A DNA stretch of 64,000 nucleotides from Flavobacterium beibuense F44-8 (GTDB taxonomy: Bacteria; Bacteroidota; Bacteroidia; Flavobacteriales; Flavobacteriaceae): positions 124,001 through 188,000 of the forward strand of contig NZ_JRLV01000005.1 of assembly GCF_000769915.1 (NCBI RefSeq). Reading direction: 5' to 3'. Below the pieces are notes generated by a model. That model ran no database searches. It worked only from the letters and a program-made list of their open reading frames with translations, and had not been told where the DNA came from. The stretch's first letter is position 1. Each line of letters opens with the position of its first letter. Position numbers and translations under genes: made by a program. Below are positions 1 to 64,000 of the stretch, piece after piece.

Positions 1-191
1 TTACGGATAGTGAAAGTTTGAGTGATACCAGCACCTCTTTTTTGGATAACAACACCTTTAAAGAACTGTGTTCTTGTTTTTTCACCCTCTTTAATTTCGT
101 AGTACACAGTGATTGTGTCTCCTGAATTGAACTCAGGGAAATCTTTTTTTGTTACGAACTCGTCCTGAACGAATTTTACTAAATCAGACAT
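1..191 (-). CDS. rplS: 50S ribosomal protein L19, C-terminus outside window
   Basis: Bacterial L19 lies at the 30S/50S interface of the ribosome. The 63 residues visible begin MSDLVKFVQDEF and contain FNSGDTITVYYEIKEG and FFKGVVIQKRGAG, the characteristic L19 N-terminal segments. The ATG at 191-189 is the only sensible start. The gene runs off the left edge of the window, so about half of the usual length (about 115 residues) is missing. It lies downstream of trmD on the same strand but behind its own promoter and a leader of about 70 nt, so it is probably transcribed separately as well. Identity is certain from the sequence. Confidence 0.97.
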   Translation of the reverse strand, partial: MSDLVKFVQDEFVTKKDFPEFNSGDTITVYYEIKEGEKTRTQFFKGVVIQKRGAGITQTFTIR

Positions 192-260
192 GATTTTTTA
201 ATTTAAACGTTTGAATCAGAGCAACATGCACGGGTATCGCCAGAGGTTGGTCCGAAATTG
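192..260 (-). promoter_or_regulatory. GC-richer 5' leader of rplS mRNA
   Basis: Between the -7 box at 265-272 and the rplS start lies a leader of about 68 nt. Its first 45 nt (about 260-215) are clearly GC-richer than the surrounding AT-rich intergenic DNA. It can form a CAAC/GUUG outer pairing and contains CUCUG twice. Ribosomal protein leaders that bind their own product are known in Bacteroidota; that this one does so is inference, and I could not resolve one convincing fold by eye. Confidence 0.45.
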
Positions 261-264
261 GCTG

Positions 265-272
265 CAAATATA
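265..272 (-). promoter_or_regulatory. Promoter -7 box of rplS
   Basis: On the minus strand this reads TATATTTG, an exact match to the Bacteroidota -7 consensus TAnnTTTG. The predicted transcript start is near 260. No clear TTG -33 element is present at the usual distance. Confidence 0.6.
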
Positions 273-342
273 AATATTTTTTTAATACACAGAAATATTT
301 TGATCTTAAATTAAATATAAATTTTAAGCTTGTAAGTGTTTG

Positions 343-1017
343 CTATTCAAGTAAATCGGGTCTTCTATTTTTGGTATGCTCCAGTGCTTTGTCCTCTCTC
401 CACTGGTCAATTTTAGAAAAATTACCGCTTAAAAGTACATCGGGTACTTTCCAGCCTTTGTATTCGGCAGGGCGTGTGTAAATAGGAGGGGAAAGCAGGT
501 TGTCCTGAAAACTATCGGTAAGTGCCGATGTTTCATTGCTCAATACTCCCGGTATAAGCCTGATAATAGAGTCGGCAACAACGGCAGCAGCAAGTTCACC
601 ACCCGAAAGTACAAAGTCGCCTATGGAAATCTCTTTGGTAATAAAATGATCGCGCACACGCTGATCTACACCTTTATAATGTCCGCAAAGAATAATAATG
701 TTTTTAAGCATAGACATTTGGTTTGCCATTCCCTGATTAAGGGTTTCGCCATCGGGAGTCATGTATATAACTTCGTCATATTCTCTTTCACTTTTCAGTT
801 TAGTAATGCAGGCATCAATAGGTTCGATCATCATAACCATACCGGCGCCACCGCCAAACTGGTAGTCGTCTACATTTTTGTGTTTGTTAGTGCTGTAATC
901 CCTCAGGTTGTGCAGGTGTACTTCTACAAGTCCTTTATCTATAGCTCTTTTTAGTATTGAAGCTTCAAACGGACTCCTTAAAAGCTCGGGTAATACAGTG
1001 ATAATATCGATGCGCAT
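343..1017 (-). CDS. trmD: tRNA (guanine-N1)-methyltransferase TrmD
   Basis: TrmD transfers methyl from S-adenosylmethionine to N1 of G37 in tRNAs, preventing +1 frameshifting. It is an essential SPOUT-class enzyme with a deep trefoil knot. The 224-residue product begins [12 protein letters not shown] and contains the knot motifs [12 protein letters not shown] and [11 protein letters not shown]. Length is normal for the family. The start at 1017 is preferred over an upstream in-frame ATG at 1068, because the promoter -7 box overlaps that codon and the 17 extra residues are not TrmD-like. rplS follows, the usual neighbour in many bacteria. Confidence 0.97.
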
Positions 1018-1065
1018 TTTACTAATTTTTAAATGAACCAGTGGTTTAATGTACCAATGAGGGTG

Positions 1066-1073
1066 CAAAAGTA
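1066..1073 (-). promoter_or_regulatory. Promoter -7 box of trmD
   Basis: Reads TACTTTTG on the minus strand (TAnnTTTG consensus). Predicted transcription begins near 1060, downstream of the alternative ATG at 1068, which decides the trmD start in favour of 1017. Confidence 0.6.
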
Positions 1074-1132
1074 AAGCGAAATTACCGAAGCTACAATAAT
1101 TACTACATTAAGCCACTGTCTTATTATTACAT

Positions 1133-1585
1133 TTATACACCAAACTGTTTAAGGTGATGATCAAGGTGTTTGTATTGCAGTATGTCCCATTCCTCAAAGG
1201 TCATTTCTCCAAAAAAAGGATGTTTCATATTCTTTATGCAATCGTGTCCTTCTTTTGAGAAAGTCTCTACCAGTCTGATTAATTCTGCCTTAGAGGTTTC
1301 AAAATCGGGTTCGTGTGTAACTTTAAGTTCTTTTGCTGTAGGCATACCTTTTCCAAATGGTTGTGGTTCCAATAATTTTTTCTTGGCCGATTTTCCGAAA
1401 AAGAAAACAAGAAATTTATTAGGCTTTAGCTCCAGTGTACCGTGTGCTACTTTAATAATTTGCTGGCAGTGCAGCAGCATTTGGCTAACAGTCATTTTAC
1501 CCCATTGTGAAAGTGTAATAGGGGAAAGCTGATTTATTCTGTCGATAATTTCGTGATTATCGGTTGGGTTGAAAATGCTTTTCAT
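1133..1585 (-). CDS. DinB-like protein, DUF1569 family
   Basis: A 150-residue soluble protein matching the DUF1569 pattern: an N-terminal helix with the MLLHCQQII segment and a C-terminal segment KHLDHHLKQF. DUF1569 belongs to the DinB/YfiT superfamily of four-helix bundles, many of which bind a metal through histidines. H39, and H141 with H142 near the C-terminus, are candidates here. No specific substrate can be assigned. It stands alone, with its own -7 box at 1609-1616. Family assignment is from remembered sequence pattern; function is unknown. Confidence 0.75.
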   Translation of the reverse strand: MKSIFNPTDNHEIIDRINQLSPITLSQWGKMTVSQMLLHCQQIIKVAHGTLELKPNKFLVFFFGKSAKKKLLEPQPFGKGMPTAKELKVTHEPDFETSKAELIRLVETFSKEGHDCIKNMKHPFFGEMTFEEWDILQYKHLDHHLKQFGV

Positions 1586-1608
1586 GTTGTTTTTTGATTA
1601 ATGACCCT

Positions 1609-1616
1609 CAAAATTA
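1609..1616 (-). promoter_or_regulatory. Promoter -7 box of the DUF1569 gene
   Basis: TAATTTTG on the minus strand fits TAnnTTTG. It lies 24 bases before the start codon at 1585. Confidence 0.5.
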
Positions 1617-1629
1617 AGAATAAGTCAGT

Positions 1630-2430
1630 TTACTTTTTTACTGCTTTTAGAGCATAAACAAAAGGAATTTTGTTTTGCAGGTGTGGTATTCTGTAACGTT
1701 TAGGCTCAAATTCTTCCATGTCGTTAAAACAGTCGTATGGAGAGTAATTGTATTCTTTAAAAGTTTTAATTTCAAGGTTGTTGTTTATCAGGGTGCTAAA
1801 GACTTCACTAAGATCGTGGTTCCATGATATGGTTTTTGTTTCCATATCGGCAGCTTTGTCAGCATAAGTACCTGTTTCGGTTTCAATAATGGCTTCCTCG
1901 TTAAAGTAACTATAATCTATTTTACTGAACCCCGGGTCAAACATCCATACAAAAGGATGAAATTCAGCAATGATAAAGTTACCTCCTGGTTTAAGGAAAT
2001 GGTTTATCACTTTGGCCCATCTGTCAAGATCAGGTAGCCAGCCTATGGTACCATAACTGGTGAATACAATATCAAATTGTTCGTTAAGATTGTCGGGCAG
2101 GCTGTATATGTCACAGCATATAAATTGGGTATTAGTGCCAGTGGTTTCTGCAAGTTCGCGGGCTTTGGTTATGGCAGCATCTGAAAAATCTACACCGGTT
2201 GCTATGGCTCCCATCCGACTAAGGGAAATGGTGTCCTGACCAAAATGGCACTGTAAATGCAGTATTTTTTTGCCTGTAATATCCCCAAGCAATTCAAGCT
2301 CTATACTATTTAAAGTTGACTTTCCACTTAAAAACGATGGCATATCATAAAACGATGATTCTACGTGAAATGTTGTTTTTTTATTCCATGCCTCCTTGTT
2401 TATATTGATATAGTTGTCTTTTATTTCCAT
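1630..2430 (-). CDS. Class I SAM-dependent methyltransferase
   Basis: A 266-residue cytosolic protein with a Rossmann-type methyltransferase core. Motif I is KKILHLQCHFGQDTI around residues 74-88, the acidic end of beta-2 is GVDFSD, motif II is ICCDIYSLP, and a post-II element reads FDIVFTSYGTIGWL. The variant motif I (HLQCHFG instead of GxGxG) is typical of a subgroup annotated as methyltransferase type 11 or 12. The substrate cannot be inferred. It is a single-gene unit with its own promoter at 2450-2457. Fold is confident, reaction specificity unknown. Confidence 0.88.
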   Translation of the reverse strand: MEIKDNYININKEAWNKKTTFHVESSFYDMPSFLSGKSTLNSIELELLGDITGKKILHLQCHFGQDTISLSRMGAIATGVDFSDAAITKARELAETTGTNTQFICCDIYSLPDNLNEQFDIVFTSYGTIGWLPDLDRWAKVINHFLKPGGNFIIAEFHPFVWMFDPGFSKIDYSYFNEEAIIETETGTYADKAADMETKTISWNHDLSEVFSTLINNNLEIKTFKEYNYSPYDCFNDMEEFEPKRYRIPHLQNKIPFVYALKAVKK

Positions 2431-2449
2431 AATAAAAAATTGGTTTCTA

Positions 2450-2457
2450 CAAATTTA
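2450..2457 (-). promoter_or_regulatory. Promoter -7 box of the methyltransferase gene
   Basis: TAAATTTG on the minus strand, an exact consensus match 20 bases ahead of the start codon, implying a leader of about 15 nt. Confidence 0.55.
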
Positions 2458-2502
2458 CCTTTTTCTTATAATTCGTTGTCAGGTTTAGTAGTAATTAATT
2501 TG

Positions 2503-2510
2503 TAAATTTG
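2503..2510 (+). promoter_or_regulatory. Promoter -7 box of the immunophilin gene
   Basis: TAAATTTG, exact TAnnTTTG match. A TTG at 2476-2478 lies 24 bases upstream, slightly longer than the usual -33 spacing. The start codon is at 2537. Confidence 0.55.
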
Positions 2511-2536
2511 CCCCTCATATAAAAACAAAAAGACAG

Positions 2537-3469
2537 ATGGAAAACGGAATTTACGCTAAATTCAATACACCAAAAGGTTCTATTTTAGTGAAACTTACGC
2601 ATGACAAGACCCCGGGAACGGTAGGTAACTTTGTAGGTCTTGCTGAAGGTAATCTTGAAAATGATGCTAAACCACAAGGTAAACCATATTATAACGGACT
2701 TAAATTTCACAGGGTTATTCCTGATTTCATGATTCAGGGAGGGTGCCCGGTAGGTACCGGTGTTGGCGGTCCCGGTTATCAGTTTGATGATGAGTTCCAT
2801 CCGGAACTTACACACAGTGGTCCCGGTGTACTTTCTATGGCAAATGCAGGTCCTGGTACAAACGGTTCTCAATTCTTTATTACTCACGTAGAAACTCCGT
2901 GGTTAGACGGTAAGCATACTGTTTTCGGTCACGTGGTTGAAGGTCAGGATGTGGTTGATGCTGTTGCTCAGGGTGACGAAATTGAAAGCATTGAAATTAT
3001 CCGTGAAGGTGATGAGGCTAAAAACTGGAATGCTGTTGAAGCTTTCAGAGTTTTTGAAGGTGCGCGTGAAAAACGTATTGAAGAGGCTAAACAAAAAGCT
3101 GAGGCAGAAATGGAAAAACTTGCTGCCGGATTTGATAAAACTGAAAGCGGACTACGTTATAAAATAATTCAAAAAGGTAACGGCAAAAAAGCTGAGAAAG
3201 GTAAAACAGTTTCTGTACACTATACAGGTGCTCTTGATGATGGTAGAGTATTTGATTCTTCTTACAAAAGAAAAGACCCAATTGCTTTCACTCTTGGTAT
3301 AGGGCAGGTAATTTCGGGTTGGGACGAAGGTATCGCTTTACTACAGGTAGGAGATAAAGCTCGTTTTGTTATTCCTTCTCACTTAGGTTACGGTTCAAAT
3401 GGTGCAGGTGGTGTTATCCCGCCGGATGCAACACTTGTTTTTGATGTTGAGCTAATGGATGTAAAATAA
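2537..3469 (+). CDS. Dual-family immunophilin: cyclophilin-FKBP peptidyl-prolyl isomerase
   Basis: A 310-residue protein that catalyses cis-trans isomerisation of Xaa-Pro bonds and should assist protein folding. It joins two unrelated isomerase folds. Residues about 5-156 are a cyclophilin ([13 protein letters not shown] at 57-69, catalytic Arg59, NGSQFFIT at 109-116). Residues about 160-198 are a charged helical linker. Residues about 203-308 are an FKBP domain (VHYTG at 227, FD at 239-240, GWDEG at 261, GYG at 284). No signal peptide is visible, so it is probably cytosolic. The cyclophilin-then-FKBP order is the CFBP type reported from Flavobacterium. Own promoter and a strong terminator make it monocistronic. 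Confidence 0.95.
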
Positions 3470-3489
3470 TAGCATCTCACATTATATTA

Positions 3490-3515
3490 AAGGCTGCCTA
3501 CTGGCAGCCTTTTTA
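3490..3515 (+). terminator. Rho-independent terminator after the immunophilin gene
   Basis: Nine-base-pair stem AAGGCTGCC / GGCAGCCTT with loop TACT, followed by a run of T, 20 bases past the stop codon. Confidence 0.9.
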
Positions 3516-3528
3516 TTTGGAATACTTT

Positions 3529-3559
3529 TTGAAAGTCATACATATATGGATTACTTTTG
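3529..3559 (+). promoter_or_regulatory. Promoter of the secreted protein gene (-33 and -7)
   Basis: TTG at 3529-3531, a 20-base spacer, then TACTTTTG at 3552-3559: both elements of the Bacteroidota promoter at ideal spacing. Transcription should begin near 3565, so the in-frame ATG at 3517 cannot be used and the gene must start at 3574 or 3580. Confidence 0.7.
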
Positions 3560-3579
3560 TAAAACACATTAATATGATT

Positions 3580-4122
3580 ATGAAAAAGCTACTGTTACTG
3601 TTTGTTATATTGTTTGGTATTTCTGCAAAAGCACAAATACCGGGGTCAAGTATGCATTGTGGGTATGACTTTACGTCTTACTTAGTGTTGCACGTACACG
3701 AACAGGGAAATGAAGATAACATAAAAAACTTAAGAGTTACGGTTGTAGACAGCTTAGGTAGGGATCTTATTAATGTAAATAACATGTACAGCTGGAGTAA
3801 TGCTAATAAGCCGCTTGAGTTCTCTCTTAACTACAAGATAGACGATAACAACAAAAGGTTAGCAGAGGGAGCTACTGCTACTAAAGAGCGTTGGTTTTTT
3901 CCTTTTGCAAAAGATAATTACCTGTTATCTGTAGCTAACACTTTCAAGGCAGATAATTTTAGTGTAAAGGTTGAGGATACTACAGGTACTTACAAACCGG
4001 TTATCATTCAGCTTTATGCATACAATATGTATGTGCTTTGCTCTAACGAAAGTAGGGACGCGGCTATGAAATTTGGTCGTAAAATGAATAAGCCTTTGGA
4101 AATAGTGCTCGAAAAACAGTAG
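3580..4122 (+). CDS. Secreted protein of unknown function
   Basis: A 180-residue product starting MKKLLLLFVILFGISAKAQ, a clear Sec signal peptide with the AQ cleavage context usual in flavobacteria. The mature part (about 160 residues) looks beta-rich with no catalytic motif I recognise; two cysteines (in MHCGYDF and VLCSNES) could pair after export. The start is taken at 3580 (alternatively 3574), because the promoter excludes the longer reading at 3517 and the signal peptide begins here. The gene converges on the minus-strand gene ending at 4126 with only three bases between and no terminator hairpin. Confidence 0.75.
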   Translation: MKKLLLLFVILFGISAKAQIPGSSMHCGYDFTSYLVLHVHEQGNEDNIKNLRVTVVDSLGRDLINVNNMYSWSNANKPLEFSLNYKIDDNNKRLAEGATATKERWFFPFAKDNYLLSVANTFKADNFSVKVEDTTGTYKPVIIQLYAYNMYVLCSNESRDAAMKFGRKMNKPLEIVLEKQ

Positions 4123-4125
4123 TGT

Positions 4126-4512
4126 TTACTGTCCACGAGTCTTTTTAGCTTTAAAAAAGCATATTAGGCTGATTATCATCAAAAGAGCGCTTGCTGTTAG
4201 CTCGCTATCAATTTCTTCTTTACGATATATAAAAACAGAATTATCATCATTGGTTTTTAAAATGATATATGGCTGATTGATCAGTGTGTCTCTATACTTG
4301 TATTCTACTCTTTTTGTATATGTTTTTCCCTGATAGTCAAATTTAAAATCACTGGTTTTTCTTTTTCCAAATCCTGTTTTATAAGGTTTTTGTGTAATTG
4401 CAACTTTTACCTCTTTTCCGTTTAATTGTATAAGTTTTTTTTGAACGTTAGTGGTTATTCCAATCGAACCAATTATAAAAATAATTATACAGCCTATTCT
4501 TAAAAGGTTCAT
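4126..4512 (-). CDS. Small membrane protein, DUF3592-like topology
   Basis: A 128-residue protein with one hydrophobic helix at each end (about residues 4-21 and 107-122). The extracytoplasmic or soluble middle contains FKFDYQGKTYTKRVEYKYRD, a short beta-strand series recalling DUF3592 proteins. No enzymatic motif is visible. It starts one base after the stop of the upstream thioredoxin-fold gene, so the two are very probably co-transcribed. Function unknown; the DUF3592 suggestion is tentative. Confidence 0.6.
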   Translation of the reverse strand: MNLLRIGCIIIFIIGSIGITTNVQKKLIQLNGKEVKVAITQKPYKTGFGKRKTSDFKFDYQGKTYTKRVEYKYRDTLINQPYIILKTNDDNSVFIYRKEEIDSELTASALLMIISLICFFKAKKTRGQ

Positions 4513-4513
4513 T

Positions 4514-5068
4514 TTACCTCCACTTAATATTACAGCCTATACTTGGTTTTTGAGGTTCGGGTATATTGCGGTTGTATAAAACACCATCAATAGCATTGCG
4601 CAGGTCACTACCGCTTACAGGGATATTGTTACCAGGACGTGAATCGTCAAGCTGACCACGGTATACCAGTCGGTTTCGGGAGTCAAAAAGGTAAAAATCT
4701 GGGGTGCAGGCCGCGTCATAAGCTTTTGCTACTTCCTGTGTTTCATCAAACAGATAAGGAAAATCAATATCGTTTTTAAACGCAAATTCTGTCATTTGGT
4801 CGGGTGCATCCTGTGGGTATTTTACCGGGTCGTTGCTGCTTATGGCTACCATACCTATTCCCTGTACGGTATAATCATTTGCAATCATAATAATTTCCTC
4901 AATAACATGAATCACAAAAGGGCAGTGGTTGCATATAAACATTACCAGTGTGCCTTTTTCGCCTTTAATATCGTTAAAGGTGTAACTCTCATCAAAGTTG
5001 GTTGCTTTTAATGAAAAATCAGGGGCTATAGTGCCCAGCGGTAACATGTTTGACGGTGTGTTTGCCAT
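4514..5068 (-). CDS. Thioredoxin-fold protein, AhpC/TSA type
   Basis: A 184-residue cytosolic protein with the redoxin fold: APDFSLKATNFD near the N-terminus, the strand TLVMFICNHCPFV carrying a Cys-Asn-His-Cys redox site, VAISSNDPVKYP, and TPDFYLFD holding the cis-proline region. It resembles the large bacterial group annotated 'thioredoxin family protein' with peroxiredoxin-like architecture; a CxxC site suggests disulfide reduction rather than classical one-Cys peroxidase chemistry. The substrate is unknown. It is divergent from the csaA-like gene and heads a two-gene unit with the small membrane protein. Confidence 0.85.
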   Translation of the reverse strand: MANTPSNMLPLGTIAPDFSLKATNFDESYTFNDIKGEKGTLVMFICNHCPFVIHVIEEIIMIANDYTVQGIGMVAISSNDPVKYPQDAPDQMTEFAFKNDIDFPYLFDETQEVAKAYDAACTPDFYLFDSRNRLVYRGQLDDSRPGNNIPVSGSDLRNAIDGVLYNRNIPEPQKPSIGCNIKWR

Positions 5069-5134
5069 TTTTGAAAGAAATAAATTACTTTAGCAAATTA
5101 CGATAAATTTTAAAATAAAATAAATACAAAAGCT

Positions 5135-5467
5135 ATGTTAACCTGGGAAGAATTTGAAAAAACAGAAATGCGTGTAGGTACCATTACAGAAGTGAACGAT
5201 TTTCCTGAAGCCAGAAAACCCGCCTATCAGCTTGTTATTGATTTTGGTGAAACGATAGGGATACGAAAATCATCAGCACAAATCACAAAACGTTATACGA
5301 AAGAACAGCTAACCGGAAGGCAAATTGTAGCGGTGGTAAACTTTCCTAAAAAGCAAATAGGTAAATTTATGAGTGAATGCCTTGTGCTTGGCGCAATGGG
5401 ACCGGATAATGATATTGTGTTACTGGCGCCCGACTTTAAAGTAGAAAACGGGTTGCGTATAGGGTAA
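5135..5467 (+). CDS. csaA: CsaA-like tRNA-binding domain protein
   Basis: A 110-residue single-domain protein of the OB-fold tRNA_bind family (related to the C-terminal domain of methionyl-tRNA synthetase and to Arc1p/EMAPII). It shows DFPEARKPAYQLVIDFG, RKSSAQIT, the conserved NFPKKQIGKFMSECLVLGA and a C-terminal VENGLRIG. CsaA in Bacillus has chaperone and export-related activity and binds tRNA. The length equals CsaA, and there is no synthetase part. It is monocistronic, ended by the terminator at 5474-5501. Family is sure; the cellular role in this organism is inferred. Confidence 0.88.
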   Translation: MLTWEEFEKTEMRVGTITEVNDFPEARKPAYQLVIDFGETIGIRKSSAQITKRYTKEQLTGRQIVAVVNFPKKQIGKFMSECLVLGAMGPDNDIVLLAPDFKVENGLRIG

Positions 5468-5473
5468 AAACAA

Positions 5474-5501
5474 AAAAAAACTGCCAAGTGGCAGTTTTTT
5501 T
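5474..5501. terminator. Bidirectional terminator between csaA and DUF3276
   Basis: Stem ACTGCC/GGCAGT with loop AAGT, flanked by a run of A on the left and a run of T on the right, so it can end both converging transcripts. Confidence 0.85.
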
Positions 5502-5502
5502 A

Positions 5503-5874
5503 TTAAATGTCTTCGAAGTTTACATCTGTAAAACTCTCTGTTCCTACAGGTTCAGGAGTTTTTTCTGTAAACATTTTCTTGAAGTCTTTTTGATGTCTTT
5601 CAGAGATTACTTCTTCTCCTTTGCTATCAAGAACGTATTCTGTCATCTCATCCAGAATGCTTCTGAAGGCAGCAAAATCTTCTTTATAAAGATAAATTTT
5701 GTGTTTCTTAAAGTGGAAAGAGCCGTCCTCTTCAGTAAATTTTTTGCTCTCAGTGATTGTAATGTAGTAATCTTCGGCTTTAGTAGCTCTTACGTCAAAA
5801 AAATAAGTCCTTCTTCCCGCTCTTAAAACTTTAGAAAAAATCTCTTCCTTTTCAAGCATGTCATTATCTCTCAT
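5503..5874 (-). CDS. DUF3276 PUR-alpha-like nucleic-acid-binding protein
   Basis: A 123-residue protein with the bacterial PUR pattern: EIFSKVLRAGRRTYFFDV, DYYITITESKK, HKIYLYKEDF. DUF3276 proteins of Bacteroidota and spirochetes fold like eukaryotic Pur-alpha and bind single-stranded DNA or RNA. The C-terminal 40 residues are acidic and probably disordered. Either ATG 5874 or ATG 5859 could start translation; the longer form is given. Family is recognised; the nucleic-acid target in this organism is unknown. Confidence 0.85.
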   Translation of the reverse strand: MRDNDMLEKEEIFSKVLRAGRRTYFFDVRATKAEDYYITITESKKFTEEDGSFHFKKHKIYLYKEDFAAFRSILDEMTEYVLDSKGEEVISERHQKDFKKMFTEKTPEPVGTESFTDVNFEDI

Positions 5875-5946
5875 AATCCTTCGTAGTTTTTTAATTGGTT
5901 TATGTAGCTACCAAAAATCTAAAAAAAATCTTAAAAATCCAACAAA

Positions 5947-7704
5947 TTAATTTATTTCTTTTTCGGATAGTTGTTTAAGATAAAGTTCCTTATAATAGCC
6001 GGCCTGATTTACAAGTTGATTGTGAGTGCCTTGTTGTATGATTTCACCGTCTTCAAGTATAATTATCCTGTCGGCATTTTTGGCAGATGATACCCTGTGG
6101 CTCACAATAATAGTGGTTTTATCTCTGCAAAACTCCATAAGGTTGTTAAGTATAGCTTCCTCAGTTTCAGTATCTACTGCCGAAAGTGAGTCATCCAGTA
6201 GTAATACCGGGGCATCTTTAATCATTGCTCTGGCTATAGATACACGTTGCTTTTGTCCTCCCGAAAGTGTTATACCTCTTTCTCCTAATATGGTTTCGTA
6301 GGCTTTGTTAAAAGCGGCAATATTGTCGTGTACTACAGCTTTTTTTGCAACAGCAATAACTTCTTCATCTGTAGCGTCTTCATCACCAAATTTGATATTG
6401 TTTTTTATAGTGTCTGAAAACAGGAAGGCATCCTGTGGTACAAAACCTATGCTGTTACGCAGGTCGTAAAGATTTAACTCTTTTATATTAGTATTGTCAA
6501 TTGTTATTGTTCCCTGTTCAACATCGTAAAGCCTGCTTATAAGTGATAGTATGGTAGATTTTCCCGATCCCGTTTTACCTAATATGGCGAGCGTTTCTCC
6601 TTTGTTAATATTAAACGACACGTTTTTCAGTGCTGTTATATTAGTGTCTTCATAAGTAAAGGTTACATTGTTAAAGGCTATATTACCTTCTATAACCGAT
6701 TTTTCCGGATTGTTGTTTTGGATTTCCGGTTCGGTTTTAAGGAATTCGTTGATTCTTTTTTGGGATGCTTCGGCTTCCTGTACCATACTGGATATCCATC
6801 CTAAAGAGGCTACAGGCCAGGTTAACATATTTATATATAGTATAAATTCTACTATCATACCAATGTTCTCAATCGTTCCTTCTATATATAGTTTACCGCC
6901 TACATATATAACTATAAGGTTGCTTAGTCCTATTAATAATATCATAAACGGACCAAACATGGCACTTACTTTAGCCAGGCTCATATTTTTTGCCATACTG
7001 TCGCGTGATAGTTGGGTAAAATCGTCCTGTTTTTGTTTTTCAAGAGCATAGGCTTTTATTACCCTGATGCCCGAAAACATTTCCTGTGTGAAACTTGCCA
7101 GTTTAGACAGGTTTTCCTGATAGCGTGTACTTCGCTTATTTATCTCTACACTAATTTTAAATATACTATATGATAATATAGGTAACGGGATTAGTGTATA
7201 AAGTGTTAGCTCTGGCGACAGGATTGACATGTGGGTAATAATAATGATAAAGCGAATAATGGTGTTAAGGCTGTACATAATTGCAGGCCCAACGTAAGAG
7301 CGTACTTTGTTTACATCTTCACTAATACGGTTCATTAAATCACCGGTACGGTTCTTTTTGTAAAAGCTTTGAGATAGTTTCTCGTAGTGTTCAAAGATTT
7401 CGTTTTTAAGATCGAACTCTATGTGGCGTGACATTACAATAATAGTTTGTCTCATAAAAAAGGTAAGGATACCGGCTACAAGAGTTGCTCCTATAATAAT
7501 AAGTACGCTTTGTAATATTTCATGCTTAACCCCGTCCATACCTATTTTGCCGCCTGTATAGTTCTCAACGGCAGTTATAATGGCTCCTGTATACTGGGGT
7601 GTAAACAGGGAGAATATGTTACTTAAAATGGTAATTAAAATTCCTAAAAGAAATTGAAATTTATATTTTATAAAGTATTTGTTTAAATGCTGAAGTTCTT
7701 TCAT
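5947..7704 (-). CDS. ABC exporter half-transporter (membrane plus ATPase)
   Basis: A 585-residue type IV ABC half-transporter that should work as a dimer in the inner membrane. Residues about 1-320 hold six transmembrane helices; residues about 340-575 hold the ATPase with Walker A GKTGSGKST, Q-loop FVPQDAF, signature LSGGQKQR, Walker B VLLLDDS and switch His in IVSHRVSS. It resembles the MsbA/MdlB lipid or multidrug exporter class; the substrate cannot be told from sequence. It stands alone, so it is probably a homodimer. Predicted promoter at 7779-7786. Confidence 0.93.
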   Translation of the reverse strand: MKELQHLNKYFIKYKFQFLLGILITILSNIFSLFTPQYTGAIITAVENYTGGKIGMDGVKHEILQSVLIIIGATLVAGILTFFMRQTIIVMSRHIEFDLKNEIFEHYEKLSQSFYKKNRTGDLMNRISEDVNKVRSYVGPAIMYSLNTIIRFIIIITHMSILSPELTLYTLIPLPILSYSIFKISVEINKRSTRYQENLSKLASFTQEMFSGIRVIKAYALEKQKQDDFTQLSRDSMAKNMSLAKVSAMFGPFMILLIGLSNLIVIYVGGKLYIEGTIENIGMIVEFILYINMLTWPVASLGWISSMVQEAEASQKRINEFLKTEPEIQNNNPEKSVIEGNIAFNNVTFTYEDTNITALKNVSFNINKGETLAILGKTGSGKSTILSLISRLYDVEQGTITIDNTNIKELNLYDLRNSIGFVPQDAFLFSDTIKNNIKFGDEDATDEEVIAVAKKAVVHDNIAAFNKAYETILGERGITLSGGQKQRVSIARAMIKDAPVLLLDDSLSAVDTETEEAILNNLMEFCRDKTTIIVSHRVSSAKNADRIIILEDGEIIQQGTHNQLVNQAGYYKELYLKQLSEKEIN

Positions 7705-7778
7705 TTTTCTGTTTTTAACTCAGAATATTTTTAGGTAAAATTGTTAAAATTTGTATTTTGGCCGGTAAAAGGTACTAT

Positions 7779-7786
7779 CAAAAATA
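7779..7786 (-). promoter_or_regulatory. Candidate promoter -7 box of the ABC exporter
   Basis: TATTTTTG on the minus strand, 75 bases before the start codon at 7704. Longer leader than most neighbours; consensus exact. Confidence 0.45.
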
Positions 7787-7827
7787 AACTATTTTAATTA
7801 TCGAAAAATTAAAAAAAAGGTTTTATT

Positions 7828-7858
7828 TTGCTACATCTTAAATTTAAGTGTATTTTTG
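7828..7858 (+). promoter_or_regulatory. Promoter of the amino-acid dehydrogenase gene
   Basis: TTG at 7828-7830, a 20-base spacer and TATTTTTG at 7851-7858: both Bacteroidota promoter elements at ideal spacing, about 42 bases ahead of the start codon. Confidence 0.7.
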
Positions 7859-7899
7859 TAACCAGTTTTTGAATAAATTTCAATTTAAAAAATAATATC

Positions 7900-9003
7900 A
7901 TGATAACAGAAGTTGTTAATGCTAACGAACTTGTAAAAGTTGATCCGGTTTTTGGACAAGCTTCTTTTAATGACCATGAACAAATCGTTTTTTGTCATGA
8001 CAAAGATACTGGTTTAAAAGCAATAATTGGTATTCATAATACAGTTTTAGGGCCTGCACTTGGTGGAACGAGAATGTGGAAGTATGCAAACGAATGGGAG
8101 GCTTTAAATGACGTATTGAGGTTGTCTCGTGGTATGACGTATAAGTCGGCCATTTCAGGACTAAACCTTGGTGGTGGTAAAGCTGTTATTATTGGTGATT
8201 CAAGACTTGATAAAACTCCTGAAATGATTACAAGATTCGGGCAGTTTGTTCATTCTCTAAGCGGTAAGTATATCACTGCTGAAGATGTAGGAACTACAAC
8301 TCCTGATATGGATCTTATTCGTGATGTGACTCCTCACGTTACCGGTATCTCTGAAGAAAGAGGTGGGTCTGGTAACCCGTCGCCTGTAACTGCTTACGGA
8401 GTTTATATGGGTATGAAAGCTGCTGCTAAGCATCAGTTTGGTTCAGAAAACCTTGCGGGTAAAAAAGTATTAGTACAGGGTACAGGTCACGTAGGTGAAA
8501 CACTTATTGATTACCTTACTAAAGAAGGTGCTCTTGTACAGATATCTGATATCAATCAGGCAAGAATGGAAGAGGTTGGTGCTAAATATGGTGCAAAAAT
8601 CTTTATGGGTGACGATATTTACAGCGCTGATGTAGATATTTATGCTCCTTGTGCACTTGGTGCTACTGTTAACGATGAAACTATTGCAAGGCTTAAAGCT
8701 AAGGTAATTGCAGGTGCTGCAAACAACCAGCTTGCTGTAGAGAACGTTCACGGAAAAATGCTTCAGGATAAAGGTATTCTTTATGCTCCTGATTTCCTTA
8801 TCAACGCCGGAGGTATAATCAATGTATATGCAGAGATTGCCGGATATGATAAAGCTGAGGCTATGAAGAGAACTGAAAATATCTTTAATACTACACTGGA
8901 GATTTTCCACTTTGCTGAAGCTAATGGTGTTACTACTCACCAGGCAGCAATGACTATCGCTCAAAAACGTATAGACGACAGAAAAAAAGAAATGGCTAAA
9001 TAA
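7900..9003 (+). CDS. Glu/Leu/Phe/Val dehydrogenase, leucine-type
   Basis: A 367-residue NAD-dependent amino-acid dehydrogenase that reversibly deaminates a branched-chain amino acid to the keto acid. The substrate-binding segment is GPALGGTRMW and RGMTYKSAISGLNLGGGKAVI with the catalytic Lys in GGGK; the cofactor domain carries GQGxxG-like VLVQGTGHVGE. Length (about 365) and the absence of a glutamate-dehydrogenase extension fit leucine dehydrogenase better than glutamate dehydrogenase. HMG-CoA lyase, the last step of leucine degradation, is encoded 7 kb downstream. It is a strong monocistronic unit. Exact substrate preference is inferred. Confidence 0.93.
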   Translation: MITEVVNANELVKVDPVFGQASFNDHEQIVFCHDKDTGLKAIIGIHNTVLGPALGGTRMWKYANEWEALNDVLRLSRGMTYKSAISGLNLGGGKAVIIGDSRLDKTPEMITRFGQFVHSLSGKYITAEDVGTTTPDMDLIRDVTPHVTGISEERGGSGNPSPVTAYGVYMGMKAAAKHQFGSENLAGKKVLVQGTGHVGETLIDYLTKEGALVQISDINQARMEEVGAKYGAKIFMGDDIYSADVDIYAPCALGATVNDETIARLKAKVIAGAANNQLAVENVHGKMLQDKGILYAPDFLINAGGIINVYAEIAGYDKAEAMKRTENIFNTTLEIFHFAEANGVTTHQAAMTIAQKRIDDRKKEMAK

Positions 9004-9028
9004 TTATATAGCCTTAAAATAATATTAC

Positions 9029-9036
9029 TATTTTTG
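9029..9036 (+). promoter_or_regulatory. Candidate promoter -7 box of nusB
   Basis: TATTTTTG fits TAnnTTTG and directly abuts the hairpin at 9036-9066, so a transcript started here would begin inside the left arm of that hairpin. Confidence 0.45.
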
Positions 9037-9072
9037 CGAAGCGAAAGAAGATCTCTTTCGCTTCGCTAATTT
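9036..9072 (+). terminator. Perfect 13-bp hairpin between the dehydrogenase and nusB
   Basis: Arms at 9036-9048 and 9054-9066 pair perfectly (GCGAAGCGAAAGA / TCTTTCGCTTCGC) around the loop AGATC. It is followed by TAATTTTTAA, a weak T-tract. It most likely ends the dehydrogenase transcript (33 bases after its stop), but the -7 box touching its left arm leaves open a role in the nusB leader. Confidence 0.65.
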
Positions 9073-9091
9073 TTAAATGTTCTTACGACGG

Positions 9092-10045
9092 ATGTTAAAC
9101 AGAAGACATATTCGTGTTAAAGTGATGCAATCCATTTATGCGATGCATCAAAATGGTTCAGATAGTTTGGATAAGGAAGAAAAATTCCTTTTTCAGAGTA
9201 TAGAAAATATACAGGATCTGTACCTTATTATGCTTTCTGCACTGGTTGAAATCAGAAACAGTGAAGAGGAGTTTTTAGATAGGTCAAGCAAAAAACACCT
9301 TGCTACAGCCTTAGAAAGAAACCCAAACAGGAAGTTTGTCAATAACAAAGTTTTACATCTTTTAGCAGAAAGCAACTCGCTTAGTATAGCTATTGAAGAT
9401 CGTAGGGTTTACAACTGGAAAAATAACGACGATTATATTCTTATCCTTCTTGATGCCGTTAAGGAAAGCGAGCTGTATAAGGAATATATGGACAACGAGG
9501 AAAATAGTTTTGCTCAGGACAGGGATTTTGTAGTAAACCTGTTTACCGAAGTTATTGCTCCAAACGAAAAGCTGTATGAATATCTTGAAGATCATAAATT
9601 AACCTGGGTAGATGATATCCCGTTAGTTAATACGATGGTTGCAAAGCAGCTTAAACAAATCAAAGAACCTAAAGACGAGGAGTATGATGCAATACATATT
9701 CCTAAATTATATAAGGATATTGATGATCGTGATTTTGTGAGAAACCTGTTTAGAAAAACGGTTTTAAATGAAAAAGAACTGTCTCAGGAATTTACAGATA
9801 AAACACCTAACTGGGATGCAGAGCGTATTGCAGAGCTTGATGCCATTATATTAAAAATGGCTATTTGCGAATTCTTAAAATTCCCATCTATTCCTGTTAA
9901 AGTAACAATTAACGAGTATCTTGAGATTGCTAAAGAGTATTCTACGCCAAAAAGTAGTATATTTATCAACGGTATTTTGGATAACTTAATTAAGGATTAC
10001 CAAAACAGTAATAAATTAGTAAAAACCGGTAGAGGTTTAATGTAA
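9092..10045 (+). CDS. nusB: Transcription antitermination factor NusB
   Basis: A 317-residue protein whose C-terminal third is the NusB helical bundle (AERIAELDAIILKMAICEF, VTINEYLEIAKEYS, FINGILDNL), which with NusE/S10 binds boxA RNA and supports rRNA transcription. The long N-terminal part is the Bacteroidota-type extension; it also begins with the NusB-like RRHIRVKVMQSIYAMHQ. The start at 9092 (MLNRRHIR) is preferred to the ATG at 9077 because NusB homologues start at that motif. It is the first gene of a nusB-DUF1573-yajC operon. Confidence 0.92.
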   Translation: MLNRRHIRVKVMQSIYAMHQNGSDSLDKEEKFLFQSIENIQDLYLIMLSALVEIRNSEEEFLDRSSKKHLATALERNPNRKFVNNKVLHLLAESNSLSIAIEDRRVYNWKNNDDYILILLDAVKESELYKEYMDNEENSFAQDRDFVVNLFTEVIAPNEKLYEYLEDHKLTWVDDIPLVNTMVAKQLKQIKEPKDEEYDAIHIPKLYKDIDDRDFVRNLFRKTVLNEKELSQEFTDKTPNWDAERIAELDAIILKMAICEFLKFPSIPVKVTINEYLEIAKEYSTPKSSIFINGILDNLIKDYQNSNKLVKTGRGLM

Positions 10046-10069
10046 AACCAAATTAAAAAATTATAAGTT

Positions 10070-10540
10070 ATGTTGAAAAAATCAGCAGCTATGTTAGCCA
10101 TAGCGTCTCTTATTTTTACAGTTTCATGTAAAGAAAATGCTGCACTTAAAATTGATGAAAATAAAGCAAAAGAGGCTGAAATAGCTCATGCAGAAGCAGG
10201 ACAGGTACCTGTTATTAAGTTTGAAACTATGGAGCACGACTTTGGTACTATTAAGCAGGGTGATAAAGTGGAGTATGTGTATAAGTTTACTAACGAAGGT
10301 GCTGCACCGCTTGTACTAAGCCAGGTTAAGCCAAGTTGTGGTTGTACTACTCCAGACTGGACTAAAACTCCTGTTGCTCCGGGTGAATCTGGTGAGATTA
10401 AAGTTGTTTTTGATTCTCATGGTAAATCAGGTAAGCAAAACAAAACTGTAAACGTACACTCTAATACAGAGGCCGGTACTGATGTACTTAAGTTTACAGC
10501 AGAGATTGAAAAGCCGGAAGGTATAGGTGCTAAAAACTAA
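10070..10540 (+). CDS. DUF1573 lipoprotein
   Basis: A 156-residue exported lipoprotein: signal peptide MLKKSAAMLAIASLIFTVSC with the lipid-modified Cys at residue 20. The mature part is one immunoglobulin-like DUF1573 domain (HDFGTIKQGDKVEYVYKFTNEG, VKPSCGCTTPDW, APGESGEIKVVFD). DUF1573 domains are frequent in Bacteroidota envelope proteins; their role is not established. It lies 24 bases after nusB and 13 before yajC, an arrangement recurring in flavobacteria, so it is part of that operon. Confidence 0.9.
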   Translation: MLKKSAAMLAIASLIFTVSCKENAALKIDENKAKEAEIAHAEAGQVPVIKFETMEHDFGTIKQGDKVEYVYKFTNEGAAPLVLSQVKPSCGCTTPDWTKTPVAPGESGEIKVVFDSHGKSGKQNKTVNVHSNTEAGTDVLKFTAEIEKPEGIGAKN

Positions 10541-10553
10541 TTAGACAGATAAA

Positions 10554-10826
10554 ATGGAAGAAATTTCGAAGTTTGCTCCCTTATTATTAATGTTTGTGGT
10601 AGTGTATTTTTTAATGATACGCCCACAGCAGAAAAGGCAAAAGCAGGAAAAAGAATTTGAAAGCCAGCTTAAAGTTGGAGATAAGATCATAACAAAAAGC
10701 GGAATACATGGTAAAATAGCTGAGCTTGCTGAAACAAGTGTAGTTATAGAAACTATGGCAGGAAAGCTTAAAATGGAACGTTCGGCAATCTCACTTGAGT
10801 TAAGCAAGAAAGTTCAACAACAATAA
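10554..10826 (+). CDS. yajC: Preprotein translocase accessory protein YajC
   Basis: A 90-residue inner-membrane protein that associates with SecDF and the Sec translocon. It has one transmembrane helix (LLLMFVVVYFLMI, residues about 8-21), the typical RPQQKRQKQ stretch right after it, and the cytoplasmic small beta-domain VGDKIITKSGIHGKIAEL. It ends the nusB operon and is closed by the terminator at 10831-10861. Confidence 0.95.
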   Translation: MEEISKFAPLLLMFVVVYFLMIRPQQKRQKQEKEFESQLKVGDKIITKSGIHGKIAELAETSVVIETMAGKLKMERSAISLELSKKVQQQ

Positions 10827-10830
10827 TAAA

Positions 10831-10861
10831 AAAATCCTCAGCTTACGCTGAGGATTTTTTT
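10831..10861. terminator. Bidirectional terminator after yajC
   Basis: Ten-base-pair stem AATCCTCAGC / GCTGAGGATT with loop TTAC, preceded by A-run and followed by T-run. It serves yajC and the converging YdeI-like gene. Confidence 0.9.
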
Positions 10862-11436
10862 TATCTGTATTTATCATTAAGCCCAATTCCCTCAAGGATC
10901 ATGGGCTTTATTTTTTCCAGTCGTGAGAATTTTGTAGCCTCCCGTTTGGCTGTTTCTATAAACTCGGCATATTCTCTCTGCTTAAATGGCGTTAGTGTCT
11001 CAAAAGCAGTTTTTAAAGCCTTATTGATGTCTAGTTCCTGTTGAAGGGCTTCCGGTATAACGGTTTCCCTTTTCTCAGGTTTAATTTCCAGTCCGGCTTT
11101 TTCCACTTCAATAGCTTCGTTAATATAGTTCAGTACCAGTTTCTCGTTAACTTCACTCTTATCGGTAAAACGCCATTGCCTTAGCGATTTGGTGTTACCT
11201 TCGTTTGCATTAACAAGCACATTTTTTTCGTCTTTCAAAAAAACACCTTTAAAAAACCAAATGGTGAAAAAGTTCTTAAAGCCACCTATTCCCAAAATAT
11301 TCTTGTTATTGTAAGTATAAACTATACCACCCCATTTTGTAGTTTCGGTTAGGGGTGTTTTTACAATAATGCTTTTAAGTAGCTCAAGCTCTTCTGCCCA
11401 TTGGTTGGTTTTATCCCATGTTTTCTTTTGAGACAT
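10861..11436 (-). CDS. YdeI/OmpD-associated family protein (DUF1801 plus OmdA-like)
   Basis: A 191-residue soluble protein. The N-terminal half is a DUF1801/YdhG-type domain (ELELLKSIIV, TTKWGGIVYTYNNKNILGIGGFKNFFTIWFFKG). The C-terminal part is the YdeI/OmdA helical segment (IPEALQQELD, LTPFKQREYAEFIETAKREATKFSRLEKI). These proteins are widespread stress-related proteins of unclear biochemistry. It starts eight bases after the pepT stop, so the pair is probably co-transcribed from the pepT promoter. Confidence 0.8.
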   Translation of the reverse strand: MSQKKTWDKTNQWAEELELLKSIIVKTPLTETTKWGGIVYTYNNKNILGIGGFKNFFTIWFFKGVFLKDEKNVLVNANEGNTKSLRQWRFTDKSEVNEKLVLNYINEAIEVEKAGLEIKPEKRETVIPEALQQELDINKALKTAFETLTPFKQREYAEFIETAKREATKFSRLEKIKPMILEGIGLNDKYR

Positions 11437-11444
11437 AGTGATTG

Positions 11445-12683
11445 TTATTTCTTAGCTGTAAGTTCGGCAATTTTAACGATAACTTCAACAGCTTTTTGCA
11501 TGCTCTCTACAGGTACATATTCATATTTACCGTGGAAGTTGTGTCCGCCTGCAAAAATATTAGGACAAGGTAATCCCATGTAAGAAAGCTGAGAACCATC
11601 TGTACCACCACGTATAGGTTTGATAAGAGGAGTAATGCCTAATTCGTTCATTGCTTTTTCAGCAATGTCTACAATATGCATAACAGGTTCTACCTTTTCT
11701 TTCATATTAAAGTACTGGTCTTTTACTACAGCAATAGCGATGTCTTCACCAAACTGCACTGCATATTGAGCGTTGATGTCGGCCACTATTTTATGGATAA
11801 GCTCTTTACGAGCTTCAAACTTATCTCTGTCGTGATCACGGATAATAAGCTGTACGGTAGTTTCTTCAATACTTCCGTTTAATCCTGTTACATGGAAAAA
11901 ACCTTCGTAACCTGTAGTTTGTTCAGGCACTTCGCCTTCTGGTAACTGAGAGATAAACTTATTAGCCAGTAGCATTGAGTTTATCATTTTTCCTTTTGCA
12001 TAACCGGGGTGAACACTCTTTCCTTTAAAAGTAATTTTAGCTCCGGCAGCATTAAAGTTTTCGTATTCAAGCTCACCAATTTGGCTACCATCCATGGTGT
12101 AAGCCCAGTCTGCACCAAATTTCTCTACATCAAACTTGTGTGCGCCACGACCAATTTCCTCATCGGGAGTGAAACCTACACGTATTTTACCGTGTTTGAT
12201 TTCAGGATTTTTGATAAGGTATTCCATTGCAGTAACAATTTCTGTAATACCGGCTTTGTCATCGGCACCTAAAAGGGTAGTACCATCTGTAGTGATTATT
12301 GTTTGTCCTTTGTATTGTAAAAGGTCTTTAAAGTAGCCCGGAGACAGTACTATGTTTTGTTCTTTGTTAAGTACTATATCACCACCATCATAGTTCTCAA
12401 TAATTTGTGGTTTTACGTTAGCGCCTGTAAAATCAGGGGTAGTATCAAAGTGAGAAACAAAACCTATTGTTGGTACATCGTGGTCTACATTTGACGGAAG
12501 CGTAGCCATGATGTATGCATTTTCATCTATGGTAACATCTTCCATGCCTATAGCTTTAAGTTCTTCTACAAGCTGATTGGCAAGATCCCATTGTTTTGCT
12601 GTACTTGGAGTTGTGTCAGAATTCGGGTCTGATTCAGTATCAACTGTGACATAGCTAATAAAGCGGTCAATTATATGCTGCAT
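11445..12683 (-). CDS. pepT: Peptidase T (tripeptide aminopeptidase)
   Basis: A 412-residue cytosolic M20B metallopeptidase that removes the N-terminal residue of tripeptides. All dinuclear zinc ligands are visible: His in [10 protein letters not shown], Asp in LLGADDKAG, the Glu pair in TPDEEIGRG, Asp in TMDGSQIGE and His in [12 protein letters not shown]. Length matches the family. It is preceded by a full promoter (12708-12736) and followed closely by the YdeI-like gene. Confidence 0.96.
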
Positions 12684-12707
12684 TTTCTCTGTTTTTTAAA
12701 TGAGCAT

Positions 12708-12736
12708 CAAAGTTACAATTTTGTACAGAAGTACAA
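12708..12736 (-). promoter_or_regulatory. Promoter of pepT
   Basis: On the minus strand TTG (12736-12734), an 18-base spacer and TAACTTTG (12715-12708) form both parts of the Bacteroidota promoter, 25 bases ahead of the start codon. Confidence 0.6.
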
Positions 12737-12741
12737 TAATC

Positions 12742-14343
12742 TTAAACCGTTTTAATAGTATGTTTTAGGGGTAAAGTTATGTTAAAGGTAGCTCCTTTTC
12801 CGGGTTGTGATTCGGCTGATATTGAACCGTTATGCTGTTCGGTAATTTTTTTACAGATGCTAAGCCCTATACCCGTACCGGCATAATCACCTTTACCGTG
12901 CAGGCGTTGGAAAAGTTTAAATATCTGCTCGCTGTACTGTGCGTCAAAACCAATGCCGTTATCCTTAAAAGTGAGATGAGCCAAATTACCTTCTATTTGA
13001 GCGGTAACACTTATTTCGGGTTTTTCAGAGCAGTACTTTAATGAGTTACTGATAAGATTAGAAAACAGCTGTTCCATTTGTAACGGAATAGCTTTTATGG
13101 TAGGAAGTGTGTTCCTGTTGATTACTGCATTTTTCTCTTTAATAAGCAGTTCATAGTCTGCCAGTACAATATCCAGTATTTCGTTAAGGTTTACATCTAC
13201 AAACTCTTTTTCTGCCGATAGCCTGCTATATACCAAAACATCTTTTATAAGTTGGGTCATACGTCCGGCAGAATCATGTATCTTCTTAATGTAAGGTTCT
13301 GACTCCTCGCGGGTCATATCCCTGTCTTTTATAAAAGTTATAAACGTTTGTATTTTACGCAGGGGTTCCTGTAGGTCGTGACTTGCTATATAGTTAAATG
13401 ATTCCAGCTCTTTATTGGATTGTTCCAGCTGAGCATTTTTATCAGCAAGTTGAGCATTAACTTTATTAAGTGATGCAGTACGTTCTTTAACCTCCTCTTC
13501 CAAACGGGTGTTGAATTCGCTAAGTTCACGCTCAACATTTTTACGGTTGGTAATATCGTTAAATATAATGGCAACTTTATTGTCTTTAACATCGCTTAAT
13601 GGAAAGGCTGATACTTCATACCATCCGTTAATAAGGTGTTTAGCCTCCTGCTCAAAATACTTCGGCTTGCCGGTAAGTGCAATTTCACCATAAATCTCAA
13701 ACCAGTGGCTTTCGTGATTAGGTTCCAGTTCCTTCATGGTCTTGCCTATAGCATTAACAAGCCCTGTTTGATTTTCAAAAGCCGGATTGGTTTTGACAAA
13801 AATATAGTCAATAGGTTTTTTATTTTCATCAAAAAGTACCTCTATAATGCAAAAACCCTGATCAACAGAGTTGAAAAGGGATACGTATTTGTCTTCAATC
13901 TGTTCGGCAATAACAATATTGAAGTTTCTTTCGGCTATTTTCTGTTCAGTTATATCTTCCCAAACCCTGTAAACACCATCTCCGGCTTTGGTGTCAGACA
14001 CTTTGAACCATCGTTGTGCACCATCAAGTTTTTCATAATATCTTGTCCAGTTTTGTGTTGTACCGGTTTTGTAAGCTGCTTTAAGGCTTTCAATTTGGTT
14101 TAGCTGATCGGGCAGTACCTCAAGCAGTGTTTGCCCTGTGTAGTCAATACCTTTAAAAAAGTCTATTGTACCACGGCTAAGGAGTGCAAACCTAAAATCT
14201 ATAATTTCACCATGATTAAATACTGGCGTAAAAAAGATGCTCCTGTTATTAGGTGCATCAAAAGCAAGCTTCATAAGTTCGACAGCAGTGTCGTTTTTCT
14301 TTTGAAGCATGGTATTCGCTGTGTCGTCTTTAATCGTTGACAT
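12742..14343 (-). CDS. Orphan sensor histidine kinase with two PAS domains
   Basis: A 533-residue kinase without transmembrane helices, so cytosolic. Residues about 25-135 and 150-270 are two PAS-type sensor domains; about 268-318 form a coiled coil; the HisKA domain has the phospho-accepting His322 in SHDLQEPLRK; the ATPase domain shows the N-box NLISNSLKY, DNGIGF, a phytochrome-kinase-like FQRLHGKGDYAGTGIGL, and the final GKGATFNITLP. No response regulator lies next to it, so the partner is encoded elsewhere. The signal sensed is unknown. Confidence 0.93.
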   Translation of the reverse strand: MSTIKDDTANTMLQKKNDTAVELMKLAFDAPNNRSIFFTPVFNHGEIIDFRFALLSRGTIDFFKGIDYTGQTLLEVLPDQLNQIESLKAAYKTGTTQNWTRYYEKLDGAQRWFKVSDTKAGDGVYRVWEDITEQKIAERNFNIVIAEQIEDKYVSLFNSVDQGFCIIEVLFDENKKPIDYIFVKTNPAFENQTGLVNAIGKTMKELEPNHESHWFEIYGEIALTGKPKYFEQEAKHLINGWYEVSAFPLSDVKDNKVAIIFNDITNRKNVERELSEFNTRLEEEVKERTASLNKVNAQLADKNAQLEQSNKELESFNYIASHDLQEPLRKIQTFITFIKDRDMTREESEPYIKKIHDSAGRMTQLIKDVLVYSRLSAEKEFVDVNLNEILDIVLADYELLIKEKNAVINRNTLPTIKAIPLQMEQLFSNLISNSLKYCSEKPEISVTAQIEGNLAHLTFKDNGIGFDAQYSEQIFKLFQRLHGKGDYAGTGIGLSICKKITEQHNGSISAESQPGKGATFNITLPLKHTIKTV

Positions 14344-14366
14344 AGTTTTTATAGTATGGTGATAGC

Positions 14367-14374
14367 CAAAGATA
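14367..14374 (-). promoter_or_regulatory. Promoter -7 box of the histidine kinase
   Basis: TATCTTTG on the minus strand, exact consensus, 24 bases ahead of the start codon. Confidence 0.55.
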
Positions 14375-14407
14375 ATGATTTGATATAATTGGCTTAGCTA
14401 ACAATAG

Positions 14408-15016
14408 CTAAAGTTTGGTTAATTCTTTTCTTATATTTTCTTTAGCATTCTCCTCATACTTAGCGCGAAAGAATTCGGTTTTATATATAAAACTCATGGA
14501 GAGGAAATGTTTTAAAACTTTTTTTCGTCCAGGTTTGTAGAGTATATCAGGATAGTAAGAATATTCTTCTCTTACCTGTTTATAATATTTCGCATATCTA
14601 CTCCAGTCGTAACCCAATATTGATAAGTCGGCATCGGTAAACAGATTAATGTCGTTATCGCTAACCGGTAGATGTGATTTGGTTGCCAGTATCATCTGCC
14701 TGCATCTTTCGGCTTTGTCTTCAGGATAATTAATTTCCTTTAGTCTTTGTAAGGCTAGTTCGGCACTTTGTTCCTCATTGTCATTACGGGTTGACTTATA
14801 TATAATGTCGTGATAAAACAAGGCAAATAGCACGGTGTCCCAGTCTTCAATCAACTCTTTACAAAAGGAAAGTTCCTTATATAGGTTTTCAAGATGGGTA
14901 AGGTTATGGTACTTTCGGCTTTTGTGGCTGTAATATTCTTTTATTTCCTGCCACATTGATTGTGTGGACTCTTTGTTATATGGATTTACAAGGATTGTAA
15001 ATATGTTTTCTAACAT
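14408..15016 (-). CDS. Predicted HD-superfamily metal-dependent phosphohydrolase
   Basis: A 202-residue protein with an HD-type metal site spread over YHNLTHLENLYKEL, FALFYHDIIY (the HD pair) and FTDADLSILG. The pattern matches a widespread bacterial group of HD-like proteins annotated as predicted metal-dependent phosphohydrolases. The substrate is unknown. It is a single gene with its own -7 box at 15037-15044, divergent from pyrD. Confidence 0.82.
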   Translation of the reverse strand: MLENIFTILVNPYNKESTQSMWQEIKEYYSHKSRKYHNLTHLENLYKELSFCKELIEDWDTVLFALFYHDIIYKSTRNDNEEQSAELALQRLKEINYPEDKAERCRQMILATKSHLPVSDNDINLFTDADLSILGYDWSRYAKYYKQVREEYSYYPDILYKPGRKKVLKHFLSMSFIYKTEFFRAKYEENAKENIRKELTKL

Positions 15017-15036
15017 AAGGTGTTTTATATGGTAAC

Positions 15037-15044
15037 CAAATATA
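15037..15044 (-). promoter_or_regulatory. Promoter -7 box of the HD-like gene
   Basis: TATATTTG on the minus strand, exact consensus, 20 bases ahead of the start codon. Confidence 0.55.
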
Positions 15045-15090
15045 GCGCTTTTTAAGTGTCCATGTATTATTATATTTACAGATATAATAG

Positions 15091-15098
15091 TAAATTTG
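15091..15098 (+). promoter_or_regulatory. Promoter -7 box of pyrD
   Basis: TAAATTTG, exact consensus, 19 bases ahead of the pyrD start. No TTG at -33. Confidence 0.55.
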
Positions 15099-15117
15099 CA
15101 GCCACAATAATTTAGCT

Positions 15118-16149
15118 ATGTACAAATCTCTAATCAGGCCTGTATTATTCCGTTTCGATCCGGAAAAAATTCACTACTTCACATTTTCAACCATCCGATT
15201 TTTAAACTGTATACCGGGTATGCCATCTATACTGAAATCAATGTTTGAGGTAAACGACCCAAGATTGGAGCGTGAGGTGTTTGGGTTAAAGTTTAAAAAC
15301 CCTGTAGGGCTTGCTGCCGGACTTGATAAAGATGCTAAGTTGTACAAAGAACTGGGTAACCTGGGCTTTGGCTTTATAGAAATAGGTACACTTACTCCAA
15401 AACCACAGGACGGGAATCCTAAAAAGAGACTGTTCAGGCTTAGGGAAGATGGCGGACTTATAAACCGTATGGGTTTTAATAATGGAGGTGTAGCTGAAGC
15501 TGTAGAGCGCCTTAAAAAAAATCCTAAAGGTAAGGGGCATGTGCTTATAGGTGGTAACATAGGTAAGAACAAGGTAACGCCAAATGAAGATGCTGTAAGC
15601 GACTACGAAATATGCTTTGATGCACTGTATGATTATGTTGATTATTTTGTGGTAAATGTGAGTTCGCCTAATACACCAAACCTGCGTGAACTACAGGATA
15701 AAGAGCCTTTAACTCAGTTACTGCAAACGCTTCAGGATAAAAACCAAACAAAACCGGTGCAAAAACCGATACTGCTTAAAATTGCTCCTGATTTGACCGA
15801 TAGTCAGTTACTGGATATTATTGATATAGTACAGACAACCAAAATAGCAGGTGTTATAGCAACTAATACTACCATTTCGAGAGAAGGGTTGCAGTCTGAA
15901 AATAAAAAGGAAACGGGCGGACTTAGTGGTAAGCCGTTAACAAAAAGATCTACCGAGGTAATTAGGTTTCTATCAGAAAAAAGTAATAAAGCATTCCCTA
16001 TAATAGGAGTAGGAGGTATACATACTGCCGAAGATGCTATAGAAAAACTGGAAGCAGGAGCAAGCCTTATACAACTTTATACCGGCTTTATATATGAGGG
16101 TCCGGGGCTTATTAAGGCGATAAACAAGAAGTTATTATCAAAAAAATAG
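15118..16149 (+). CDS. pyrD: Dihydroorotate dehydrogenase (quinone), class 2
   Basis: A 343-residue membrane-associated flavoenzyme that oxidises dihydroorotate to orotate in pyrimidine synthesis and passes electrons to quinone. The N-terminal helix pair ([20 protein letters not shown]) is the quinone-binding extension of class 2 enzymes. The FMN barrel shows [30 protein letters not shown], the catalytic-Ser segment [22 protein letters not shown] and GVGGIHT. Length and architecture are normal. The gene for HMG-CoA lyase follows 78 bases later with its own promoter. Confidence 0.97.
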
Positions 16150-16212
16150 TATACAGGCTGTTTTTGTGGTAATTTTTCAAAGAAAACGATTTCGTAAACC
16201 CGATTCTTTAAT

Positions 16213-16220
16213 TATCTTTG
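16213..16220 (+). promoter_or_regulatory. Promoter -7 box of HMG-CoA lyase, nearly leaderless
   Basis: TATCTTTG, exact consensus, ends only 7 bases before the ATG at 16228, so the predicted transcript would start one or two bases before, or at, the start codon. Confidence 0.5.
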
Positions 16221-16227
16221 AACCTCT

Positions 16228-17091
16228 ATGAAACAGGTTAAGATTATCGAGTGTCCAAGAGATGCCATGCAGGGCATCAAAGAATTTATTCCCACAGAGA
16301 AGAAAGTAGCTTACATTCAGTCGCTGTTAAGGGTAGGTTTTGATACTATTGATTTCGGTAGTTTTGTTTCGCCTAAGGCTATTCCGCAAATGCAGGATAC
16401 AGCCGAAGTACTTGCAAAACTTGACCTGAGTGCCACAAAAAGTAAACTACTGGCCATTATAGCCAATACAAAAGGAGCAGAGTTGGCCTCTGTACATCCT
16501 GAAATACAATATTTAGGATATCCGTTTTCCATTTCAGAGAACTTCCAGATGCGTAATACGCATAAAACCATAGCCGAGTCTATTGTTACTCTACAGGAAA
16601 TACTAAACATTGCCGATAAAAGTAATAAAGAGGTTGTGGCTTACCTGTCTATGGGTTTTGGTAATCCTTATGGTGACCCGTGGAGCGTGGAAATTGTAGG
16701 GGAGTGGACCGAAAAACTGGCAGGAATGGGAGTTAAAATACTTTCACTGTCAGATACCATTGGTAGCTCAACTCCCGAGGTTATCGATTATCTTTTCTCT
16801 AATCTTATTCCTAAGTATCCTGAAATTGAATTTGGGGCACACCTGCACACCACACCAGATAAATGGTTTGAGAAAGTAGACGCAGCCTACAAGGCCGGAT
16901 GTATACGTTTTGATGGGGCTATACAGGGATTTGGCGGTTGCCCTATGGCAAAAGATGACCTAACCGGAAATATGCCTACCGAAAAGATGCTTTCGTACTT
17001 TACTGCAGAGAAGGTGGTAACCAACTTAAATTCACTTAGTTTTGAGAGCTCATACAACGAGGCTACCAAAATCTTTACCCAGTATCACTAA
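16228..17091 (+). CDS. Hydroxymethylglutaryl-CoA lyase
   Basis: A 287-residue TIM-barrel enzyme of the HMGL/DRE family that splits HMG-CoA to acetyl-CoA and acetoacetate, the last step of leucine catabolism. It shows the N-terminal IIECPRDAMQGI (metal/substrate loop), FGSFVSPKAIPQM, LSLSDTIGSS, the metal-ligand pair in GAHLHTTP, and the active-site loop GFGGCPMAKD whose Cys matches the family signature. The first motif reads CPRDAMQ rather than EVGPRDGLQ; residues around it are otherwise conserved. The leucine-type dehydrogenase at 7900 fits the same pathway. Confidence 0.93.
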   Translation: MKQVKIIECPRDAMQGIKEFIPTEKKVAYIQSLLRVGFDTIDFGSFVSPKAIPQMQDTAEVLAKLDLSATKSKLLAIIANTKGAELASVHPEIQYLGYPFSISENFQMRNTHKTIAESIVTLQEILNIADKSNKEVVAYLSMGFGNPYGDPWSVEIVGEWTEKLAGMGVKILSLSDTIGSSTPEVIDYLFSNLIPKYPEIEFGAHLHTTPDKWFEKVDAAYKAGCIRFDGAIQGFGGCPMAKDDLTGNMPTEKMLSYFTAEKVVTNLNSLSFESSYNEATKIFTQYH

Positions 17092-17163
17092 GAATAAATT
17101 TTCTTTATAAAGGCATAACGATTTTTTATAAAACAAACACTTTCTTATTAGGTTAAAAAGTAC

Positions 17164-17171
17164 TATATTTG
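17164..17171 (+). promoter_or_regulatory. Promoter -7 box of guaB
   Basis: TATATTTG, exact consensus, 26 bases ahead of the guaB start codon. The predicted transcript start falls at the left arm of the inverted repeat at 17174-17195. Confidence 0.6.
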
Positions 17172-17173
17172 CA

Positions 17174-17195
17174 TGCAATTTAACGACAAATTGCA
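17174..17195 (+). promoter_or_regulatory. Inverted repeat at the guaB transcript start
   Basis: Perfect 8-bp arms TGCAATTT (17174-17181) and AAATTGCA (17188-17195) around AACGAC, ending two bases before the ATG. Placed over the predicted transcription start and ribosome-binding region, it could be a repressor operator or an mRNA hairpin limiting translation. Regulation is inference. Confidence 0.5.
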
Positions 17196-17197
17196 AC

Positions 17198-18670
17198 ATG
17201 AAAGCACACACAACTAAAATCATCGGTGAAGGTCTTACTTACGATGATGTACTGCTGGTTCCAAATTATTCTGAGGTTCTTCCACGCGAAGTAAGTATCA
17301 AATCAAAATTCTCGAAAAACATAACATTAAACGTGCCTATCGTTTCGGCGGCTATGGACACGGTGACGGAAAGCGCTATGGCTATTGCTATGGCTCGTGA
17401 AGGTGGTATAGGTGTATTACACAAAAACATGACGATTGAGCGTCAGGCTACAGAGGTTAGAAAAGTAAAAAGAGCAGAATCGGGTATGATTATAGATCCT
17501 GTTACGCTTCCTCTTAATGCTACAGTTGCAGATGCTAAAAACGCCATGCGTGAGTTTGGTATAGGAGGTATTCCGGTAGTAGACGAAAACCAAATACTAA
17601 AAGGAATTGTAACTAACCGTGACCTTCGTTTTGAAAAAGATGGAACACGTTCTATTGTAGAAGTAATGACTTCTGAAAACCTTGTTACTGCAGGTGAGGG
17701 TACTACTCTTGATGTGGCAGAAGGAATTCTTCAGGAGCATAAAATTGAAAAACTACCTGTAGTAAACAGCGAAAATAAACTTATTGGTCTTATTACTTTC
17801 AGAGACATCACTAAGCTTACTCAAAAGCCTATCGCTAACAAAGATAAATTCGGAAGACTTCGTGTTGCTGCTGCCCTTGGTGTTACTGCCGATGCAGTAC
17901 AGAGAGCAGAAGCGCTTGTAGCTGCCGGAGTTGATGCGGTAATTATCGATACGGCTCACGGACATACAAGAGGTGTGGTAGGTGTACTTAAAGAAGTAAA
18001 AGCAAAATTCCCTGAACTAGACGTTGTTGTAGGTAACATTGCAACTCCAGAAGCGGCTTTATACCTTGCTGAAAACGGTGCAGATGCTGTGAAAGTTGGT
18101 ATCGGTCCGGGTTCTATATGTACTACACGTGTAGTTGCAGGTGTTGGTTTCCCTCAGTTCTCTGCAGTTCTTGAAGTTTCTGCAGCGTTAAGAGGTACCG
18201 GTGTTCCTGTAATTGCCGATGGTGGTATCCGTTACACAGGTGATATTCCTAAAGCGCTTGCAGCGGGTGCCGATTGTGTAATGCTTGGTTCATTACTTGC
18301 AGGTACTAAAGAGTCTCCGGGTGAAACTATCATATTTGAAGGCAGGAAGTTTAAATCTTACCGTGGTATGGGATCTGTAGAGGCTATGAAAGAAGGTTCA
18401 AAAGACCGTTACTTCCAGGATGTAGAAGATGATGTTAAGAAACTTGTACCGGAAGGAATTGTAGGTCGTGTACCATACAAAGGTGAGCTTTTTGAAAGCA
18501 TGCTTCAGTTTATCGGAGGTCTGCGTGCAGGTATGGGTTACTGTGGTGCTAAAGACATCCCAACACTACAGGAAAACAGCCGTTTTGTACGTTTAACTTC
18601 AAGCGGTATATCTGAGAGTCATCCTCACAATGTAACTATTACTAAAGAGGCTCCAAACTATTCAAGATAA
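17198..18670 (+). CDS. guaB: IMP dehydrogenase
   Basis: A 490-residue NAD-dependent enzyme converting IMP to XMP, the committed step of GMP synthesis. The TIM barrel is split by a CBS-domain pair at residues about 95-215 ([34 protein letters not shown]). Catalytic loop [11 protein letters not shown] carries the thioimidate Cys; the flap has YRGMGS; the phosphate site is [10 protein letters not shown]. Length and order match bacterial GuaB. It is monocistronic, with an inverted repeat in the leader and a strong terminator. Confidence 0.98.
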
Positions 18671-18694
18671 TTTGAGGTCGAAAGACTAAAACAT

Positions 18695-18730
18695 AAAAAA
18701 GGCAGAAGTTACTAACTTCTGCCTTTTTGT
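18695..18730 (+). terminator. Terminator of guaB
   Basis: Ten-base-pair stem GGCAGAAGTT / AACTTCTGCC (18701-18710, 18714-18723) with loop ACT, followed by TTTTTG. Confidence 0.9.
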
Positions 18731-18747
18731 TAAATATTGTTTTAATT

Positions 18748-18783
18748 CCCCTCCTTTGGAGGGGTGGCTGAAAGCCGGGGTGG
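18748..18783. repeat. Double-hairpin intergenic repeat element
   Basis: Two adjacent GC-rich hairpins in an AT-rich gap: CCCCTCC/GGAGGGG around TTT (18748-18764), then GGCT/AGCC around GAA (18766-18776), then GGGGTGG. It recalls a short repeat I remember as common between flavobacterial genes. It lies just after the guaB terminator and just before the 3' end of the converging antiporter gene. Only one copy is in this window, so repetition is not shown here. Confidence 0.55.
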
Positions 18784-18784
18784 T

Positions 18785-20677
18785 TTATTTTTTATCTCCG
18801 TTACTGTTTTCGAGGTTTTCTTTTCTCAGGTCTTCACTTTCCCAAGCATGGTCGTTAGCTCCCAGTTGGGCATATAAATCGTTTTTAAGCAGTTGCTCCT
18901 GCATTTCGATCTCTTCTTTGGCAGTCATAAGGAAAGCCTTTTTATCATGTCGTTTCTGCGAAAGTCTCAATACCGCCTGCTCATCATATTTAATGAATCG
19001 TTGTCCCTGCCTTGTGGCGGTATAACGACGGTGTCCCAGCTCAACCAAAGCATCTACACCTAAGTGTACGGCACTGTACAGGTTTTCACGGTAAAACTGA
19101 TTAATACCCATATCTACCAGTTCAAAGGCATTACTTCGGTTACGAGCTCTTGCCAGTATTTTTAGATGAGGGAAATGTTTACGTATCATTTCTACCACAA
19201 TAAGGTTTACAGTAGGGTTATCTATAGCAGCAATAAACAGTTTAGCGTTTTCACATCCGGCAGCCTGAAGCAGTTCCAGCCTTGAAGCATCTCCGTAGTA
19301 TACTTTGAAGCCCATTTTACGCAGGGAGTCAACTCTGTCAGAATCCATGTCTAGTACCGTTGCGGGTATACCGTTAGTTTTTAATAAACGCCCTATGGTA
19401 CTACCGAAGTTCCCGAATCCGGCTATGATAACATCATTGTTATCGTCTTCAATATCGTCATACTTATTAGAGTCTTTTTCCTTAACACCAAAGTAAGGAT
19501 CTATCCATTTTTCATTAATGAAAAGCAGTATTGGAGTACCTATCATACTCAGTGCTATAATGGCCATCATCTGGCTGGCGAGGTAAGTAGGCATAAGGTT
19601 AAGCTGAGTGGCAAATCCTAATATTACAAATCCAAATTCTCCTCCCTGACTTAGTGCAAAGCCGAAGAGTAGGTTTTGGTCAGAACTTTTCTTGTAAATT
19701 TTACCTATTCCCAGTAGTACAAGGAATTTAATAACATTAAACAGGGTACAGAAAACAATGATAAACACAGGGTCTACCATGATAAGGCTAAAGTTTATGG
19801 AAGCACCTACACCAATAAAGAAAAGCCCTAAGAGGAGTCCTTTAAAGGGGGCTATATCGCCTTCGAGTTCATGCCTGAATTCACTGTTAGCTAATACGAC
19901 ACCAGCCATAAACGCACCTAAAGCGGGGCTAAGCCCTACCATCTGCATTATATAAGAAACTAAAAGTACCAGTAATAGTGCTGCTCCGGTAAAAAGTTCC
20001 TGTAGTCTTGTTGCTGCAACTACATGGAGTAGAGGTACAATAATAAACCTCCCGGCAAAGTATATAAGGGCGATGGTCCCTATTACAATAAGAGTTTGCA
20101 ACCATCCCTGTAAATCGGAAATAAGGGATTCGTTTATGCCTTTGTTTTGTATATCGCCGTCGGCTAACAAAGGTAATATAGCAAGTATTGGGATAACGGC
20201 TATATCCTGAAACAATAGTACTGCAAACGCCGAACGCCCCATTGAGGTTTGCGACAGTCCTTTTTCTTTAAGGGTTTGCAATACAATAGCAGTAGACGAT
20301 AATGTTAGTGCCAATGCTATAGTTAGTGTGGCTTCCCATTCCCATTTTAAAACCAGTAAACATGCCAGAAACAATATAATAGTGGTGCCTAAAACCTGTA
20401 ACGAACCCATACCGACAATAAAACGCCGCATCCGCCAAAACTTGTAGGGATCAAGCTCAAGCCCAATAAGAAACAGCATCATAACCACCCCAAATTCGGC
20501 AAAGTGCATAATGTCTTCTCCCTGCTGTCCGATAAGCCCAAGTACAAACGGGCCTATTAAAATACCGGCAAACAGATAGCCTAATATAGAGCTAAGTCCC
20601 AGTTTTTTAGCTATAGGTACACATATAACAGCTGCAGCCAAATAGATAATTGACTCAAAAAATAATCCGGTTTCCAT
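18785..20677 (-). CDS. KefB/KefC-type monovalent cation:proton antiporter with RCK domain
   Basis: A 630-residue CPA2 antiporter. Residues about 1-390 form a 12-13 helix exchanger with LIGLELDPYKFW and FFIGVGASI in the helices that usually carry the transport Asp/Glu. Residues about 408-525 are an RCK/TrkA-N nucleotide-binding domain (VIIAGFGNFGSTIGR, VLDMDSDRVD, YYGDASRLE). KefB/C systems export potassium in exchange for protons when glutathione adducts of electrophiles accumulate. The preceding gene, six bases away, encodes a KefF/G-like flavoprotein, the ancillary subunit of such channels, supporting the Kef assignment. Confidence 0.9.
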   Translation of the reverse strand: METGLFFESIIYLAAAVICVPIAKKLGLSSILGYLFAGILIGPFVLGLIGQQGEDIMHFAEFGVVMMLFLIGLELDPYKFWRMRRFIVGMGSLQVLGTTIILFLACLLVLKWEWEATLTIALALTLSSTAIVLQTLKEKGLSQTSMGRSAFAVLLFQDIAVIPILAILPLLADGDIQNKGINESLISDLQGWLQTLIVIGTIALIYFAGRFIIVPLLHVVAATRLQELFTGAALLLVLLVSYIMQMVGLSPALGAFMAGVVLANSEFRHELEGDIAPFKGLLLGLFFIGVGASINFSLIMVDPVFIIVFCTLFNVIKFLVLLGIGKIYKKSSDQNLLFGFALSQGGEFGFVILGFATQLNLMPTYLASQMMAIIALSMIGTPILLFINEKWIDPYFGVKEKDSNKYDDIEDDNNDVIIAGFGNFGSTIGRLLKTNGIPATVLDMDSDRVDSLRKMGFKVYYGDASRLELLQAAGCENAKLFIAAIDNPTVNLIVVEMIRKHFPHLKILARARNRSNAFELVDMGINQFYRENLYSAVHLGVDALVELGHRRYTATRQGQRFIKYDEQAVLRLSQKRHDKKAFLMTAKEEIEMQEQLLKNDLYAQLGANDHAWESEDLRKENLENSNGDKK

Positions 20678-20683
20678 ACGTTT

Positions 20684-21286
20684 TTAGCCTAATTTAGTTT
20701 TAAACCAATCGTTAAAATACTGATAGCCGGAGAGATCTTCAGGAGTAATAGTTTTGTTTTCCAGGTATTCCAGAATTTGCCTGTAGAGTTTTCCGTTCTC
20801 TATATATCCTTCCGTCGTCATGGAGTGTGTACCATGAACTACAAACGGGGGTAGGTAGGTCAAATTACAAACTTTTGCAGTTTGATTAAAGGGTTCTAAA
20901 AGTTGTTGTATTGTAAAGCGGTCGCGCCCTGTAGAACAGTAGTTTTCTTTGCGTCCGCCGGTTGTAATGGTTTGTAAGAGCAGTTTGCCTTTTAAGGCTG
21001 TACCTTCCTTACCATATGCCCAGCCGTGTTCCAGTACAATGTCTATCCATTGTTTTAAAAGGGGAGGGCAACTGTACCAATACATAGGGTGATGCCATAT
21101 AATGATGTCATGTAGTAAAAGCAGCTCCTGTTCACGCTGCATATCAACATCAAATTCCGGATACTCCTGGTACAGGTCGTGAAACGTGATGTTAGGACTA
21201 TCCGGAATGTGGTTTACAAGTACATCATTCACATTCGATTTCTCGAACAGCGGGTGTGCAAATAGAATGAGTATCTTGTTGGGCAT
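20684..21286 (-). CDS. KefF/KefG-like NAD(P)H oxidoreductase, flavodoxin fold
   Basis: A 200-residue flavodoxin-fold protein of the NQO1/KefF group: ILILFAHPLFEKSNVND at the N-terminus (FMN phosphate loop), IIWHHPMYWYSCPPLLKQWIDIVLEHGWAYG (flavin-contacting loop) and TTGGRKENY. Ancillary KefF/G subunits bind KefC/B and stimulate transport while having quinone reductase activity. It lies directly before the antiporter gene and 20 bases after purB, so purB, this gene and the antiporter may form one transcript. Confidence 0.9.
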   Translation of the reverse strand: MPNKILILFAHPLFEKSNVNDVLVNHIPDSPNITFHDLYQEYPEFDVDMQREQELLLLHDIIIWHHPMYWYSCPPLLKQWIDIVLEHGWAYGKEGTALKGKLLLQTITTGGRKENYCSTGRDRFTIQQLLEPFNQTAKVCNLTYLPPFVVHGTHSMTTEGYIENGKLYRQILEYLENKTITPEDLSGYQYFNDWFKTKLG

Positions 21287-21306
21287 ACATTATTATTCTT
21301 ATTTAA

Positions 21307-22659
21307 TTATGGTAATATACCTAAATAATTGGAAGGAGTAATGTTCATTAACTCCGCTTTAACGCTGTCTGAAACGTTAAGTGTTCCTATAAAGGCATGG
21401 ATAGAATCTTTATTGATAACATGGTTTGTTCTTGTAAGCTCCTTAAGTGCTTCATACGGGTTAGGATATCCCTCACGACGTAATATCGTTTGGATAGCCT
21501 CAGCCACAACAGCCCAGTTTTTCTCAAGGTCCTGCTCAAACTTCTCAGCATTTAAAAGTAGCTTGTTAAGTCCTTTAAGGGTAGCTTCAAAAGCAATAAG
21601 AGTATGCCCTACAGGTACGCCTATGTTTCTTAGCACTGTACTGTCTGTAAGGTCTCTTTGCAGTCTTGATATAGGTAGTTTAGCAGAAAGATGTTCAAAT
21701 ATGGCATTAGCAATTCCTAAGTTACCTTCAGAGTTTTCAAAATCAATAGGGTTTACTTTGTGTGGCATTGCAGAAGAACCAACCTCTCCGGCTTTGATTT
21801 TTTGCTTAAAGTAATCCATAGACACATAAGTCCAGATGTCTCTGTCAAGGTCTATAATGATGTTATTAATACGTTTTAAAGCATCAAAAAATGCAGCAAA
21901 ATGATCGTAGTGTTCAATTTGTGTTGTAGGGAATGAGTGTTTTAACCCAAGTGTTCCTTCAACAAAATCAAGTCCGAACTGTCTCCAGTCGTTTTGCGGA
22001 TAAGCCACAAAGTGCGCATTAAAGTTACCTGTAGCACCACCAAATTTGGCAGCAAAAGGTACGTTGAAAAGTTGACGTAACTGCTCTTCAAGCCTTTCTA
22101 CAAAAACATGTATCTCTTTACCTAAACGGGTAGGAGATGCCGGTTGTCCGTGAGTACGGGCAAGCATTGGTACATCTGCCCACTCTTTAGTAAGCTCTTT
22201 AAGTTTAGAGATTACCTTTATAAGTGTTGGCATATACACATCTTCAAAAGCCTCTTTAGTTGATAGAGGGATTGCAGTGTTGTTAATATCCTGAGAAGTT
22301 AAACCAAAGTGAATAAACTCTTTGTACTGCTCAAGGCCAAGCTTATCAAAAGCCGATTTTATAAAGTACTCAACCGCTTTTACATCGTGGTTGGTTGTTT
22401 TTTCTATTTCTTTTACCTGTAGTGCATCCTGTGCCGAGAAGTTTCTGTAAAGATCACGAAGCGGCTCAAACACAGCTTTGTCTACACCCTGTAGCTGAGG
22501 TAGTGGCAATTCGCATAATGCTATGAAATACTCAATTTCTACATGCACCCTATATTTTATAAGTGCTTCTTCAGAAAAATATCCTGATAACGATACGGTT
22601 TTACTCCTATATCTCCCGTCTATTGGGGAAATGGCATTCAGTTCAGATAAACTTTGCAT
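21307..22659 (-). CDS. purB: Adenylosuccinate lyase
   Basis: A 450-residue enzyme of the fumarase/aspartase superfamily that cleaves SAICAR and adenylosuccinate, two fumarate-releasing steps of purine synthesis. It begins LNAISPIDGRYRSK, contains the His motifs TSQDINN and ARTHGQPASPT, and the superfamily signature GSSAMPHKVNPIDFEN with the mobile catalytic Ser loop. Length and the LNAISPIDGRY start mark the E. coli-like PurB subgroup. Promoter -7 box at 22689-22696. Confidence 0.97.
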   Translation of the reverse strand: MQSLSELNAISPIDGRYRSKTVSLSGYFSEEALIKYRVHVEIEYFIALCELPLPQLQGVDKAVFEPLRDLYRNFSAQDALQVKEIEKTTNHDVKAVEYFIKSAFDKLGLEQYKEFIHFGLTSQDINNTAIPLSTKEAFEDVYMPTLIKVISKLKELTKEWADVPMLARTHGQPASPTRLGKEIHVFVERLEEQLRQLFNVPFAAKFGGATGNFNAHFVAYPQNDWRQFGLDFVEGTLGLKHSFPTTQIEHYDHFAAFFDALKRINNIIIDLDRDIWTYVSMDYFKQKIKAGEVGSSAMPHKVNPIDFENSEGNLGIANAIFEHLSAKLPISRLQRDLTDSTVLRNIGVPVGHTLIAFEATLKGLNKLLLNAEKFEQDLEKNWAVVAEAIQTILRREGYPNPYEALKELTRTNHVINKDSIHAFIGTLNVSDSVKAELMNITPSNYLGILP

Positions 22660-22688
22660 TGTTTGTTGTTTAAAAATACGTATAGCCG

Positions 22689-22696
22689 CAAAGATA
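22689..22696 (-). promoter_or_regulatory. Promoter -7 box of purB
   Basis: TATCTTTG on the minus strand, exact consensus, 30 bases ahead of the start codon. Confidence 0.55.
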
Positions 22697-22802
22697 AACT
22701 TTTACAGGCAATTAAAGAAGGTACAAAAACAATTAAATAGGTAGTTTTTATACTAAAACAGCTACCTTTCTGTTTTGTAATTAACCATAAAACCACCTTG
22801 CT

Positions 22803-23252
22803 ATGAAAAAACTATTTATCTTTTTACTGATTTTTACTTCGCTTACTGCTTTTAGCCAAACCAATAAATCACTGGATGAAATTGTACAGGAAAATAAAGG
22901 AAAAGTTATCCTGATAGATTTTTGGGCCAGCTGGTGTAAACCCTGTCGTAGTGAAATGAGAAAACTGCCTTCGTTTAAGGAGAAACTAAAAGGTAAAGAT
23001 GTGGTTTATGTTTTTATTTCCATGGATACTGAAAAAGACAAATGGGTAAAAGCTATGGAGATCGAAGGGATAGTAAATGATATTAACCTTTTAATCTCTC
23101 AGGCTAAAGATGCTAAAGTACTGGAAGGACATAAAGTAATGTCTATACCACGCTATATGGTAATTGATAAAAATGGAAAGCTGGTAAGTGCCCATTCTCC
23201 GGGGTATAGTCGTAAGCTTATCAAAGTAATAAATAAGTATTTGGAAGAATAG
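22803..23252 (+). CDS. Secreted TlpA/ResA-like thiol-disulfide oxidoreductase
   Basis: A 149-residue exported thioredoxin-fold protein: signal peptide MKKLFIFLLIFTSLTAFSQ, then IDFWASWCKPCRSEM with redox Cys45 and Cys48 and a cis-proline in VMSIPRYMVID. TlpA-like proteins keep periplasmic cysteines reduced, for example for cytochrome c maturation. The mature domain is the minimal thioredoxin core with a C-terminal helix. Single gene; it converges on the sirtuin gene with a one-base gap. A 7-bp inverted repeat (AAAACAG/CTGTTTT, 22755-22776) lies upstream. Confidence 0.88.
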   Translation: MKKLFIFLLIFTSLTAFSQTNKSLDEIVQENKGKVILIDFWASWCKPCRSEMRKLPSFKEKLKGKDVVYVFISMDTEKDKWVKAMEIEGIVNDINLLISQAKDAKVLEGHKVMSIPRYMVIDKNGKLVSAHSPGYSRKLIKVINKYLEE

Positions 23253-23253
23253 G

Positions 23254-23943
23254 TTATATTGTTTTCAGTTTTTCGTAAACCAGTTCCATTCCTTCAGATC
23301 CTGTGAGTTTAATGTTTTCAATGTAATAATGCGTACTGGGGATACTGCCTGGATTAGGGTCTATGTAGTAAATAGGGATAGTTTGTTTTGCATAATCTAT
23401 AAGCCCTGCAGCAGGGTACACCTGTAGTGATGTACCTATTATAATTAGGTAGTCAGCTTTTTCTACTATGTTAATAGCTTCGGGTATGGCTGGGACTGCC
23501 TCTCCAAACCAAACTATGTGCGGACGTAACTGATGTCCGTCGGTATGCAGGTCACCTTCGTTAATATCACCTGTACATTCAACAATATCAAATTCGTTAT
23601 TTACACTGCGGGCTTTAAGTAGTTCGCCATGCAGGTGCAAAACTTTGGTACTTCCGGCACGTTCGTGCAGGTCATCTACGTTTTGGGTAATAACGGTAAC
23701 ATCAAAGTGATTTTCAAGTTCGGCAATTATGGTGTGTGCCTTATTTGGTACAACCTCAAAAAGCTGTTGCCTGCGTTTGTTGTAAAAATCGAGTACCAGC
23801 GCAGGGTTTTTGCGCCAGCCTTCGGGAGAAGCCACTTCCATTACATTATGACCCTCCCAAAGACCGCCTGCATCACGAAACGTTTTTATTCCGCTTTCGG
23901 CACTAACACCGGCACCCGATAGTACAACAAGTTTTTTTTTCAT
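23254..23943 (-). CDS. Sirtuin (NAD-dependent protein deacylase), zinc cysteines absent
   Basis: A 229-residue class III-like sirtuin: GAGVSAESGIKTFRD (NAD loop), TQNVDDLHERAG, catalytic His in LHLHGELL, HIVWFGEAVP and IIIGTSLQVYPAAGL. Tyr54 and Arg57 (FYNKRR) match the Tyr-x-x-Arg pair that gives SIRT5 and CobB desuccinylase/demalonylase activity. The zinc-ribbon region (between the catalytic His and RPHIVWFG) has a single Cys, so the usual four-Cys zinc site is missing. It begins directly after the anti-sigma gene, so it is the third gene of the ECF operon. Confidence 0.93.
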   Translation of the reverse strand: MKKKLVVLSGAGVSAESGIKTFRDAGGLWEGHNVMEVASPEGWRKNPALVLDFYNKRRQQLFEVVPNKAHTIIAELENHFDVTVITQNVDDLHERAGSTKVLHLHGELLKARSVNNEFDIVECTGDINEGDLHTDGHQLRPHIVWFGEAVPAIPEAINIVEKADYLIIIGTSLQVYPAAGLIDYAKQTIPIYYIDPNPGSIPSTHYYIENIKLTGSEGMELVYEKLKTI

Positions 23944-24735
23944 TTATGATTTCACTTCCCCTAAAGTATATAATTGTTCAAGTGTAGGTGAAGGGCTACC
24001 ACCGGCAGGCTCAAGTGTAATACCAAATGCTTCGGCTCCTTCAAAGTTCTCTACAGCAAATATACCTTTATTTTGAGTTCTCTGGCTGTCGTCAAGAACA
24101 CCAATACTTGTTGGGTCAAGCTGAGGTTTCAGTTTAAGTGCCCAAACCTGGTATACCTTGTCTTTAGGAGGTTCCGGTAAACCGGCTATATCCACATAAA
24201 TTTTATTGTCTTCGTTGTTTAAATATACTTTAGCATAAGCTTCGGGGGCAACGGTTTGCCCGGCAAGAGAAACCACATTGTTGTTCTTGTCACGAATAAT
24301 GGCAAGAGCCTTTTCGTTTTGTGTATTCTCCTGGCTTACGTTAGCAAGCATCTGTTCAAACTTATCACGTTCTGTTTTTGTAGCCTGAACTTCCTCTGTA
24401 GCCTGATTGTACTGGTAATACTGGAAGCCAAGTCCGAATAACAGTATAATAGCGGCAGCCCACCCAAGGTAAGAGCCTGTGCTTTTGCGTGGCATTTGTA
24501 TAACACCTTCGTGTTTTTCAATAAGCTGCTGGCGTATTTTATTATACACCTCTGCCGATAGGTAGGGCGATACGCTGTATGAAAGGTCAATAACGGCTTT
24601 TTCTATAGACAGTATCTCTGCTTTTACATCTTCATTGCTGTCTGCCATTTCTTTAACCTTCAGGTTTTCTTCTTCCGAAAGTAACCCAAAGACATACAGT
24701 TCCAAAATTCCTGATTCAATATACTCTGTGTTCAT
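23944..24735 (-). CDS. Membrane anti-sigma factor with RskA-type C-terminal domain
   Basis: A 263-residue single-pass membrane protein: cytoplasmic N-terminal part (residues 1-85, LELYVFGLLSEEE) that should bind the sigma factor, a transmembrane helix (LGWAAAIILLFGLGF), a coiled coil at about 112-145, and the extracytoplasmic RskA/anti-sigma-K domain (VYQVWALKLKPQLDPTSIGVL). The zinc-binding HxxxCxxC of ZAS-type anti-sigmas is absent. It overlaps the sigma stop codon by one base, so production is coupled to the sigma factor. Confidence 0.9.
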   Translation of the reverse strand: MNTEYIESGILELYVFGLLSEEENLKVKEMADSNEDVKAEILSIEKAVIDLSYSVSPYLSAEVYNKIRQQLIEKHEGVIQMPRKSTGSYLGWAAAIILLFGLGFQYYQYNQATEEVQATKTERDKFEQMLANVSQENTQNEKALAIIRDKNNNVVSLAGQTVAPEAYAKVYLNNEDNKIYVDIAGLPEPPKDKVYQVWALKLKPQLDPTSIGVLDDSQRTQNKGIFAVENFEGAEAFGITLEPAGGSPSPTLEQLYTLGEVKS

Positions 24736-25265
24736 TATACCTCTAATATAGTTCTTAAATCTCTAATACAATTTCTGTTTTGTGTTTTCACTGTGCCCAG
24801 TGGTATGGCAAGTTCTTCCGATGCTTCCTGTTGGGTGTACCCCCTAAAGAAAAGCAGGTCGATAATGCGTACACATACCGGTTTCAGTTTCTTTACAAAC
24901 TCACGGATACCTATGGCGTCAATTTTATTGGTCACCGAGGTATTGTGGTCTAAAATATTTACGAAATTGTCGACAGAGAGGTTTTTTAAACTGTTATTAT
25001 GTCCCTTAGACCTTAGTTTATCTATAGCGGCATTACGTGCTATATTAAGAATCCAGGTAAAAAATCGGCCTTTACTTTCGTTATAGGAATCGATATTTTT
25101 CCAGATTTTTACAAAAACGTCCTGTAAAACATCTTCTGATTCCTCTTTATCTTTTAAAAGGTTGAATATAACTCCAAAAAGGCTTTTGGAATACATGTCA
25201 TACAGTAGCGTGAATGCTTTGCTGTCTTTTTTGTAGATTTGCTCGAGTAATTCTTCCTGTGTCAT
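24735..25265 (-). CDS. ECF RNA polymerase sigma factor
   Basis: A 176-residue extracytoplasmic-function sigma factor. Region 2 has LLYDMYSKSLFGVIF, DVLQDVFVKIWKNI and the -10-recognition helix FFTWILNIARNAAIDKLR. Region 4 has RGYTQQEASEELAIPLGTVKTQNR, the helix-turn-helix that reads the -35 element. It heads an operon with its cognate anti-sigma gene (one-base overlap) and a sirtuin gene, and is divergent from trmH. No TAnnTTTG box is visible upstream, consistent with transcription from an alternative promoter. Confidence 0.95.
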   Translation of the reverse strand: MTQEELLEQIYKKDSKAFTLLYDMYSKSLFGVIFNLLKDKEESEDVLQDVFVKIWKNIDSYNESKGRFFTWILNIARNAAIDKLRSKGHNNSLKNLSVDNFVNILDHNTSVTNKIDAIGIREFVKKLKPVCVRIIDLLFFRGYTQQEASEELAIPLGTVKTQNRNCIRDLRTILEV

Positions 25266-25328
25266 ATATAATTTGTTGGATTTGGCACTTCTAAAATACT
25301 AAAAGATTTTTAACATTTAGCTTAAATA

Positions 25329-25994
25329 ATGAAAAATACCTCCGATATCCAATATCTCAATTACCTAGAAGAGTTTATTACTGAAAACCGTAAGGAAACG
25401 TTTTTAAATATATTACAAACCCGTACCAAACATTTTACAGTTGCTATTGAAGATGTTTTTCAGTTGCATAATACCAGTGCGGTAATGCGTACCTGCGAGG
25501 TTTTTGGTGTACAGGAACTTAATGTGATAGAGGAGAAGTATGGTAAGCGTATAGATAAGGAAATTGCTCTTGGTGCGCAAAAATGGGTAGATGTAAAACG
25601 ATATGCTTCGGCATCCGAGTGTATTGATAATCTAAGAGCAAAAGGGTACAGAATTATAGCTACTACGCCTCATGAAAACTCGTGTATGCTGGATGAGTTT
25701 GATATTACACAGCCTGCAGCCATATTTTTTGGTACTGAGAAAAACGGACTCTCTGAAGAGGTAATGCAGAAAGCCGACGGTTTTTTAAAAATACCTATGG
25801 TAGGTTTTACCGAAAGTCTTAATATATCATCTTCGGCAGCTATTGTAATTCAGGATATAACCAACAGGTTAAGAAAATCAGATATTAACTGGAGGCTTAA
25901 CGATGATGAAATGCTGGATAAAAGGATTGACTGGAGTAGGAAATCAATAAAGGATATTGACTTTATTACTCAAAAATACCTGGAACAGGAATAG
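25329..25994 (+). CDS. trmH: tRNA (guanosine-2'-O-)-methyltransferase TrmH-like
   Basis: A 221-residue SpoU-type SPOUT methyltransferase that 2'-O-methylates G18 in the tRNA D-loop. SPOUT motif 1 is in HNTSAVMRTCEVFG with the catalytic Arg, motif 2 in AAIFFGTEKNGLSEEV, and motif 3 in NISSSAAIVIQDI with the knot Ser. The C-terminal helical extension is like TrmH rather than RlmB. It stands alone; its stop is two bases from the converging gene at 25997, with no hairpin between. Confidence 0.9.
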   Translation: MKNTSDIQYLNYLEEFITENRKETFLNILQTRTKHFTVAIEDVFQLHNTSAVMRTCEVFGVQELNVIEEKYGKRIDKEIALGAQKWVDVKRYASASECIDNLRAKGYRIIATTPHENSCMLDEFDITQPAAIFFGTEKNGLSEEVMQKADGFLKIPMVGFTESLNISSSAAIVIQDITNRLRKSDINWRLNDDEMLDKRIDWSRKSIKDIDFITQKYLEQE

Positions 25995-25996
25995 TG

Positions 25997-26773
25997 TTAT
26001 TTCCTGTTTATGGCTTTGTACTCTTCGTAACAACCGTTAATAGCATCCATTATCTGGAGGTCGTTTGCGGTTCGTATAAACTCTTCAGAATAGTTGCATT
26101 GTTCCAGGATTTCAGAAATATCTTCTTTAGTTACTCCTAAAAGGGCAGCCAGTGTTTCTCTGTCAAATTTTGAAGCGAGCAAATTCCTTACGGTATCATC
26201 CTTTTTCATTTGCTTAAGCCTTTTCATCTCATTAGGTTTTTTTCCAAAAATGTTATGAAGCAGGTCGGCAGGATTGAAAACAGAGTTTATAATCTTCTTA
26301 AAAGCGTTAGGGGAGGTGTGTCCGCCCTCATAGCCATAGTTAAGTCCGGATATACTGTAACGATAGTTCTGTTTAACAGGTACAAGCTTAGAGTCTACCT
26401 GTAGGTATCCGGTAAGGTTGTGCTGGTTAATAACCACTTCTTCCAGTGCGTAAGCCTTTTCTGTTAGGGGTATTTTTGTTGAGGTGGTATTTTTAATCCA
26501 GTCGTTTGTAACACGTACTTTAATAGGCTGGTAACCTATAAGGGTAATGTGTAGTGTATCGTTGGTTTTTGCAGCTATAGTAAAATTACCCTGCTTATCG
26601 GTCACAGTACCTTTTACAGTGTTGATATTGATAATCGTCGCGTTTTCAATAGGTAAAAGATTGCTCTCGTTTACTATTGTACCACTTACACTGGTTGTGT
26701 CTTCCTGCTTCTCGGTTTGCGCGAAAGAAGGGAACGATAGTAATAAAAATAAAATAACTACAAAATATCTCAT
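25997..26773 (-). CDS. Exported protein with carboxypeptidase-regulatory-like domain
   Basis: A 258-residue exported protein. MRYFVVILFLLLSFPSFAQ is a signal peptide; residues about 28-110 form a CarboxypepD_reg-like beta-sandwich (VSGTIVNESNLLPIENATIININ, GTVTDKQGNFTI, LIGYQPIKVRV), a domain common at the N-terminus of TonB-dependent receptors but here without a barrel. The rest is helical and charged, of unknown function. The start is placed at 26773, not at the in-frame 26833, because the signal peptide begins there. Confidence 0.85.
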   Translation of the reverse strand: MRYFVVILFLLLSFPSFAQTEKQEDTTSVSGTIVNESNLLPIENATIININTVKGTVTDKQGNFTIAAKTNDTLHITLIGYQPIKVRVTNDWIKNTTSTKIPLTEKAYALEEVVINQHNLTGYLQVDSKLVPVKQNYRYSISGLNYGYEGGHTSPNAFKKIINSVFNPADLLHNIFGKKPNEMKRLKQMKKDDTVRNLLASKFDRETLAALLGVTKEDISEILEQCNYSEEFIRTANDLQIMDAINGCYEEYKAINRK

Positions 26774-26850
26774 TGTTTGCTTTAGTAAAGTAAAAGTAAT
26801 AAACAAACGCGATATTTTGTAGTTAGTATACAATTATATTAAAAAAAAAA

Positions 26851-28650
26851 TTAATTGCTTCTTCTCGGCTTTCTGTCTCTTGGAGCACTTTTGCCGTCTT
26901 TTCTCCTAGGAGAAGATCCGTCTCTTCTTGAGTTTCTGCTGTCTCTTCCGTCTCTGCTGTCTCCGCCTCCTCTAGGTGAGTTGCGTCTGAAGTTTCCTCC
27001 TCCACTGTTTCCTCCACCGCTGTTTCTTCCGTTGTGGTCTCTGCGTCTTCCTCCGCCATCATTTTTAGAAATCTCAACGTTTATCTTACGGCCTTCAAGG
27101 TGCATGCTGTTAAAGGTGTCAAGAACTGTTTCGGCATGTTCGGCTTCTGTATTAAAGAAAGAGAATCCTTCTTTTACATCCACTTTAAAGATATCATCAC
27201 GACCTAAACCTAATGTGTCACGAAGGAAATCTTTAAGGCTCATCCAATCGAAATCGTCACGTGATCCTATGTTGATAAAGTAACGAACTGCACCTCCTGT
27301 TGGAGTAAAGTCGCGATCTCCGCCTTTCTGAGTAGATAGGTCTTTATTCTTTTTATAGTAGTTGATAAACCTATTAAACTCTACCGATACCATTTTCTTG
27401 ATAAGTTCCTCTTTGCTAAGGTCTTTCATTACCTCATAAATAGCAGGAAGGTAAGGGTCTATTTCATGGTCTATCTCAACGTCTTTAATTCTGTTTGCTA
27501 AGTGGAATAGCTGTATTTCGCAAATCTCAATACCCGATGGGATAGATTTTTCTTCAAACTTCTGTTTGATAGTTCTTTCGATAGCCGATATTTTGCGAAG
27601 CTCACTCTTGGTGATAATAACGATAGATGTACCCAGTTTACCGGCACGTCCTGTACGACCACTACGGTGGTTGTAAGTTTCTATATCATCAGGTAACTGG
27701 TAGTTGATAACGTGAGTTACGTTGTCTACGTCAATACCCCTTGCAGCTACATCGGTAGCAACAAGCATTTGTATTTGCCTGTTTCTGAATGATTTCATTA
27801 CCGCATCACGCTGAGCCTGAGAAAGGTCTCCGTGAAGTGCAGCAGCGTTATATCCGTTTTCGATAAGCTTTTCGGCTACAGCCTGAGTATCTCTTTTCGT
27901 ACGACAGAATACAACCGAGAAAATATCAGGGTTAGCATCTGCAAGACGTTTTAGCGCCTCATAACGATCACGTGCATTTACAAGGTAAAATTCGTGTGAT
28001 ACTGTAGATGAACCTGAGTTTTTATGACCTACTGTAATTTCAAGTGGTTTTCTCATAAACTCACGGGCAATACGTGCTACCTCCTGTGGCATAGTAGCAG
28101 AGAAAAGCCAAGTGCTCTTATCTGTTGGTGATGTAGAAAGAATAGCAACGATATCATCATAGAATCCCATGTTAAGCATTTCATCTGCCTCATCAAGTAC
28201 ACAGTAGTCTATTTTAGATATGTTTACCAGGCCACGGTTAATCATGTCCTGCATTCTGCCCGGGGTTGCTACAATAATTTGTGCACCTCTTCTAATTTCT
28301 TTAGCCTGTTCTGTAATACTGGCACCGCCATATACAGCAACAGTATTTAACCCTTTAATGTATTTAGAGTATAATTTAATCTCGTTAGTGATTTGTAGGC
28401 AAAGTTCACGTGTTGGAGATAATATTAAAGCCTGAGTGTTTTTATTTTCGGCATCTATCTTCTGAATTAGCGGGAAACCAAAAGCAGCAGTTTTACCTGT
28501 ACCTGTTTGCGCTAAAGCGACGATGTCTGTGTCTTTTTCCAATAATAGGGGAATCGCCTTTTCCTGTACCTCCGACGGACTTTCAAATCCTAGATCGTTT
28601 ATCGCCCTCAGCAGCGATTCATTCAATCCTAATTGTTCAAATTTATTCAT
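26851..28650 (-). CDS. DEAD-box RNA helicase with DbpA-type RNA-binding domain and RG-rich tail
   Basis: A 599-residue ATP-dependent RNA helicase. The two RecA domains show the Q motif with ALAQTGTGKTAAF (motif I), PTRELCLQI, VLDEADEML (II), SATMP (III), VFCRTKRDT, ATDVAARGID (V) and HRSGRTGRAG (VI). Residues about 450-530 form the DbpA/CsdA RNA-binding domain (YFINIGSRDDF). The last 65 residues are a Gly/Arg/Ser/Asp-rich disordered tail. DeaD/CsdA relatives act in cold-shock ribosome assembly and RNA decay. Single gene. Confidence 0.95.
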   Translation of the reverse strand: MNKFEQLGLNESLLRAINDLGFESPSEVQEKAIPLLLEKDTDIVALAQTGTGKTAAFGFPLIQKIDAENKNTQALILSPTRELCLQITNEIKLYSKYIKGLNTVAVYGGASITEQAKEIRRGAQIIVATPGRMQDMINRGLVNISKIDYCVLDEADEMLNMGFYDDIVAILSTSPTDKSTWLFSATMPQEVARIAREFMRKPLEITVGHKNSGSSTVSHEFYLVNARDRYEALKRLADANPDIFSVVFCRTKRDTQAVAEKLIENGYNAAALHGDLSQAQRDAVMKSFRNRQIQMLVATDVAARGIDVDNVTHVINYQLPDDIETYNHRSGRTGRAGKLGTSIVIITKSELRKISAIERTIKQKFEEKSIPSGIEICEIQLFHLANRIKDVEIDHEIDPYLPAIYEVMKDLSKEELIKKMVSVEFNRFINYYKKNKDLSTQKGGDRDFTPTGGAVRYFINIGSRDDFDWMSLKDFLRDTLGLGRDDIFKVDVKEGFSFFNTEAEHAETVLDTFNSMHLEGRKINVEISKNDGGGRRRDHNGRNSGGGNSGGGNFRRNSPRGGGDSRDGRDSRNSRRDGSSPRRKDGKSAPRDRKPRRSN

Positions 28651-28670
28651 ATATATTTTTAAAATAGCTG

Positions 28671-28678
28671 CAAAGGTA
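28671..28678 (-). promoter_or_regulatory. Promoter -7 box of the DEAD-box helicase
   Basis: TACCTTTG on the minus strand, exact consensus, 21 bases ahead of the start codon. Confidence 0.55.
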
Positions 28679-28749
28679 CTGTTTATTAGCGAGATAAACT
28701 AATAGGTTTAACAGATTTGTTTTAATTAAATAAATTGAAAATCAGGAAG

Positions 28750-29322
28750 TTACTTTTTTAGAAAAGCAATAAGCTGCTGTACAGCCCTGCCACGATGGCT
28801 AAGTTTGGCTTTTTCGTCCATAGAAATTTGTGCAAAAGTGAGGTCTAAACCTTCCGGTTTGAATATAGGATCGTAACCAAAACCTTTGTCTCCTGCCTTG
28901 TTTGTAGTTATTACACCATTTACTATTCCGGTAAATAAATGTTGTTCTCCGTTAAGGTTAAGTGCAATAACGGTTTTAAACATGGCGTTACGGTTACTTT
29001 TACCTTTAAGGTTTAAAAGTAGTTTGTCCATGTTGTCGTTAGCATCCTTTTGTTTTCCGGCATATCGTGCCGAATATACTCCAGGTTCGCCGTTAAGTGC
29101 TTCTACTTCAAGCCCTGTATCATCGGCAAAACAATTGTACCCGTATTTTTGGGTTACATAATCGGCCTTTAATATGGCGTTACCTTCAATGGTGTCGGCT
29201 GTTTCGGGGATGTCTTCAGTGCAACCTATGTCTTCAAGGCTTAGCAGTTCAATATCATCCGGTAGCTGATGTTTTATTTCCTGTATTTTATTCTTGTTGT
29301 TTGAAGCGAAAACAAGTTTCAT
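28750..29322 (-). CDS. rdgB: Non-canonical purine NTP pyrophosphatase (RdgB/HAM1)
   Basis: A 190-residue pyrophosphatase that hydrolyses ITP, dITP and XTP to keep them out of nucleic acids. Hallmarks are ASNNKNKIQEIK near the N-terminus, ADDTGLEVEALNGEPGVYSARYAG, GFGYDPIF and a C-terminal SHRGRAV. Length is normal. It is the last gene of a four-gene operon, starting three bases after the upstream membrane-protein stop. Confidence 0.96.
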   Translation of the reverse strand: MKLVFASNNKNKIQEIKHQLPDDIELLSLEDIGCTEDIPETADTIEGNAILKADYVTQKYGYNCFADDTGLEVEALNGEPGVYSARYAGKQKDANDNMDKLLLNLKGKSNRNAMFKTVIALNLNGEQHLFTGIVNGVITTNKAGDKGFGYDPIFKPEGLDLTFAQISMDEKAKLSHRGRAVQQLIAFLKK

Positions 29323-29325
29323 ATG

Positions 29326-29835
29326 TTATATGTTATAAATGTCTCTTTTTTCTTTTGAGCATAGGCGATCGGTAATACCGGCTATTAAAAACCAGCGTAC
29401 GTTTTCTCCTTTTTTTACCTTAATAGAAGTGTAGATTACGGCAAAGAATTCAAAGATATTAAAAAGAACTATAAATAACATGTAAAAGAGGTAAGGTACT
29501 GTGATCCCTTCAAGCAAAGGCCATATGTGATGGCGACCATCGTTACCGTATTCAGCAATTAATCCAATCGATTTTAAAATAATACCTAAGGTCCATGCCC
29601 ATGCAATACTGTTAAAGGGTATAAGTATAAGTTGTGCCAGTATTGCCTGTATGGAGTGCCAGCGAACAAAATAGGAAGATTTACGCTTGGCCAGATAATA
29701 ACAAAAGGAGGCTATGAGATTGATAATAGGGAGGGGTAATCCGGCAATAACTCCTACAACAGTCATTAGGTAACTGTTTGCAGCCTGTTCGTATTCGTTT
29801 TGATGTATAACCTTATATGTTTTTTGGTTGTTCAT
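29326..29835 (-). CDS. Polytopic membrane protein, DUF4870/Tic20-like
   Basis: A 169-residue protein with about four hydrophobic helices (MTVVGVIAGLPLPIINLIASF, IQAILAQLILIPFNSIAW, ITVPYLFYMLFIVLF among them) and the segment FVRWHSIQAI, which resembles the FHARQAL-type motif of DUF4870/Tic20-like membrane proteins. Function unknown. The start at 29835 is chosen because it overlaps the upstream stop by four bases (ATGA), typical of translational coupling, whereas the longer reading would overlap that gene by 70 bases. Third gene of the TM2-DUF2752 operon. Confidence 0.75.
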   Translation of the reverse strand: MNNQKTYKVIHQNEYEQAANSYLMTVVGVIAGLPLPIINLIASFCYYLAKRKSSYFVRWHSIQAILAQLILIPFNSIAWAWTLGIILKSIGLIAEYGNDGRHHIWPLLEGITVPYLFYMLFIVLFNIFEFFAVIYTSIKVKKGENVRWFLIAGITDRLCSKEKRDIYNI

Positions 29836-30239
29836 AATCCTTTGTAAATGTTCCAAATCCAGTTTGCCAGGGTTACTAGTATTAAAACAATTGCTACCCA
29901 TTTTATTTTGAGTGTTTGCTCAAACTTTTTGTAACCATTGTATAAGGTGTCTTTTTTTGAAATAATATCAAACAGTAGCCATATTGGTACTATTAGCATA
30001 GCTAATGCAATAATGTAGCCGAAAGGGTTAAGCATAAAGGCATCTGCAAAGTTACCCTGTATTATTTGAGATACGCTACGGGTGCTTCCGCAGGATGGGC
30101 AAGCTATACCTGTTACATTTTTAATAGGGCAGGGAGTAAAACTGATATTATGATTGGTTTGTGTTAATGACCATCCTAACCAGCAATATCCAACTGCGAT
30201 TAATAGAATTAAAATCAGGTATAGCTTATTCCTGTTCAT
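29832..30239 (-). CDS. DUF2752 membrane protein
   Basis: A 135-residue membrane protein with the DUF2752 signature CPSCGSTRSV preceded by a second Cys (FTPCPIKNVTG), and about three transmembrane helices (residues about 6-24, 70-92, 115-131). The Cys arrangement could bind metal or form a disulfide; no function is established. It follows the TM2 gene by four bases and is coupled to the next membrane gene. Confidence 0.85.
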   Translation of the reverse strand: MNRNKLYLILILLIAVGYCWLGWSLTQTNHNISFTPCPIKNVTGIACPSCGSTRSVSQIIQGNFADAFMLNPFGYIIALAMLIVPIWLLFDIISKKDTLYNGYKKFEQTLKIKWVAIVLILVTLANWIWNIYKGL

Positions 30240-30243
30240 AACT

Positions 30244-30582
30244 TTACAGGTATGCCTGTAGTTTTTCCATGTTTTTGTCTCGGGTTAAATCCATAATGAT
30301 AAACCAGTCAATAATAGTCCAGATTCCAAAGCCTCCGCATGTAAGTAGTTTAGCAACCCCTGTGCCTGTTTCGCCTATTAAAAATCGGTCTACCCCAAGT
30401 GCACCTGGTCCTATTAGAGAAACAAGCATGATAGAGTTAGGGTCTTTAAAGTCAAGAGCCATAATTCTGTTCCATTTTGTTTCATCTATATTAAGAAGCT
30501 TCTCTCTAATATAGTTTAAGTGTTCTGCTTTAAAATACTTCCCGTTTATCATCATAAACAGGTCTACTTTTTGAGTGTCCAT
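30244..30582 (-). CDS. TM2-domain membrane protein
   Basis: A 112-residue protein. Its C-terminal half is a TM2 domain: two short helices (ALGVDRFLIGETGTGVAKLLT and FGIWTIIDWFIIM) linked by a tight turn, with the conserved GxxRFLxG and WxxxD elements. The N-terminal 50 residues are helical and soluble. TM2 proteins occur widely but their bacterial role is unknown. First gene of a four-gene operon ending in rdgB; -7 box at 30623-30630. Confidence 0.88.
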   Translation of the reverse strand: MDTQKVDLFMMINGKYFKAEHLNYIREKLLNIDETKWNRIMALDFKDPNSIMLVSLIGPGALGVDRFLIGETGTGVAKLLTCGGFGIWTIIDWFIIMDLTRDKNMEKLQAYL

Positions 30583-30622
30583 AATAATTGATTGTTTTTG
30601 GTTATAAATGTTTTTTGAGCTT

Positions 30623-30630
30623 CAAATATA
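30623..30630 (-). promoter_or_regulatory. Promoter -7 box of the TM2-rdgB operon
   Basis: TATATTTG on the minus strand, exact consensus, 41 bases ahead of the start codon. It sits back-to-back with the promoter at 30639-30671 on the other strand. Confidence 0.55.
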
Positions 30631-30638
30631 TAATGAAG

Positions 30639-30671
30639 TTTGAAATATAAGTAGCAATACCCGTATATTTG
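30639..30671 (+). promoter_or_regulatory. Promoter of the alpha-oxoamine synthase gene
   Basis: TTTG at 30639-30642, a 21-base spacer and TATATTTG at 30664-30671: full Bacteroidota promoter, giving a leader of about 80 nt. A second exact -7 box, TACTTTTG, lies at 30718-30725 and may be an alternative start. Confidence 0.65.
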
Positions 30672-30756
30672 TTACATGTATTGTTGAAAATAATTATGAC
30701 GGGAAAAATATAATAATTACTTTTGACGCGTTTTTTAAAACACAAATTCTCAAGAC

Positions 30757-32022
30757 ATGGTAAAAGATTTATTTGACAGAATACAAAAAAATAAGGGCCC
30801 TTTAGGTAAATGGGCTTCTCAGGCTGAAGGTTATTATGTATTCCCTAAACTGGAAGGTCCTTTGGCAAACAGGATGATGTTTCACGGTAAGGAAGTTATT
30901 AACTGGAGCATAAACGATTACCTTGGACTTGGAAACCACCCAGAAGTAAGAAAAACGGATGCAGAAGCTGCAATTGAATATGGTGCTGCTTACCCTATGG
31001 GAGCAAGAATGATGTCTGGACACACATCTGTACATGAGCAATTAGAGCAGGAACTTGCTGCTTTTGTACAAAAAGAGTCGGCTTATCTGTTAAACTTCGG
31101 TTACCAGGGTATGGTATCTATTATTGATGCCCTGGTTTCTAAAAATGACGTTATTGTATATGATGTAGATTCTCACGCATGTATTATAGATGGTGTTCGC
31201 CTTCATATGGGTAAACGCTTTACTTATAAGCACAATGATGTGGAAAGCTTAGAGAAAAACCTTGAGCGTGCTACAAATATGGCTGAGACTACCGGTGGCG
31301 GTATCCTTGTAATTACCGAAGGTGTTTTTGGTATGAGGGGTCAGCAGGGTAAACTAAAAGAAATAGTTGCCTTAAAAGAAAAATATAACTTTAGACTGTT
31401 AGTAGATGATGCGCACGGTTTTGGTACACTTGGTAAAACAGGAGCCGGAGCAGGTGAGGAGCAGGAATGCCAGGATGGTATTGATGTTTACTTCTCTACT
31501 TTTGCTAAGTCTATGGCGAGTATTGGTGCTTTTGTTGCTGCCGATAAAGATGTGATTGATTTCCTTAAATATAACTTACGTTCGCAAATGTTTGCTAAGT
31601 CGTTACCAATGATTTTAGTAAAAGGTGCGTTAAAACGTCTTGACTTGCTTAGAACAACCCCTCAGCTTAAAGATAAACTTTGGGAAAATGTAAACGCACT
31701 TCAAAACGGACTTAAAGAACGTGGATTTAATATTGGTGATACTAATACTTGTGTAACACCGGTTTACCTTGAAGGTAGTATCCCAGAGGCAATGGTGATG
31801 GTTAATGACCTGCGTGAAAACTACGGTATTTTCCTTTCTATTGTGGTGTATCCGGTAATTCCTAAAGGTATTATCCTTTTAAGAATGATTCCTACAGCTA
31901 CTCATACAATTGAGGATATCAATATTACACTTAGCGCTTATGAAGCGATTCGTGAAAAACTTTTAAACGGTACGTATAAGAAAATTGCTGAGCAGACTAC
32001 AGTTGATGTTTCTGCCGAGTAA
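30757..32022 (+). CDS. Alpha-oxoamine synthase, serine palmitoyltransferase/cysteate acyltransferase-like
   Basis: A 421-residue PLP enzyme of the alpha-oxoamine synthase family (KBL, 8-amino-7-oxononanoate synthase, serine palmitoyltransferase). It shows INDYLGLGNHPEV, MMSGHTSVHEQLE, DSHACIIDG (PLP-stacking His), VDDAHGFGTLG, and the Schiff-base Lys in FSTFAKSMAS. The family condenses an acyl thioester with an amino acid. In Bacteroidota, members with this KGPLGKW start make the long-chain base of sphingolipids or the capnine base of sulfonolipids, from serine or cysteate. Which amino acid is used here is not decidable by eye. No biotin genes are nearby, arguing against BioF. Confidence 0.85.
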   Translation: MVKDLFDRIQKNKGPLGKWASQAEGYYVFPKLEGPLANRMMFHGKEVINWSINDYLGLGNHPEVRKTDAEAAIEYGAAYPMGARMMSGHTSVHEQLEQELAAFVQKESAYLLNFGYQGMVSIIDALVSKNDVIVYDVDSHACIIDGVRLHMGKRFTYKHNDVESLEKNLERATNMAETTGGGILVITEGVFGMRGQQGKLKEIVALKEKYNFRLLVDDAHGFGTLGKTGAGAGEEQECQDGIDVYFSTFAKSMASIGAFVAADKDVIDFLKYNLRSQMFAKSLPMILVKGALKRLDLLRTTPQLKDKLWENVNALQNGLKERGFNIGDTNTCVTPVYLEGSIPEAMVMVNDLRENYGIFLSIVVYPVIPKGIILLRMIPTATHTIEDINITLSAYEAIREKLLNGTYKKIAEQTTVDVSAE

Positions 32023-32041
32023 TTTCTATAAAAGCATAAAT

Positions 32042-32073
32042 AAAAAAGCCTCCTTTATAAAGGAGGCTTTTTT
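32042..32073. terminator. Bidirectional terminator between converging genes
   Basis: AAAAAAGCCTCCTTT / AAAGGAGGCTTTTTTT: a perfect 15-bp palindromic arm pair around AT, with A-run and T-run flanks. It ends both the oxoamine synthase and the GNAT-like transcripts. Confidence 0.92.
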
Positions 32074-33191
32074 TATAGATCTTTTTTATATGTTTTTCTG
32101 CGCTTATGAATTTTAGGATCAAAGTTTTTCCATAAATTATTCATGGCATGGTTCTCTTCAAGCTCAGGAGTTCTTATGCAGTTTACAATATTGTTTTTGG
32201 TGAATACCTTGTGGAATTCTTCAAAAATAATAGCGGTAACCCCTTTGTTTTGATATTCGGGGTCAATACCTATAAGGTAAAAAACAACATCTTTACTTTT
32301 CTTTCGGGCTCTTAGCAGGTGTATAAACCCAAATGGGAACAGTTTTCCTTTTGCTTTAATAAGCGCTTCAGAGAACGAAGGCATTACTATGGTAAAGGCT
32401 ATCATGTTGTCGTCCTTATCCATAATGAACTTAATATACTCAGGGTTTATAAAGCTGATGTATTTCTTTTTAAAATATTCAATTTGTACATCGCTAATAG
32501 CTACAAACGAAGCTAATTTTGAATAAGTAGCATTAAACAGTTCAAACATTTTATCTACATAAGGCATAACCTCTTTAGTAGAGCTAAAGTTTACTGCTTT
32601 TAACCCATACCTGCGTTTAATCAGTTGGCTGGCCTTTTGGAAATGGGCAGGGTCTACATTGTTCATAGTAAAAGTGCTCTCGCGATACTCTTTTTCAATA
32701 GTAAAGCCCAGTTTCTCAAAATGTTCCATATAGTAGGGATGGTTGTACCATGTAATCATGGTGCCTATCTGGTCAAAACCTTCGGTAAGTACACCTACCT
32801 TGTCAAGGTTTGAGAACCCCATAGGGCCTTCTACGTACTCTAAATTATGCTCACGGCCGTATTCGTATACTTTTTCTAAAAGTGCTTTAGATACCTCTAT
32901 ATCATCTATAACGTCAAACCAGCCAAAACGTACTTTTCTCTTTTGTTGCTGGTTTACTTCCTGCCAGTTTATAATAGCGGCCGTTTTACCTACAATCTTA
33001 CCGTTTTTATAAGCCAGGTAAAATTTGGCTTCGGCATTCTCAAAAGCAGGGTTTTTGGTTTTATCAAAACTTTCAAGTTCTTCTGAGATGATAGGGGGTA
33101 CCCAGTAAGGGTTGTCTTTGTATAGTTCAAAAGAGAACTTTATAAAATCTTTTAATTCGCTTTTTGTTTTAGCTTCTTTAATCGTAATCAT
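32073..33191 (-). CDS. GNAT-like acyltransferase family protein
   Basis: A 372-residue soluble protein with an apparent GNAT layout: an N-terminal region ITIKEAKTKSELKDFIKFSFELYKD..PYWVPP, AKFYLAYKNGKIVGKTAAI (strand pair), VEGPMGFSN, and a C-terminal acyl-CoA loop-like YLIGIDPEYQNKGVTAIIF. The substrate is unknown. It converges on the alpha-oxoamine synthase gene, and bacterial ceramide N-acylation is done by GNAT-like enzymes, so a role in lipid acylation is possible but only inferred. It follows the outer-membrane protein gene by 12 bases and is probably co-transcribed with it. Confidence 0.75.
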   Translation of the reverse strand: MITIKEAKTKSELKDFIKFSFELYKDNPYWVPPIISEELESFDKTKNPAFENAEAKFYLAYKNGKIVGKTAAIINWQEVNQQQKRKVRFGWFDVIDDIEVSKALLEKVYEYGREHNLEYVEGPMGFSNLDKVGVLTEGFDQIGTMITWYNHPYYMEHFEKLGFTIEKEYRESTFTMNNVDPAHFQKASQLIKRRYGLKAVNFSSTKEVMPYVDKMFELFNATYSKLASFVAISDVQIEYFKKKYISFINPEYIKFIMDKDDNMIAFTIVMPSFSEALIKAKGKLFPFGFIHLLRARKKSKDVVFYLIGIDPEYQNKGVTAIIFEEFHKVFTKNNIVNCIRTPELEENHAMNNLWKNFDPKIHKRRKTYKKDL

Positions 33192-33203
33192 TAAATGGTG
33201 ATA

Positions 33204-34184
33204 TTAGTCTTCTCCGGTTTCAAAATCGTCAAGACGTTCTTTCTTTTTATCCTTTTTGTTCTTCTTCTTTTCTTTTTTCTCTTCCTCTTTGCTTTTTTCT
33301 TCCTCATACTGAGCCTTACCCGGAAGCAGGATATCATTATAATCGGCATCAAATCGCCAGGAGAACCCTACGCCCCCGTAAAGTAAAAACGGAGTATCTT
33401 TAAAATTCTTACTTATGGAAGCATCTATTTGCATAGTATCGTTTAACAGGTGTGCAGCACCCAGCCTGAAAATAGCATCGGCATAATAGTCGCTGTCATA
33501 TCCCTGAAATTCTCCAAAGGCTGACCATTTGTCATTAAAGCCATGTGTAAGAGTAGAGATCCAGCCATAGCTTGGATACTCTGTAGTGATTTTATCAGCA
33601 ATAATGTTATTAACCCAAACCCATTTTCCAAAGTGATGATGGGTGATAGCCATAAGTTTAGGGCTAACCTCGTCCTGCGGGAAGGTGTAAACACTTTTAC
33701 CGCCTACAAGGTTGATACCTCCATACACTGCAACGGCAGGAATAAGGTTTCTCCATCTGAATTTATGGTTGGCTTTCCAGCTGTATAAGTTTGGTTCAGG
33801 ATTATAATTTTTGTCAGGGTCATAAATAAGATATTTAGCACCTATAGTAAACTGCCTGAAGTCGTTACGGGTATAAGTTTGCAGGGCATTGTCATACCAG
33901 TCAAACTGATACTGGGCATCAAGCACAAACTCCAGTTCTTCTAAAAAAGCGCCATAACGTATTTGTAGGTCAAGACCTGTACCTTTTGCGTCGTAGTTTA
34001 AAATATCGTGATCTTCCCAAATGCCGTATATTCCTGTTTCTACCTGAAAGATAGTTTTACCTACAGCAAAGCCCGACATTGACTCTCCCGGTCGGTTTGA
34101 ATTGATTTGGTCGGTATATTGTGCATGTAGACATGCGGTGGTTAAGAGTAAGGCAAGCGGAAAATTTTTTTTAATGAAATTCAT
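33204..34184 (-). CDS. Outer-membrane beta-barrel protein, MetA-pathway-of-phenol-degradation-like
   Basis: A 326-residue exported protein: signal peptide MNFIKKNFPLALLLTTACLHAQ, then NSNRPGESMSGFAVGKTIFQVETG, the start typical of Phenol_MetA_deg family barrels, followed by alternating aromatic strands (FVLDAQYQFDWYDNA, FTIGAKYLIYD, WVNNIIADKI). An unusual Lys/Glu-rich tail of about 30 residues (EEEKSKEEEKKEKKKNKK) follows the last strand and may protrude into the periplasm. Probably an outer-membrane channel or transporter; substrate unknown. Confidence 0.8.
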   Translation of the reverse strand: MNFIKKNFPLALLLTTACLHAQYTDQINSNRPGESMSGFAVGKTIFQVETGIYGIWEDHDILNYDAKGTGLDLQIRYGAFLEELEFVLDAQYQFDWYDNALQTYTRNDFRQFTIGAKYLIYDPDKNYNPEPNLYSWKANHKFRWRNLIPAVAVYGGINLVGGKSVYTFPQDEVSPKLMAITHHHFGKWVWVNNIIADKITTEYPSYGWISTLTHGFNDKWSAFGEFQGYDSDYYADAIFRLGAAHLLNDTMQIDASISKNFKDTPFLLYGGVGFSWRFDADYNDILLPGKAQYEEEKSKEEEKKEKKKNKKDKKKERLDDFETGED

Positions 34185-34224
34185 GGTTTGGCTCGTTTAT
34201 TGAACGTAATGTATTACACTTTTT

Positions 34225-34232
34225 CAAATGTA
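34225..34232 (-). promoter_or_regulatory. Promoter -7 box of the outer-membrane protein gene
   Basis: TACATTTG on the minus strand, exact consensus, 40 bases ahead of the start codon. Confidence 0.5.
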
Positions 34233-34285
34233 GTATATTTTATTATATTTTAGTGTGCCTATTTATTTTTAAGGAAGAGATTCTG

Positions 34286-34293
34286 TAAATTTG
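34286..34293 (+). promoter_or_regulatory. Promoter -7 box of the DUF4834 gene
   Basis: TAAATTTG, exact consensus, ends 11 bases before the ATG at 34305, giving a leader of about 6 nt. Confidence 0.5.
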
Positions 34294-34304
34294 AGAAAAT
34301 TAAA

Positions 34305-34586
34305 ATGACAATGGTTACTGCAAGCTTTACCGGTTTTATAAGAACAATATTAATTATAATTGCTGTTTATTATCTGTTTAGGTTTTTAATGAGACTGTTT
34401 GCTCCAATGCTTATACAGCAAATGGTTAAGAAAGCCGAACAGAATTTCAATAATATGAATCAGCAATACAATCAGCAGGCGCAACAGCAGCAATATCAGT
34501 CGCAACGCCAGCAGGAAACTACTAAAGAAATGCCTAAGGAAAAGAAAAAAGTAGGCGAGTATATTGATTTTGAAGAACTTGATTAA
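34305..34586 (+). CDS. DUF4834 small membrane protein
   Basis: A 93-residue protein: one N-terminal transmembrane helix (IRTILIIIAVYYLFRFLMRLF), a Gln/Asn-rich middle (residues about 43-68) and the conserved C-terminal GEYIDFEELD that marks DUF4834 in Bacteroidota. Function unknown. The second Met (residue 3) could also start translation. Single gene with its own promoter and terminator. Confidence 0.82.
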   Translation: MTMVTASFTGFIRTILIIIAVYYLFRFLMRLFAPMLIQQMVKKAEQNFNNMNQQYNQQAQQQQYQSQRQQETTKEMPKEKKKVGEYIDFEELD

Positions 34587-34596
34587 ATGATATGAT

Positions 34597-34624
34597 AATC
34601 CTTCCAGGCGGAAGGATTTTTTAT
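34597..34624 (+). terminator. Terminator of the DUF4834 gene
   Basis: Nine-base-pair stem AATCCTTCC / GGAAGGATT, loop AGGC, then a T-run. Confidence 0.9.
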
Positions 34625-34735
34625 TTCCGTCCTTTTTATTAATTGAATACTTATAACGGTATTTTTAGCGAAAATAAGTATCTTCACGGCGTTTAATAAT
34701 TCCTTAACGGGAAATAAAAATCAATAAAAAGGCAT

Positions 34736-37219
34736 ATGAAAAATATAAGTAAGTATTATCCGCACCTGCTTGCTGTTATAGGATTTGTTTTTGTTTCATT
34801 AGTTTATTTTTATCCGGTATTACAGGGTAAAAAAATATATCAGTCGGATATTGCCCAATATACCGGGATGGCAAAAGAGCAAAACGATTTCAGGAAGGAA
34901 ACAGGTGATGAGCCTTACTGGACAAACAGTGCCTTTGGCGGAATGCCTACTTACCAAATGGGGGCAAACTATCCGCATAACTATATTAAAAAGATAGACA
35001 GTGTTTTACGCTTTTTACCGCGCCCTGCCGATTATCTGTTCCTTTATTTTATAGGGTTTTATATACTTATGATGGCCTTAAGGGTTAGTCCGTTAAAAGC
35101 ATTTTTCGGAGCACTTGCCTTTGGTCTCTCCACCTATCTTATTATCATACTCGGGGTAGGGCATAATGCTAAAGCCCATGCTATTGCTTATATGCCTATG
35201 GTTGTAGCAGGAGTGATACTGGTATTCCAAAAACGATATATTGTGGGAGGGCTGCTTACTATGATGGCAGCAGCGCTGGAGATAAATGCCAACCACTTCC
35301 AAATGACGTACTACCTGTTACTGTTGTTACTGGTACTGGCTATTTATTTCATTATAGAAATTGTAAAAAGTAAAGATTTTAAACATCTTGGTAAAGCCAT
35401 GGGAGTGTTTGTTGTGGCGGGTATACTGGCGCTTGGTGCAAATGCTGCTAACCTAATGGCTACTTCAGAGTTTACTAACTTTAGTATAAGGGGTAAAAGC
35501 GAACTTACTTTTAATCCTGACGGTACTGAAAATACAACTACATCGTCAATGGATTACAGCTATATAACCGAATACAGCTATGGTGTTGCCGAGAGTTTTG
35601 ACCTTATAGCACCAAGGCTTTTTGGTGGTGGCGTTAGGGAAGATGTAGGCGAGGATTCTCATTTATATAACTTTATACTAGGACTTGGAGCATCTAATGC
35701 TGAGGCTAGAGAATTTGCGGCAAATTCACCTACTTATTGGGGTGATCAGCCTATTGTGGAAGCTCCGGCTTATATAGGTGCTGTTATCTTCTTCCTGGCA
35801 ATATTAGGACTGTTTATAGACAAACGAAAAATAAAATATGCCTTTTTGGCAGGTGCAATTCTGTCATTATTACTGTCGTGGGGTAAAAACTTCCCTGCAC
35901 TAACAAACTTCTTTATAGATAATGTTCCGTTATACGATAAGTTTAGAGCGGTATCATCCATACAGGTAATACTGGAACTGTGTTTCCCTGTACTGGCGAT
36001 AATGGGATTACAGTCTTTCTTTAAATCAGAAAAACAGGAACAGCTTAAAGCACTGTATAGTGCTGGCGGAGCTGCACTGGGAGTAATAGTGCTTTTATTC
36101 CTGTTTAAAGGTTCTTTTGACTTTTCAGGCGGAAGCGACGACCAGATCAGGCAGATGTACGGGCAGATGGGGCCTGACTTTGTAAAAGCCCTTATTGAAC
36201 AACGTAAGGAGATGTATACCTCTGATTTATTACGTTCGGGTATATTGATACTGATTTCTGCTGGTGCGCTTTGGATGTTTGTAAACAAAAAGCTGTCGGA
36301 CTTTGTGACGGTGCTTGTAGTGTGTGGACTTATGGTGTTTGATCTTTTCTTTATAGATAAGAACTATGTAAATAAGGATAACTTTAAAAGCGCAAGTCAG
36401 GTTGACAGACCTTTCCAGGCAAGTGCTGCCGATGAGTTTATAATGAAAGATACTTCCAGTTACAGGGTGTATGAACCATATGGAAGGTTACAGGCAAGAA
36501 CATCTTATTTCCACGAGTCGGTAGGAGGGTACAGTGCTGTTAGGCCGCAACGTACCGACCAATTGTTTACCTACAATGTGGAGAATAATATGGGAGTGCT
36601 GTTCAAATCAGTAGACCCTGAAACAATGACATTTACAGAATCGTTACCGGTGCTTAACATGCTTAATGTGAAGTATGTTTTACTACAGTCTAACGATAAT
36701 CAGGATATACCTGTTGAGAATCCGTTTGCTAACGGAAGCGGATGGTTTGTAAACACGGTTAAGAAAGTGAATTCGGCCGATGAGGAAATAAAGGCTCTTG
36801 ATAGTCTTGATACTAAAAATGTAGCCGTAGTTAATGTGGCTAAATTCCCTGAGGCGGTTTCTAGAGCTACTTTTGCTACTGATAGTACTGCTACTGTAAA
36901 ACTGGTTAAAAGAGAGCCTAATTATATTAAATATAAAACCAATAACACTAACGACGGACTTGCGGTATTCTCTGAAATATACTACCCTAAAGGATGGATA
37001 GCCACTATTGATGGTAAAGAACAGCCACATTTCCAGGCCGACTATGTTTTAAGGGCTATGCAAATACCGGCTGGTAAGCATACCGTTGAGTTTAAGTTTG
37101 AGCCACAGGTAGTGAAAAAAGGTAGTACTATAGCACTTATAAGCTTTATACTAATGCTGGTATTAATGGCAGCAGGTATATACTTTGGTACTAAAAAGAA
37201 AAGCGAAACGGCAGAATAA
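34736..37219 (+). CDS. YfhO-family polytopic membrane protein
   Basis: An 827-residue membrane protein of the YfhO family, whose members have a GT-C glycosyltransferase-like core and take part in sugar decoration of envelope polymers. It has some 12-14 hydrophobic helices (for example AVIGFVFVSLVYFYPVL, FFGALAFGLSTYLIIILGV, the C-terminal IALISFILMLVLMAAGIYFG), YQSDIAQYTGM in the first loop (acidic site), and a large soluble C-terminal part (residues about 540-790) with the YfhO pattern FSEIYYPKGW. A glycosyltransferase gene follows after 19 bases, so the pair is an operon. Confidence 0.88.
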   Translation: MKNISKYYPHLLAVIGFVFVSLVYFYPVLQGKKIYQSDIAQYTGMAKEQNDFRKETGDEPYWTNSAFGGMPTYQMGANYPHNYIKKIDSVLRFLPRPADYLFLYFIGFYILMMALRVSPLKAFFGALAFGLSTYLIIILGVGHNAKAHAIAYMPMVVAGVILVFQKRYIVGGLLTMMAAALEINANHFQMTYYLLLLLLVLAIYFIIEIVKSKDFKHLGKAMGVFVVAGILALGANAANLMATSEFTNFSIRGKSELTFNPDGTENTTTSSMDYSYITEYSYGVAESFDLIAPRLFGGGVREDVGEDSHLYNFILGLGASNAEAREFAANSPTYWGDQPIVEAPAYIGAVIFFLAILGLFIDKRKIKYAFLAGAILSLLLSWGKNFPALTNFFIDNVPLYDKFRAVSSIQVILELCFPVLAIMGLQSFFKSEKQEQLKALYSAGGAALGVIVLLFLFKGSFDFSGGSDDQIRQMYGQMGPDFVKALIEQRKEMYTSDLLRSGILILISAGALWMFVNKKLSDFVTVLVVCGLMVFDLFFIDKNYVNKDNFKSASQVDRPFQASAADEFIMKDTSSYRVYEPYGRLQARTSYFHESVGGYSAVRPQRTDQLFTYNVENNMGVLFKSVDPETMTFTESLPVLNMLNVKYVLLQSNDNQDIPVENPFANGSGWFVNTVKKVNSADEEIKALDSLDTKNVAVVNVAKFPEAVSRATFATDSTATVKLVKREPNYIKYKTNNTNDGLAVFSEIYYPKGWIATIDGKEQPHFQADYVLRAMQIPAGKHTVEFKFEPQVVKKGSTIALISFILMLVLMAAGIYFGTKKKSETAE

Positions 37220-37238
37220 TATATAAGGTTAAGGGATT

Positions 37239-38522
37239 ATGAAGAAGGTACTTATAATAACGTATTACTGGCCTCCTGCAGGCGGACCGGGAGTACAGCG
37301 TTGGTTAAAATTTGTAAAGTACCTGCCTGAGTATGGTATTGAGCCCATAGTTTATATCCCAAAAAATCCTACCTATCCTTTAATAGATGAAGAGTTACAA
37401 AAGGACGTGAGTTACAATACCACTATCCTTAAAAATAATATTATTGAGCCTTACGGTTGGGCTTCGGTATTTTCAAAAAAGAATACAAAGAAGATAAGCT
37501 CGGGGATCATACCTGATAAGAAAAAGCAGTCGGTACTCCAAAAACTGATGCTTTGGATTAGGGGTAATATGTTTATCCCGGATGCAAGGGTGCTTTGGGT
37601 AAGGCCTTCGGTAAGCTATTTGACCAACTATTTACAGGGCAGTGGTATTGATACGATTATTACTACCGGGCCTCCGCACAGCCTTCATTTAATAGGGATG
37701 GAGCTTCAAAAAAGGTTTGGAGTGAAGTGGATTGCCGATTTTCGTGATCCGTGGACAACTATTGGTTACCATAAGGAGCTTAGGTTAAGTGAATCGTCTC
37801 AGCAAAGGCATAAAAAAATGGAGCGCGATGTACTTAATACTGCCGATACTATTATTGTAACAAGCCCTACCACCAAAGCCGAGTTTGAACAGTTAACCGA
37901 TAAGCCTGTTACTGTAATCACTAACGGTTATGATGTTGAACCGGTGGCTAAAGAACCGCTTGATGAGAAGTTTACGTTAGCACATATAGGTTCGTTTCTG
38001 TCAGAACGTAATCCAAAGATACTTTGGGAATCACTATCAGAGCTTGTGAAAGAGGATGCTGAATTTAAAGATAAGTTCGAACTCAAACTTATAGGGGCTG
38101 TTAGTCAGGAAGTACTGACTTCCATAGAACAGCACGGGCTTACCGATTATGTTAATAATATGGGCTATGTATCGCATAGTGAAGCAGTAAAGCAGCAACG
38201 TAAATCGCAGGTATTACTGTTAGTCGAGATTGATTCTCTTGATACGCGTTGTATTATACCAGGCAAGCTGTTTGAATACATGGCATCTGAAAGACCTGTT
38301 ATAGGTGTAGGGCCACAGGGAGCGGACTTTGCTGATATTATTAAAACGACTAATACAGGTGTGTTTGTTGAGTATACAGAAAAAGAAAAGCTTAAGGATG
38401 CCCTTAAATCTTATTTCGCACAATATATGGGTGAGGGGTTAAAAGTACATGCTATTGGTTTACAACAATATTCTCGTAGGAATTTAACAAATCAGTTGGC
38501 AAATTTGTTAAAACAAAGTTAA
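37239..38522 (+). CDS. Family 4-type glycosyltransferase
   Basis: A 427-residue GT-B glycosyltransferase. The N-terminal domain begins KKVLIITYYWPPAGGPGVQRW (acceptor-side glycine loop). The C-terminal Rossmann domain has FTLAHIGSFLSERNP, KLIGAV, and the sugar-nucleotide contact IPGKLFEYMASERPVIGVG with a Glu in KLFEY. The family adds sugars from nucleotide donors during polysaccharide or glycolipid synthesis. Paired with the YfhO gene upstream, it probably supplies envelope glycosylation. No terminator hairpin with T-run is seen on this strand downstream. Confidence 0.92.
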   Translation: MKKVLIITYYWPPAGGPGVQRWLKFVKYLPEYGIEPIVYIPKNPTYPLIDEELQKDVSYNTTILKNNIIEPYGWASVFSKKNTKKISSGIIPDKKKQSVLQKLMLWIRGNMFIPDARVLWVRPSVSYLTNYLQGSGIDTIITTGPPHSLHLIGMELQKRFGVKWIADFRDPWTTIGYHKELRLSESSQQRHKKMERDVLNTADTIIVTSPTTKAEFEQLTDKPVTVITNGYDVEPVAKEPLDEKFTLAHIGSFLSERNPKILWESLSELVKEDAEFKDKFELKLIGAVSQEVLTSIEQHGLTDYVNNMGYVSHSEAVKQQRKSQVLLLVEIDSLDTRCIIPGKLFEYMASERPVIGVGPQGADFADIIKTTNTGVFVEYTEKEKLKDALKSYFAQYMGEGLKVHAIGLQQYSRRNLTNQLANLLKQS

Positions 38523-38576
38523 AAAACGTTGTAGTTGTTTTTTTAACTGGTATAAAATTCTAACCTTTAGGCTGTT

Positions 38577-38614
38577 AAAAAAGAAAATCCCGCTATTCTG
38601 GGAGAATAACGGGA
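38577..38614 (-). terminator. Rho-independent terminator of the candidate small RNA
   Basis: On the minus strand a 12-bp stem (TCCCGTTATTCT / AGAATAGCGGGA, one G-U pair) with loop CCC is followed by TTTTCTTTTTT. There is no T-run on the plus strand, so it does not serve the glycosyltransferase gene. No minus-strand protein gene lies directly upstream, and the VOC gene has its own terminator at 38840-38865. Confidence 0.85.
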
Positions 38615-38674
38615 CTTAACAAACCAACCAACCAATTATTAACAAACCTCAAAATTATAAAATCCTGAGATTTA
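38577..38674 (-). ncRNA. Candidate small RNA behind a sigma-54 promoter
   Basis: About 98 nt between a sigma-54-type promoter (38686-38700) and a rho-independent terminator. From the predicted 5' end the RNA would fold a first hairpin (AAATCTCA at 38673-38666 with TGAGGTTT at 38651-38644, 8 bp including one G-U). It then leaves an unpaired stretch with UUGGUUGGUUGG (complement of 38620-38635), and ends in the terminator stem. No open reading frame of note is inside. The layout of 5' hairpin, unpaired U/G-rich seed and terminator is that of trans-acting regulatory RNAs. Expression and function are inferred. Confidence 0.6.
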
Positions 38675-38685
38675 ATTAAATAATT

Positions 38686-38700
38686 ACAATTATCGTGCCA
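38686..38700 (-). promoter_or_regulatory. Sigma-54 (RpoN) type promoter
   Basis: On the minus strand it reads TGGCACGATAATTGT. This matches the -24/-12 consensus TGGCAC-N5-TTGC with one deviation (GT instead of GC at -12) and keeps the exact 10-base gap between the GG and the G of -12. The predicted start, about 12 bases on, is 38674. Confidence 0.6.
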
Positions 38701-38703
38701 AAA

Positions 38704-38750
38704 ATTAACCATGAGTTAATTCAGTTGACCCGAATTGTAATACAAAGTTA
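38704..38750 (-). promoter_or_regulatory. Dyads upstream of the sigma-54 promoter
   Basis: ATTAAC/GTTAAT (38704-38709, 38715-38720) and AATTC/GAATT (38718-38722, 38732-38736) are two overlapping inverted repeats just upstream of -24, where an activator or repressor could bind. A consensus -7 box for the housekeeping sigma (TAACTTTG on the minus strand) lies at 38743-38750 and could give an alternative, longer transcript. The rest of the 38523-38899 gap is AT-rich with no further gene seen. Confidence 0.4.
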
Positions 38751-38839
38751 ACGAATAATTAATTAATAAATTATCATTTGTCTTTTAAATATTTCGTTTT
38801 AATTGAATTTTTTTTATAAGAGGCAGTTAAAAAACATTG

Positions 38840-38865
38840 AAAACCCCAGCTATAGCTGGGGTTTT
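38840..38865. terminator. Terminator of the VOC gene
   Basis: Palindrome AAAACCCCAGCTA / TAGCTGGGGTTTT, with T-rich sequence following on the minus strand, 35 bases past the end of the VOC gene. Confidence 0.85.
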
Positions 38866-38899
38866 GCTTTATTCTTAAAATGTGCTTAAAATCATTGGG

Positions 38900-39268
38900 T
38901 TACGAAAAAAATTCTCCGAAATGCCATAATATCCCTGACGGATCGTGTACAAAACATTCTTTACCCCATTCCATAGTGCGTACAGGTACCAGCCTGACAT
39001 TTTCATATTTTGTTGTAAGGTTAAGTTCATTTAGGTTTTTCCAAAAAACATCAACGTTTTCCACTTCCATAAAAAGCATGGTATTATCTATCCAGTCCTT
39101 TACATAGGCTTTCTGTAAATAGAATGCTATTCCGTTATCGGTTTTAAAAACCGAAAGATCTGCAGAGAGTACGGTTTCCTCAAAGCCAAGGTCACGGTAA
39201 AACATTCGTGAAACTTCAAAGTCTTTTGCTCCTATAAAAGGGCGTATGGATTTAGCATTATGGTTCAT
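38900..39268 (-). CDS. VOC-family (glyoxalase/bleomycin resistance-like) protein
   Basis: A 122-residue protein of the vicinal-oxygen-chelate superfamily: paired beta-alpha-beta-beta-beta modules starting IRPFIGAKDFEVSRMFYRDLGFEE and ending CFVHDPSGILWHFGEF. The family includes glyoxalase I, dioxygenases and antibiotic-binding proteins. The final DPSGxLWHF motif is conserved, but metal ligands cannot be assigned with confidence. Single gene, ended by its own terminator. Function unknown. Confidence 0.88.
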   Translation of the reverse strand: MNHNAKSIRPFIGAKDFEVSRMFYRDLGFEETVLSADLSVFKTDNGIAFYLQKAYVKDWIDNTMLFMEVENVDVFWKNLNELNLTTKYENVRLVPVRTMEWGKECFVHDPSGILWHFGEFFS

Positions 39269-39324
39269 GGTTTAAAGGTTTTGTATGGTTTATAAAGATA
39301 TAAAATATGGGAAGCTATTTTACA

Positions 39325-40020
39325 TTAGCTGTTCTCCATATACAGGAAAACCAAAAACAACATAATAAACAGCACGAATATTACAATAGCAATAAGTGTA
39401 GGAGGGGACTCCTTTACTTCCTTTGGTTGTTGTGGCTCGGGAGGATTATTGGTAGCTGTGATGCTGTCATTAATCTTGTTCAGTAGGTTAATGCGGTTAA
39501 CCATCCTTACATTACCATCGGCAAGTTTTAGGAGCCTGTCGTGAAACTCATGTTTAAGGCTTTCGTCTATAAATATGGCGCAGGTAAGGGCTTCGTCTAT
39601 AATCAGGTGGTTGATGCTTAAATCCTGTTTGCGTATCAGGAAACTGATGTTCTCCTCACTCAGTAGCCTGTCAATAGCATTGTAGAGTACATTTTTATTA
39701 ACGTGTCCGCCGGCACTCAGTACGGCATCTTTTATACGTTTTATCTGTACCAGGTATTTTATAGGGCTGGGTTTGCCCGGTTCGCTATATTGCGGTTTGT
39801 TTCCTTTTTTAAAACCCTTGAAATAATCGTACTCCAGGCGGGTTTCCTCGTCACTTAGTATGATGTAGGACTCCAGTATAGCCTTAAAGTTTTCCTCACT
39901 CTGTTTATCACCATTATTTTTATCGGGGTGGTATTTTACCGCCAGTACCCTGTAAGCCTTTTTTATTTCGGCCTGAGTACAGGTTTGGGAAACACCAAGT
40001 ATTTCATAATGGTTTTTCAT
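39325..40020 (-). CDS. J-domain protein with C-terminal membrane anchor
   Basis: A 231-residue protein. Residues 3-66 are a J-domain ([24 protein letters not shown] at 31-33, [11 protein letters not shown]) that should stimulate a DnaK-type Hsp70. The middle (residues about 85-190) is helical and not recognised; there is no Gly/Phe region or zinc-finger domain, so it is not DnaJ itself. The last 25 residues ([19 protein letters not shown]) form a single transmembrane helix, so the J-domain is anchored facing the cytosol. Single gene next to a repeat cluster. Confidence 0.9.
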
Positions 40021-40084
40021 TTAGTAATCGTTGGGATTGTAAAAATAGGGAATTTTGGACTGTAGTTTAAATTTGTATTAAGTG

Positions 40085-40172
40085 CTGTCATTGCGATGAG
40101 ACACTACGGAGTAAACTTTTAAATTTAACTAAAGAGATTTCTCACTCCGATACTCTACGTTCGAAATGACAG
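40085..40172. repeat. Palindromic intergenic repeat, copy 1
   Basis: An imperfect palindrome of 88 bases bounded by CTGTCATT and AATGACAG, with inner arms related to GAGATTTCTC. It lies between the J-domain gene and uvrA. The ends and the GAGAAATCTC core recall an intergenic repeat I remember as frequent in flavobacteria. Confidence 0.6.
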
Positions 40173-40200
40173 CATGCGTTTTAATATTACGAGGGTTTTC

Positions 40201-40274
40201 CATTTCGACCTTGCGGAGAAATCTCAGAATATTAGAGATTTTTCGACTCCACTTCGTTGCGCTCAAAATGACAG
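40201..40274. repeat. Palindromic intergenic repeat, copy 2
   Basis: A second, better palindrome: CATTTCGACC...GAGAAATCTC on the left and GAGATTTTTCGACTCC...AAAATGACAG on the right, joined by AGAATATTA. It shares its core and its right end with copy 1 and follows it after 28 bases. The following 38 bases (to 40313) hold short CCTGAAAC repeats. Confidence 0.65.
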
Positions 40275-40313
40275 CACGTAACAGGTAACCTGAAACTTCA
40301 AACCTGAAACCAA

Positions 40314-43103
40314 CTACAACTTCTCTCCCAAATATTCTCCTGTTACCGACTTAGGGTTTTTAGCAATTTCCTCAGGAGTACCAAAGGCTACTAAATGTCC
40401 GCCATTTTCACCACCTTCAGGACCAATGTCTATAATATAGTCGGCACACTTAATAAGGTCAAGGTTGTGCTCAATAACAATGATTGAATGTCCTTTATCG
40501 ATAAGGGCGTCAAACGATGCCATTAGTTTCTGGATATCATGGAAATGAAGCCCTGTTGTAGGTTCGTCAAACACGAATAAGGCTTTATCTTTCGTATTTC
40601 CCTTAACCAGGAACGATGCCAGTTTTATACGCTGTGCCTCACCACCCGAAAGGGTAGAAGACGACTGCCCTAACTGTACATACCCTAAACCAACATCCTG
40701 TAACGGTTGTAGTTTTTGGGTAATTTTGGTTTGCTTGTGCTTATCAAAAAACTCAAGGGCATCATCTATGGTCATGGTAAGTATATCATCGATATTCTTA
40801 CCTTCAAAAGCCACTTCCAGCACCTCTTTCTTAAAGCGTTTACCATTACAGGTTTCGCACTCCAGGTGAACATCGGCCATGAACTGCATCTCTATAGTAA
40901 CTTCGCCTTCCCCTTTACAGGTTTCACAGCGTCCGCCATCTACATTGAACGAGAAATGCTTTGCCTGATAGCCTCGTAGTTTGGAAAGCTTTTGCTTAGA
41001 GAACAAATCTCTAATATCATCATAAGCTTTAATGTAGGTAACCGGGTTAGAACGCGAACTGCGCCCAATAGGGTTTTGGTCTACATATTCAATATGCTTA
41101 ATGTGTGAGTAGCTACCCTGCAGTTCGGTAAACTGTCCGGCTTTTTCGCCCACGCCTTCCAGTTTCTTTTGTATGGCAGGGAATAATATCTTTTTTACCA
41201 GTGTACTCTTACCACTACCCGAAACTCCGGTAATAACCGTTAGGCAGTCCAGCGGGAAGGTTACATCTATATTTTTAAGGTTGTTTTCGCGTGCGCCTAC
41301 AACATCCACATGATTTTTAAACTTGCGACGTTTTGCAGGTACTTTGATTTCCATATCGCCGTTAAGGTATTTTGCGGTAAGTGATTCTGATTTCAGGATC
41401 TCATCATACGTACCCTGAGCTACCAGACGACCACCGTGTGTACCCGCTTCCGGACCTATATCGATAATCATATCGGCAGCCTTCATGATGTCTTCATCGT
41501 GCTCTACCACAATAACGGTGTTGCCCAAATCACGTAGCCCGATAAGTACCTTAATAAGTCTTTCGGTATCTTTAGGGTGAAGCCCTATACTTGGTTCATC
41601 CAATATGTACATAGACCCCACAAGGCTACTGCCCAGTGATGTTGCCAGGTTAATACGTTGTGATTCACCACCCGAAAGGGTAGACGACCTACGGTTTAGC
41701 GTAAGGTAATCAAGCCCCACTTCCTGCAGGAAGCTAAGGCGGTTATTGATTTCAACCAACAGGCGTTTAGCTACCTTTTGGTCGTATTCACTAAGTTGGA
41801 TTCCTTTAAAAAACTCAATAAGGTTTTTGATAGGCATATCCACAAGGTCTGATATGGTATGGTTGTCAATCTTTACGTGATTGGCTTCCGGTTTAAGGCG
41901 TTTGCCCTTACATGCCGGGCACTTGGTTTTACCACGGTAACGCGAAAGCATAACGCGGTTTTGTATTTTATAGTTTTTCTCTTCCAGTTCGGCAAAAAAG
42001 TCATCCAGTCCTGTAAAGTACTGGTTACCTTTCCATATAAGTGCCTTATCACTTTCAGACAACTGGAAGTACGGTTTGTGTACAGGGAAATTGAATTTGT
42101 GACTGTTGTTGACCAACTGGTCACGGTACCAGCCCATGCTCTCACCACGCCACGGATAAATGGCATTTTCAAATACCGAAAGGGCTGTGTTTGGGACAAC
42201 AAGCTCCTCATCTATGCCTACTATGCTGCCGTAACCTTCGCACGACGGACAGGCACCATAGGGATTATTAAAACTGAAAAGGTGTACGTTTGGCTCCAGG
42301 AAGGTAAGTCCGTCCAACTCAAAATTACTACTAAAAGCCAGTCGGTTTCCGGTTTTTACATCCTGAAGGTACGTTTCGCCTTTACCTTCGTAAAAAGCAG
42401 TTTGTACGGCATCTGCCAGTCGGTTATAAAATTCCTCTTCATCTTTTACCACAATACGGTCTACAATAAGCATTACCTCTTTGTTGGCAAAGTCGGTATC
42501 GCCCAGTTCGTCCAGTCGCAGCATTTCGTTATCTACCAGTATACGGGCAAAACCCTGCTGTAGTAAAACGTTTAGTTTTTCTTCAATGGTACGGCCTTTC
42601 TCTATGTGTACAGGTGCCAGTAACAACCATCGGCTGCCGTCTTCCTGTTTTTTAACCTCTTCAACCACATCGGTTACTGTATGCTTTTTAACCTCACGAC
42701 CTGAAACAGGGGAGTAGGTACGCCCTACACGAGCAAAAAGTAGTTTTAGGTAATCGTAAATCTCGGTACTGGTGCCTACGGTAGACCTCGCATTGGTAGT
42801 GTTTACCTTTTGCTCAATGGCAATAGCGGGGGCTATACCCTTAATGTATTCTACTTTTGGTTTGTCCAGACGACCTAAAAACTGACGCGCATATGACGAA
42901 AGGCTTTCCACATATCGGCGTTGTCCTTCGGCATAAAGCGTATCAAAAGCCAGGCTTGATTTACCTGAGCCCGAAAGCCCGGTTACCACAACCAGCTTGT
43001 TACGCGGAATGGCTACATCAATGTTTTTAAGATTGTGAAGCTGCGCCCCTTTTATAAGGATGTTTTTTTTAGGTTCGAGTGTTGATATATCGGTTTTTAT
43101 CAT
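40314..43103 (-). CDS. uvrA: Excinuclease ABC subunit A
   Basis: A 929-residue DNA-damage sensor of nucleotide-excision repair. Two ABC ATPase modules are visible: Walker [15 protein letters not shown] and [13 protein letters not shown], two signatures [14 protein letters not shown] and [14 protein letters not shown], Walker [11 protein letters not shown] and [10 protein letters not shown]. Zinc modules have CPACKGKR and CETCKGEG...CETCNGKR. The start is placed at 43103 (MIKTDIS), because the longer in-frame ATG at 43124 lies inside the promoter -7 box. Length then matches UvrA. Single gene. Confidence 0.97.
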
Positions 43104-43121
43104 AGCAAAAATGGTAATGTG

Positions 43122-43129
43122 CAAAGATA
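43122..43129 (-). promoter_or_regulatory. Promoter -7 box of uvrA
   Basis: TATCTTTG on the minus strand, exact consensus, overlapping the rejected upstream ATG; transcription should begin near 43116. Confidence 0.6.
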
Positions 43130-43176
43130 CTATTTTACACTGAAATTTTTGTTAAAGAGGGGAAGGGATAAAGCGT

Positions 43177-43184
43177 TATATTTG
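43177..43184 (+). promoter_or_regulatory. Promoter -7 box of the ADP-ribosylglycohydrolase gene
   Basis: TATATTTG, exact consensus, 33 bases ahead of the start codon; a TTG at 43149-43151 is 25 bases upstream, slightly far for -33. Confidence 0.5.
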
Positions 43185-43217
43185 AGGTATAGTTAACATA
43201 AAACCAACCACACTGTA

Positions 43218-44477
43218 ATGTCAAATATAAAATCAGCGCTACTGGGAGTAGCCGTTGGAGATGCTCTTGGGGTGCCTGTAGAATTTTTAGAGCGTAGGGT
43301 ATTAAAGGATAATCCTGTAACCGATATGAAAGGATACGGGACACACAACCAGCCACCGGGTACTTTTTCAGACGACAGTTCACTTACTTTTTGCCTTGCA
43401 GAAGCCCTTACAGAAAAGTATGATCTTAACAGCATAGCCGAAAATTTTTTAAAATGGTTGTATGAAGGATACTGGACAGCACACGGAAATGTATTTGATA
43501 TAGGAATAGCTACCAGGGAGGCTTTGATTCGTTTTAAGAAAGGTTGTGAACCACAACATGCCGGAGGATTTGAGGAATACTCAAACGGAAACGGTTCGTT
43601 AATGCGTATACTGCCTTTACTTTTTTATATTCAGGATAAGCCTGTAGAAGAGCGTTATCGTATTATTAAAGAAGTATCATCCATAACACACGGTCACGTA
43701 CGTTCGGTTATAGCCTGTTTTTACTATTTGGAGTTTGCGCGTCATTTAAACCGTACTACCGACCTTACTTATATTTACAGTGTTGTACAAAGGGAGGTTA
43801 ATGAACTATTGGTGAAAAAAGAGATAAATCCCGCAGAGATAACTGTTTTTGAAAGGCTTTTAAAATATGATATATATAGGTTGCAGGAAGATGAAATACA
43901 AAGTTCAGGATATGTGGTACATACTCTTGAAGCATCGATATGGTGTTTAATGACAACAAAGAACTATAAAGATGCTGTGTTGAAAGCTGTAAATTTGGGT
44001 AGTGATACCGATACTACCGCTGCAGTTACAGGCGGACTTGCAGGATTGTTGTATGGTGAGGAAACAATACCTTCACAATGGCTTAGCTTACTTGCTAAAC
44101 GCCTATTTATTGAAGACCTGGCAGAACGTTTGGAAAAGGGTTTACAGATACAAAAATCTCATTTTATAGCAGAGCTTAAGTACCGCACCACAGAAGAAGG
44201 GGGAAGGAAAAGCTGTTCTCATAGTGGTTACAGACCTGCATTAAAATTTGCTTTTGATGCTATGATAACTACAGGGGTACAGTATTTTTTAGATAAAGAA
44301 AAAGTATATCCTGGAGAAACTGTAAAGGCAGCTATAGGTATTATTGCTTTTCCTTATTTTGAAAAAAGACTTGAGGTAGGAATGGATTTTGATTTTAGGA
44401 AAGGAGACCTGATTATTGGAACTGGTGTTATAATTGAGATTACAGATAAAAGTCTTGAAAAACCAAAAACTCCTTAA
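43218..44477 (+). CDS. ADP-ribosylglycohydrolase fused to EF-Tu domain-III-like barrel
   Basis: A 419-residue protein of two parts. Residues 1 to about 308 are an ADP-ribosylglycohydrolase (ARH/DraG, all-helical, two Mg ions): GVAVGDALGVPVEF at 10-23, the metal motif SDDSS at 51-55 (usual SDDT), and GSDTDTTAAVTGGLAG at 261-276. Residues about 316-408 match the third beta-barrel of elongation factor Tu: AELKYRTTEEGGR, HSGYRPAL, YPGETVKA, FDFRKGDLIIGTGVI. ARH enzymes remove ADP-ribose from proteins or other acceptors. The EF-Tu-like part may bring it to a target. Single gene; no toxin gene adjoins. Confidence 0.88.
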   Translation: MSNIKSALLGVAVGDALGVPVEFLERRVLKDNPVTDMKGYGTHNQPPGTFSDDSSLTFCLAEALTEKYDLNSIAENFLKWLYEGYWTAHGNVFDIGIATREALIRFKKGCEPQHAGGFEEYSNGNGSLMRILPLLFYIQDKPVEERYRIIKEVSSITHGHVRSVIACFYYLEFARHLNRTTDLTYIYSVVQREVNELLVKKEINPAEITVFERLLKYDIYRLQEDEIQSSGYVVHTLEASIWCLMTTKNYKDAVLKAVNLGSDTDTTAAVTGGLAGLLYGEETIPSQWLSLLAKRLFIEDLAERLEKGLQIQKSHFIAELKYRTTEEGGRKSCSHSGYRPALKFAFDAMITTGVQYFLDKEKVYPGETVKAAIGIIAFPYFEKRLEVGMDFDFRKGDLIIGTGVIIEITDKSLEKPKTP

Positions 44478-44499
44478 AGCATGCTTTAAGGAGTTTTTG
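44467..44499 (+). terminator. Terminator overlapping the ADP-ribosylglycohydrolase stop
   Basis: Perfect 14-bp arms AAACTCCTTAAAGC / GCTTTAAGGAGTTT around AT, then TTG. The left arm includes the last codons and the stop codon. Confidence 0.9.
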
Positions 44500-44518
44500 T
44501 ATTACTCTTGTTTACTTG

Positions 44519-45460
44519 TTATGCTTCGGGAGTAAGTTGTTCCGGAGTTTGGTTCTCGCTGTCGGTGTCTTCGTCTTCTTTTTTCTTTTTGCCTGTAATA
44601 CGTCTGTATATTGCTCCAAAGAATGCTATAAGACCTATAACGATAAACTTACCAAACTTAGCAATTACTGCAAAGAAACCTACTTTTGCCAGTACTTTAC
44701 CGGCTACAAGTCCGCCAATAGTCCATGCAGCTACTTCGTCTACAGAAGGGTCGAAATCTTTGTACTTATATCCGTCGTTAAACTCTACTATGTTTAATAC
44801 CTGAGGAATATCCTGTTGTACAATACCCAAATCTTCCATTGAACCGATAGCGTTTAATACCAGTACACCTTTTCTACCCAGTACCCTTACATTGTAGTTT
44901 AAGGTATGTATGGAATCTGTTCCAAATTGTATTTCCTTTGCCCAATGCAATATTTTTCTGTCTTTGTCATAGTAAGGAGGAGTAGCCCATCCTATTAAAT
45001 CAATAGGATCGTAACCCATTGTCACTCTGCTTTTACTGGCTTCACGGGTTTCTTCTTTCATTTCTTTTAATAGGTAGGTATAGTCAATATCATCGGCATC
45101 ATCATCTTTTACGTATCCAATTTCATCATACATAATGTTAAAAACATATCCATGATCGCTTAATACGCCATATTTTTCGGGCATAATAAGCCCCATGGTC
45201 ATATCTTCTTCATCAGGATTTCCCCATAAGTCTACCAGTACATGTTTAGATTGTTCTGCATCCAGATACTTAAAGCCTTGGGGTACATTAATTGCACCAA
45301 CCCCATTTTTAAGTTCAATTTTTCCATACTGATAGGTGTATGAATTTTCAATAGAGTCGTAAACAGCCTGTATTTCTGCTTCGGTTGGTTCTGTTTCCTG
45401 TGCATGAACAGCAGCAGATAACATAGTGACCATAAGGGCACTCATAAATTTTTTGATCAT
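44519..45460 (-). CDS. DUF2167 exported membrane protein
   Basis: A 313-residue protein: signal peptide MIKKFMSALMVTMLSAAVHAQ, a DUF2167 domain (GKIELKNGVGAINVPQGFKYLDAEQSK, LGLIMP-like MGLIMPEKYG, VTMGYDPIDLIGWATPPYYD), then a C-terminal hydrophobic hairpin (AAWTIGGLVAGKVLAKVGFF, FIVIGLIAFFGAIY) and an acidic tail. DUF2167 proteins are predicted inner-membrane proteins with a periplasmic domain; function unknown. Single gene, convergent with the ADP-ribosylglycohydrolase gene. Confidence 0.87.
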   Translation of the reverse strand: MIKKFMSALMVTMLSAAVHAQETEPTEAEIQAVYDSIENSYTYQYGKIELKNGVGAINVPQGFKYLDAEQSKHVLVDLWGNPDEEDMTMGLIMPEKYGVLSDHGYVFNIMYDEIGYVKDDDADDIDYTYLLKEMKEETREASKSRVTMGYDPIDLIGWATPPYYDKDRKILHWAKEIQFGTDSIHTLNYNVRVLGRKGVLVLNAIGSMEDLGIVQQDIPQVLNIVEFNDGYKYKDFDPSVDEVAAWTIGGLVAGKVLAKVGFFAVIAKFGKFIVIGLIAFFGAIYRRITGKKKKEDEDTDSENQTPEQLTPEA

Positions 45461-45594
45461 TTTTTTGTAATTGGTTTGTTTGAACGGCTAATATAATTAT
45501 TAAGTTTTTTTTAACAAATATTAATATGCGTTGGGGTTTTCTTTTTAATTAGTTTTGAATCATCTAATCTTTTTTATGAGGATTTATTAATAAT

Positions 45595-46059
45595 ATGCTT
45601 TTAACCGATAAAGAATACCTGCTTGAAAAGTTTCCTGGGAAAGGAGGGTGGACCTATGCCGCGCTACCGGAAATAAAACCTAACGGCGATATGCCTTTTG
45701 GCCTGGTTAAGGTAAGGGGCAGTATTGATGGTTATGAAATAAATAGTTATCACCTTATGCCTATGGGTAATGGTAATCTGTTTTTGCCTGTTAAGGCTGA
45801 AGTACGTAAAAAGATAAAAAAACAGGCAGGCGATTATGTACATATTACATTATATAGGGATGATAGCGAATTTGAAATACCGGAAGAAATTTTACAATGC
45901 CTTAAACTTGAGCCCGAAGCAGAGGTAAAATTCATGAAATACAAAAAAGGGGAGCAAAAAAAATTTACGGACTGGATTTATGCTGCCAAAAAAGAGGAAA
46001 CAAAAGCCGACCGCATCGCAAAAATGCTGCAAATGCTGGATAAAGGCGAAATGTTATAA
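45595..46059 (+). CDS. DUF1905/YdeI-like protein
   Basis: A 154-residue soluble protein. Residues about 15-95 form a DUF1905 beta-barrel (GWTYAALPEIKP, GLVKVRGSIDGYEINSYHLMPMGNGNLFLPVKAEVRKKI, GDYVHITLYRDD). Residues about 100-150 are the YdeI/OmdA-type C-terminal helices (KKFTDWIYAAKKEETKADRIAKMLQML). It is related in its tail to the YdeI-like protein at 10861-11436. Biochemical role unknown. Single gene. Confidence 0.82.
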   Translation: MLLTDKEYLLEKFPGKGGWTYAALPEIKPNGDMPFGLVKVRGSIDGYEINSYHLMPMGNGNLFLPVKAEVRKKIKKQAGDYVHITLYRDDSEFEIPEEILQCLKLEPEAEVKFMKYKKGEQKKFTDWIYAAKKEETKADRIAKMLQMLDKGEML

Positions 46060-46141
46060 ATTTCATAAAAGTTTGAAATTTCCTTTATTATTGCGACTTT
46101 TTTCAAGAATATTGCCCGTTATATTGTATTCCAAATGTTAA

Positions 46142-46176
46142 AATTTAAGTTTTTTTTTGCATGTTAAACTTAAATT
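46142..46176 (+). promoter_or_regulatory. Inverted repeat spanning the ECF sigma promoter
   Basis: Perfect 11-bp arms AATTTAAGTTT (46142-46152) and AAACTTAAATT (46166-46176) flank 13 bases that contain the -33 TTTG; the right arm ends four bases before the -7 box. The position suits a repressor or activator operator. Factor unknown. Confidence 0.5.
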
Positions 46177-46188
46177 CCTTTATATTTG
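46156..46188 (+). promoter_or_regulatory. Promoter of the ECF sigma gene
   Basis: TTTG at 46156-46159, a 21-base spacer and TATATTTG at 46181-46188. Leader about 110 nt, with a small hairpin AGAAAC/GTTTCT near 46243-46258. Confidence 0.65.
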
Positions 46189-46304
46189 GGATATAATTAA
46201 TTCAAAATTAACATTGCCTATAGAAAAAATTACTTTTTAGAAAAGAAACCCAGTTTCTGATTATTTATTGAGAACCCAAATTCAAAAAACTAAAAAGTAT
46301 TGCT

Positions 46305-46889
46305 ATGGCTAATGTTGTAATCCCAGATGCCGTATTGGTTAAGAACTATATGTGCGGCGACGAAAATGCTCTTGCCTGTTTAATTAACAGACACCAATCA
46401 AAAATTTACGGTTTTATCTACTCTAAAGTGACTGACAGGGATATTGCAGACGATATCTTTCAGGATACTTTTATCAAGGTAATTAAAACCCTTAAGTCTA
46501 ACGCTTATAACGAAGAGGGTAAGTTTCTTCCGTGGGTAATGCGTATTTCGCATAACCTTATTGTGGACCACTTCAGGAGAAACAAAAAGATGCCTATGCA
46601 CCGTGAAACGGAAGAGTTCTCTATTTTCTCTATTATGACCGATGATAGTCCTAATATTGAAAGTATGCTAATCACAAATCAGGTTGAAAGTGATTTGAAA
46701 AAAATGATTGAAGAACTTCCTGATGATCAGAAAGAGGTACTTCAAATGAGAATATACCAGGATCTTAGCTTTAAGGAAATAGCTGATTTGACTGACGTAA
46801 GCATTAATACTGCGTTAGGTAGAATGAGGTATGCACTTATGAATTTGAGAAAACTGATTGAAAAAAATAAAATAATTTTGACAAATTAA
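46305..46889 (+). CDS. ECF RNA polymerase sigma factor
   Basis: A 194-residue ECF sigma factor. Region 2: LACLINRHQSKIYGFIYSKV, DDIFQDTFIKVIKTL and the melting/-10 helix FLPWVMRISHNLIVDHFRR. Region 4: ELPDDQKEVLQMRIYQDLSFKEIADLTDVSINTALGRMRYAL. No anti-sigma gene adjoins; instead a 48-residue gene follows after 51 bases. Its promoter is of the housekeeping type and is overlapped by a long inverted repeat, suggesting control at transcription rather than by a partner protein. Target genes unknown. Confidence 0.95.
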   Translation: MANVVIPDAVLVKNYMCGDENALACLINRHQSKIYGFIYSKVTDRDIADDIFQDTFIKVIKTLKSNAYNEEGKFLPWVMRISHNLIVDHFRRNKKMPMHRETEEFSIFSIMTDDSPNIESMLITNQVESDLKKMIEELPDDQKEVLQMRIYQDLSFKEIADLTDVSINTALGRMRYALMNLRKLIEKNKIILTN

Positions 46890-46940
46890 ACAATATAGGG
46901 GCTTCGTTTTGCGTTGTATAGAAAATTAAGTACAAAATAC

Positions 46941-47087
46941 ATGGCAAAACTTTACTCTAAAAAGAAACAAGAAGCTCCGGAAATGTTACCAAAAAAAGAA
47001 ACAATAGCGTTTTTACTTAACTATTCAAAAGCATTAAAAATAGTTAAGACCTCAGGTAATCTTACTTTTGAGAGCATCGCTAATTAA
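46941..47087 (+). CDS. 48-residue protein downstream of the ECF sigma gene
   Basis: ATG at 46941 opens 48 codons ended by TAA at 47085-47087. The product is MAKLYSKKKQEAPEMLPKK followed by ETIAFLLNYSKALKIVKT and a short polar tail. The first 19 residues are basic and probably unstructured; the rest is predicted as one amphipathic helix (AFLLNYSKALKIV). No signal peptide, cysteine or known domain. It shares the sigma gene transcript and is followed directly by a strong terminator, so it is a real part of the operon. A sigma-binding or regulatory role is inference. Confidence 0.75.
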   Translation: MAKLYSKKKQEAPEMLPKKETIAFLLNYSKALKIVKTSGNLTFESIAN

Positions 47088-47090
47088 TAA

Positions 47091-47125
47091 AAAGAAGTCC
47101 CGTTTTTTAACGGGACTTCTTTTTA
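47091..47125. terminator. Bidirectional terminator after the ECF operon
   Basis: Thirteen-base-pair stem AAGAAGTCCCGTT / AACGGGACTTCTT, loop TTTT, with A-run and T-run flanks. The right arm lies in the 3' end of nth. Confidence 0.92.
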
Positions 47126-47766
47126 TTATACTCATCTATTACTGTTTTCCGCCCGATGGTGCGGGTAATAATATCTTTTTCTAAATTCCATCCGCGGGCA
47201 GGGGAGTATTCCCTACCATACCATATTATTTGAAGGTGCAGATCGTTCCATAATTCTTCCGGGAACAGCCTTTTTGCATCTTTTTCTGTTTGCTCTACGC
47301 TTTTTCCGTTACTAAAGCCCCATCGGTACATTAATCTGTGTATATGAGTGTCCACAGGAAATGCCGGTATACCAAATGCCTGTGACATTACTACACTTGC
47401 TGTTTTATGGCCTACAGCCGGCAGTTCTTCGAGATCTGCAAAGTTTGCCGGAACCTCTCCGTTATGTTTAGCTATCAATATTTCCGATAGTCCGTGTATG
47501 CCTTTTGCCTTCATTGGCGAAAGTCCTACCGGTTTAATTATTTCCCTTATTTCCTCAACGGTTAGTTTAACCATGTCATAAGGGTTATCGGCACGCTCAA
47601 AAAGCAGAGGGGTGATTTGGTTTACTCTCACATCGGTACTTTGTGCCGACATCAATACGGCAATAAGCAGAGTATAAGGGTCTTTATGGTCTAGTGGGAT
47701 AGGTATGGTTGGGTATATTTCCTTAAGGGTATCTATAGTGAACTGAACCTTTTCTGCTTTGGTCAT
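47107..47766 (-). CDS. nth: Endonuclease III, iron-sulfur ligands absent
   Basis: A 219-residue bifunctional DNA glycosylase/AP-lyase of base-excision repair. The helix-hairpin-helix reads LEELPAVGHKTASVV with catalytic Lys121, and catalytic Asp139 is in VDTHIHRLMYRWG; both are intact. The C-terminal region that in E. coli carries the four [4Fe-4S] cysteines has none (WYGREYSPARGWNLEKDI), and the whole protein is cysteine-free, so the cluster must be missing. Divergent from bcp with 36 bases between start codons. Confidence 0.94.
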   Translation of the reverse strand: MTKAEKVQFTIDTLKEIYPTIPIPLDHKDPYTLLIAVLMSAQSTDVRVNQITPLLFERADNPYDMVKLTVEEIREIIKPVGLSPMKAKGIHGLSEILIAKHNGEVPANFADLEELPAVGHKTASVVMSQAFGIPAFPVDTHIHRLMYRWGFSNGKSVEQTEKDAKRLFPEELWNDLHLQIIWYGREYSPARGWNLEKDIITRTIGRKTVIDEYNKKKSR

Positions 47767-47789
47767 TTTTATGTATTTTTATGAAAAAA

Positions 47790-47797
47790 CAAATATA
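47790..47797 (-). promoter_or_regulatory. Promoter -7 box of nth
   Basis: TATATTTG on the minus strand, exact consensus, in the 36-base nth/bcp gap; its upstream part must lie inside bcp. Confidence 0.5.
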
Positions 47798-47802
47798 CAC
47801 TT

Positions 47803-48255
47803 ATGATTACATTAAAAAAAGGAGATAAGGCACCTGACTTTTCGGGAGTTGACCAGGACGGAAACAAACATACACTAGCCGATTATAAAGGCAAAAAGCT
47901 GGTTGTTTTCTTTTACCCGAAGGCCAATACGCCGGGATGTACTGCCGAAGCCTGTGACTTAAGGGATAATTTTGAACGTTTTAAAGCCAATAACTACGAA
48001 CTTTTAGGGGTGAGTGCCGATTCGCAAAAGGCTCAGGGTAAGTTTAAGGATAAGTATGAGTTTCCTTTTCCGCTAATTGCCGATGAGGATAAAGCGGTAA
48101 TCAATGCCTTTGGGGTATGGGGACCTAAAAAGTTTATGGGTCGTGAGTACGACGGTATACACCGTACCACATTTGTAATAGATGAAAACGGTATTATTGA
48201 TGAGGTTATAGAAAAAGTAAAAACCAAGGCTCATGCCGAACAGATATTGAAATAA
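47803..48255 (+). CDS. bcp: Thioredoxin-dependent thiol peroxidase (PrxQ/BCP)
   Basis: A 150-residue atypical two-Cys peroxiredoxin that reduces hydroperoxides using thioredoxin. The active site is FYPKANTPGCTAEACDLRD, with peroxidatic Cys46 and resolving Cys51 five residues apart, the PrxQ-alpha arrangement. Catalytic Thr43 precedes it and the conserved Arg is in HRTTFVID. Length is normal. It has a terminator and is divergent from nth. Confidence 0.96.
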   Translation: MITLKKGDKAPDFSGVDQDGNKHTLADYKGKKLVVFFYPKANTPGCTAEACDLRDNFERFKANNYELLGVSADSQKAQGKFKDKYEFPFPLIADEDKAVINAFGVWGPKKFMGREYDGIHRTTFVIDENGIIDEVIEKVKTKAHAEQILK

Positions 48256-48282
48256 AAAAAGCAGCCAATAGGCTGCTTTTTT
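48255..48282. terminator. Bidirectional terminator after bcp
   Basis: AAAAAAGCAGCC / GGCTGCTTTTTT with loop AATA. Confidence 0.92.
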
Positions 48283-48284
48283 TA

Positions 48285-49676
48285 TTATTCTATTTTCTTT
48301 GCTTCATAATCTATGCCCTGTTCGGGTTGTTGTACCCTGTATTTAACAACTTTTCCTTCGCTGTCAAAAGTAAATTCATAACTAACTTCAGGACTGAAAC
48401 CGTCAACAATGAATTTTGTTTGGGATACCGGTATAAGTTCAAGCTTTTCTTCCTGACCTACGGGAACATAAATTTTACCGTCCTCATAAATAATTTCCTT
48501 TGTTTTACCGGTTTCGGTTACATATTTTCCTGCGTATTGCTGTAGTGTACTATTATCTATTTTAACCTGTTTTTCAGGTTGCTGGTTGTAAAGTATACGC
48601 CTAATGTTTTTTACAGGTATTTCTGTTGTGGATAAGGCATTATTTTGAAGTACAATAATGGTTTTGTCATTATCTAAATGCCTTTCAATATAGGTTATAT
48701 AACCTCCCCAGCTACCGCTGTGTAAGGCTATTTTGCCATAATCGGGAGAATTGGTAAGCATCCACCCAAACCCATAATCAGTGCTTCTTTGTCCTGACAT
48801 TTCATAAGAGGAAAATATCATTTTTCTGTCATTATCATTAATGATTTCATCCCCATATAATGCCCTGTCCCATTTTAGTAAGTCTTCAAGGTTAGAGTTT
48901 ACCATTCCGTCACCCACTATACCGTCTAAATAAACCACATAAAAATCAGAACCAAACTCATCAGGAGTTACCTTTTTGTTTAATTCACGAGAGAAAAGAT
49001 AACCCGATGCATAGTTGTTTTTAGTTTCCGGCTTAAACCACCTTCTGTAAACAAAAGTATTATTCATTTTTAACGGTTTAAATATAACCTTATCAAGGTA
49101 TTCTCCATAGGATTGTTTGCTTATTCTTTCAATTATAGTAGCTAACAGTAAGTACCCTGTATTGCTGTATTCCCATTTTTCATTAGGAGAGAATAGTGGT
49201 GCAGGCTTCTGTTTTTCAAATGCTTTTATAACATCATCATTGGTTGCTATTTTACTTTTATCCCATTCTTTTGCCAGTAAATCCATATAGTCGGGTATTC
49301 CTCCTGTATGGGTTAAAAGATTTTTTATTGTTACATCGCCGTAAAACGAAAGCTCGGGAATGTATTTGCTTATTTTGTCGTCATAAGATAGTTTACCTTT
49401 TTTTTGTAACTGCACAATTCCCATGGCAGTAAATTGTTTTGAAACAGAGGCAAGCTCAAAACAGGTTTGTGTATTTAGTTTTTGTTGTGTTTTTTCGTTA
49501 GCCAGGCCATAACTTTTTTCAAAAACTACCTGTCCCTTTTCTGCTACCAGTATATTTCCGTTAAAAGCATTTTTTTGGTAAAGTTCATTAATGTAATTGT
49601 CTATTAATTCTTCCTTTTGAGCCAAAACTTTAAAGGAGCATGTTAAAAGCAAAAGAAGCATTATATTTTTTTTCAT
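48285..49676 (-). CDS. Exported serine hydrolase, class C beta-lactamase/esterase family
   Basis: A 463-residue exported protein: signal peptide MKKNIMLLLLLTCSFKVLAQ, then the penicillin-binding serine hydrolase fold with Ser77-x-x-Lys80 (ASVSKQFTA), the YxN motif YSNTGYLLLATIIE, and a HxG-like third motif LHSGSWGGYITYIE. The last 110 residues are a lipocalin-like or beta domain common in this group (YAGKYVTETGKTKEIIYEDGKI). Members are esterases, D-aminopeptidases or beta-lactamases; the substrate is not predictable. Single gene. Confidence 0.88.
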   Translation of the reverse strand: MKKNIMLLLLLTCSFKVLAQKEELIDNYINELYQKNAFNGNILVAEKGQVVFEKSYGLANEKTQQKLNTQTCFELASVSKQFTAMGIVQLQKKGKLSYDDKISKYIPELSFYGDVTIKNLLTHTGGIPDYMDLLAKEWDKSKIATNDDVIKAFEKQKPAPLFSPNEKWEYSNTGYLLLATIIERISKQSYGEYLDKVIFKPLKMNNTFVYRRWFKPETKNNYASGYLFSRELNKKVTPDEFGSDFYVVYLDGIVGDGMVNSNLEDLLKWDRALYGDEIINDNDRKMIFSSYEMSGQRSTDYGFGWMLTNSPDYGKIALHSGSWGGYITYIERHLDNDKTIIVLQNNALSTTEIPVKNIRRILYNQQPEKQVKIDNSTLQQYAGKYVTETGKTKEIIYEDGKIYVPVGQEEKLELIPVSQTKFIVDGFSPEVSYEFTFDSEGKVVKYRVQQPEQGIDYEAKKIE

Positions 49677-49741
49677 ACTAGTTGGATTGGTTTAATACAT
49701 AAACGGAAAGGTTGGATTATAATTATAAATACAACTTAGTA

Positions 49742-49768
49742 AAAAAGCAGCTTATAGGCTGCTTTTTA
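49742..49768. terminator. Terminator at the end of the transglutaminase-like gene
   Basis: AAAAAGCAGC / GCTGCTTTTT with loop TTATAG, overlapping the stop codon of the minus-strand gene ending at 49766. It has T-runs for both directions. Confidence 0.8.
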
Positions 49769-50788
49769 CTGAACTTTTACTTTAAAGCTAAGCATTCCGT
49801 ATATGCCTGAGTATATTGTTAATTCTCTTATTCTTTTGTCTTTAATAATATAATCAAAATTTAAAATACCATCAGAATATTTTACCTGATCGCTACTGTA
49901 TTTGATACGATTATCTTCGGGTTTAAAATTTGTATCTATTATTATTTGGTTCTGTCGGGGGTAGTCATCACTCACCTGTATTTTGAAGTGAATTGTATCG
50001 CCTACTTTTGCATTAATTATTCCTGATTCCGGACTTATAACTGTAAAGTATGGTATTGCCGGAGATGCATATAGAGGTAGGCTTTTATATTCCTCTTTAG
50101 CATTAATGTATGTTGTATGCCTTATCCATTCAGGATCTGAAGGGAAATGGTTTAACAGCATCCTTTCATAAGGTGTGCACCAATAAGAGTAATTGCGCTC
50201 TTTTATAAATCCGGTCGGTTTCATGTTTTTATCTCTTGGACAGTGGCCTGCTCCCCATGTAACATCAAAATAATAGTACTGATTGTTTATTACAACAACA
50301 TTCCACGCATGGTCTATTTTTCCCAGTATTCCTATCTCTCTTTGAGACTGTTTTGTATATCCATTCACTATTGAGCTTTGTATGCCTGCTAACGAACACA
50401 TTTTTTTAAATAAAAAGGAATAGCCAAAACAAACTGCTTTTCTTTTGTTTATTATGTTTTTTAGAAACCTGTCTTCCCATTTAGCATATGCTTTACCATA
50501 GTCTTTTCCTTGTTTATGTTTAGGATATTTGACCTTAGTATCACCTTTATTGAAGGCTTTGTAGTCATATTCAATATTTTCGGTTATCCATATAAATATG
50601 GCCCGTACTTTTTCGAGGTCTGTAGTGCAGTGTTTGGTTAAATCACTAACTAATAAGGGTATATCGTTTTTGTATTCAGTATGAATAGCTATATTGTCAA
50701 TTGTATAATACGGATTATTTATGTCTTTTTGGCAATAACCCTTTAGGAAACAAAATAGTATGGTTATACTAAGTAGGAATTTTTTCAT
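49766..50788 (-). CDS. Exported transglutaminase-like cysteine protein
   Basis: A 340-residue exported protein: signal peptide MKKFLLSITILFCFLKGYCQ, then a transglutaminase-like (papain-related) core with Cys in KRKAVCFGYSFLFKKMC, His in KIDHAWNVVVI and Asp in YYFDVTWGAG, the full catalytic triad. The preceding region AIFIWITENIEYDY is typical of the family. The C-terminal 110 residues look like a beta-sandwich. Related proteins cleave or modify peptides in the envelope. Single gene between two hairpin terminators. Confidence 0.87.
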   Translation of the reverse strand: MKKFLLSITILFCFLKGYCQKDINNPYYTIDNIAIHTEYKNDIPLLVSDLTKHCTTDLEKVRAIFIWITENIEYDYKAFNKGDTKVKYPKHKQGKDYGKAYAKWEDRFLKNIINKRKAVCFGYSFLFKKMCSLAGIQSSIVNGYTKQSQREIGILGKIDHAWNVVVINNQYYYFDVTWGAGHCPRDKNMKPTGFIKERNYSYWCTPYERMLLNHFPSDPEWIRHTTYINAKEEYKSLPLYASPAIPYFTVISPESGIINAKVGDTIHFKIQVSDDYPRQNQIIIDTNFKPEDNRIKYSSDQVKYSDGILNFDYIIKDKRIRELTIYSGIYGMLSFKVKVQ

Positions 50789-50821
50789 TATGATTTAAGG
50801 TGCTGAAGCGTAAATATAAAT

Positions 50822-50855
50822 AAAAAAGCAGCTATATAATAGCTGCTTTTTTATT
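50822..50855. terminator. Bidirectional terminator hairpin
   Basis: Arms AGCAGCTAT / ATAGCTGCT around ATA, with flanking A-run and T-run. It follows (on the minus strand) the 489-residue-protein gene ending at 50872. Confidence 0.88.
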
Positions 50856-50871
50856 TATTGTACCATTTTAT

Positions 50872-52341
50872 TTAGTTCTGTTCTGCTACCAGTGTTTTAG
50901 GATCGTAGCCAAACAGTTGGTTTTTCTTGATAATTTCGGCAACCCCCGGAGGAAGCATATCTTCCCATCCTGATTGACCTTTGCTAATCATTTTAAGTAC
51001 CTCTCTTGAGAAAATATCAAGATAACTGGCATCTATATCGGCAATATCAATCACCTTACCGTTAAATTTAAAGAACTTGTACAGCTCTTTCATACGAGGG
51101 TGAACCATTAGGTTTTCTGAAGTGATTATTTCACCTTCTTCATCCTTCATAGGGTATAGGAATACCTTAAGGTCACGGTAAAACAGTTTACCGAAAGCCT
51201 CAAGTATACCACCACTTAGGTGACGGTAATATTTTTCATCAAATATATCTACAAGGTTATTAACCCCCATAGCAAGCCCCATACGGGCTTTGGTGTAGCT
51301 AGAGAAATATTCAACCACTTTATAGTACTCCTGAAAGTTGGATATCATTACGGTTTGACCAAGTGAACACAGCAGTTCGGCCCTATCCATAAAGTCACGC
51401 TCATCAATTTCTCCCTCAGATCTAAGGTTTGAAAGTGTAATTTCAAAAACCACAAGGGCTTTATCTTTTTCCACTTTGTTTTCTTCCAGGAACATTTTGT
51501 ATGATTGCTCATACATATCCATATTCACTTTAGTTACCGGGCGAAAACTACCTCTTAATGCAAGAATGTTTTTCTTGTATAGTATAGCTGCCGGAAGTAT
51601 GTTATGACCATCAGGGCCAAACATTACCGCATCGGTCATACCGTTTTTAACAAGCTGTAAGCTCATTAAGCGGTTATCTACAGTGGCAAATCGCGGACCT
51701 GAGAAGTTGATGGTATCAATCTCTAACTGATCTTTATCAAGGTGATCATAAAGGTAGCGTAATAGCTTTTTAGGATCGTTGTATTTATAATAAGCTCCAT
51801 AAATAAGGTTAACCCCCAGTATACCCAGTGTTTCCTGTTGCAGGCGGGCATCGGTTTCCTTAAAACGGATGTGTAGTGTAATTTCGTTATAGTCTTCGTC
51901 CGGTTCAACCTGGTATTTAATACCTACCCAGCCGTGTCCTTTAAACTGCTTTGCAAAATCAATGGTAGCCACGGTATTGGCATAACTAAAGAAAACTTTA
52001 TTAGGGTGTTTATCCCTTTTAAGTCGGTTTTCAGTAAGTCTTACCTCGTGTGCCAGCATTTTTTTAAGTCGGCTTTCAGTTACATACCTACCGTCGTCTT
52101 CAGCGCCATAAATAGCATCACTAAAGTCTTTGTCGTAAGCAGACATGGCCTTTGCGATAGTTCCTGATGAACCACCTGCCCTGAAAAAATGGCGGACAGT
52201 TTCCTGACCGGCACCAATTTCGGCAAAAGTACCGTATATGTTCTCGTTTAGGTTAATCCTTAAAGCCTTGTCCTTTATGGAAGGTACATGCTCTATAATT
52301 TTGTCTCCTTTCAGAGTGATATCAGAATCTTTTAATTTCAT
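50872..52341 (-). CDS. Conserved-looking 489-residue cytosolic protein of unknown function
   Basis: A 489-residue protein with no signal peptide or transmembrane helix and no motif I can assign. Segments that look conserved include NENIYGTFAEIGAGQETVRHFF near the N-terminus, FFSYANTVATIDF, GILGVNLIYGA, SGPRFATVDNRLMSL, MFGPDGHNILPA and ILALRGSFRPVT. The GPDGHNI segment and the many acidic residues could contact a nucleotide or sugar phosphate, but that is a guess. It is a single gene with its own promoter (52361-52368) and terminator, divergent from a metallo-hydrolase. Reading-frame quality is good, so it is a real gene. Confidence 0.85.
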   Translation of the reverse strand: MKLKDSDITLKGDKIIEHVPSIKDKALRINLNENIYGTFAEIGAGQETVRHFFRAGGSSGTIAKAMSAYDKDFSDAIYGAEDDGRYVTESRLKKMLAHEVRLTENRLKRDKHPNKVFFSYANTVATIDFAKQFKGHGWVGIKYQVEPDEDYNEITLHIRFKETDARLQQETLGILGVNLIYGAYYKYNDPKKLLRYLYDHLDKDQLEIDTINFSGPRFATVDNRLMSLQLVKNGMTDAVMFGPDGHNILPAAILYKKNILALRGSFRPVTKVNMDMYEQSYKMFLEENKVEKDKALVVFEITLSNLRSEGEIDERDFMDRAELLCSLGQTVMISNFQEYYKVVEYFSSYTKARMGLAMGVNNLVDIFDEKYYRHLSGGILEAFGKLFYRDLKVFLYPMKDEEGEIITSENLMVHPRMKELYKFFKFNGKVIDIADIDASYLDIFSREVLKMISKGQSGWEDMLPPGVAEIIKKNQLFGYDPKTLVAEQN

Positions 52342-52360
52342 GGAAGTGCAATGATATTTG

Positions 52361-52368
52361 CAAAGTTA
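52361..52368 (-). promoter_or_regulatory. Promoter -7 box of the 489-residue-protein gene
   Basis: TAACTTTG on the minus strand, exact consensus, 20 bases ahead of the start codon. Confidence 0.55.
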
Positions 52369-52401
52369 GGAAAAACAGGACTTTTAATAAAAGATAAATC
52401 C

Positions 52402-52409
52402 TATTTTTG
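52402..52409 (+). promoter_or_regulatory. Promoter -7 box of the MBL-fold hydrolase
   Basis: TATTTTTG, exact consensus. Transcription should start near 52415, about nine bases before the GTG start codon. Confidence 0.55.
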
Positions 52410-52423
52410 TAAAAATTTAATGT

Positions 52424-53191
52424 GTGATTAAAGTATGGTTTTTAGGGACAGGAACATCGCAGGGCATACCGGTTATAGGTTGTACTGATGCTGTTTGCCA
52501 AAGTGATGATCCTAAAGATAAGCGCCTGCGTGTGTCCGCCTGGATACAGTGGGACGATTTCTCTTTTGTGATAGATTGCGGCCCTGATTTCAGGCAGCAA
52601 ATGCTTACCTGTGGCTGTAATAAACTGGATGGTATACTCTTTACACATGAACATGCCGATCATACTGCCGGGCTTGATGATATAAGACCTTTTTTCTTTA
52701 GGCAGGGGGATATAGCCATATATGCCCATAGCCGTGTACTAAGCGAACTGGAAAAACGCTTTGATTATATTTTTGAAAAGGAAAACAAATATCCGGGAGC
52801 ACCGTCTGTTAAAGAACATATTGTAATTAATAACCAGCCTTTTGTTGTGGGGAATAAAACGGTTACGCCAATAAATATTATGCATGGCAGTTTGCAGGTT
52901 TTTGGTTACCGCATTGATGATTTTGCTTACTTGACTGATGTGAAAACCGTAGAGCCTGATGAGAAGGAAAAGCTTAAACGTTTAAAAGTACTGGTGGTAA
53001 ATGCACTAAGGGAAACCCAACATCCTACTCATTTTAATCTTGAAGAGGCTTTACAGTTTATAAACGAAATTAAGCCCGAAAAAGCTTACTTAACTCATAT
53101 AAGCCATCTTATGGGTTTGCATGAGGAGATACAGGCAAAATTGCCTGACAATGTTTTCTTAGCTTATGATAACTTACAGATAACCATTTAA
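52424..53191 (+). CDS. PhnP-like metallo-beta-lactamase-fold hydrolase
   Basis: A 255-residue MBL-fold phosphodiesterase-like enzyme: the opening WFLGTGTSQGIPVIGC, metal motif FTHEHADHTAGLDD, later metal ligands in INIMHGSLQ, YLTDVKT and YLTHISHLMG. The GTGTSQGIP start and overall length match the PhnP/cyclic-phosphate phosphodiesterase group. The start is a GTG at 52424; an ATG four bases earlier opens only a three-codon frame. The gene is followed after seven bases by a small membrane-anchored protein gene. Confidence 0.9.
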   Translation: MIKVWFLGTGTSQGIPVIGCTDAVCQSDDPKDKRLRVSAWIQWDDFSFVIDCGPDFRQQMLTCGCNKLDGILFTHEHADHTAGLDDIRPFFFRQGDIAIYAHSRVLSELEKRFDYIFEKENKYPGAPSVKEHIVINNQPFVVGNKTVTPINIMHGSLQVFGYRIDDFAYLTDVKTVEPDEKEKLKRLKVLVVNALRETQHPTHFNLEEALQFINEIKPEKAYLTHISHLMGLHEEIQAKLPDNVFLAYDNLQITI

Positions 53192-53198
53192 CTATATT

Positions 53199-53690
53199 AT
53201 GAAAAAGAACCTTTTTTTATACCTGTTTATTTTCTCTTTACTTGTTAATGTTTTTACTTACATGTATTTTACCAATAAAGATAAATTTCAAACTACAAAT
53301 ATTGAAACTCTGGAGGGTAGAGTACAGGCTTTAAAAGATTCTGTAACGGCAAATGAAGATAATCTTTATAAGGCCAACTATTTTACACTTGATCAAAATG
53401 AAGCTGCGCAATTATATTTTGGAGATAAGGACTTACAGAAAATTCAAATAGCAATAAGAGACGCTATTTATGCGGGTAATGCAAAGGCAGGAGGTAACCC
53501 TTTGGTTAACTATCCGCAAATAGGGAGTCCTTTTTTAGTTAATAACTACAGGATACTTAACAACCGTTGGGTAATAATTGATTTTAGTAACGGAACTCTA
53601 CACGGTGAATCTATAGTTAAATATTTTGTAGAGGAAGATGGTAGTATAACATTTGAGCCTGCCGAAACACTTTTACATGCGAATAATTAA
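53199..53690 (+). CDS. Signal-anchored envelope protein of unknown function
   Basis: A 163-residue protein. An N-terminal hydrophobic helix (NLFLYLFIFSLLVNVFTYMYF) anchors it; a short helical stretch follows (VQALKDSVTANEDN, possible coiled coil), then a soluble domain with FTLDQNEAAQLYFG and a C-terminal beta region (RWVIIDFSNGTLHGESIVKYF). It begins seven bases after the MBL hydrolase stop, so it is probably co-transcribed. I do not recognise the domain. Confidence 0.75.
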   Translation: MKKNLFLYLFIFSLLVNVFTYMYFTNKDKFQTTNIETLEGRVQALKDSVTANEDNLYKANYFTLDQNEAAQLYFGDKDLQKIQIAIRDAIYAGNAKAGGNPLVNYPQIGSPFLVNNYRILNNRWVIIDFSNGTLHGESIVKYFVEEDGSITFEPAETLLHANN

Positions 53691-53725
53691 TTTTTTCGTA
53701 TTTTAGAGTTATCAAATAAAAACGA

Positions 53726-54208
53726 ATGAAAAAGTTATTGCCACTGTTGCTGGCGGGGATGAGTTTAATTTCCTGTGAGCAGATGATGAAAGATCGTGGT
53801 GAGGAGCCTGAAGCAGAACCTGTAAAAAAGGTGGTTATTGGTAACGATAAAGATGCTAAAGGCTGTGTTACTTCTGCCGGATACCGGTGGTCGTTATTAA
53901 AAAAAGAATGTATAAGGGCTTATGATGTGGGGTACAGGCTTAACCCTGTACAGGAACTGAAGGATGTAGGGACAGCCTATAGTGCTTTTGTAGTTTTTAA
54001 CGATGACCAGAGTGTTGTGGAGGTTTTTTTACCCGATTCATCAAAAACATTCCTGCTTTCAAAAACGGAAGAAGGTATTTACAAAGCAGACAACTGGATG
54101 CTTGAAGTAAAAAAAGATTATACGCTGTCTAAAGAAGGGAGTCCGTTGTATGCCGGAGCCCTTATTGAAGAAAAAAGAGTAACGGGCGATGATAATGCCC
54201 AAAGCTAA
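53726..54208 (+). CDS. Lipoprotein of unknown function with a two-Cys motif
   Basis: A 160-residue lipoprotein: signal peptide MKKLLPLLLAGMSLISC, with the lipidated Cys at residue 17. After an acidic linker comes GCVTSAGYRWSLLKKECIRAYDVG, two cysteines 14 residues apart probably forming a disulfide. The remainder is beta-rich (AYSAFVVFNDDQSVVEVFLPDSS, NWMLEVKKDYTLS). Role unknown. It follows the previous gene by 35 bases and is closed by the terminator at 54226-54255. Confidence 0.8.
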   Translation: MKKLLPLLLAGMSLISCEQMMKDRGEEPEAEPVKKVVIGNDKDAKGCVTSAGYRWSLLKKECIRAYDVGYRLNPVQELKDVGTAYSAFVVFNDDQSVVEVFLPDSSKTFLLSKTEEGIYKADNWMLEVKKDYTLSKEGSPLYAGALIEEKRVTGDDNAQS

Positions 54209-54225
54209 TACAACAGTAAGATAAT

Positions 54226-54255
54226 AAAAAAGGCGGTTTTAAAACCGCCTTTTTT
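54226..54255. terminator. Bidirectional terminator
   Basis: Perfect 15-bp arms AAAAAAGGCGGTTTT / AAAACCGCCTTTTTT with no spacer, between the lipoprotein gene and the converging esterase gene. Confidence 0.92.
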
Positions 54256-54256
54256 A

Positions 54257-54910
54257 TTATCTATTAGTCTTGTTTATCCAACTTAACAGGTCGTAAAAGT
54301 TTTGTGGTGTTACACCATGTCCTACAGGGTATTCATGATATTCCACATCCAGCTTAAGGTCTTTTAAAACCTCCGGGGCTTTACGTGCCCAGTCTACAGG
54401 GATAACCTGATCTACCACTCCGTGAGAAATAAAGAAGCGTAGCTTAGAGATGTCGTTAGTGTTAAAACCTTTGTCTATAATGTCCATGTTAAGGTATCCG
54501 CTAAGGGCTACAACACGGTCAATTTTTTCAGGATAGGTTAGTGCTATAGAATAGCTTAGTATAGCGCCCTGGCTAAATCCAAGCAGCGTTACTTTTTGAG
54601 CATCAATAGGGTATTGGTCTATAAGTTCGTCAATAAACTTAACGATAAGTTCCCTTGATTCTATTGCCTGATTGTCATCGGAAAATTTATTCATATCCGA
54701 ATCAAAATTAATAGCATACCATGCATTTCCGTAAGGAGGGATGTGGTATGGCGCTCTTGCCGAGATGATATAATACTCTTCCGGAAGCTGTCCTGCAAAC
54801 GAGAACAAATCTTCTTCATTACTACCGTAACCGTGTAGTAACAGTATTAAAGGATTCTTTTCCTGTTTTACTTTAGGCTCTCGTATTAAATAGTATAATG
54901 AGTTACTCAT
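54257..54910 (-). CDS. Alpha/beta-hydrolase, phospholipase/carboxylesterase family
   Basis: A 217-residue cytosolic esterase: oxyanion region LLLHGYGSNEEDL, nucleophile Ser in LLGFSQGAILSY, Asp in HGVVDQVIPVDWA and His in YPVGHGV. These are the signatures of the Abhydrolase_2 family (carboxylesterases, acyl-protein thioesterases). Natural substrate unknown. It is the last of five genes, three bases after the DUF4870 gene. Confidence 0.9.
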   Translation of the reverse strand: MSNSLYYLIREPKVKQEKNPLILLLHGYGSNEEDLFSFAGQLPEEYYIISARAPYHIPPYGNAWYAINFDSDMNKFSDDNQAIESRELIVKFIDELIDQYPIDAQKVTLLGFSQGAILSYSIALTYPEKIDRVVALSGYLNMDIIDKGFNTNDISKLRFFISHGVVDQVIPVDWARKAPEVLKDLKLDVEYHEYPVGHGVTPQNFYDLLSWINKTNR

Positions 54911-54913
54911 TGA

Positions 54914-55243
54914 TTAAATGCTTTTAAATAGTTTTTGGTAAAATTTACCTAATAGTGGTACTGGTATTGTTTGTCCTTTAACAGCAGTTACGATACCATA
55001 AGTCCATAATATTGAAATAAAGATCCACATTGGGAATAATATTCTTGGATCTGGAAAGTAGCTTATGATTGATCCTAAACCTATAAAGGTAATGGAAAGT
55101 CCAATGGCTTGCCTAATATGGAATGCTGCAAATTTATTTTTATTTTCAGCATTCATAGATAATGCAATAAGTGCTCCTACAACAAGTATATAGCTTGTTA
55201 TTGCTATAGATTTTCCATCACTGATCTCAGGTTGTGTATTCAT
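54914..55243 (-). CDS. DUF4870 membrane protein
   Basis: A 109-residue membrane protein with three or four helices (SIAITSYILVVGALIALSM, AIGLSITFIGLGSIISYF, MWIFISILWTYGIVTAV) and the DUF4870 motif KFAAFHIRQAIGLS. Function unknown. One base separates it from the upstream lipoprotein gene. It resembles the membrane protein at 29326-29835 in this motif. Confidence 0.87.
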   Translation of the reverse strand: MNTQPEISDGKSIAITSYILVVGALIALSMNAENKNKFAAFHIRQAIGLSITFIGLGSIISYFPDPRILFPMWIFISILWTYGIVTAVKGQTIPVPLLGKFYQKLFKSI

Positions 55244-55244
55244 T

Positions 55245-55691
55245 TTAATATATTTCTATTGTACTTTTTGCTTCTATATCTGTTCGTGTATCAAATACCA
55301 CATCATAGTAAGATGCATCTCCGGATTTTGTATTAAGAACCAGTTTTTCACGACCAAACTCAACACCTTTTTTGTCCTTTACGGTAAAAGTAAGTGTATC
55401 GTTAATAGCCTTTTCGGTAATAATATAAATTACCAGTTTATTATCTTTGCTGTTGCCTTCGTCTTCAATGTAAAACTTACCGGTTTTAATACCTTCATTA
55501 ATAAGTTTTTCAGATAGGCTGATTTTACACTCTAAAGTCCTGTCAACCCCTTCGCTAACCCCTTCAATAAATTCGGTAGCAGTTTCTCCAACAGCCTCTC
55601 CGCCTTTATTAATAGTCTCTTTTGCCTTTTGGCAGGAACATATTGTTAACGCACAAAAAGCGGTAATTAGAAAACGGACAGGTGACTTCAT
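55245..55691 (-). CDS. Lipoprotein of unknown function
   Basis: A 148-residue lipoprotein: signal peptide MKSPVRFLITAFCALTICSC with the lipidated Cys at residue 20. A helical stalk follows (AKETINKGGEAVGETATEFIEGVSEGVD), then a beta-sandwich-like domain (KLVIYIITEKAINDTLTFTVKDKKG). No known enzyme motif. It starts four bases after the dihydroorotase-like gene, in the middle of a five-gene operon. Confidence 0.8.
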   Translation of the reverse strand: MKSPVRFLITAFCALTICSCQKAKETINKGGEAVGETATEFIEGVSEGVDRTLECKISLSEKLINEGIKTGKFYIEDEGNSKDNKLVIYIITEKAINDTLTFTVKDKKGVEFGREKLVLNTKSGDASYYDVVFDTRTDIEAKSTIEIY

Positions 55692-55695
55692 AATG

Positions 55696-56952
55696 CTATT
55701 CGTTTAAAATTAGTTTTCCGTTGTGGTATACACCATATGCCTTACCTTTTAACTCCTGACCTAAGAAAGCGGAGTTTTTAGATTTTGAAAGGATATTGGC
55801 TTTAGTAAATGTATGGTTACCTTCGGTAGTAAATAAGGAGAACGATGCAGTAGCGCCTTCTTCCATAGCGTGGTCTTCAATTTTAAATACGCTTTTGCCG
55901 GCAGTAAGTTTTTCAACAATAACATCAACCGGTAGTACATTGGCAAGTGCTCCAAAAGCAGTTTCCAGTCCTATAGTACCGTTTTTAGCCATATCAAACT
56001 CCATTTTCTTTAACTCAACGTCAAGAGGATTATGGTCACTGGTAATCATATCTATTGTTCCGTCAAGTACTCCCTCTATAAGAGCTTTTCTTTCATTTTC
56101 AGGTCGTAATGGCGGAGCTACTTTGTAACGGGTGTCAAAGTTAACAAGAGTATCATCGGTAAGTACAAGGTGATGCACTGCAACACTACAGGTTACATTT
56201 AATCCTTTTGCTTTAGCCTCTCTTATAAGTTGTACCGATTTTCCTGTAGATACGGTAGGGATATGCATTTTACCACCTGTATATTCTAACAGATACAGGT
56301 TACGTGCTACCTGTAATTCTTCGGCTAGGGCAGGTATACCTTTTAATCCTAAACGGGTACTAACAAACCCCTCGTGTACCACACCTTTACCTTTAATTTT
56401 GCTGTCCTGACAAAAAGTAATTACCAGTCCGTCAAAATCCTGAGCATACTGTAGAGCAATCTTTAATAGGTTTGCATCAGGCAGGTCTTTATTATAATCA
56501 CCAAAAGCTACGGCTCCGGCATTTTGCATATCAAAAAGTTCGGCGATATCAAGTCCTTCGCTATTTTTTGTAAGCGCACCTATAGGGTGTAATGATGTAG
56601 CAGCATTGTGTCCTTTGCTTAATAAAAAGCTTATATCTGCCTGAGTATCGGCAATAGGGTTTGCGTTAGGCTGTAGGGCTATGTTTGTAAAACCACTACG
56701 TGCAGCTACGCTAAGTCCGTTTTTAATAGTTTCCCTATCCTCATAACCAGGTTCGCCAAGGCTTACAGAACTGTCAAACCATCCGCGTGAAACGTGAAGG
56801 TTATCCAGCTGTATAACTTCAAAATTTGCTTCTTCGGCAATATCTTTAGCTATTTTAGTTATAACACCATTTTCTACTTTAATATCAACAGCCTGATTGT
56901 TGAATTTGCTGTTTTTATCAATAATGGTAGCGTTTTTAAAGATGAGGTTCAT
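55696..56952 (-). CDS. Dihydroorotase-like protein without metal-binding histidines
   Basis: A 418-residue amidohydrolase-fold protein clearly homologous to class I dihydroorotase (RGWFDSSVSLGEPGYEDRET, ALQPNANPIAD, AVAFGDYNKDL, APPLRPENERKALIEGV, TSDHNPLDVE, GTIGLETAFG). The metal motif HxHxREPG is replaced by SVSLGEPG at residues 62-69, losing both His and the substrate Arg; the later HVST is TVST. It is therefore probably catalytically inactive, as with PyrC' proteins that hold aspartate transcarbamoylase together in pseudomonads. An ATCase-scaffold role is inference. It overlaps the VWA gene by four bases. Confidence 0.9.
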   Translation of the reverse strand: MNLIFKNATIIDKNSKFNNQAVDIKVENGVITKIAKDIAEEANFEVIQLDNLHVSRGWFDSSVSLGEPGYEDRETIKNGLSVAARSGFTNIALQPNANPIADTQADISFLLSKGHNAATSLHPIGALTKNSEGLDIAELFDMQNAGAVAFGDYNKDLPDANLLKIALQYAQDFDGLVITFCQDSKIKGKGVVHEGFVSTRLGLKGIPALAEELQVARNLYLLEYTGGKMHIPTVSTGKSVQLIREAKAKGLNVTCSVAVHHLVLTDDTLVNFDTRYKVAPPLRPENERKALIEGVLDGTIDMITSDHNPLDVELKKMEFDMAKNGTIGLETAFGALANVLPVDVIVEKLTAGKSVFKIEDHAMEEGATASFSLFTTEGNHTFTKANILSKSKNSAFLGQELKGKAYGVYHNGKLILNE

Positions 56953-58877
56953 TTTACAAATTTTTGGATAAAGAGTTCAAGTAACAGGAATACCAGCGCG
57001 CCAATAATAAACCATTTCCATAATTCGCTGGCAGTCCTTAGTGATTTAATATCGTTGTATACGGTTGAAACAGAATCTGTTTTTGTATAGTCTTTTACAA
57101 TGTTGCTGTTTTGCAGGCTAAGGTCACTTTCTGTTCTTGGGTAGTTAAAACTGATGTTCTTTAAAATATTTTCGTTTTTCACTACACTGTAGTTGCCTGC
57201 AGTTTCGGGATAATCACCAAACGACAGTTTAATCTTATTGTTTAGTATTTGCTGCATTGGTATAAAGTCGCTCACGTCGTTCTTCACGGTTACCACTTCA
57301 TCTTTAGAAAGCAGTGCATCAATAATAAGATTTTGATTTTCTCCTATCTTGTATGCAAAAACTCCGGTTTTGTTATTGTTTTGAGCCATGTTATAAAAGG
57401 TAGGCACAATAAGCGGAGAGTTTTGGAAATTGGTATTCTGTTTGTTGATAGGGGCAGAGAACAGGTATACATTACCCAGCCTGTTTGTTAACGATGTCAG
57501 GAACGGAGTCTGATCGGCATACGATAGTACCGGAAGCGCAGTTCCTTTAATGGTAAATGAGTTATTTACCTTAGGGTATTGGAAGTTTTTAATTTGCCTT
57601 TCGAATACGGTTTGGTATAATGGATGGCTAAATGATATTTTGGTTATCTGCCTTTCGTTGTTGTTAAGTGTAAGAAGCGATGCATTACCAAAAGCCGCCA
57701 TAAGGCTGTTTAGGTTTTGTACAGATGCTTCTGCCGAAGGGATAATAATGATATTACCGCCTTTTTCGTAAAGCGATTTTAATGTTGTAATAAGTGCCTG
57801 CGGAATCTCAGTAAGCTCATTAAGTATAATGGCATCCTGTTTTTCAAGGCTGTTATAGTCTACACTGCCGGTCTGTACCGAGTTGAATACAAAATCATCG
57901 TCAGTATAAATGCGTGAAAGGAATTTGTTTTTCGCTTCGTCACCAATCGCCAGAACATTTGATTTTTCGGGTTTTGAGATACTGAAATAGTACTCATTAT
58001 CATAAGTCAGGCTATTATCCCTTACCGATACATAACCGTGAAAATCTTTTTTGGGGATGGTAAAGTTTAGTGTTTTTGATGGCTGATCAAAAGTAACCAG
58101 TGTTTTGGCAGTAAGTTCTTTACCGTTGTATAGCGCTACCGATGTATCATCGTTAACCGTTCCGTTTGCTTTTAAGTCTACCGCAATCTCATAGAAGTTT
58201 TCCAGTGTTTGGTATATGTATACACTATCTACCGCCACGTTGTTTTTGTTTTGGGCTTCAGGTACTATAAAGTATACAGGAGATTTTGGATCAAGCTTAC
58301 TAATACTCTGGCTTTCCAGGTTAACAGCATCGGTAATAACCACTATATCTTTACCTGTATTAGGCTTTTTTGTCTCGGCTTTTGTAATCAGGAAATCAGG
58401 ATTAAAAGGTACGGAACCATAATTAATATTCTGTAATTCCTTTTGTATGGATTTTACATCGGTATCCCAGTATGCATTGGTAGGTGTTATAAGCGAAAAC
58501 TGCTGATCTTCCGGCGTGTTTTCCAGCATGTCCTGTACGGCTCTTTTAAGTAGTTCGCCTTTACTGCCTTTAGCCTGCATGGAAAAGGAATTGTCCAGCA
58601 GGATAACCATTTCATTACTCTTGTTGTTATCGTCACTGGCTTTGAAAAACGGCTGTGCAAAAGCGAGTATAAGGCAGGCAAGTAATAATAGCCTGGTAAA
58701 AAGTAAAAGCCATTTCTTGATTTTAGAACTCTTGCGGGTTTGCATGTTGAGCTCCTTTAGGAAACGTACGTTTGTAAAATATTCTTTCTGAAAGCGTCGC
58801 AGCTGGAACAAGTGTACCAGAACAGGGATTACCAATAGGAATAAGAAGTAAAGGATTTCCGGATGTTTGAACTGCAT
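56949..58877 (-). CDS. BatA/VWA-domain membrane protein
   Basis: A 642-residue membrane protein. Its N-terminus is the double-transmembrane BatA module (HPEILYFLFLLVIPVLVHLFQLRRF, WLLLFTRLLLLACLILAFAQP), followed by a von Willebrand A domain (EMVILLDNSFSMQAKG, a MIDAS DxSxS; DIVVITDAVN), a long beta-rich periplasmic region, and a C-terminal helix (LWKWFIIGALVFLLLELFI). Bat-type proteins work with MoxR ATPases in stress and envelope maturation. First gene of the five-gene operon, coupled by ATGA to the dihydroorotase-like gene. Confidence 0.9.
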   Translation of the reverse strand: MQFKHPEILYFLFLLVIPVLVHLFQLRRFQKEYFTNVRFLKELNMQTRKSSKIKKWLLLFTRLLLLACLILAFAQPFFKASDDNNKSNEMVILLDNSFSMQAKGSKGELLKRAVQDMLENTPEDQQFSLITPTNAYWDTDVKSIQKELQNINYGSVPFNPDFLITKAETKKPNTGKDIVVITDAVNLESQSISKLDPKSPVYFIVPEAQNKNNVAVDSVYIYQTLENFYEIAVDLKANGTVNDDTSVALYNGKELTAKTLVTFDQPSKTLNFTIPKKDFHGYVSVRDNSLTYDNEYYFSISKPEKSNVLAIGDEAKNKFLSRIYTDDDFVFNSVQTGSVDYNSLEKQDAIILNELTEIPQALITTLKSLYEKGGNIIIIPSAEASVQNLNSLMAAFGNASLLTLNNNERQITKISFSHPLYQTVFERQIKNFQYPKVNNSFTIKGTALPVLSYADQTPFLTSLTNRLGNVYLFSAPINKQNTNFQNSPLIVPTFYNMAQNNNKTGVFAYKIGENQNLIIDALLSKDEVVTVKNDVSDFIPMQQILNNKIKLSFGDYPETAGNYSVVKNENILKNISFNYPRTESDLSLQNSNIVKDYTKTDSVSTVYNDIKSLRTASELWKWFIIGALVFLLLELFIQKFVK

Positions 58878-58893
58878 TTAGTTGAAAGTTTGT

Positions 58894-58901
58894 CAAAAAT
58901 A
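58894..58901 (-). promoter_or_regulatory. Promoter -7 box of the five-gene VWA operon
   Basis: TATTTTTG on the minus strand, exact consensus, 17 bases ahead of the start codon. Confidence 0.55.
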
Positions 58902-58966
58902 CAAATTTTTATTCTAAATGAAAGTGCATAACTACAGTATAAATTTCACATAATATTTAAATACCC

Positions 58967-58974
58967 TATTTTTG
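58967..58974 (+). promoter_or_regulatory. Promoter -7 box of the lactonase gene
   Basis: TATTTTTG, exact consensus, 20 bases ahead of the start codon; TTTC at 58944-58947 is in place of the -33 TTTG. Confidence 0.55.
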
Positions 58975-58993
58975 TTATCATTAATTTGCACTC

Positions 58994-60106
58994 ATGAAAA
59001 TTACCCGATTACTTATTTTGTTAGGATGCATTAGTTTACATGCACAGGACAATTACAACCTTATTATAGGAACCTATACCAATGCCTGCGAAAGCGAAGG
59101 AATTTATGTTTATGATTTTAATACCAAAACAGGCGAAGCTACTTTAAAAAGCAGTTCACAAGGAGTTATTAATCCGAGTTATGTAACGGTTTCTGCCGAC
59201 AATAAATTTTTATACAGCGTTAATGAAAACGGAGAGGAAAGCACAGTAAGTGCCTTTAATTACATGGCTTCCAGCGGGAAGATAGAATTTATTAATAAAA
59301 AGGATTCTAAAGGTGCCGATCCATGCTACATAATTAATGATGATAAGCATGTTATCGTGGCTAATTATACAGGAGGTACCATAGCGGTTTTTGCTAAGGA
59401 CAAGCATGGCGGACTGACAAAAGCCAAACAGGTAGTTAAACATAGCGGCAGTAGTATTAATAAAGACCGTCAGGAAGGGCCTCATGTACACATGGTTTAC
59501 TTTTCTCCTGATAAGAACTATATTTTTGCCAATGACCTGGGAACAGATAAGATATCTGTTTATAAGTACAATAAAAATGCTACCGATGGCAGTAAAGTAT
59601 TAACACTAGCTGATACGGTAGAGGTAAAAAAGGGTAGCGGCCCGAGACATTTGGTATTTAGCCCAAACAATGTTTTCTTTTATGTACTACAGGAACTGGA
59701 TGGTACTTTAACTGCTTTTAGTTATGTAAAAGGTAAAATAGAGAAGATACAGGAAAGTACAATTGTGACCCCGTATTTTACAGGACAAACCGGAGCAGCT
59801 GATATTCATATATCACATGACGGTAAGTTTTTATATGCCACAAATAGGGGAGATGCGAATACTATTTCTGTTTTTAGGGTACATGCTAACGGAAAAGTAA
59901 ACCTGGTGCAGCAAGCCACTACTGAAGGTATAGGACCAAGAAATTTTACTTTTGGACCAAAAGAAGACTACCTGCTGGTTGCTAACCAAATTAGTAATGA
60001 TGTTATCATTTTTAAAAGGGACAGAACAACGGGTATGCTTACCGATACTGAGAAATGTATAGAGCTTTGCTCACCGGTATGTTTGGTGTTTACAGCAGCA
60101 AAATAA
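58994..60106 (+). CDS. Exported lactonase-family seven-bladed beta-propeller (Pgl-like)
   Basis: A 370-residue exported protein: signal peptide MKITRLLILLGCISLHAQ, then a YbhE/Pgl-type seven-bladed propeller with repeated blades (GIYVYDFNTKTGEATL, PSYVTVSADNKFLYSVNE, GPHVHMVYFSPDKNYIFANDLG, GPRHLVFSPNNVFFYVLQE, ADIHISHDGKFLYATNRG, GPRNFTFGPKEDYLLVANQ). The family includes 6-phosphogluconolactonase and muconate lactonising enzymes. Export makes a role on extracellular or periplasmic lactones more likely than the pentose phosphate step. Single gene. Confidence 0.9.
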   Translation: MKITRLLILLGCISLHAQDNYNLIIGTYTNACESEGIYVYDFNTKTGEATLKSSSQGVINPSYVTVSADNKFLYSVNENGEESTVSAFNYMASSGKIEFINKKDSKGADPCYIINDDKHVIVANYTGGTIAVFAKDKHGGLTKAKQVVKHSGSSINKDRQEGPHVHMVYFSPDKNYIFANDLGTDKISVYKYNKNATDGSKVLTLADTVEVKKGSGPRHLVFSPNNVFFYVLQELDGTLTAFSYVKGKIEKIQESTIVTPYFTGQTGAADIHISHDGKFLYATNRGDANTISVFRVHANGKVNLVQQATTEGIGPRNFTFGPKEDYLLVANQISNDVIIFKRDRTTGMLTDTEKCIELCSPVCLVFTAAK

Positions 60107-60120
60107 GCTAACAGAGATAT

Positions 60121-60158
60121 AAAAAGAAAGAGGGATTATTTCCCTCTTTTCTTTTTTT
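60121..60158 (+). terminator. Terminator of the lactonase gene
   Basis: Stem AAAGAGGGA / TCCCTCTTT with loop TTATT and a T-rich tail; it overlaps the last codons of the minus-strand helicase gene. Confidence 0.8.
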
Positions 60159-61485
60159 GTGACTTTTTCTTTTCGGCAGCCCTGTTACGTGGTTTTGTTT
60201 TTCTTGGGTTTCTTTTACCCGGCCCACCAAGGTTAACCTTTTTGTTTTTATCTTTTTTATCGTGAAAGGCAGCCCCTCCTTCCAGTTTAGGTCTCTTTAA
60301 AAGGAATTTTATTTTCTTTTTGTCTTTTTCAAATTCAAGTAGTCTTTCTGCAACTTCAATATCTTGCGGCATAGGGAGCATTTCAATCTCCTTTTCCATT
60401 AAGAGTTCGGTTTCAATAAGCAGTTCTTCTTCTTTTGGGCTTATAAAGCTTATAGCTATACCGGTTTTATCGGCACGACCTGTACGCCCTATACGGTGAA
60501 TGTATTGCTCTTCCACCTCAGGGAATTCCATATTGATAACATGGGTAATATCAGATATATCCAAACCACGCGCCATTACATCAGTAGTAACTATACCCCT
60601 AAGGTTACCTTCCTGAAAAGTAGCCATAGTGTTAAGCCTATAGTTTTGTGACTTGTTAGAGTGGATAACACCAAACTGCTCAGGGAAAGCTTCTTCAAGC
60701 TGTTCCATTAAAATGTCGGCCGTTTTTTTGTTGTTCACAAATACCAGTATACGGTTCATGCCTTCATCCTCTTCCAGTAAACGTTTCAGTACGTTCATTT
60801 TTGTAAGGAAGTTAGGAACACGATAGCCAAGTTGTTGTATTTTTTCAAGCGGAGTACCCGATGCTGCCAGTGAAACCTCTTCTGGGAAATCAAAAAATTC
60901 ATCAAGCATTTCATCTACATCCTCGGTCATAGTGGCCGAGAAGAGTATGTTTTGCCTTTTTTGTTTCATCATGGAAAGGATAGAGGTAACCTGAAAACGG
61001 AATCCAAGGTTTAGAATCTCGTCAAACTCATCGATAATAAGTTTTTGCAGGTTGTCAAAACGAACCACATTGTCAAGTGCAAGATCCATTAATCTACCCG
61101 GTGTACCTACTAAAACATCTACACCCTGATATACTAAATTTTTCTGTGTATTGATGTTAGTACCACCATATACACCCAGTGCACGTATAGACATGTACTT
61201 TGTAAGTTTTTCCACTTCTTCAACCACCTGTACAACAAGCTCACGTGTAGGTACTATTACTACTACACGGGGAGTATCTGTAGGGGCAAATTTCCATTGT
61301 TTTAAAACAGGAAGCAGGTAAGCAAAGGTTTTACCGGTACCGGTTTGTGCAATCCCCATCATATCGCGGCCGGAAAGTATAACAGGCATCGATTTTACCT
61401 GAATAGGAGTAGGGTTTTCAAACCCGAGTTCGTCTAATGCTTTTTGAAGCGATTTAGGTAAATCAAGATCGTGAAATGTGGTCAT
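60136..61485 (-). CDS. DEAD-box RNA helicase, RhlE-like, with basic tail
   Basis: A 449-residue ATP-dependent RNA helicase: FENPTPIQVKSMPVIL (Q motif), IAQTGTGKTFAYLLP (I), PTRELVVQV, LIIDEFDEILNLG (II, DEFD rather than DEAD), FSATMTEDVD (III), VFVNNKKTAD, TTDVMARGLDI (V), IHRIGRTGRAD (VI). The last 50 residues are Lys/Arg/Gly-rich and should bind RNA non-specifically. It lacks the DbpA domain of the helicase at 26851-28650. Single gene with a promoter at 61502-61509. Confidence 0.94.
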   Translation of the reverse strand: MTTFHDLDLPKSLQKALDELGFENPTPIQVKSMPVILSGRDMMGIAQTGTGKTFAYLLPVLKQWKFAPTDTPRVVVIVPTRELVVQVVEEVEKLTKYMSIRALGVYGGTNINTQKNLVYQGVDVLVGTPGRLMDLALDNVVRFDNLQKLIIDEFDEILNLGFRFQVTSILSMMKQKRQNILFSATMTEDVDEMLDEFFDFPEEVSLAASGTPLEKIQQLGYRVPNFLTKMNVLKRLLEEDEGMNRILVFVNNKKTADILMEQLEEAFPEQFGVIHSNKSQNYRLNTMATFQEGNLRGIVTTDVMARGLDISDITHVINMEFPEVEEQYIHRIGRTGRADKTGIAISFISPKEEELLIETELLMEKEIEMLPMPQDIEVAERLLEFEKDKKKIKFLLKRPKLEGGAAFHDKKDKNKKVNLGGPGKRNPRKTKPRNRAAEKKKSQKKKRGK

Positions 61486-61501
61486 TGCGTTTTATTTTGT
61501 G

Positions 61502-61509
61502 CAAAGATA
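61502..61509 (-). promoter_or_regulatory. Promoter -7 box of the RhlE-like helicase
   Basis: TATCTTTG on the minus strand, exact consensus, 17 bases ahead of the start codon. Confidence 0.55.
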
Positions 61510-61657
61510 GGTATAAAAGTTAACTACCGGGTTATTGTGAGGAGGCTATAAAATTAAATTGAATTTTAAAGTAGGGGATTTGAGTTTTTAATTGTTTTGG
61601 TAGTATATCAGCTGATTTTATAAAGATAAATCAAAATTTTAACCAAAACCAAAAGCT

Positions 61658-63634
61658 ATGAAATTAAAATTACCTTTTTTGACCATGATGGTTTTATTTG
61701 TTACCAGCGTATTTGGACAAACAACAGCAAACCAGCCACCGGATATTGTACAATGCGGATTGGAAGTTTTTGACCTGACACAACAGGACGAAATTATTTT
61801 AGGGGCTCAGGATCCTGAATACTTTTTTGTAACCTATCATGAAACACAAATTGATGCAGAGGAAAATACAAACACTATTTCTAATCCCACACAGTATGTG
61901 TCTGTTGGTAATCAGCAAACTATTTATGCAAGGGTTAATAGTTCTGAAGATGACACTTTTGCTGTAACATCATTTCAGATTATTTGGTCCAGTTGGGAAA
62001 ATATAGATACAAACCCACCAAGTCCAATTAATGTATGTGATGATGACGAGGATGGTGTAGTTATCCTGGATCTTACAAGTGTAATTGATGAGGTGGTTGA
62101 AGATCCTAGCTCTTATTATATTACATTTCACTATATAGAAATGGATGTTGTGACAGGTGACAACCCTATTGAAAATCCGGAGGCTTTCTCTACAGAACAA
62201 ATGGGAGACTGGTCAGAGATATGGATTAGGGTAGAAAACCCTGAAACAGGATGTTATGTAATTCACTCAATTCCTTTTTATATGGAGCCGTGTACAGATA
62301 GCACTGTGTCTGGTGATTTGCGATTTGGAGATATGGCTGACTTTGGTTGTATTGACGGTCCGCCGGCAGCACATGTTATGGTAAAGATGACTCATGATAA
62401 TGATGTTTTTTATACCTATACAGATGCAAATGGTCATTATACATTTTATAATGTACCCGACGGAGTTAATGAAATAAGCGTACTGGGACAGGGTATTTAC
62501 ACTTATGTATCTGAGCCTATATCTTATCAGGTTACTGCACCGGGTGTGTTTGAAGATATTTATTTTTGCCTTGAATCACCAGAACCTATTGATGATGTGA
62601 GTGTTTATATGGTTTTACAACAACCAAGACCGGGATTCCCAATGTATGGTTATATGGTAGTGCAAAATTTAGGTAATACTACAGCAAACGGTACTATTTC
62701 TCTAGAATTTGACGACTCTTTGGTAAGTTTTGTGAATTCTGTACCTGCTTTAACACAGTCTGGCAATACACTATCTGTAAATTACAGCGCAATGGCAGGA
62801 TCCCAGTATCTTGTTTATTACCTGGAATTTTTAGTAGAGCAGCCGCCTACAGTTAATCTTGGTGATGAAATTACATTTACAGCAAATGTTACTACAGACG
62901 GTGATGATATTGACCTATCTAATAACGAGGATGTATTAACCCTTATAGCTGTAAACTCTTATGACCCTAATGATATAGCATGCCGTGAAGGGGATTATAT
63001 TACTGAAGAGCAGGCAGAAGGTTACCTTAATTACTACATACGTTTTCAAAATACAGGTAATGCCGATGCTATAAATGTAAGAATAGAAGATATTCTTGAC
63101 GATAAGTTAGACTGGGAAACCCTACAGCCACTATCGGCGAGTCATGATTACAGGGTAGAGGTAGAGAATAATACGGTTCAGTTTATATTTGACGACATTA
63201 ACCTGCCGGGAGAAGAGGTAAATGAGCCTGAAAGCCATGGTTATATTGCTTACAGGATAAAGCCGAAAGCCGGAGCAGAGATAGGTGATATTTTTGAAGC
63301 AACTGCTTCGATTTACTTTGACTTTAATGAGGCCATTGTTACCAATACTGCTACTACCGAAATTCAGTCAATAATGGGGCTTGGAGAAAATGTACTTAAT
63401 CAGTTTGCATTATACCCAAATCCGGCAAAAAATATTGTGAATATAGCGTTTGGAGATTCAGTTGCTAATAATGTTAGCATATCAGTAAGTGATATTTCGG
63501 GTAAAATTGTACTTGCTACAAATATTAGCAACAGTGTAAACAGTTTTGATGTATCTGCCTTAACATCGGGAATGTATTTTGTTACCCTAACCTCAGATGG
63601 TAAGAAACAAACTAAAAAATTAATAATCGAGTAG
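61658..63634 (+). CDS. Type IX-secreted surface protein with C-terminal sorting domain
   Basis: A 658-residue exported protein: signal peptide MKLKLPFLTMMVLFVTSVFGQ, several beta-sandwich domains, a SdrD-B-like unit around residues 218-300 (HVMVKMTHDNDVFYTYTDANGHYTFYNVPDG), a DUF11-like unit (NYYIRFQNTGNADAINVRIEDI, ASIYFDFNEAIVTNTA), and a final 75-residue type A T9SS sorting domain (FALYPNPAKNIVNI, VSDISGKIV, LTSGMYFVTLTSDGKKQTKKLIIE). The last domain directs passage through the gliding/PorSS machinery and attachment at the cell surface. Adhesion or matrix function is likely but not shown. Single gene. Confidence 0.92.
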   Translation: MKLKLPFLTMMVLFVTSVFGQTTANQPPDIVQCGLEVFDLTQQDEIILGAQDPEYFFVTYHETQIDAEENTNTISNPTQYVSVGNQQTIYARVNSSEDDTFAVTSFQIIWSSWENIDTNPPSPINVCDDDEDGVVILDLTSVIDEVVEDPSSYYITFHYIEMDVVTGDNPIENPEAFSTEQMGDWSEIWIRVENPETGCYVIHSIPFYMEPCTDSTVSGDLRFGDMADFGCIDGPPAAHVMVKMTHDNDVFYTYTDANGHYTFYNVPDGVNEISVLGQGIYTYVSEPISYQVTAPGVFEDIYFCLESPEPIDDVSVYMVLQQPRPGFPMYGYMVVQNLGNTTANGTISLEFDDSLVSFVNSVPALTQSGNTLSVNYSAMAGSQYLVYYLEFLVEQPPTVNLGDEITFTANVTTDGDDIDLSNNEDVLTLIAVNSYDPNDIACREGDYITEEQAEGYLNYYIRFQNTGNADAINVRIEDILDDKLDWETLQPLSASHDYRVEVENNTVQFIFDDINLPGEEVNEPESHGYIAYRIKPKAGAEIGDIFEATASIYFDFNEAIVTNTATTEIQSIMGLGENVLNQFALYPNPAKNIVNIAFGDSVANNVSISVSDISGKIVLATNISNSVNSFDVSALTSGMYFVTLTSDGKKQTKKLIIE

Positions 63635-63653
63635 TTTTATAATTGAGTTGAAT

Positions 63654-63686
63654 AAAAAAGCGGACTGTACAGTCCGCTTTTTTAAT
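63654..63686. terminator. Bidirectional terminator after the T9SS protein gene
   Basis: Perfect 15-bp arms AAAAAAGCGGACTGT / ACAGTCCGCTTTTTT. Confidence 0.92.
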
Positions 63687-63692
63687 TTTATA

Positions 63693-64000
63693 TTATATAA
63701 GAGGTAATTCCTCGGTCGTTACAATATGGTGCTGTATGGCATAAATAACAAGTCCGGCAATGTTTTTGGTTCCGGTTTTAATAAAAATATTGTTTTTATG
63801 TCCTTCAACCGTTCTGGGCGTTATTGTAAGTATTTCACCTATTTCTTTTGCAGTTTTTTGCATAGATATTAGACGTAATATTTCTTTTTCCCTTTCGGTT
63901 AACAGTTTATCATCTTCAAGGATGATAAGTTCTTCCTTATCGTGTATTTCCTCTTTAATGTTAGTTATCTGGTCATCAAGAAAATATACTCCGTTTTTAT
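63693..64000 (-). CDS. LuxR-type helix-turn-helix regulator, N-terminus outside window
   Basis: The visible 102 C-terminal residues contain a LuxR/FixJ-type DNA-binding domain: LTEREKEILRLISM, KTAKEIGEILTITPRTVEGHKNN and a closing helix NIAGLVIYAIQHHI. The preceding FLDDQITNIKEEIHDKEELI is a linker. The part before the HTH is cut off by the window edge, so whether a receiver domain is present cannot be told. It converges on the T9SS gene. The TAA stop is at 63693-63695. Confidence 0.9.
   Translation of the reverse strand, partial: KNGVYFLDDQITNIKEEIHDKEELIILEDDKLLTEREKEILRLISMQKTAKEIGEILTITPRTVEGHKNNIFIKTGTKNIAGLVIYAIQHHIVTTEELPLI

Follow-up and report, generated by a model that had tools for sequence, protein, structure and literature searches.

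A sigma-54-type small RNA gene family of Flavobacteriaceae and a predicted seed-plus-terminator module shared with mRNAs of exported proteins

The window analysed here, a 64,000-nucleotide stretch of the genome of Flavobacterium beibuense F44-8, carries in the following order uvrA (40314..43124, minus strand), a gene that we take to be DnaJ-like (39325..40020, minus), a VOC-family gene (38900..39268, minus, named in an earlier sequence-only reading of this DNA), a small RNA (sRNA) gene, a convergent glycosyltransferase gene (37239..38522, plus) and a gene for a presumably YfhO-like membrane protein (34736..37219, plus). The sRNA gene lies on the minus strand, inside the 377-base gap between the stop of the glycosyltransferase gene (38522) and the VOC gene (38900), its upstream neighbour, which has its own terminator. 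It consists of a sigma-54-type -24/-12 promoter (TTGGCACGATAATTGT, 38701-38686), a transcription start predicted from the promoter position near 38674, a 5' hairpin (38643..38674), the putative seed UUGGUUGGUUGGUUUG (38620..38635), a terminator hairpin (38587..38615) and a T-run (38577..38586) at which the RNA would end after about 98 nt. The assignment of this promoter to RpoN in the sequence-only reading holds for its type and its GG-N10-G spacing, but the next base, at -12, is T and the usual C is absent. The fold of a 99-nt RNA has an energy of -31.6 kcal/mol (z = -5.4), which none of 200 shuffles equalled or bettered, and comprises the 5' hairpin, a loop region and, at the 3' end, a terminator of 13 bp with T's after it; on reading the sequence, a T-run follows the terminator hairpin on the minus strand only. 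Both the 5' hairpin and the strong minus-strand terminator that had been described from the sequence are thus found. The intervening UUGGUUGG stretch, earlier described as unpaired, is predicted to be largely but not wholly so (mean 0.68 over 16 nt). An ATG was looked for in the window RNA and none is present.

The earlier reading had looked to the presence of rpoN in the genome, and a genome search found the gene together with four strong sigma-54 activators, three of them with HTH_8 and one of receiver-AAA type in which a DNA-binding domain was not detected. This last activator, at G000:C57:44341 (L033), might function without an upstream site. No activator palindrome common to the whole family was found among dyads and 8-mers upstream of 97 family promoters, and several of the 8-mers enriched there resemble, by reading, the 3' end of uvrA and a divergent gene. 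A possible regulator site is an inverted repeat (ATTATGCNNGCATAAT type) that adjoins the sigma-54 promoter, just upstream of the -24 element, at four Nonlabens loci (L077, L080, L085 and L086).

Conservation within the genus follows the predicted boundaries of the gene. Among 100 genomes searched, that of F. beibuense included, the only second long match was an 83% copy in another Flavobacterium (G032), which spans TTTGGCAC and the promoter at one end and the T-run at the other; this match and the consensus of the wider family agree with the expectation that the promoter would be kept in relatives. The same form is present in ten other genus genomes. Of 299 genus genomes submitted to a pattern search, 18 had a match, of which 11, including our own, were judged real members and the remaining 7 coding or chance; with the exact pattern in only 11 of 299 genomes, the form is either uncommon in the genus or has diverged there. 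The seed is the most conserved stretch in the alignment of these 11 members, in which TAATAATTGGTTGGTTGGTTTG and GTCCCG are nearly invariant. The sequence-only reading had also looked for conserved stems, and this was borne out for the terminator, where both sides have changed with pairing kept in 6 of 14 pairs among the 11 genomes, but not for the 5' hairpin, which RNAalifold did not recover as a consensus from the same members; its sequence is variable among them, though it still forms in single folds. In Rfam 15 no family reached its gathering score for the sRNA in searches of the whole window or of five family loci, these five giving no match at E 0.1, and a search of 38450-38850 up to E 10 returned sub-threshold matches only, with Flavo-1 not among them. 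Membership of an Rfam family, Flavo-1 included, was therefore rejected; the sequence-only reading, made without searches, had likewise known of no described RNA of this form. The sole Rfam match at threshold in the window is an L19-Flavobacteria ribosomal protein leader (222-249, minus).

The sRNA gene is real and a member of a family. The loci examined contain 98 distinct sigma-54 sRNA genes with promoter, motif and scored terminator, nearly all from Flavobacteriaceae, this number being 115 pattern matches less 17 that fell below the terminator score (about 8 of these real and about 9 chance, by reading) and including one from a Campylobacterales record (L114) that looks like chance. Among the matches listed for 80 titled records, recognised members belong, L114 excepted, to Flavobacteriaceae or to metagenome-assembled genomes titled 'Bacteroidetes bacterium', with Aequorivita, Nonlabens, Mangrovimonas, Mesonia, Salinimicrobium, Galbibacter, Sinomicrobium, Formosa, Ulvibacter and others represented; matches from other phyla resemble coding sequence. 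An exact pattern scan of species genomes gave at least 117 stretches, and the pattern TGGCAY-N5-TTG-N30-60-TTGGTTGG had matches in 64 of the 397 family genomes (chance matches among them), against 18 for the reversed control. The canonical form is UUUUGGUUGGUUAGUU plus terminator, and the family consensus reads tTTTGGCACg..a.TTGaa., a variable AU-rich hairpin, tttTTTGGTTGGTTAGTt and the terminator; the C after GG-N10-G is not conserved among the 98 members. Single-sequence folds of the 5' hairpin region gave a mean z of -2.46, with 59 of 98 members below -2, and Aequorivita members lack this hairpin. An ATG frame of at least 15 codons occurs in 14 of the 98. Tandem copies are found, and the family is often multi-copy.

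Gene order is also retained, the locus of uvrA, sRNA, glycosyltransferase and YfhO being found in other genera too. Among 61 sufficiently long loci, 31 have uvrA, the upstream anchor of the neighbourhood, on the strand of the sRNA and at most three genes upstream of it. A gene for an exported 'family A' protein lies directly downstream of the sRNA in 22, and on the opposite strand the glycosyltransferase gene of the window is found in 13 and its YfhO-like gene in 8. In the other genus members, 9 of the 10 loci have the glycosyltransferase gene next to the sRNA, and a VOC homologue adjoins the sRNA at L227, L238 and L250. The family A gene is absent at the window locus, and in some other genera the sRNA stands in a different neighbourhood. 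The window copy is the positional ortholog.

The 3' module of the sRNA, seed plus terminator, also terminates mRNAs of exported proteins in other genera of Flavobacteriaceae. The motif TAACCAACCAAA occupies 134 distinct places in the loci read, which a script classed as 41 sigma-54 sRNAs, 35 terminator-only (no sigma-54 box lying within 130 nt), 27 coding, 11 5' UTR and 20 other. The mRNAs that end in the module encode the family A protein (exported, 'FVERGIEF..FPDGQFDF'), a lipoprotein-like protein (family B), two proteins that we take to resemble Spy/CpxP, and others; Pfam gave one weak sub-threshold match for the Spy/CpxP-like proteins and no family for either of two other sequences searched, a family A fragment and a family B protein. 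A canonical sigma-54 promoter precedes 17 of 22 module-bearing mRNAs, with one near miss and four, both Spy-like genes among them, with none; these 22 were drawn from 27 module loci, the others (L294, L307, L315, L324 and L327) having the stop codon 62-93 nt before the motif in four cases and 24 nt before it in one. In F. beibuense itself, no sigma-54 mRNA bearing the module was found.

The sequence-only reading had predicted a C/A-rich mRNA target, and CCAACCAA-type sites are indeed enriched before start codons. In 49 sRNA-bearing genomes (11 genus members and 38 family genomes with an intergenic-looking match, G114, G175, G297 and G465 being left out) the pattern AACCAACCAA-N4-18-ATGAA occurs at 101 places, part of which are antisense of the sRNAs themselves and which, the genomes being related, are not independent; its reversal occurs at 29, and a permuted-word control gave 25 places and, reversed, 34. 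The reversed TAACCAACCAAA word was a poor control, since the complement of the seed survives in it, and the permuted word took its place. A further 36 genomes come from other families of Flavobacteriales, defined by taxonomy alone; they are 39 same-order genomes less three tiny ones. In them the AACCAACCAA word and its control each gave 11, a density for the word of 0.13 per Mb (about 87 Mb) as against 0.62 per Mb in the sRNA-bearing genomes (about 162 Mb). Reading about 70 of the 101 places in context, with four loci from other searches, gave 73 distinct places comprising 36 true 5' UTRs, 22 coding and 15 without ORF, and the 25 permuted-word places comprised 4, 19 and 2 respectively. The sites in the 36 5' UTRs lie 10-28 nt from the start codon, and a simple hydropathy rule finds a hydrophobic N-terminus in 33 of the 36 encoded proteins; the background, taken from ATGAA genes in the vicinity of sRNA loci, is 124 of 202 (p 2e-4). 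Orthologous candidate targets recur across genera, and these presumably encode a CocE-type peptidase (L442, L463 and L470), an M28-type peptidase (L400 and L444) and a DUF6029-like protein (L384 and L437).

Within the F. beibuense genome the word has 22 distinct places, namely 2 sRNA modules, 13 just before an ATG, 6 coding and 1 other, so that 13 of the 20 non-module places are, by reading, candidate targets; three of the 13 (L490, L504 and L506) had been called coding by the script through an overlapping frame and were reclassified by reading, and the binomial test applied to this genome took 22 as denominator with guessed background rates. Predicted pairing of these sites with the window seed extends over 10-18 nt, those at C8:23855 and C15:58421 matching over 18 nt, and five of the 13 candidates do not look exported. 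A T before the target site was found in 12 of 22 against 6 of 25 cases when compared with the seed variant of the genome (p 0.04), a weak association that was not counted as support; match length did not differ with seed variant, and targets are not clearly matched to the variant of their own genome. Full-length duplex energies did not separate targets from random pieces, in a random pool that included the antisense of the sRNA itself, and an 8-mer rank test gave no signal, its 552 genes from around sRNA loci being too small a data set.

We consider it likely that this is a sigma-54-dependent trans-acting sRNA, and that transcripts of an envelope-stress regulon share a seed which would repress mRNAs of envelope proteins. 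The proposal is built on the promoter, structure, conservation, synteny, 3' module, promoters of module-bearing mRNAs and site enrichment, all as read from sequence, and the anatomy (a stress sigma factor, a mostly free seed, a terminator and complements at start sites) fits a repressor of envelope load. In the available text of the sources, the sigma-54 regulon of F. psychrophilum includes chaperones, proteases, lipoproteins, a gliding operon with sprB and one sRNA, Rfp36 (PMC9723704), and in a survey covering sigma-54 regulons, genes for chaperones and proteases are reported as enriched in Flavobacteriia (PMC12316311); as published regulons hold chaperones and proteases, they support the reading of the signal as stress (PMC9723704, PMC12316311). 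An enhancer-binding protein would sense this stress, probably of the envelope or of protein folding, upon which RpoN polymerase would transcribe an RNA of roughly 98 nt in which an exposed UUGGUUGGUUG stretch lies between a 5' hairpin and a terminator. In the cell the exposed UUGGUUGGUUG would then pair with CCAACCAA sites located about 10-40 nt before the start codons of mRNAs mainly for exported proteins and lipoproteins, most likely blocking their translation rather than activating it. In the other genera, where the seed-plus-terminator module appears also to end sigma-54-driven mRNAs of exported proteins, the regulon would itself supply, in coding as well as non-coding form, a repressor of additional envelope load, and we infer that the 3' ends of these mRNAs are released as sRNAs. 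More tentatively, and as a possibility that we hold to be open to considerable doubt, one repressor seed may be hard-wired into the 3' ends of many transcripts, coding and non-coding, of a whole sigma-54 stress regulon in Flavobacteriaceae. Each stress mRNA, once induced, would then also be the source of an RNA that silences the synthesis of new envelope proteins, in a post-transcriptional envelope-stress circuit built independently of the sigma-E/Hfq systems.

That a promoter and a terminator have come together here by chance, with no functional RNA, is hardly credible: AT-rich intergenic DNA does yield many promoter-like boxes, but conservation bounded by promoter and T-run, covariation, the 98 members and synteny all stand against it. 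The enrichment of CCAACCAA before starts might instead be a feature of translation initiation whose complementarity to the sRNA is coincidental. Flavobacterial translation starts are generally A-rich and lack a Shine-Dalgarno sequence, and such a feature would agree with the lack of clear co-variation between seed variant and target flank; it is nevertheless a quite improbable explanation, as a control word of equal composition shows no enrichment, with 4 true 5' UTRs, other Flavobacteriales families have no excess, and pairs in the F. beibuense genome reach 18 nt. Pairing close to a start codon usually prevents initiation, and the position of the sites 10-28 nt from it makes it improbable that the sRNA pairs with these same sites yet activates or stabilises its targets, an effect for which F. 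beibuense would have a parallel in its genus.

The parallel is the F. psychrophilum sRNA Rfp18, which according to the available part of PMC9723704 is required for full levels of two protease mRNAs. A further unlikely explanation is that UUGGUUGGUUAG before the terminator chiefly recruits an RNA-binding protein (of RRM type, for instance) by which 3' ends are protected or marked, the sRNA being a sponge or decoy for it. In favour of this, UUGGUUGGUUAG immediately precedes the terminator both in sRNAs and in mRNAs, and the Bacteroides RRM protein RbpB, in the accessible text of PMC11697453, binds a multi-copy sRNA family at single-stranded regions. This explanation does not account, however, for the over-representation of the complement ahead of start codons, which is seen only where the sRNA family occurs, and protein binding and target pairing could coexist.

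Regulation by sRNAs is little known in Flavobacteriaceae, a group that is abundant in sea and soil and includes fish pathogens, and the present analysis adds an sRNA that occurs across the family, for which promoter, seed and target list are predicted. Beyond the sequence-only reading, the analysis points to an often multi-copy group spread across the family, a module on sigma-54 mRNAs and candidate sites before genes of exported proteins. Transcription of sRNAs by sigma-54 has precedents in Qrr of Vibrio, which exists in several copies with a common seed, and in GlmY/GlmZ of enterobacteria, but seed, targets and host group differ. In their working, the closest likeness is to MicA and RybB, made under sigma-E, and CpxQ, from the cpxP 3' end, which are produced under stress and pair near the starts of envelope-protein mRNAs; the seed described here likewise appears complementary to start regions of envelope-protein mRNAs. 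The sigma factor, the phylum, the seed and the position of the seed, here just before the terminator, are different. We know of no Hfq dependence of the family. The present family suggests that the logic of the enterobacterial sigma-E/CpxQ response, in which sRNAs and the 3' ends of mRNAs silence envelope-protein mRNAs, had a separate origin with sigma-54. Within the same phylum, FopS/GibS of Bacteroides thetaiotaomicron are, in the available text of PMC11697453, multi-copy, with a shared single-stranded seed followed by a terminator and pairing at start sites. FopS is there described as having housekeeping sigma-ABfr promoters and a role in polysaccharide use (PMC11697453), in contrast to the present family, whose promoters are of sigma-54 rather than sigma-ABfr type, and which has a 5' hairpin and a module that also occurs on mRNAs. 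Rfp36 of F. psychrophilum is likewise a flavobacterial non-coding RNA with an experimentally mapped sigma-54 start, co-expressed with exported proteins and lipoproteins in the available part of PMC9723704 (Table 2A), a likeness by description. Among the matches listed in the literature searched, subscription papers being outside its scope, no description of the window sRNA was found, and within that literature the apparently new part is a seed shared by sRNAs and mRNA 3' ends of one putative sigma-54 regulon.

The same seed is also found on an RNA with another type of promoter. A second RNA that carries it in the F. beibuense genome, at C61:70409 (L452, G000:C61:65000-76000), has a housekeeping-type TAnnTTTG box, and the sequence flanking its motif recurs in 10 of 11 genus members. 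Directly after this RNA there is a sigma-54-like TTGGAACAAAAATTGT box, followed by the gene of an exported protein. In two other genera (L292 and L354), a housekeeping-type sRNA carries GTTTTCATAATTTAAAGTTTTGGTTGGTTAATG and a terminator, and the complement of this GTTTTCATAATTTAAAGTTTTGGTTGGTTAATG string recurs in six genomes (G241, G354, G395, G193, G348 and G120).
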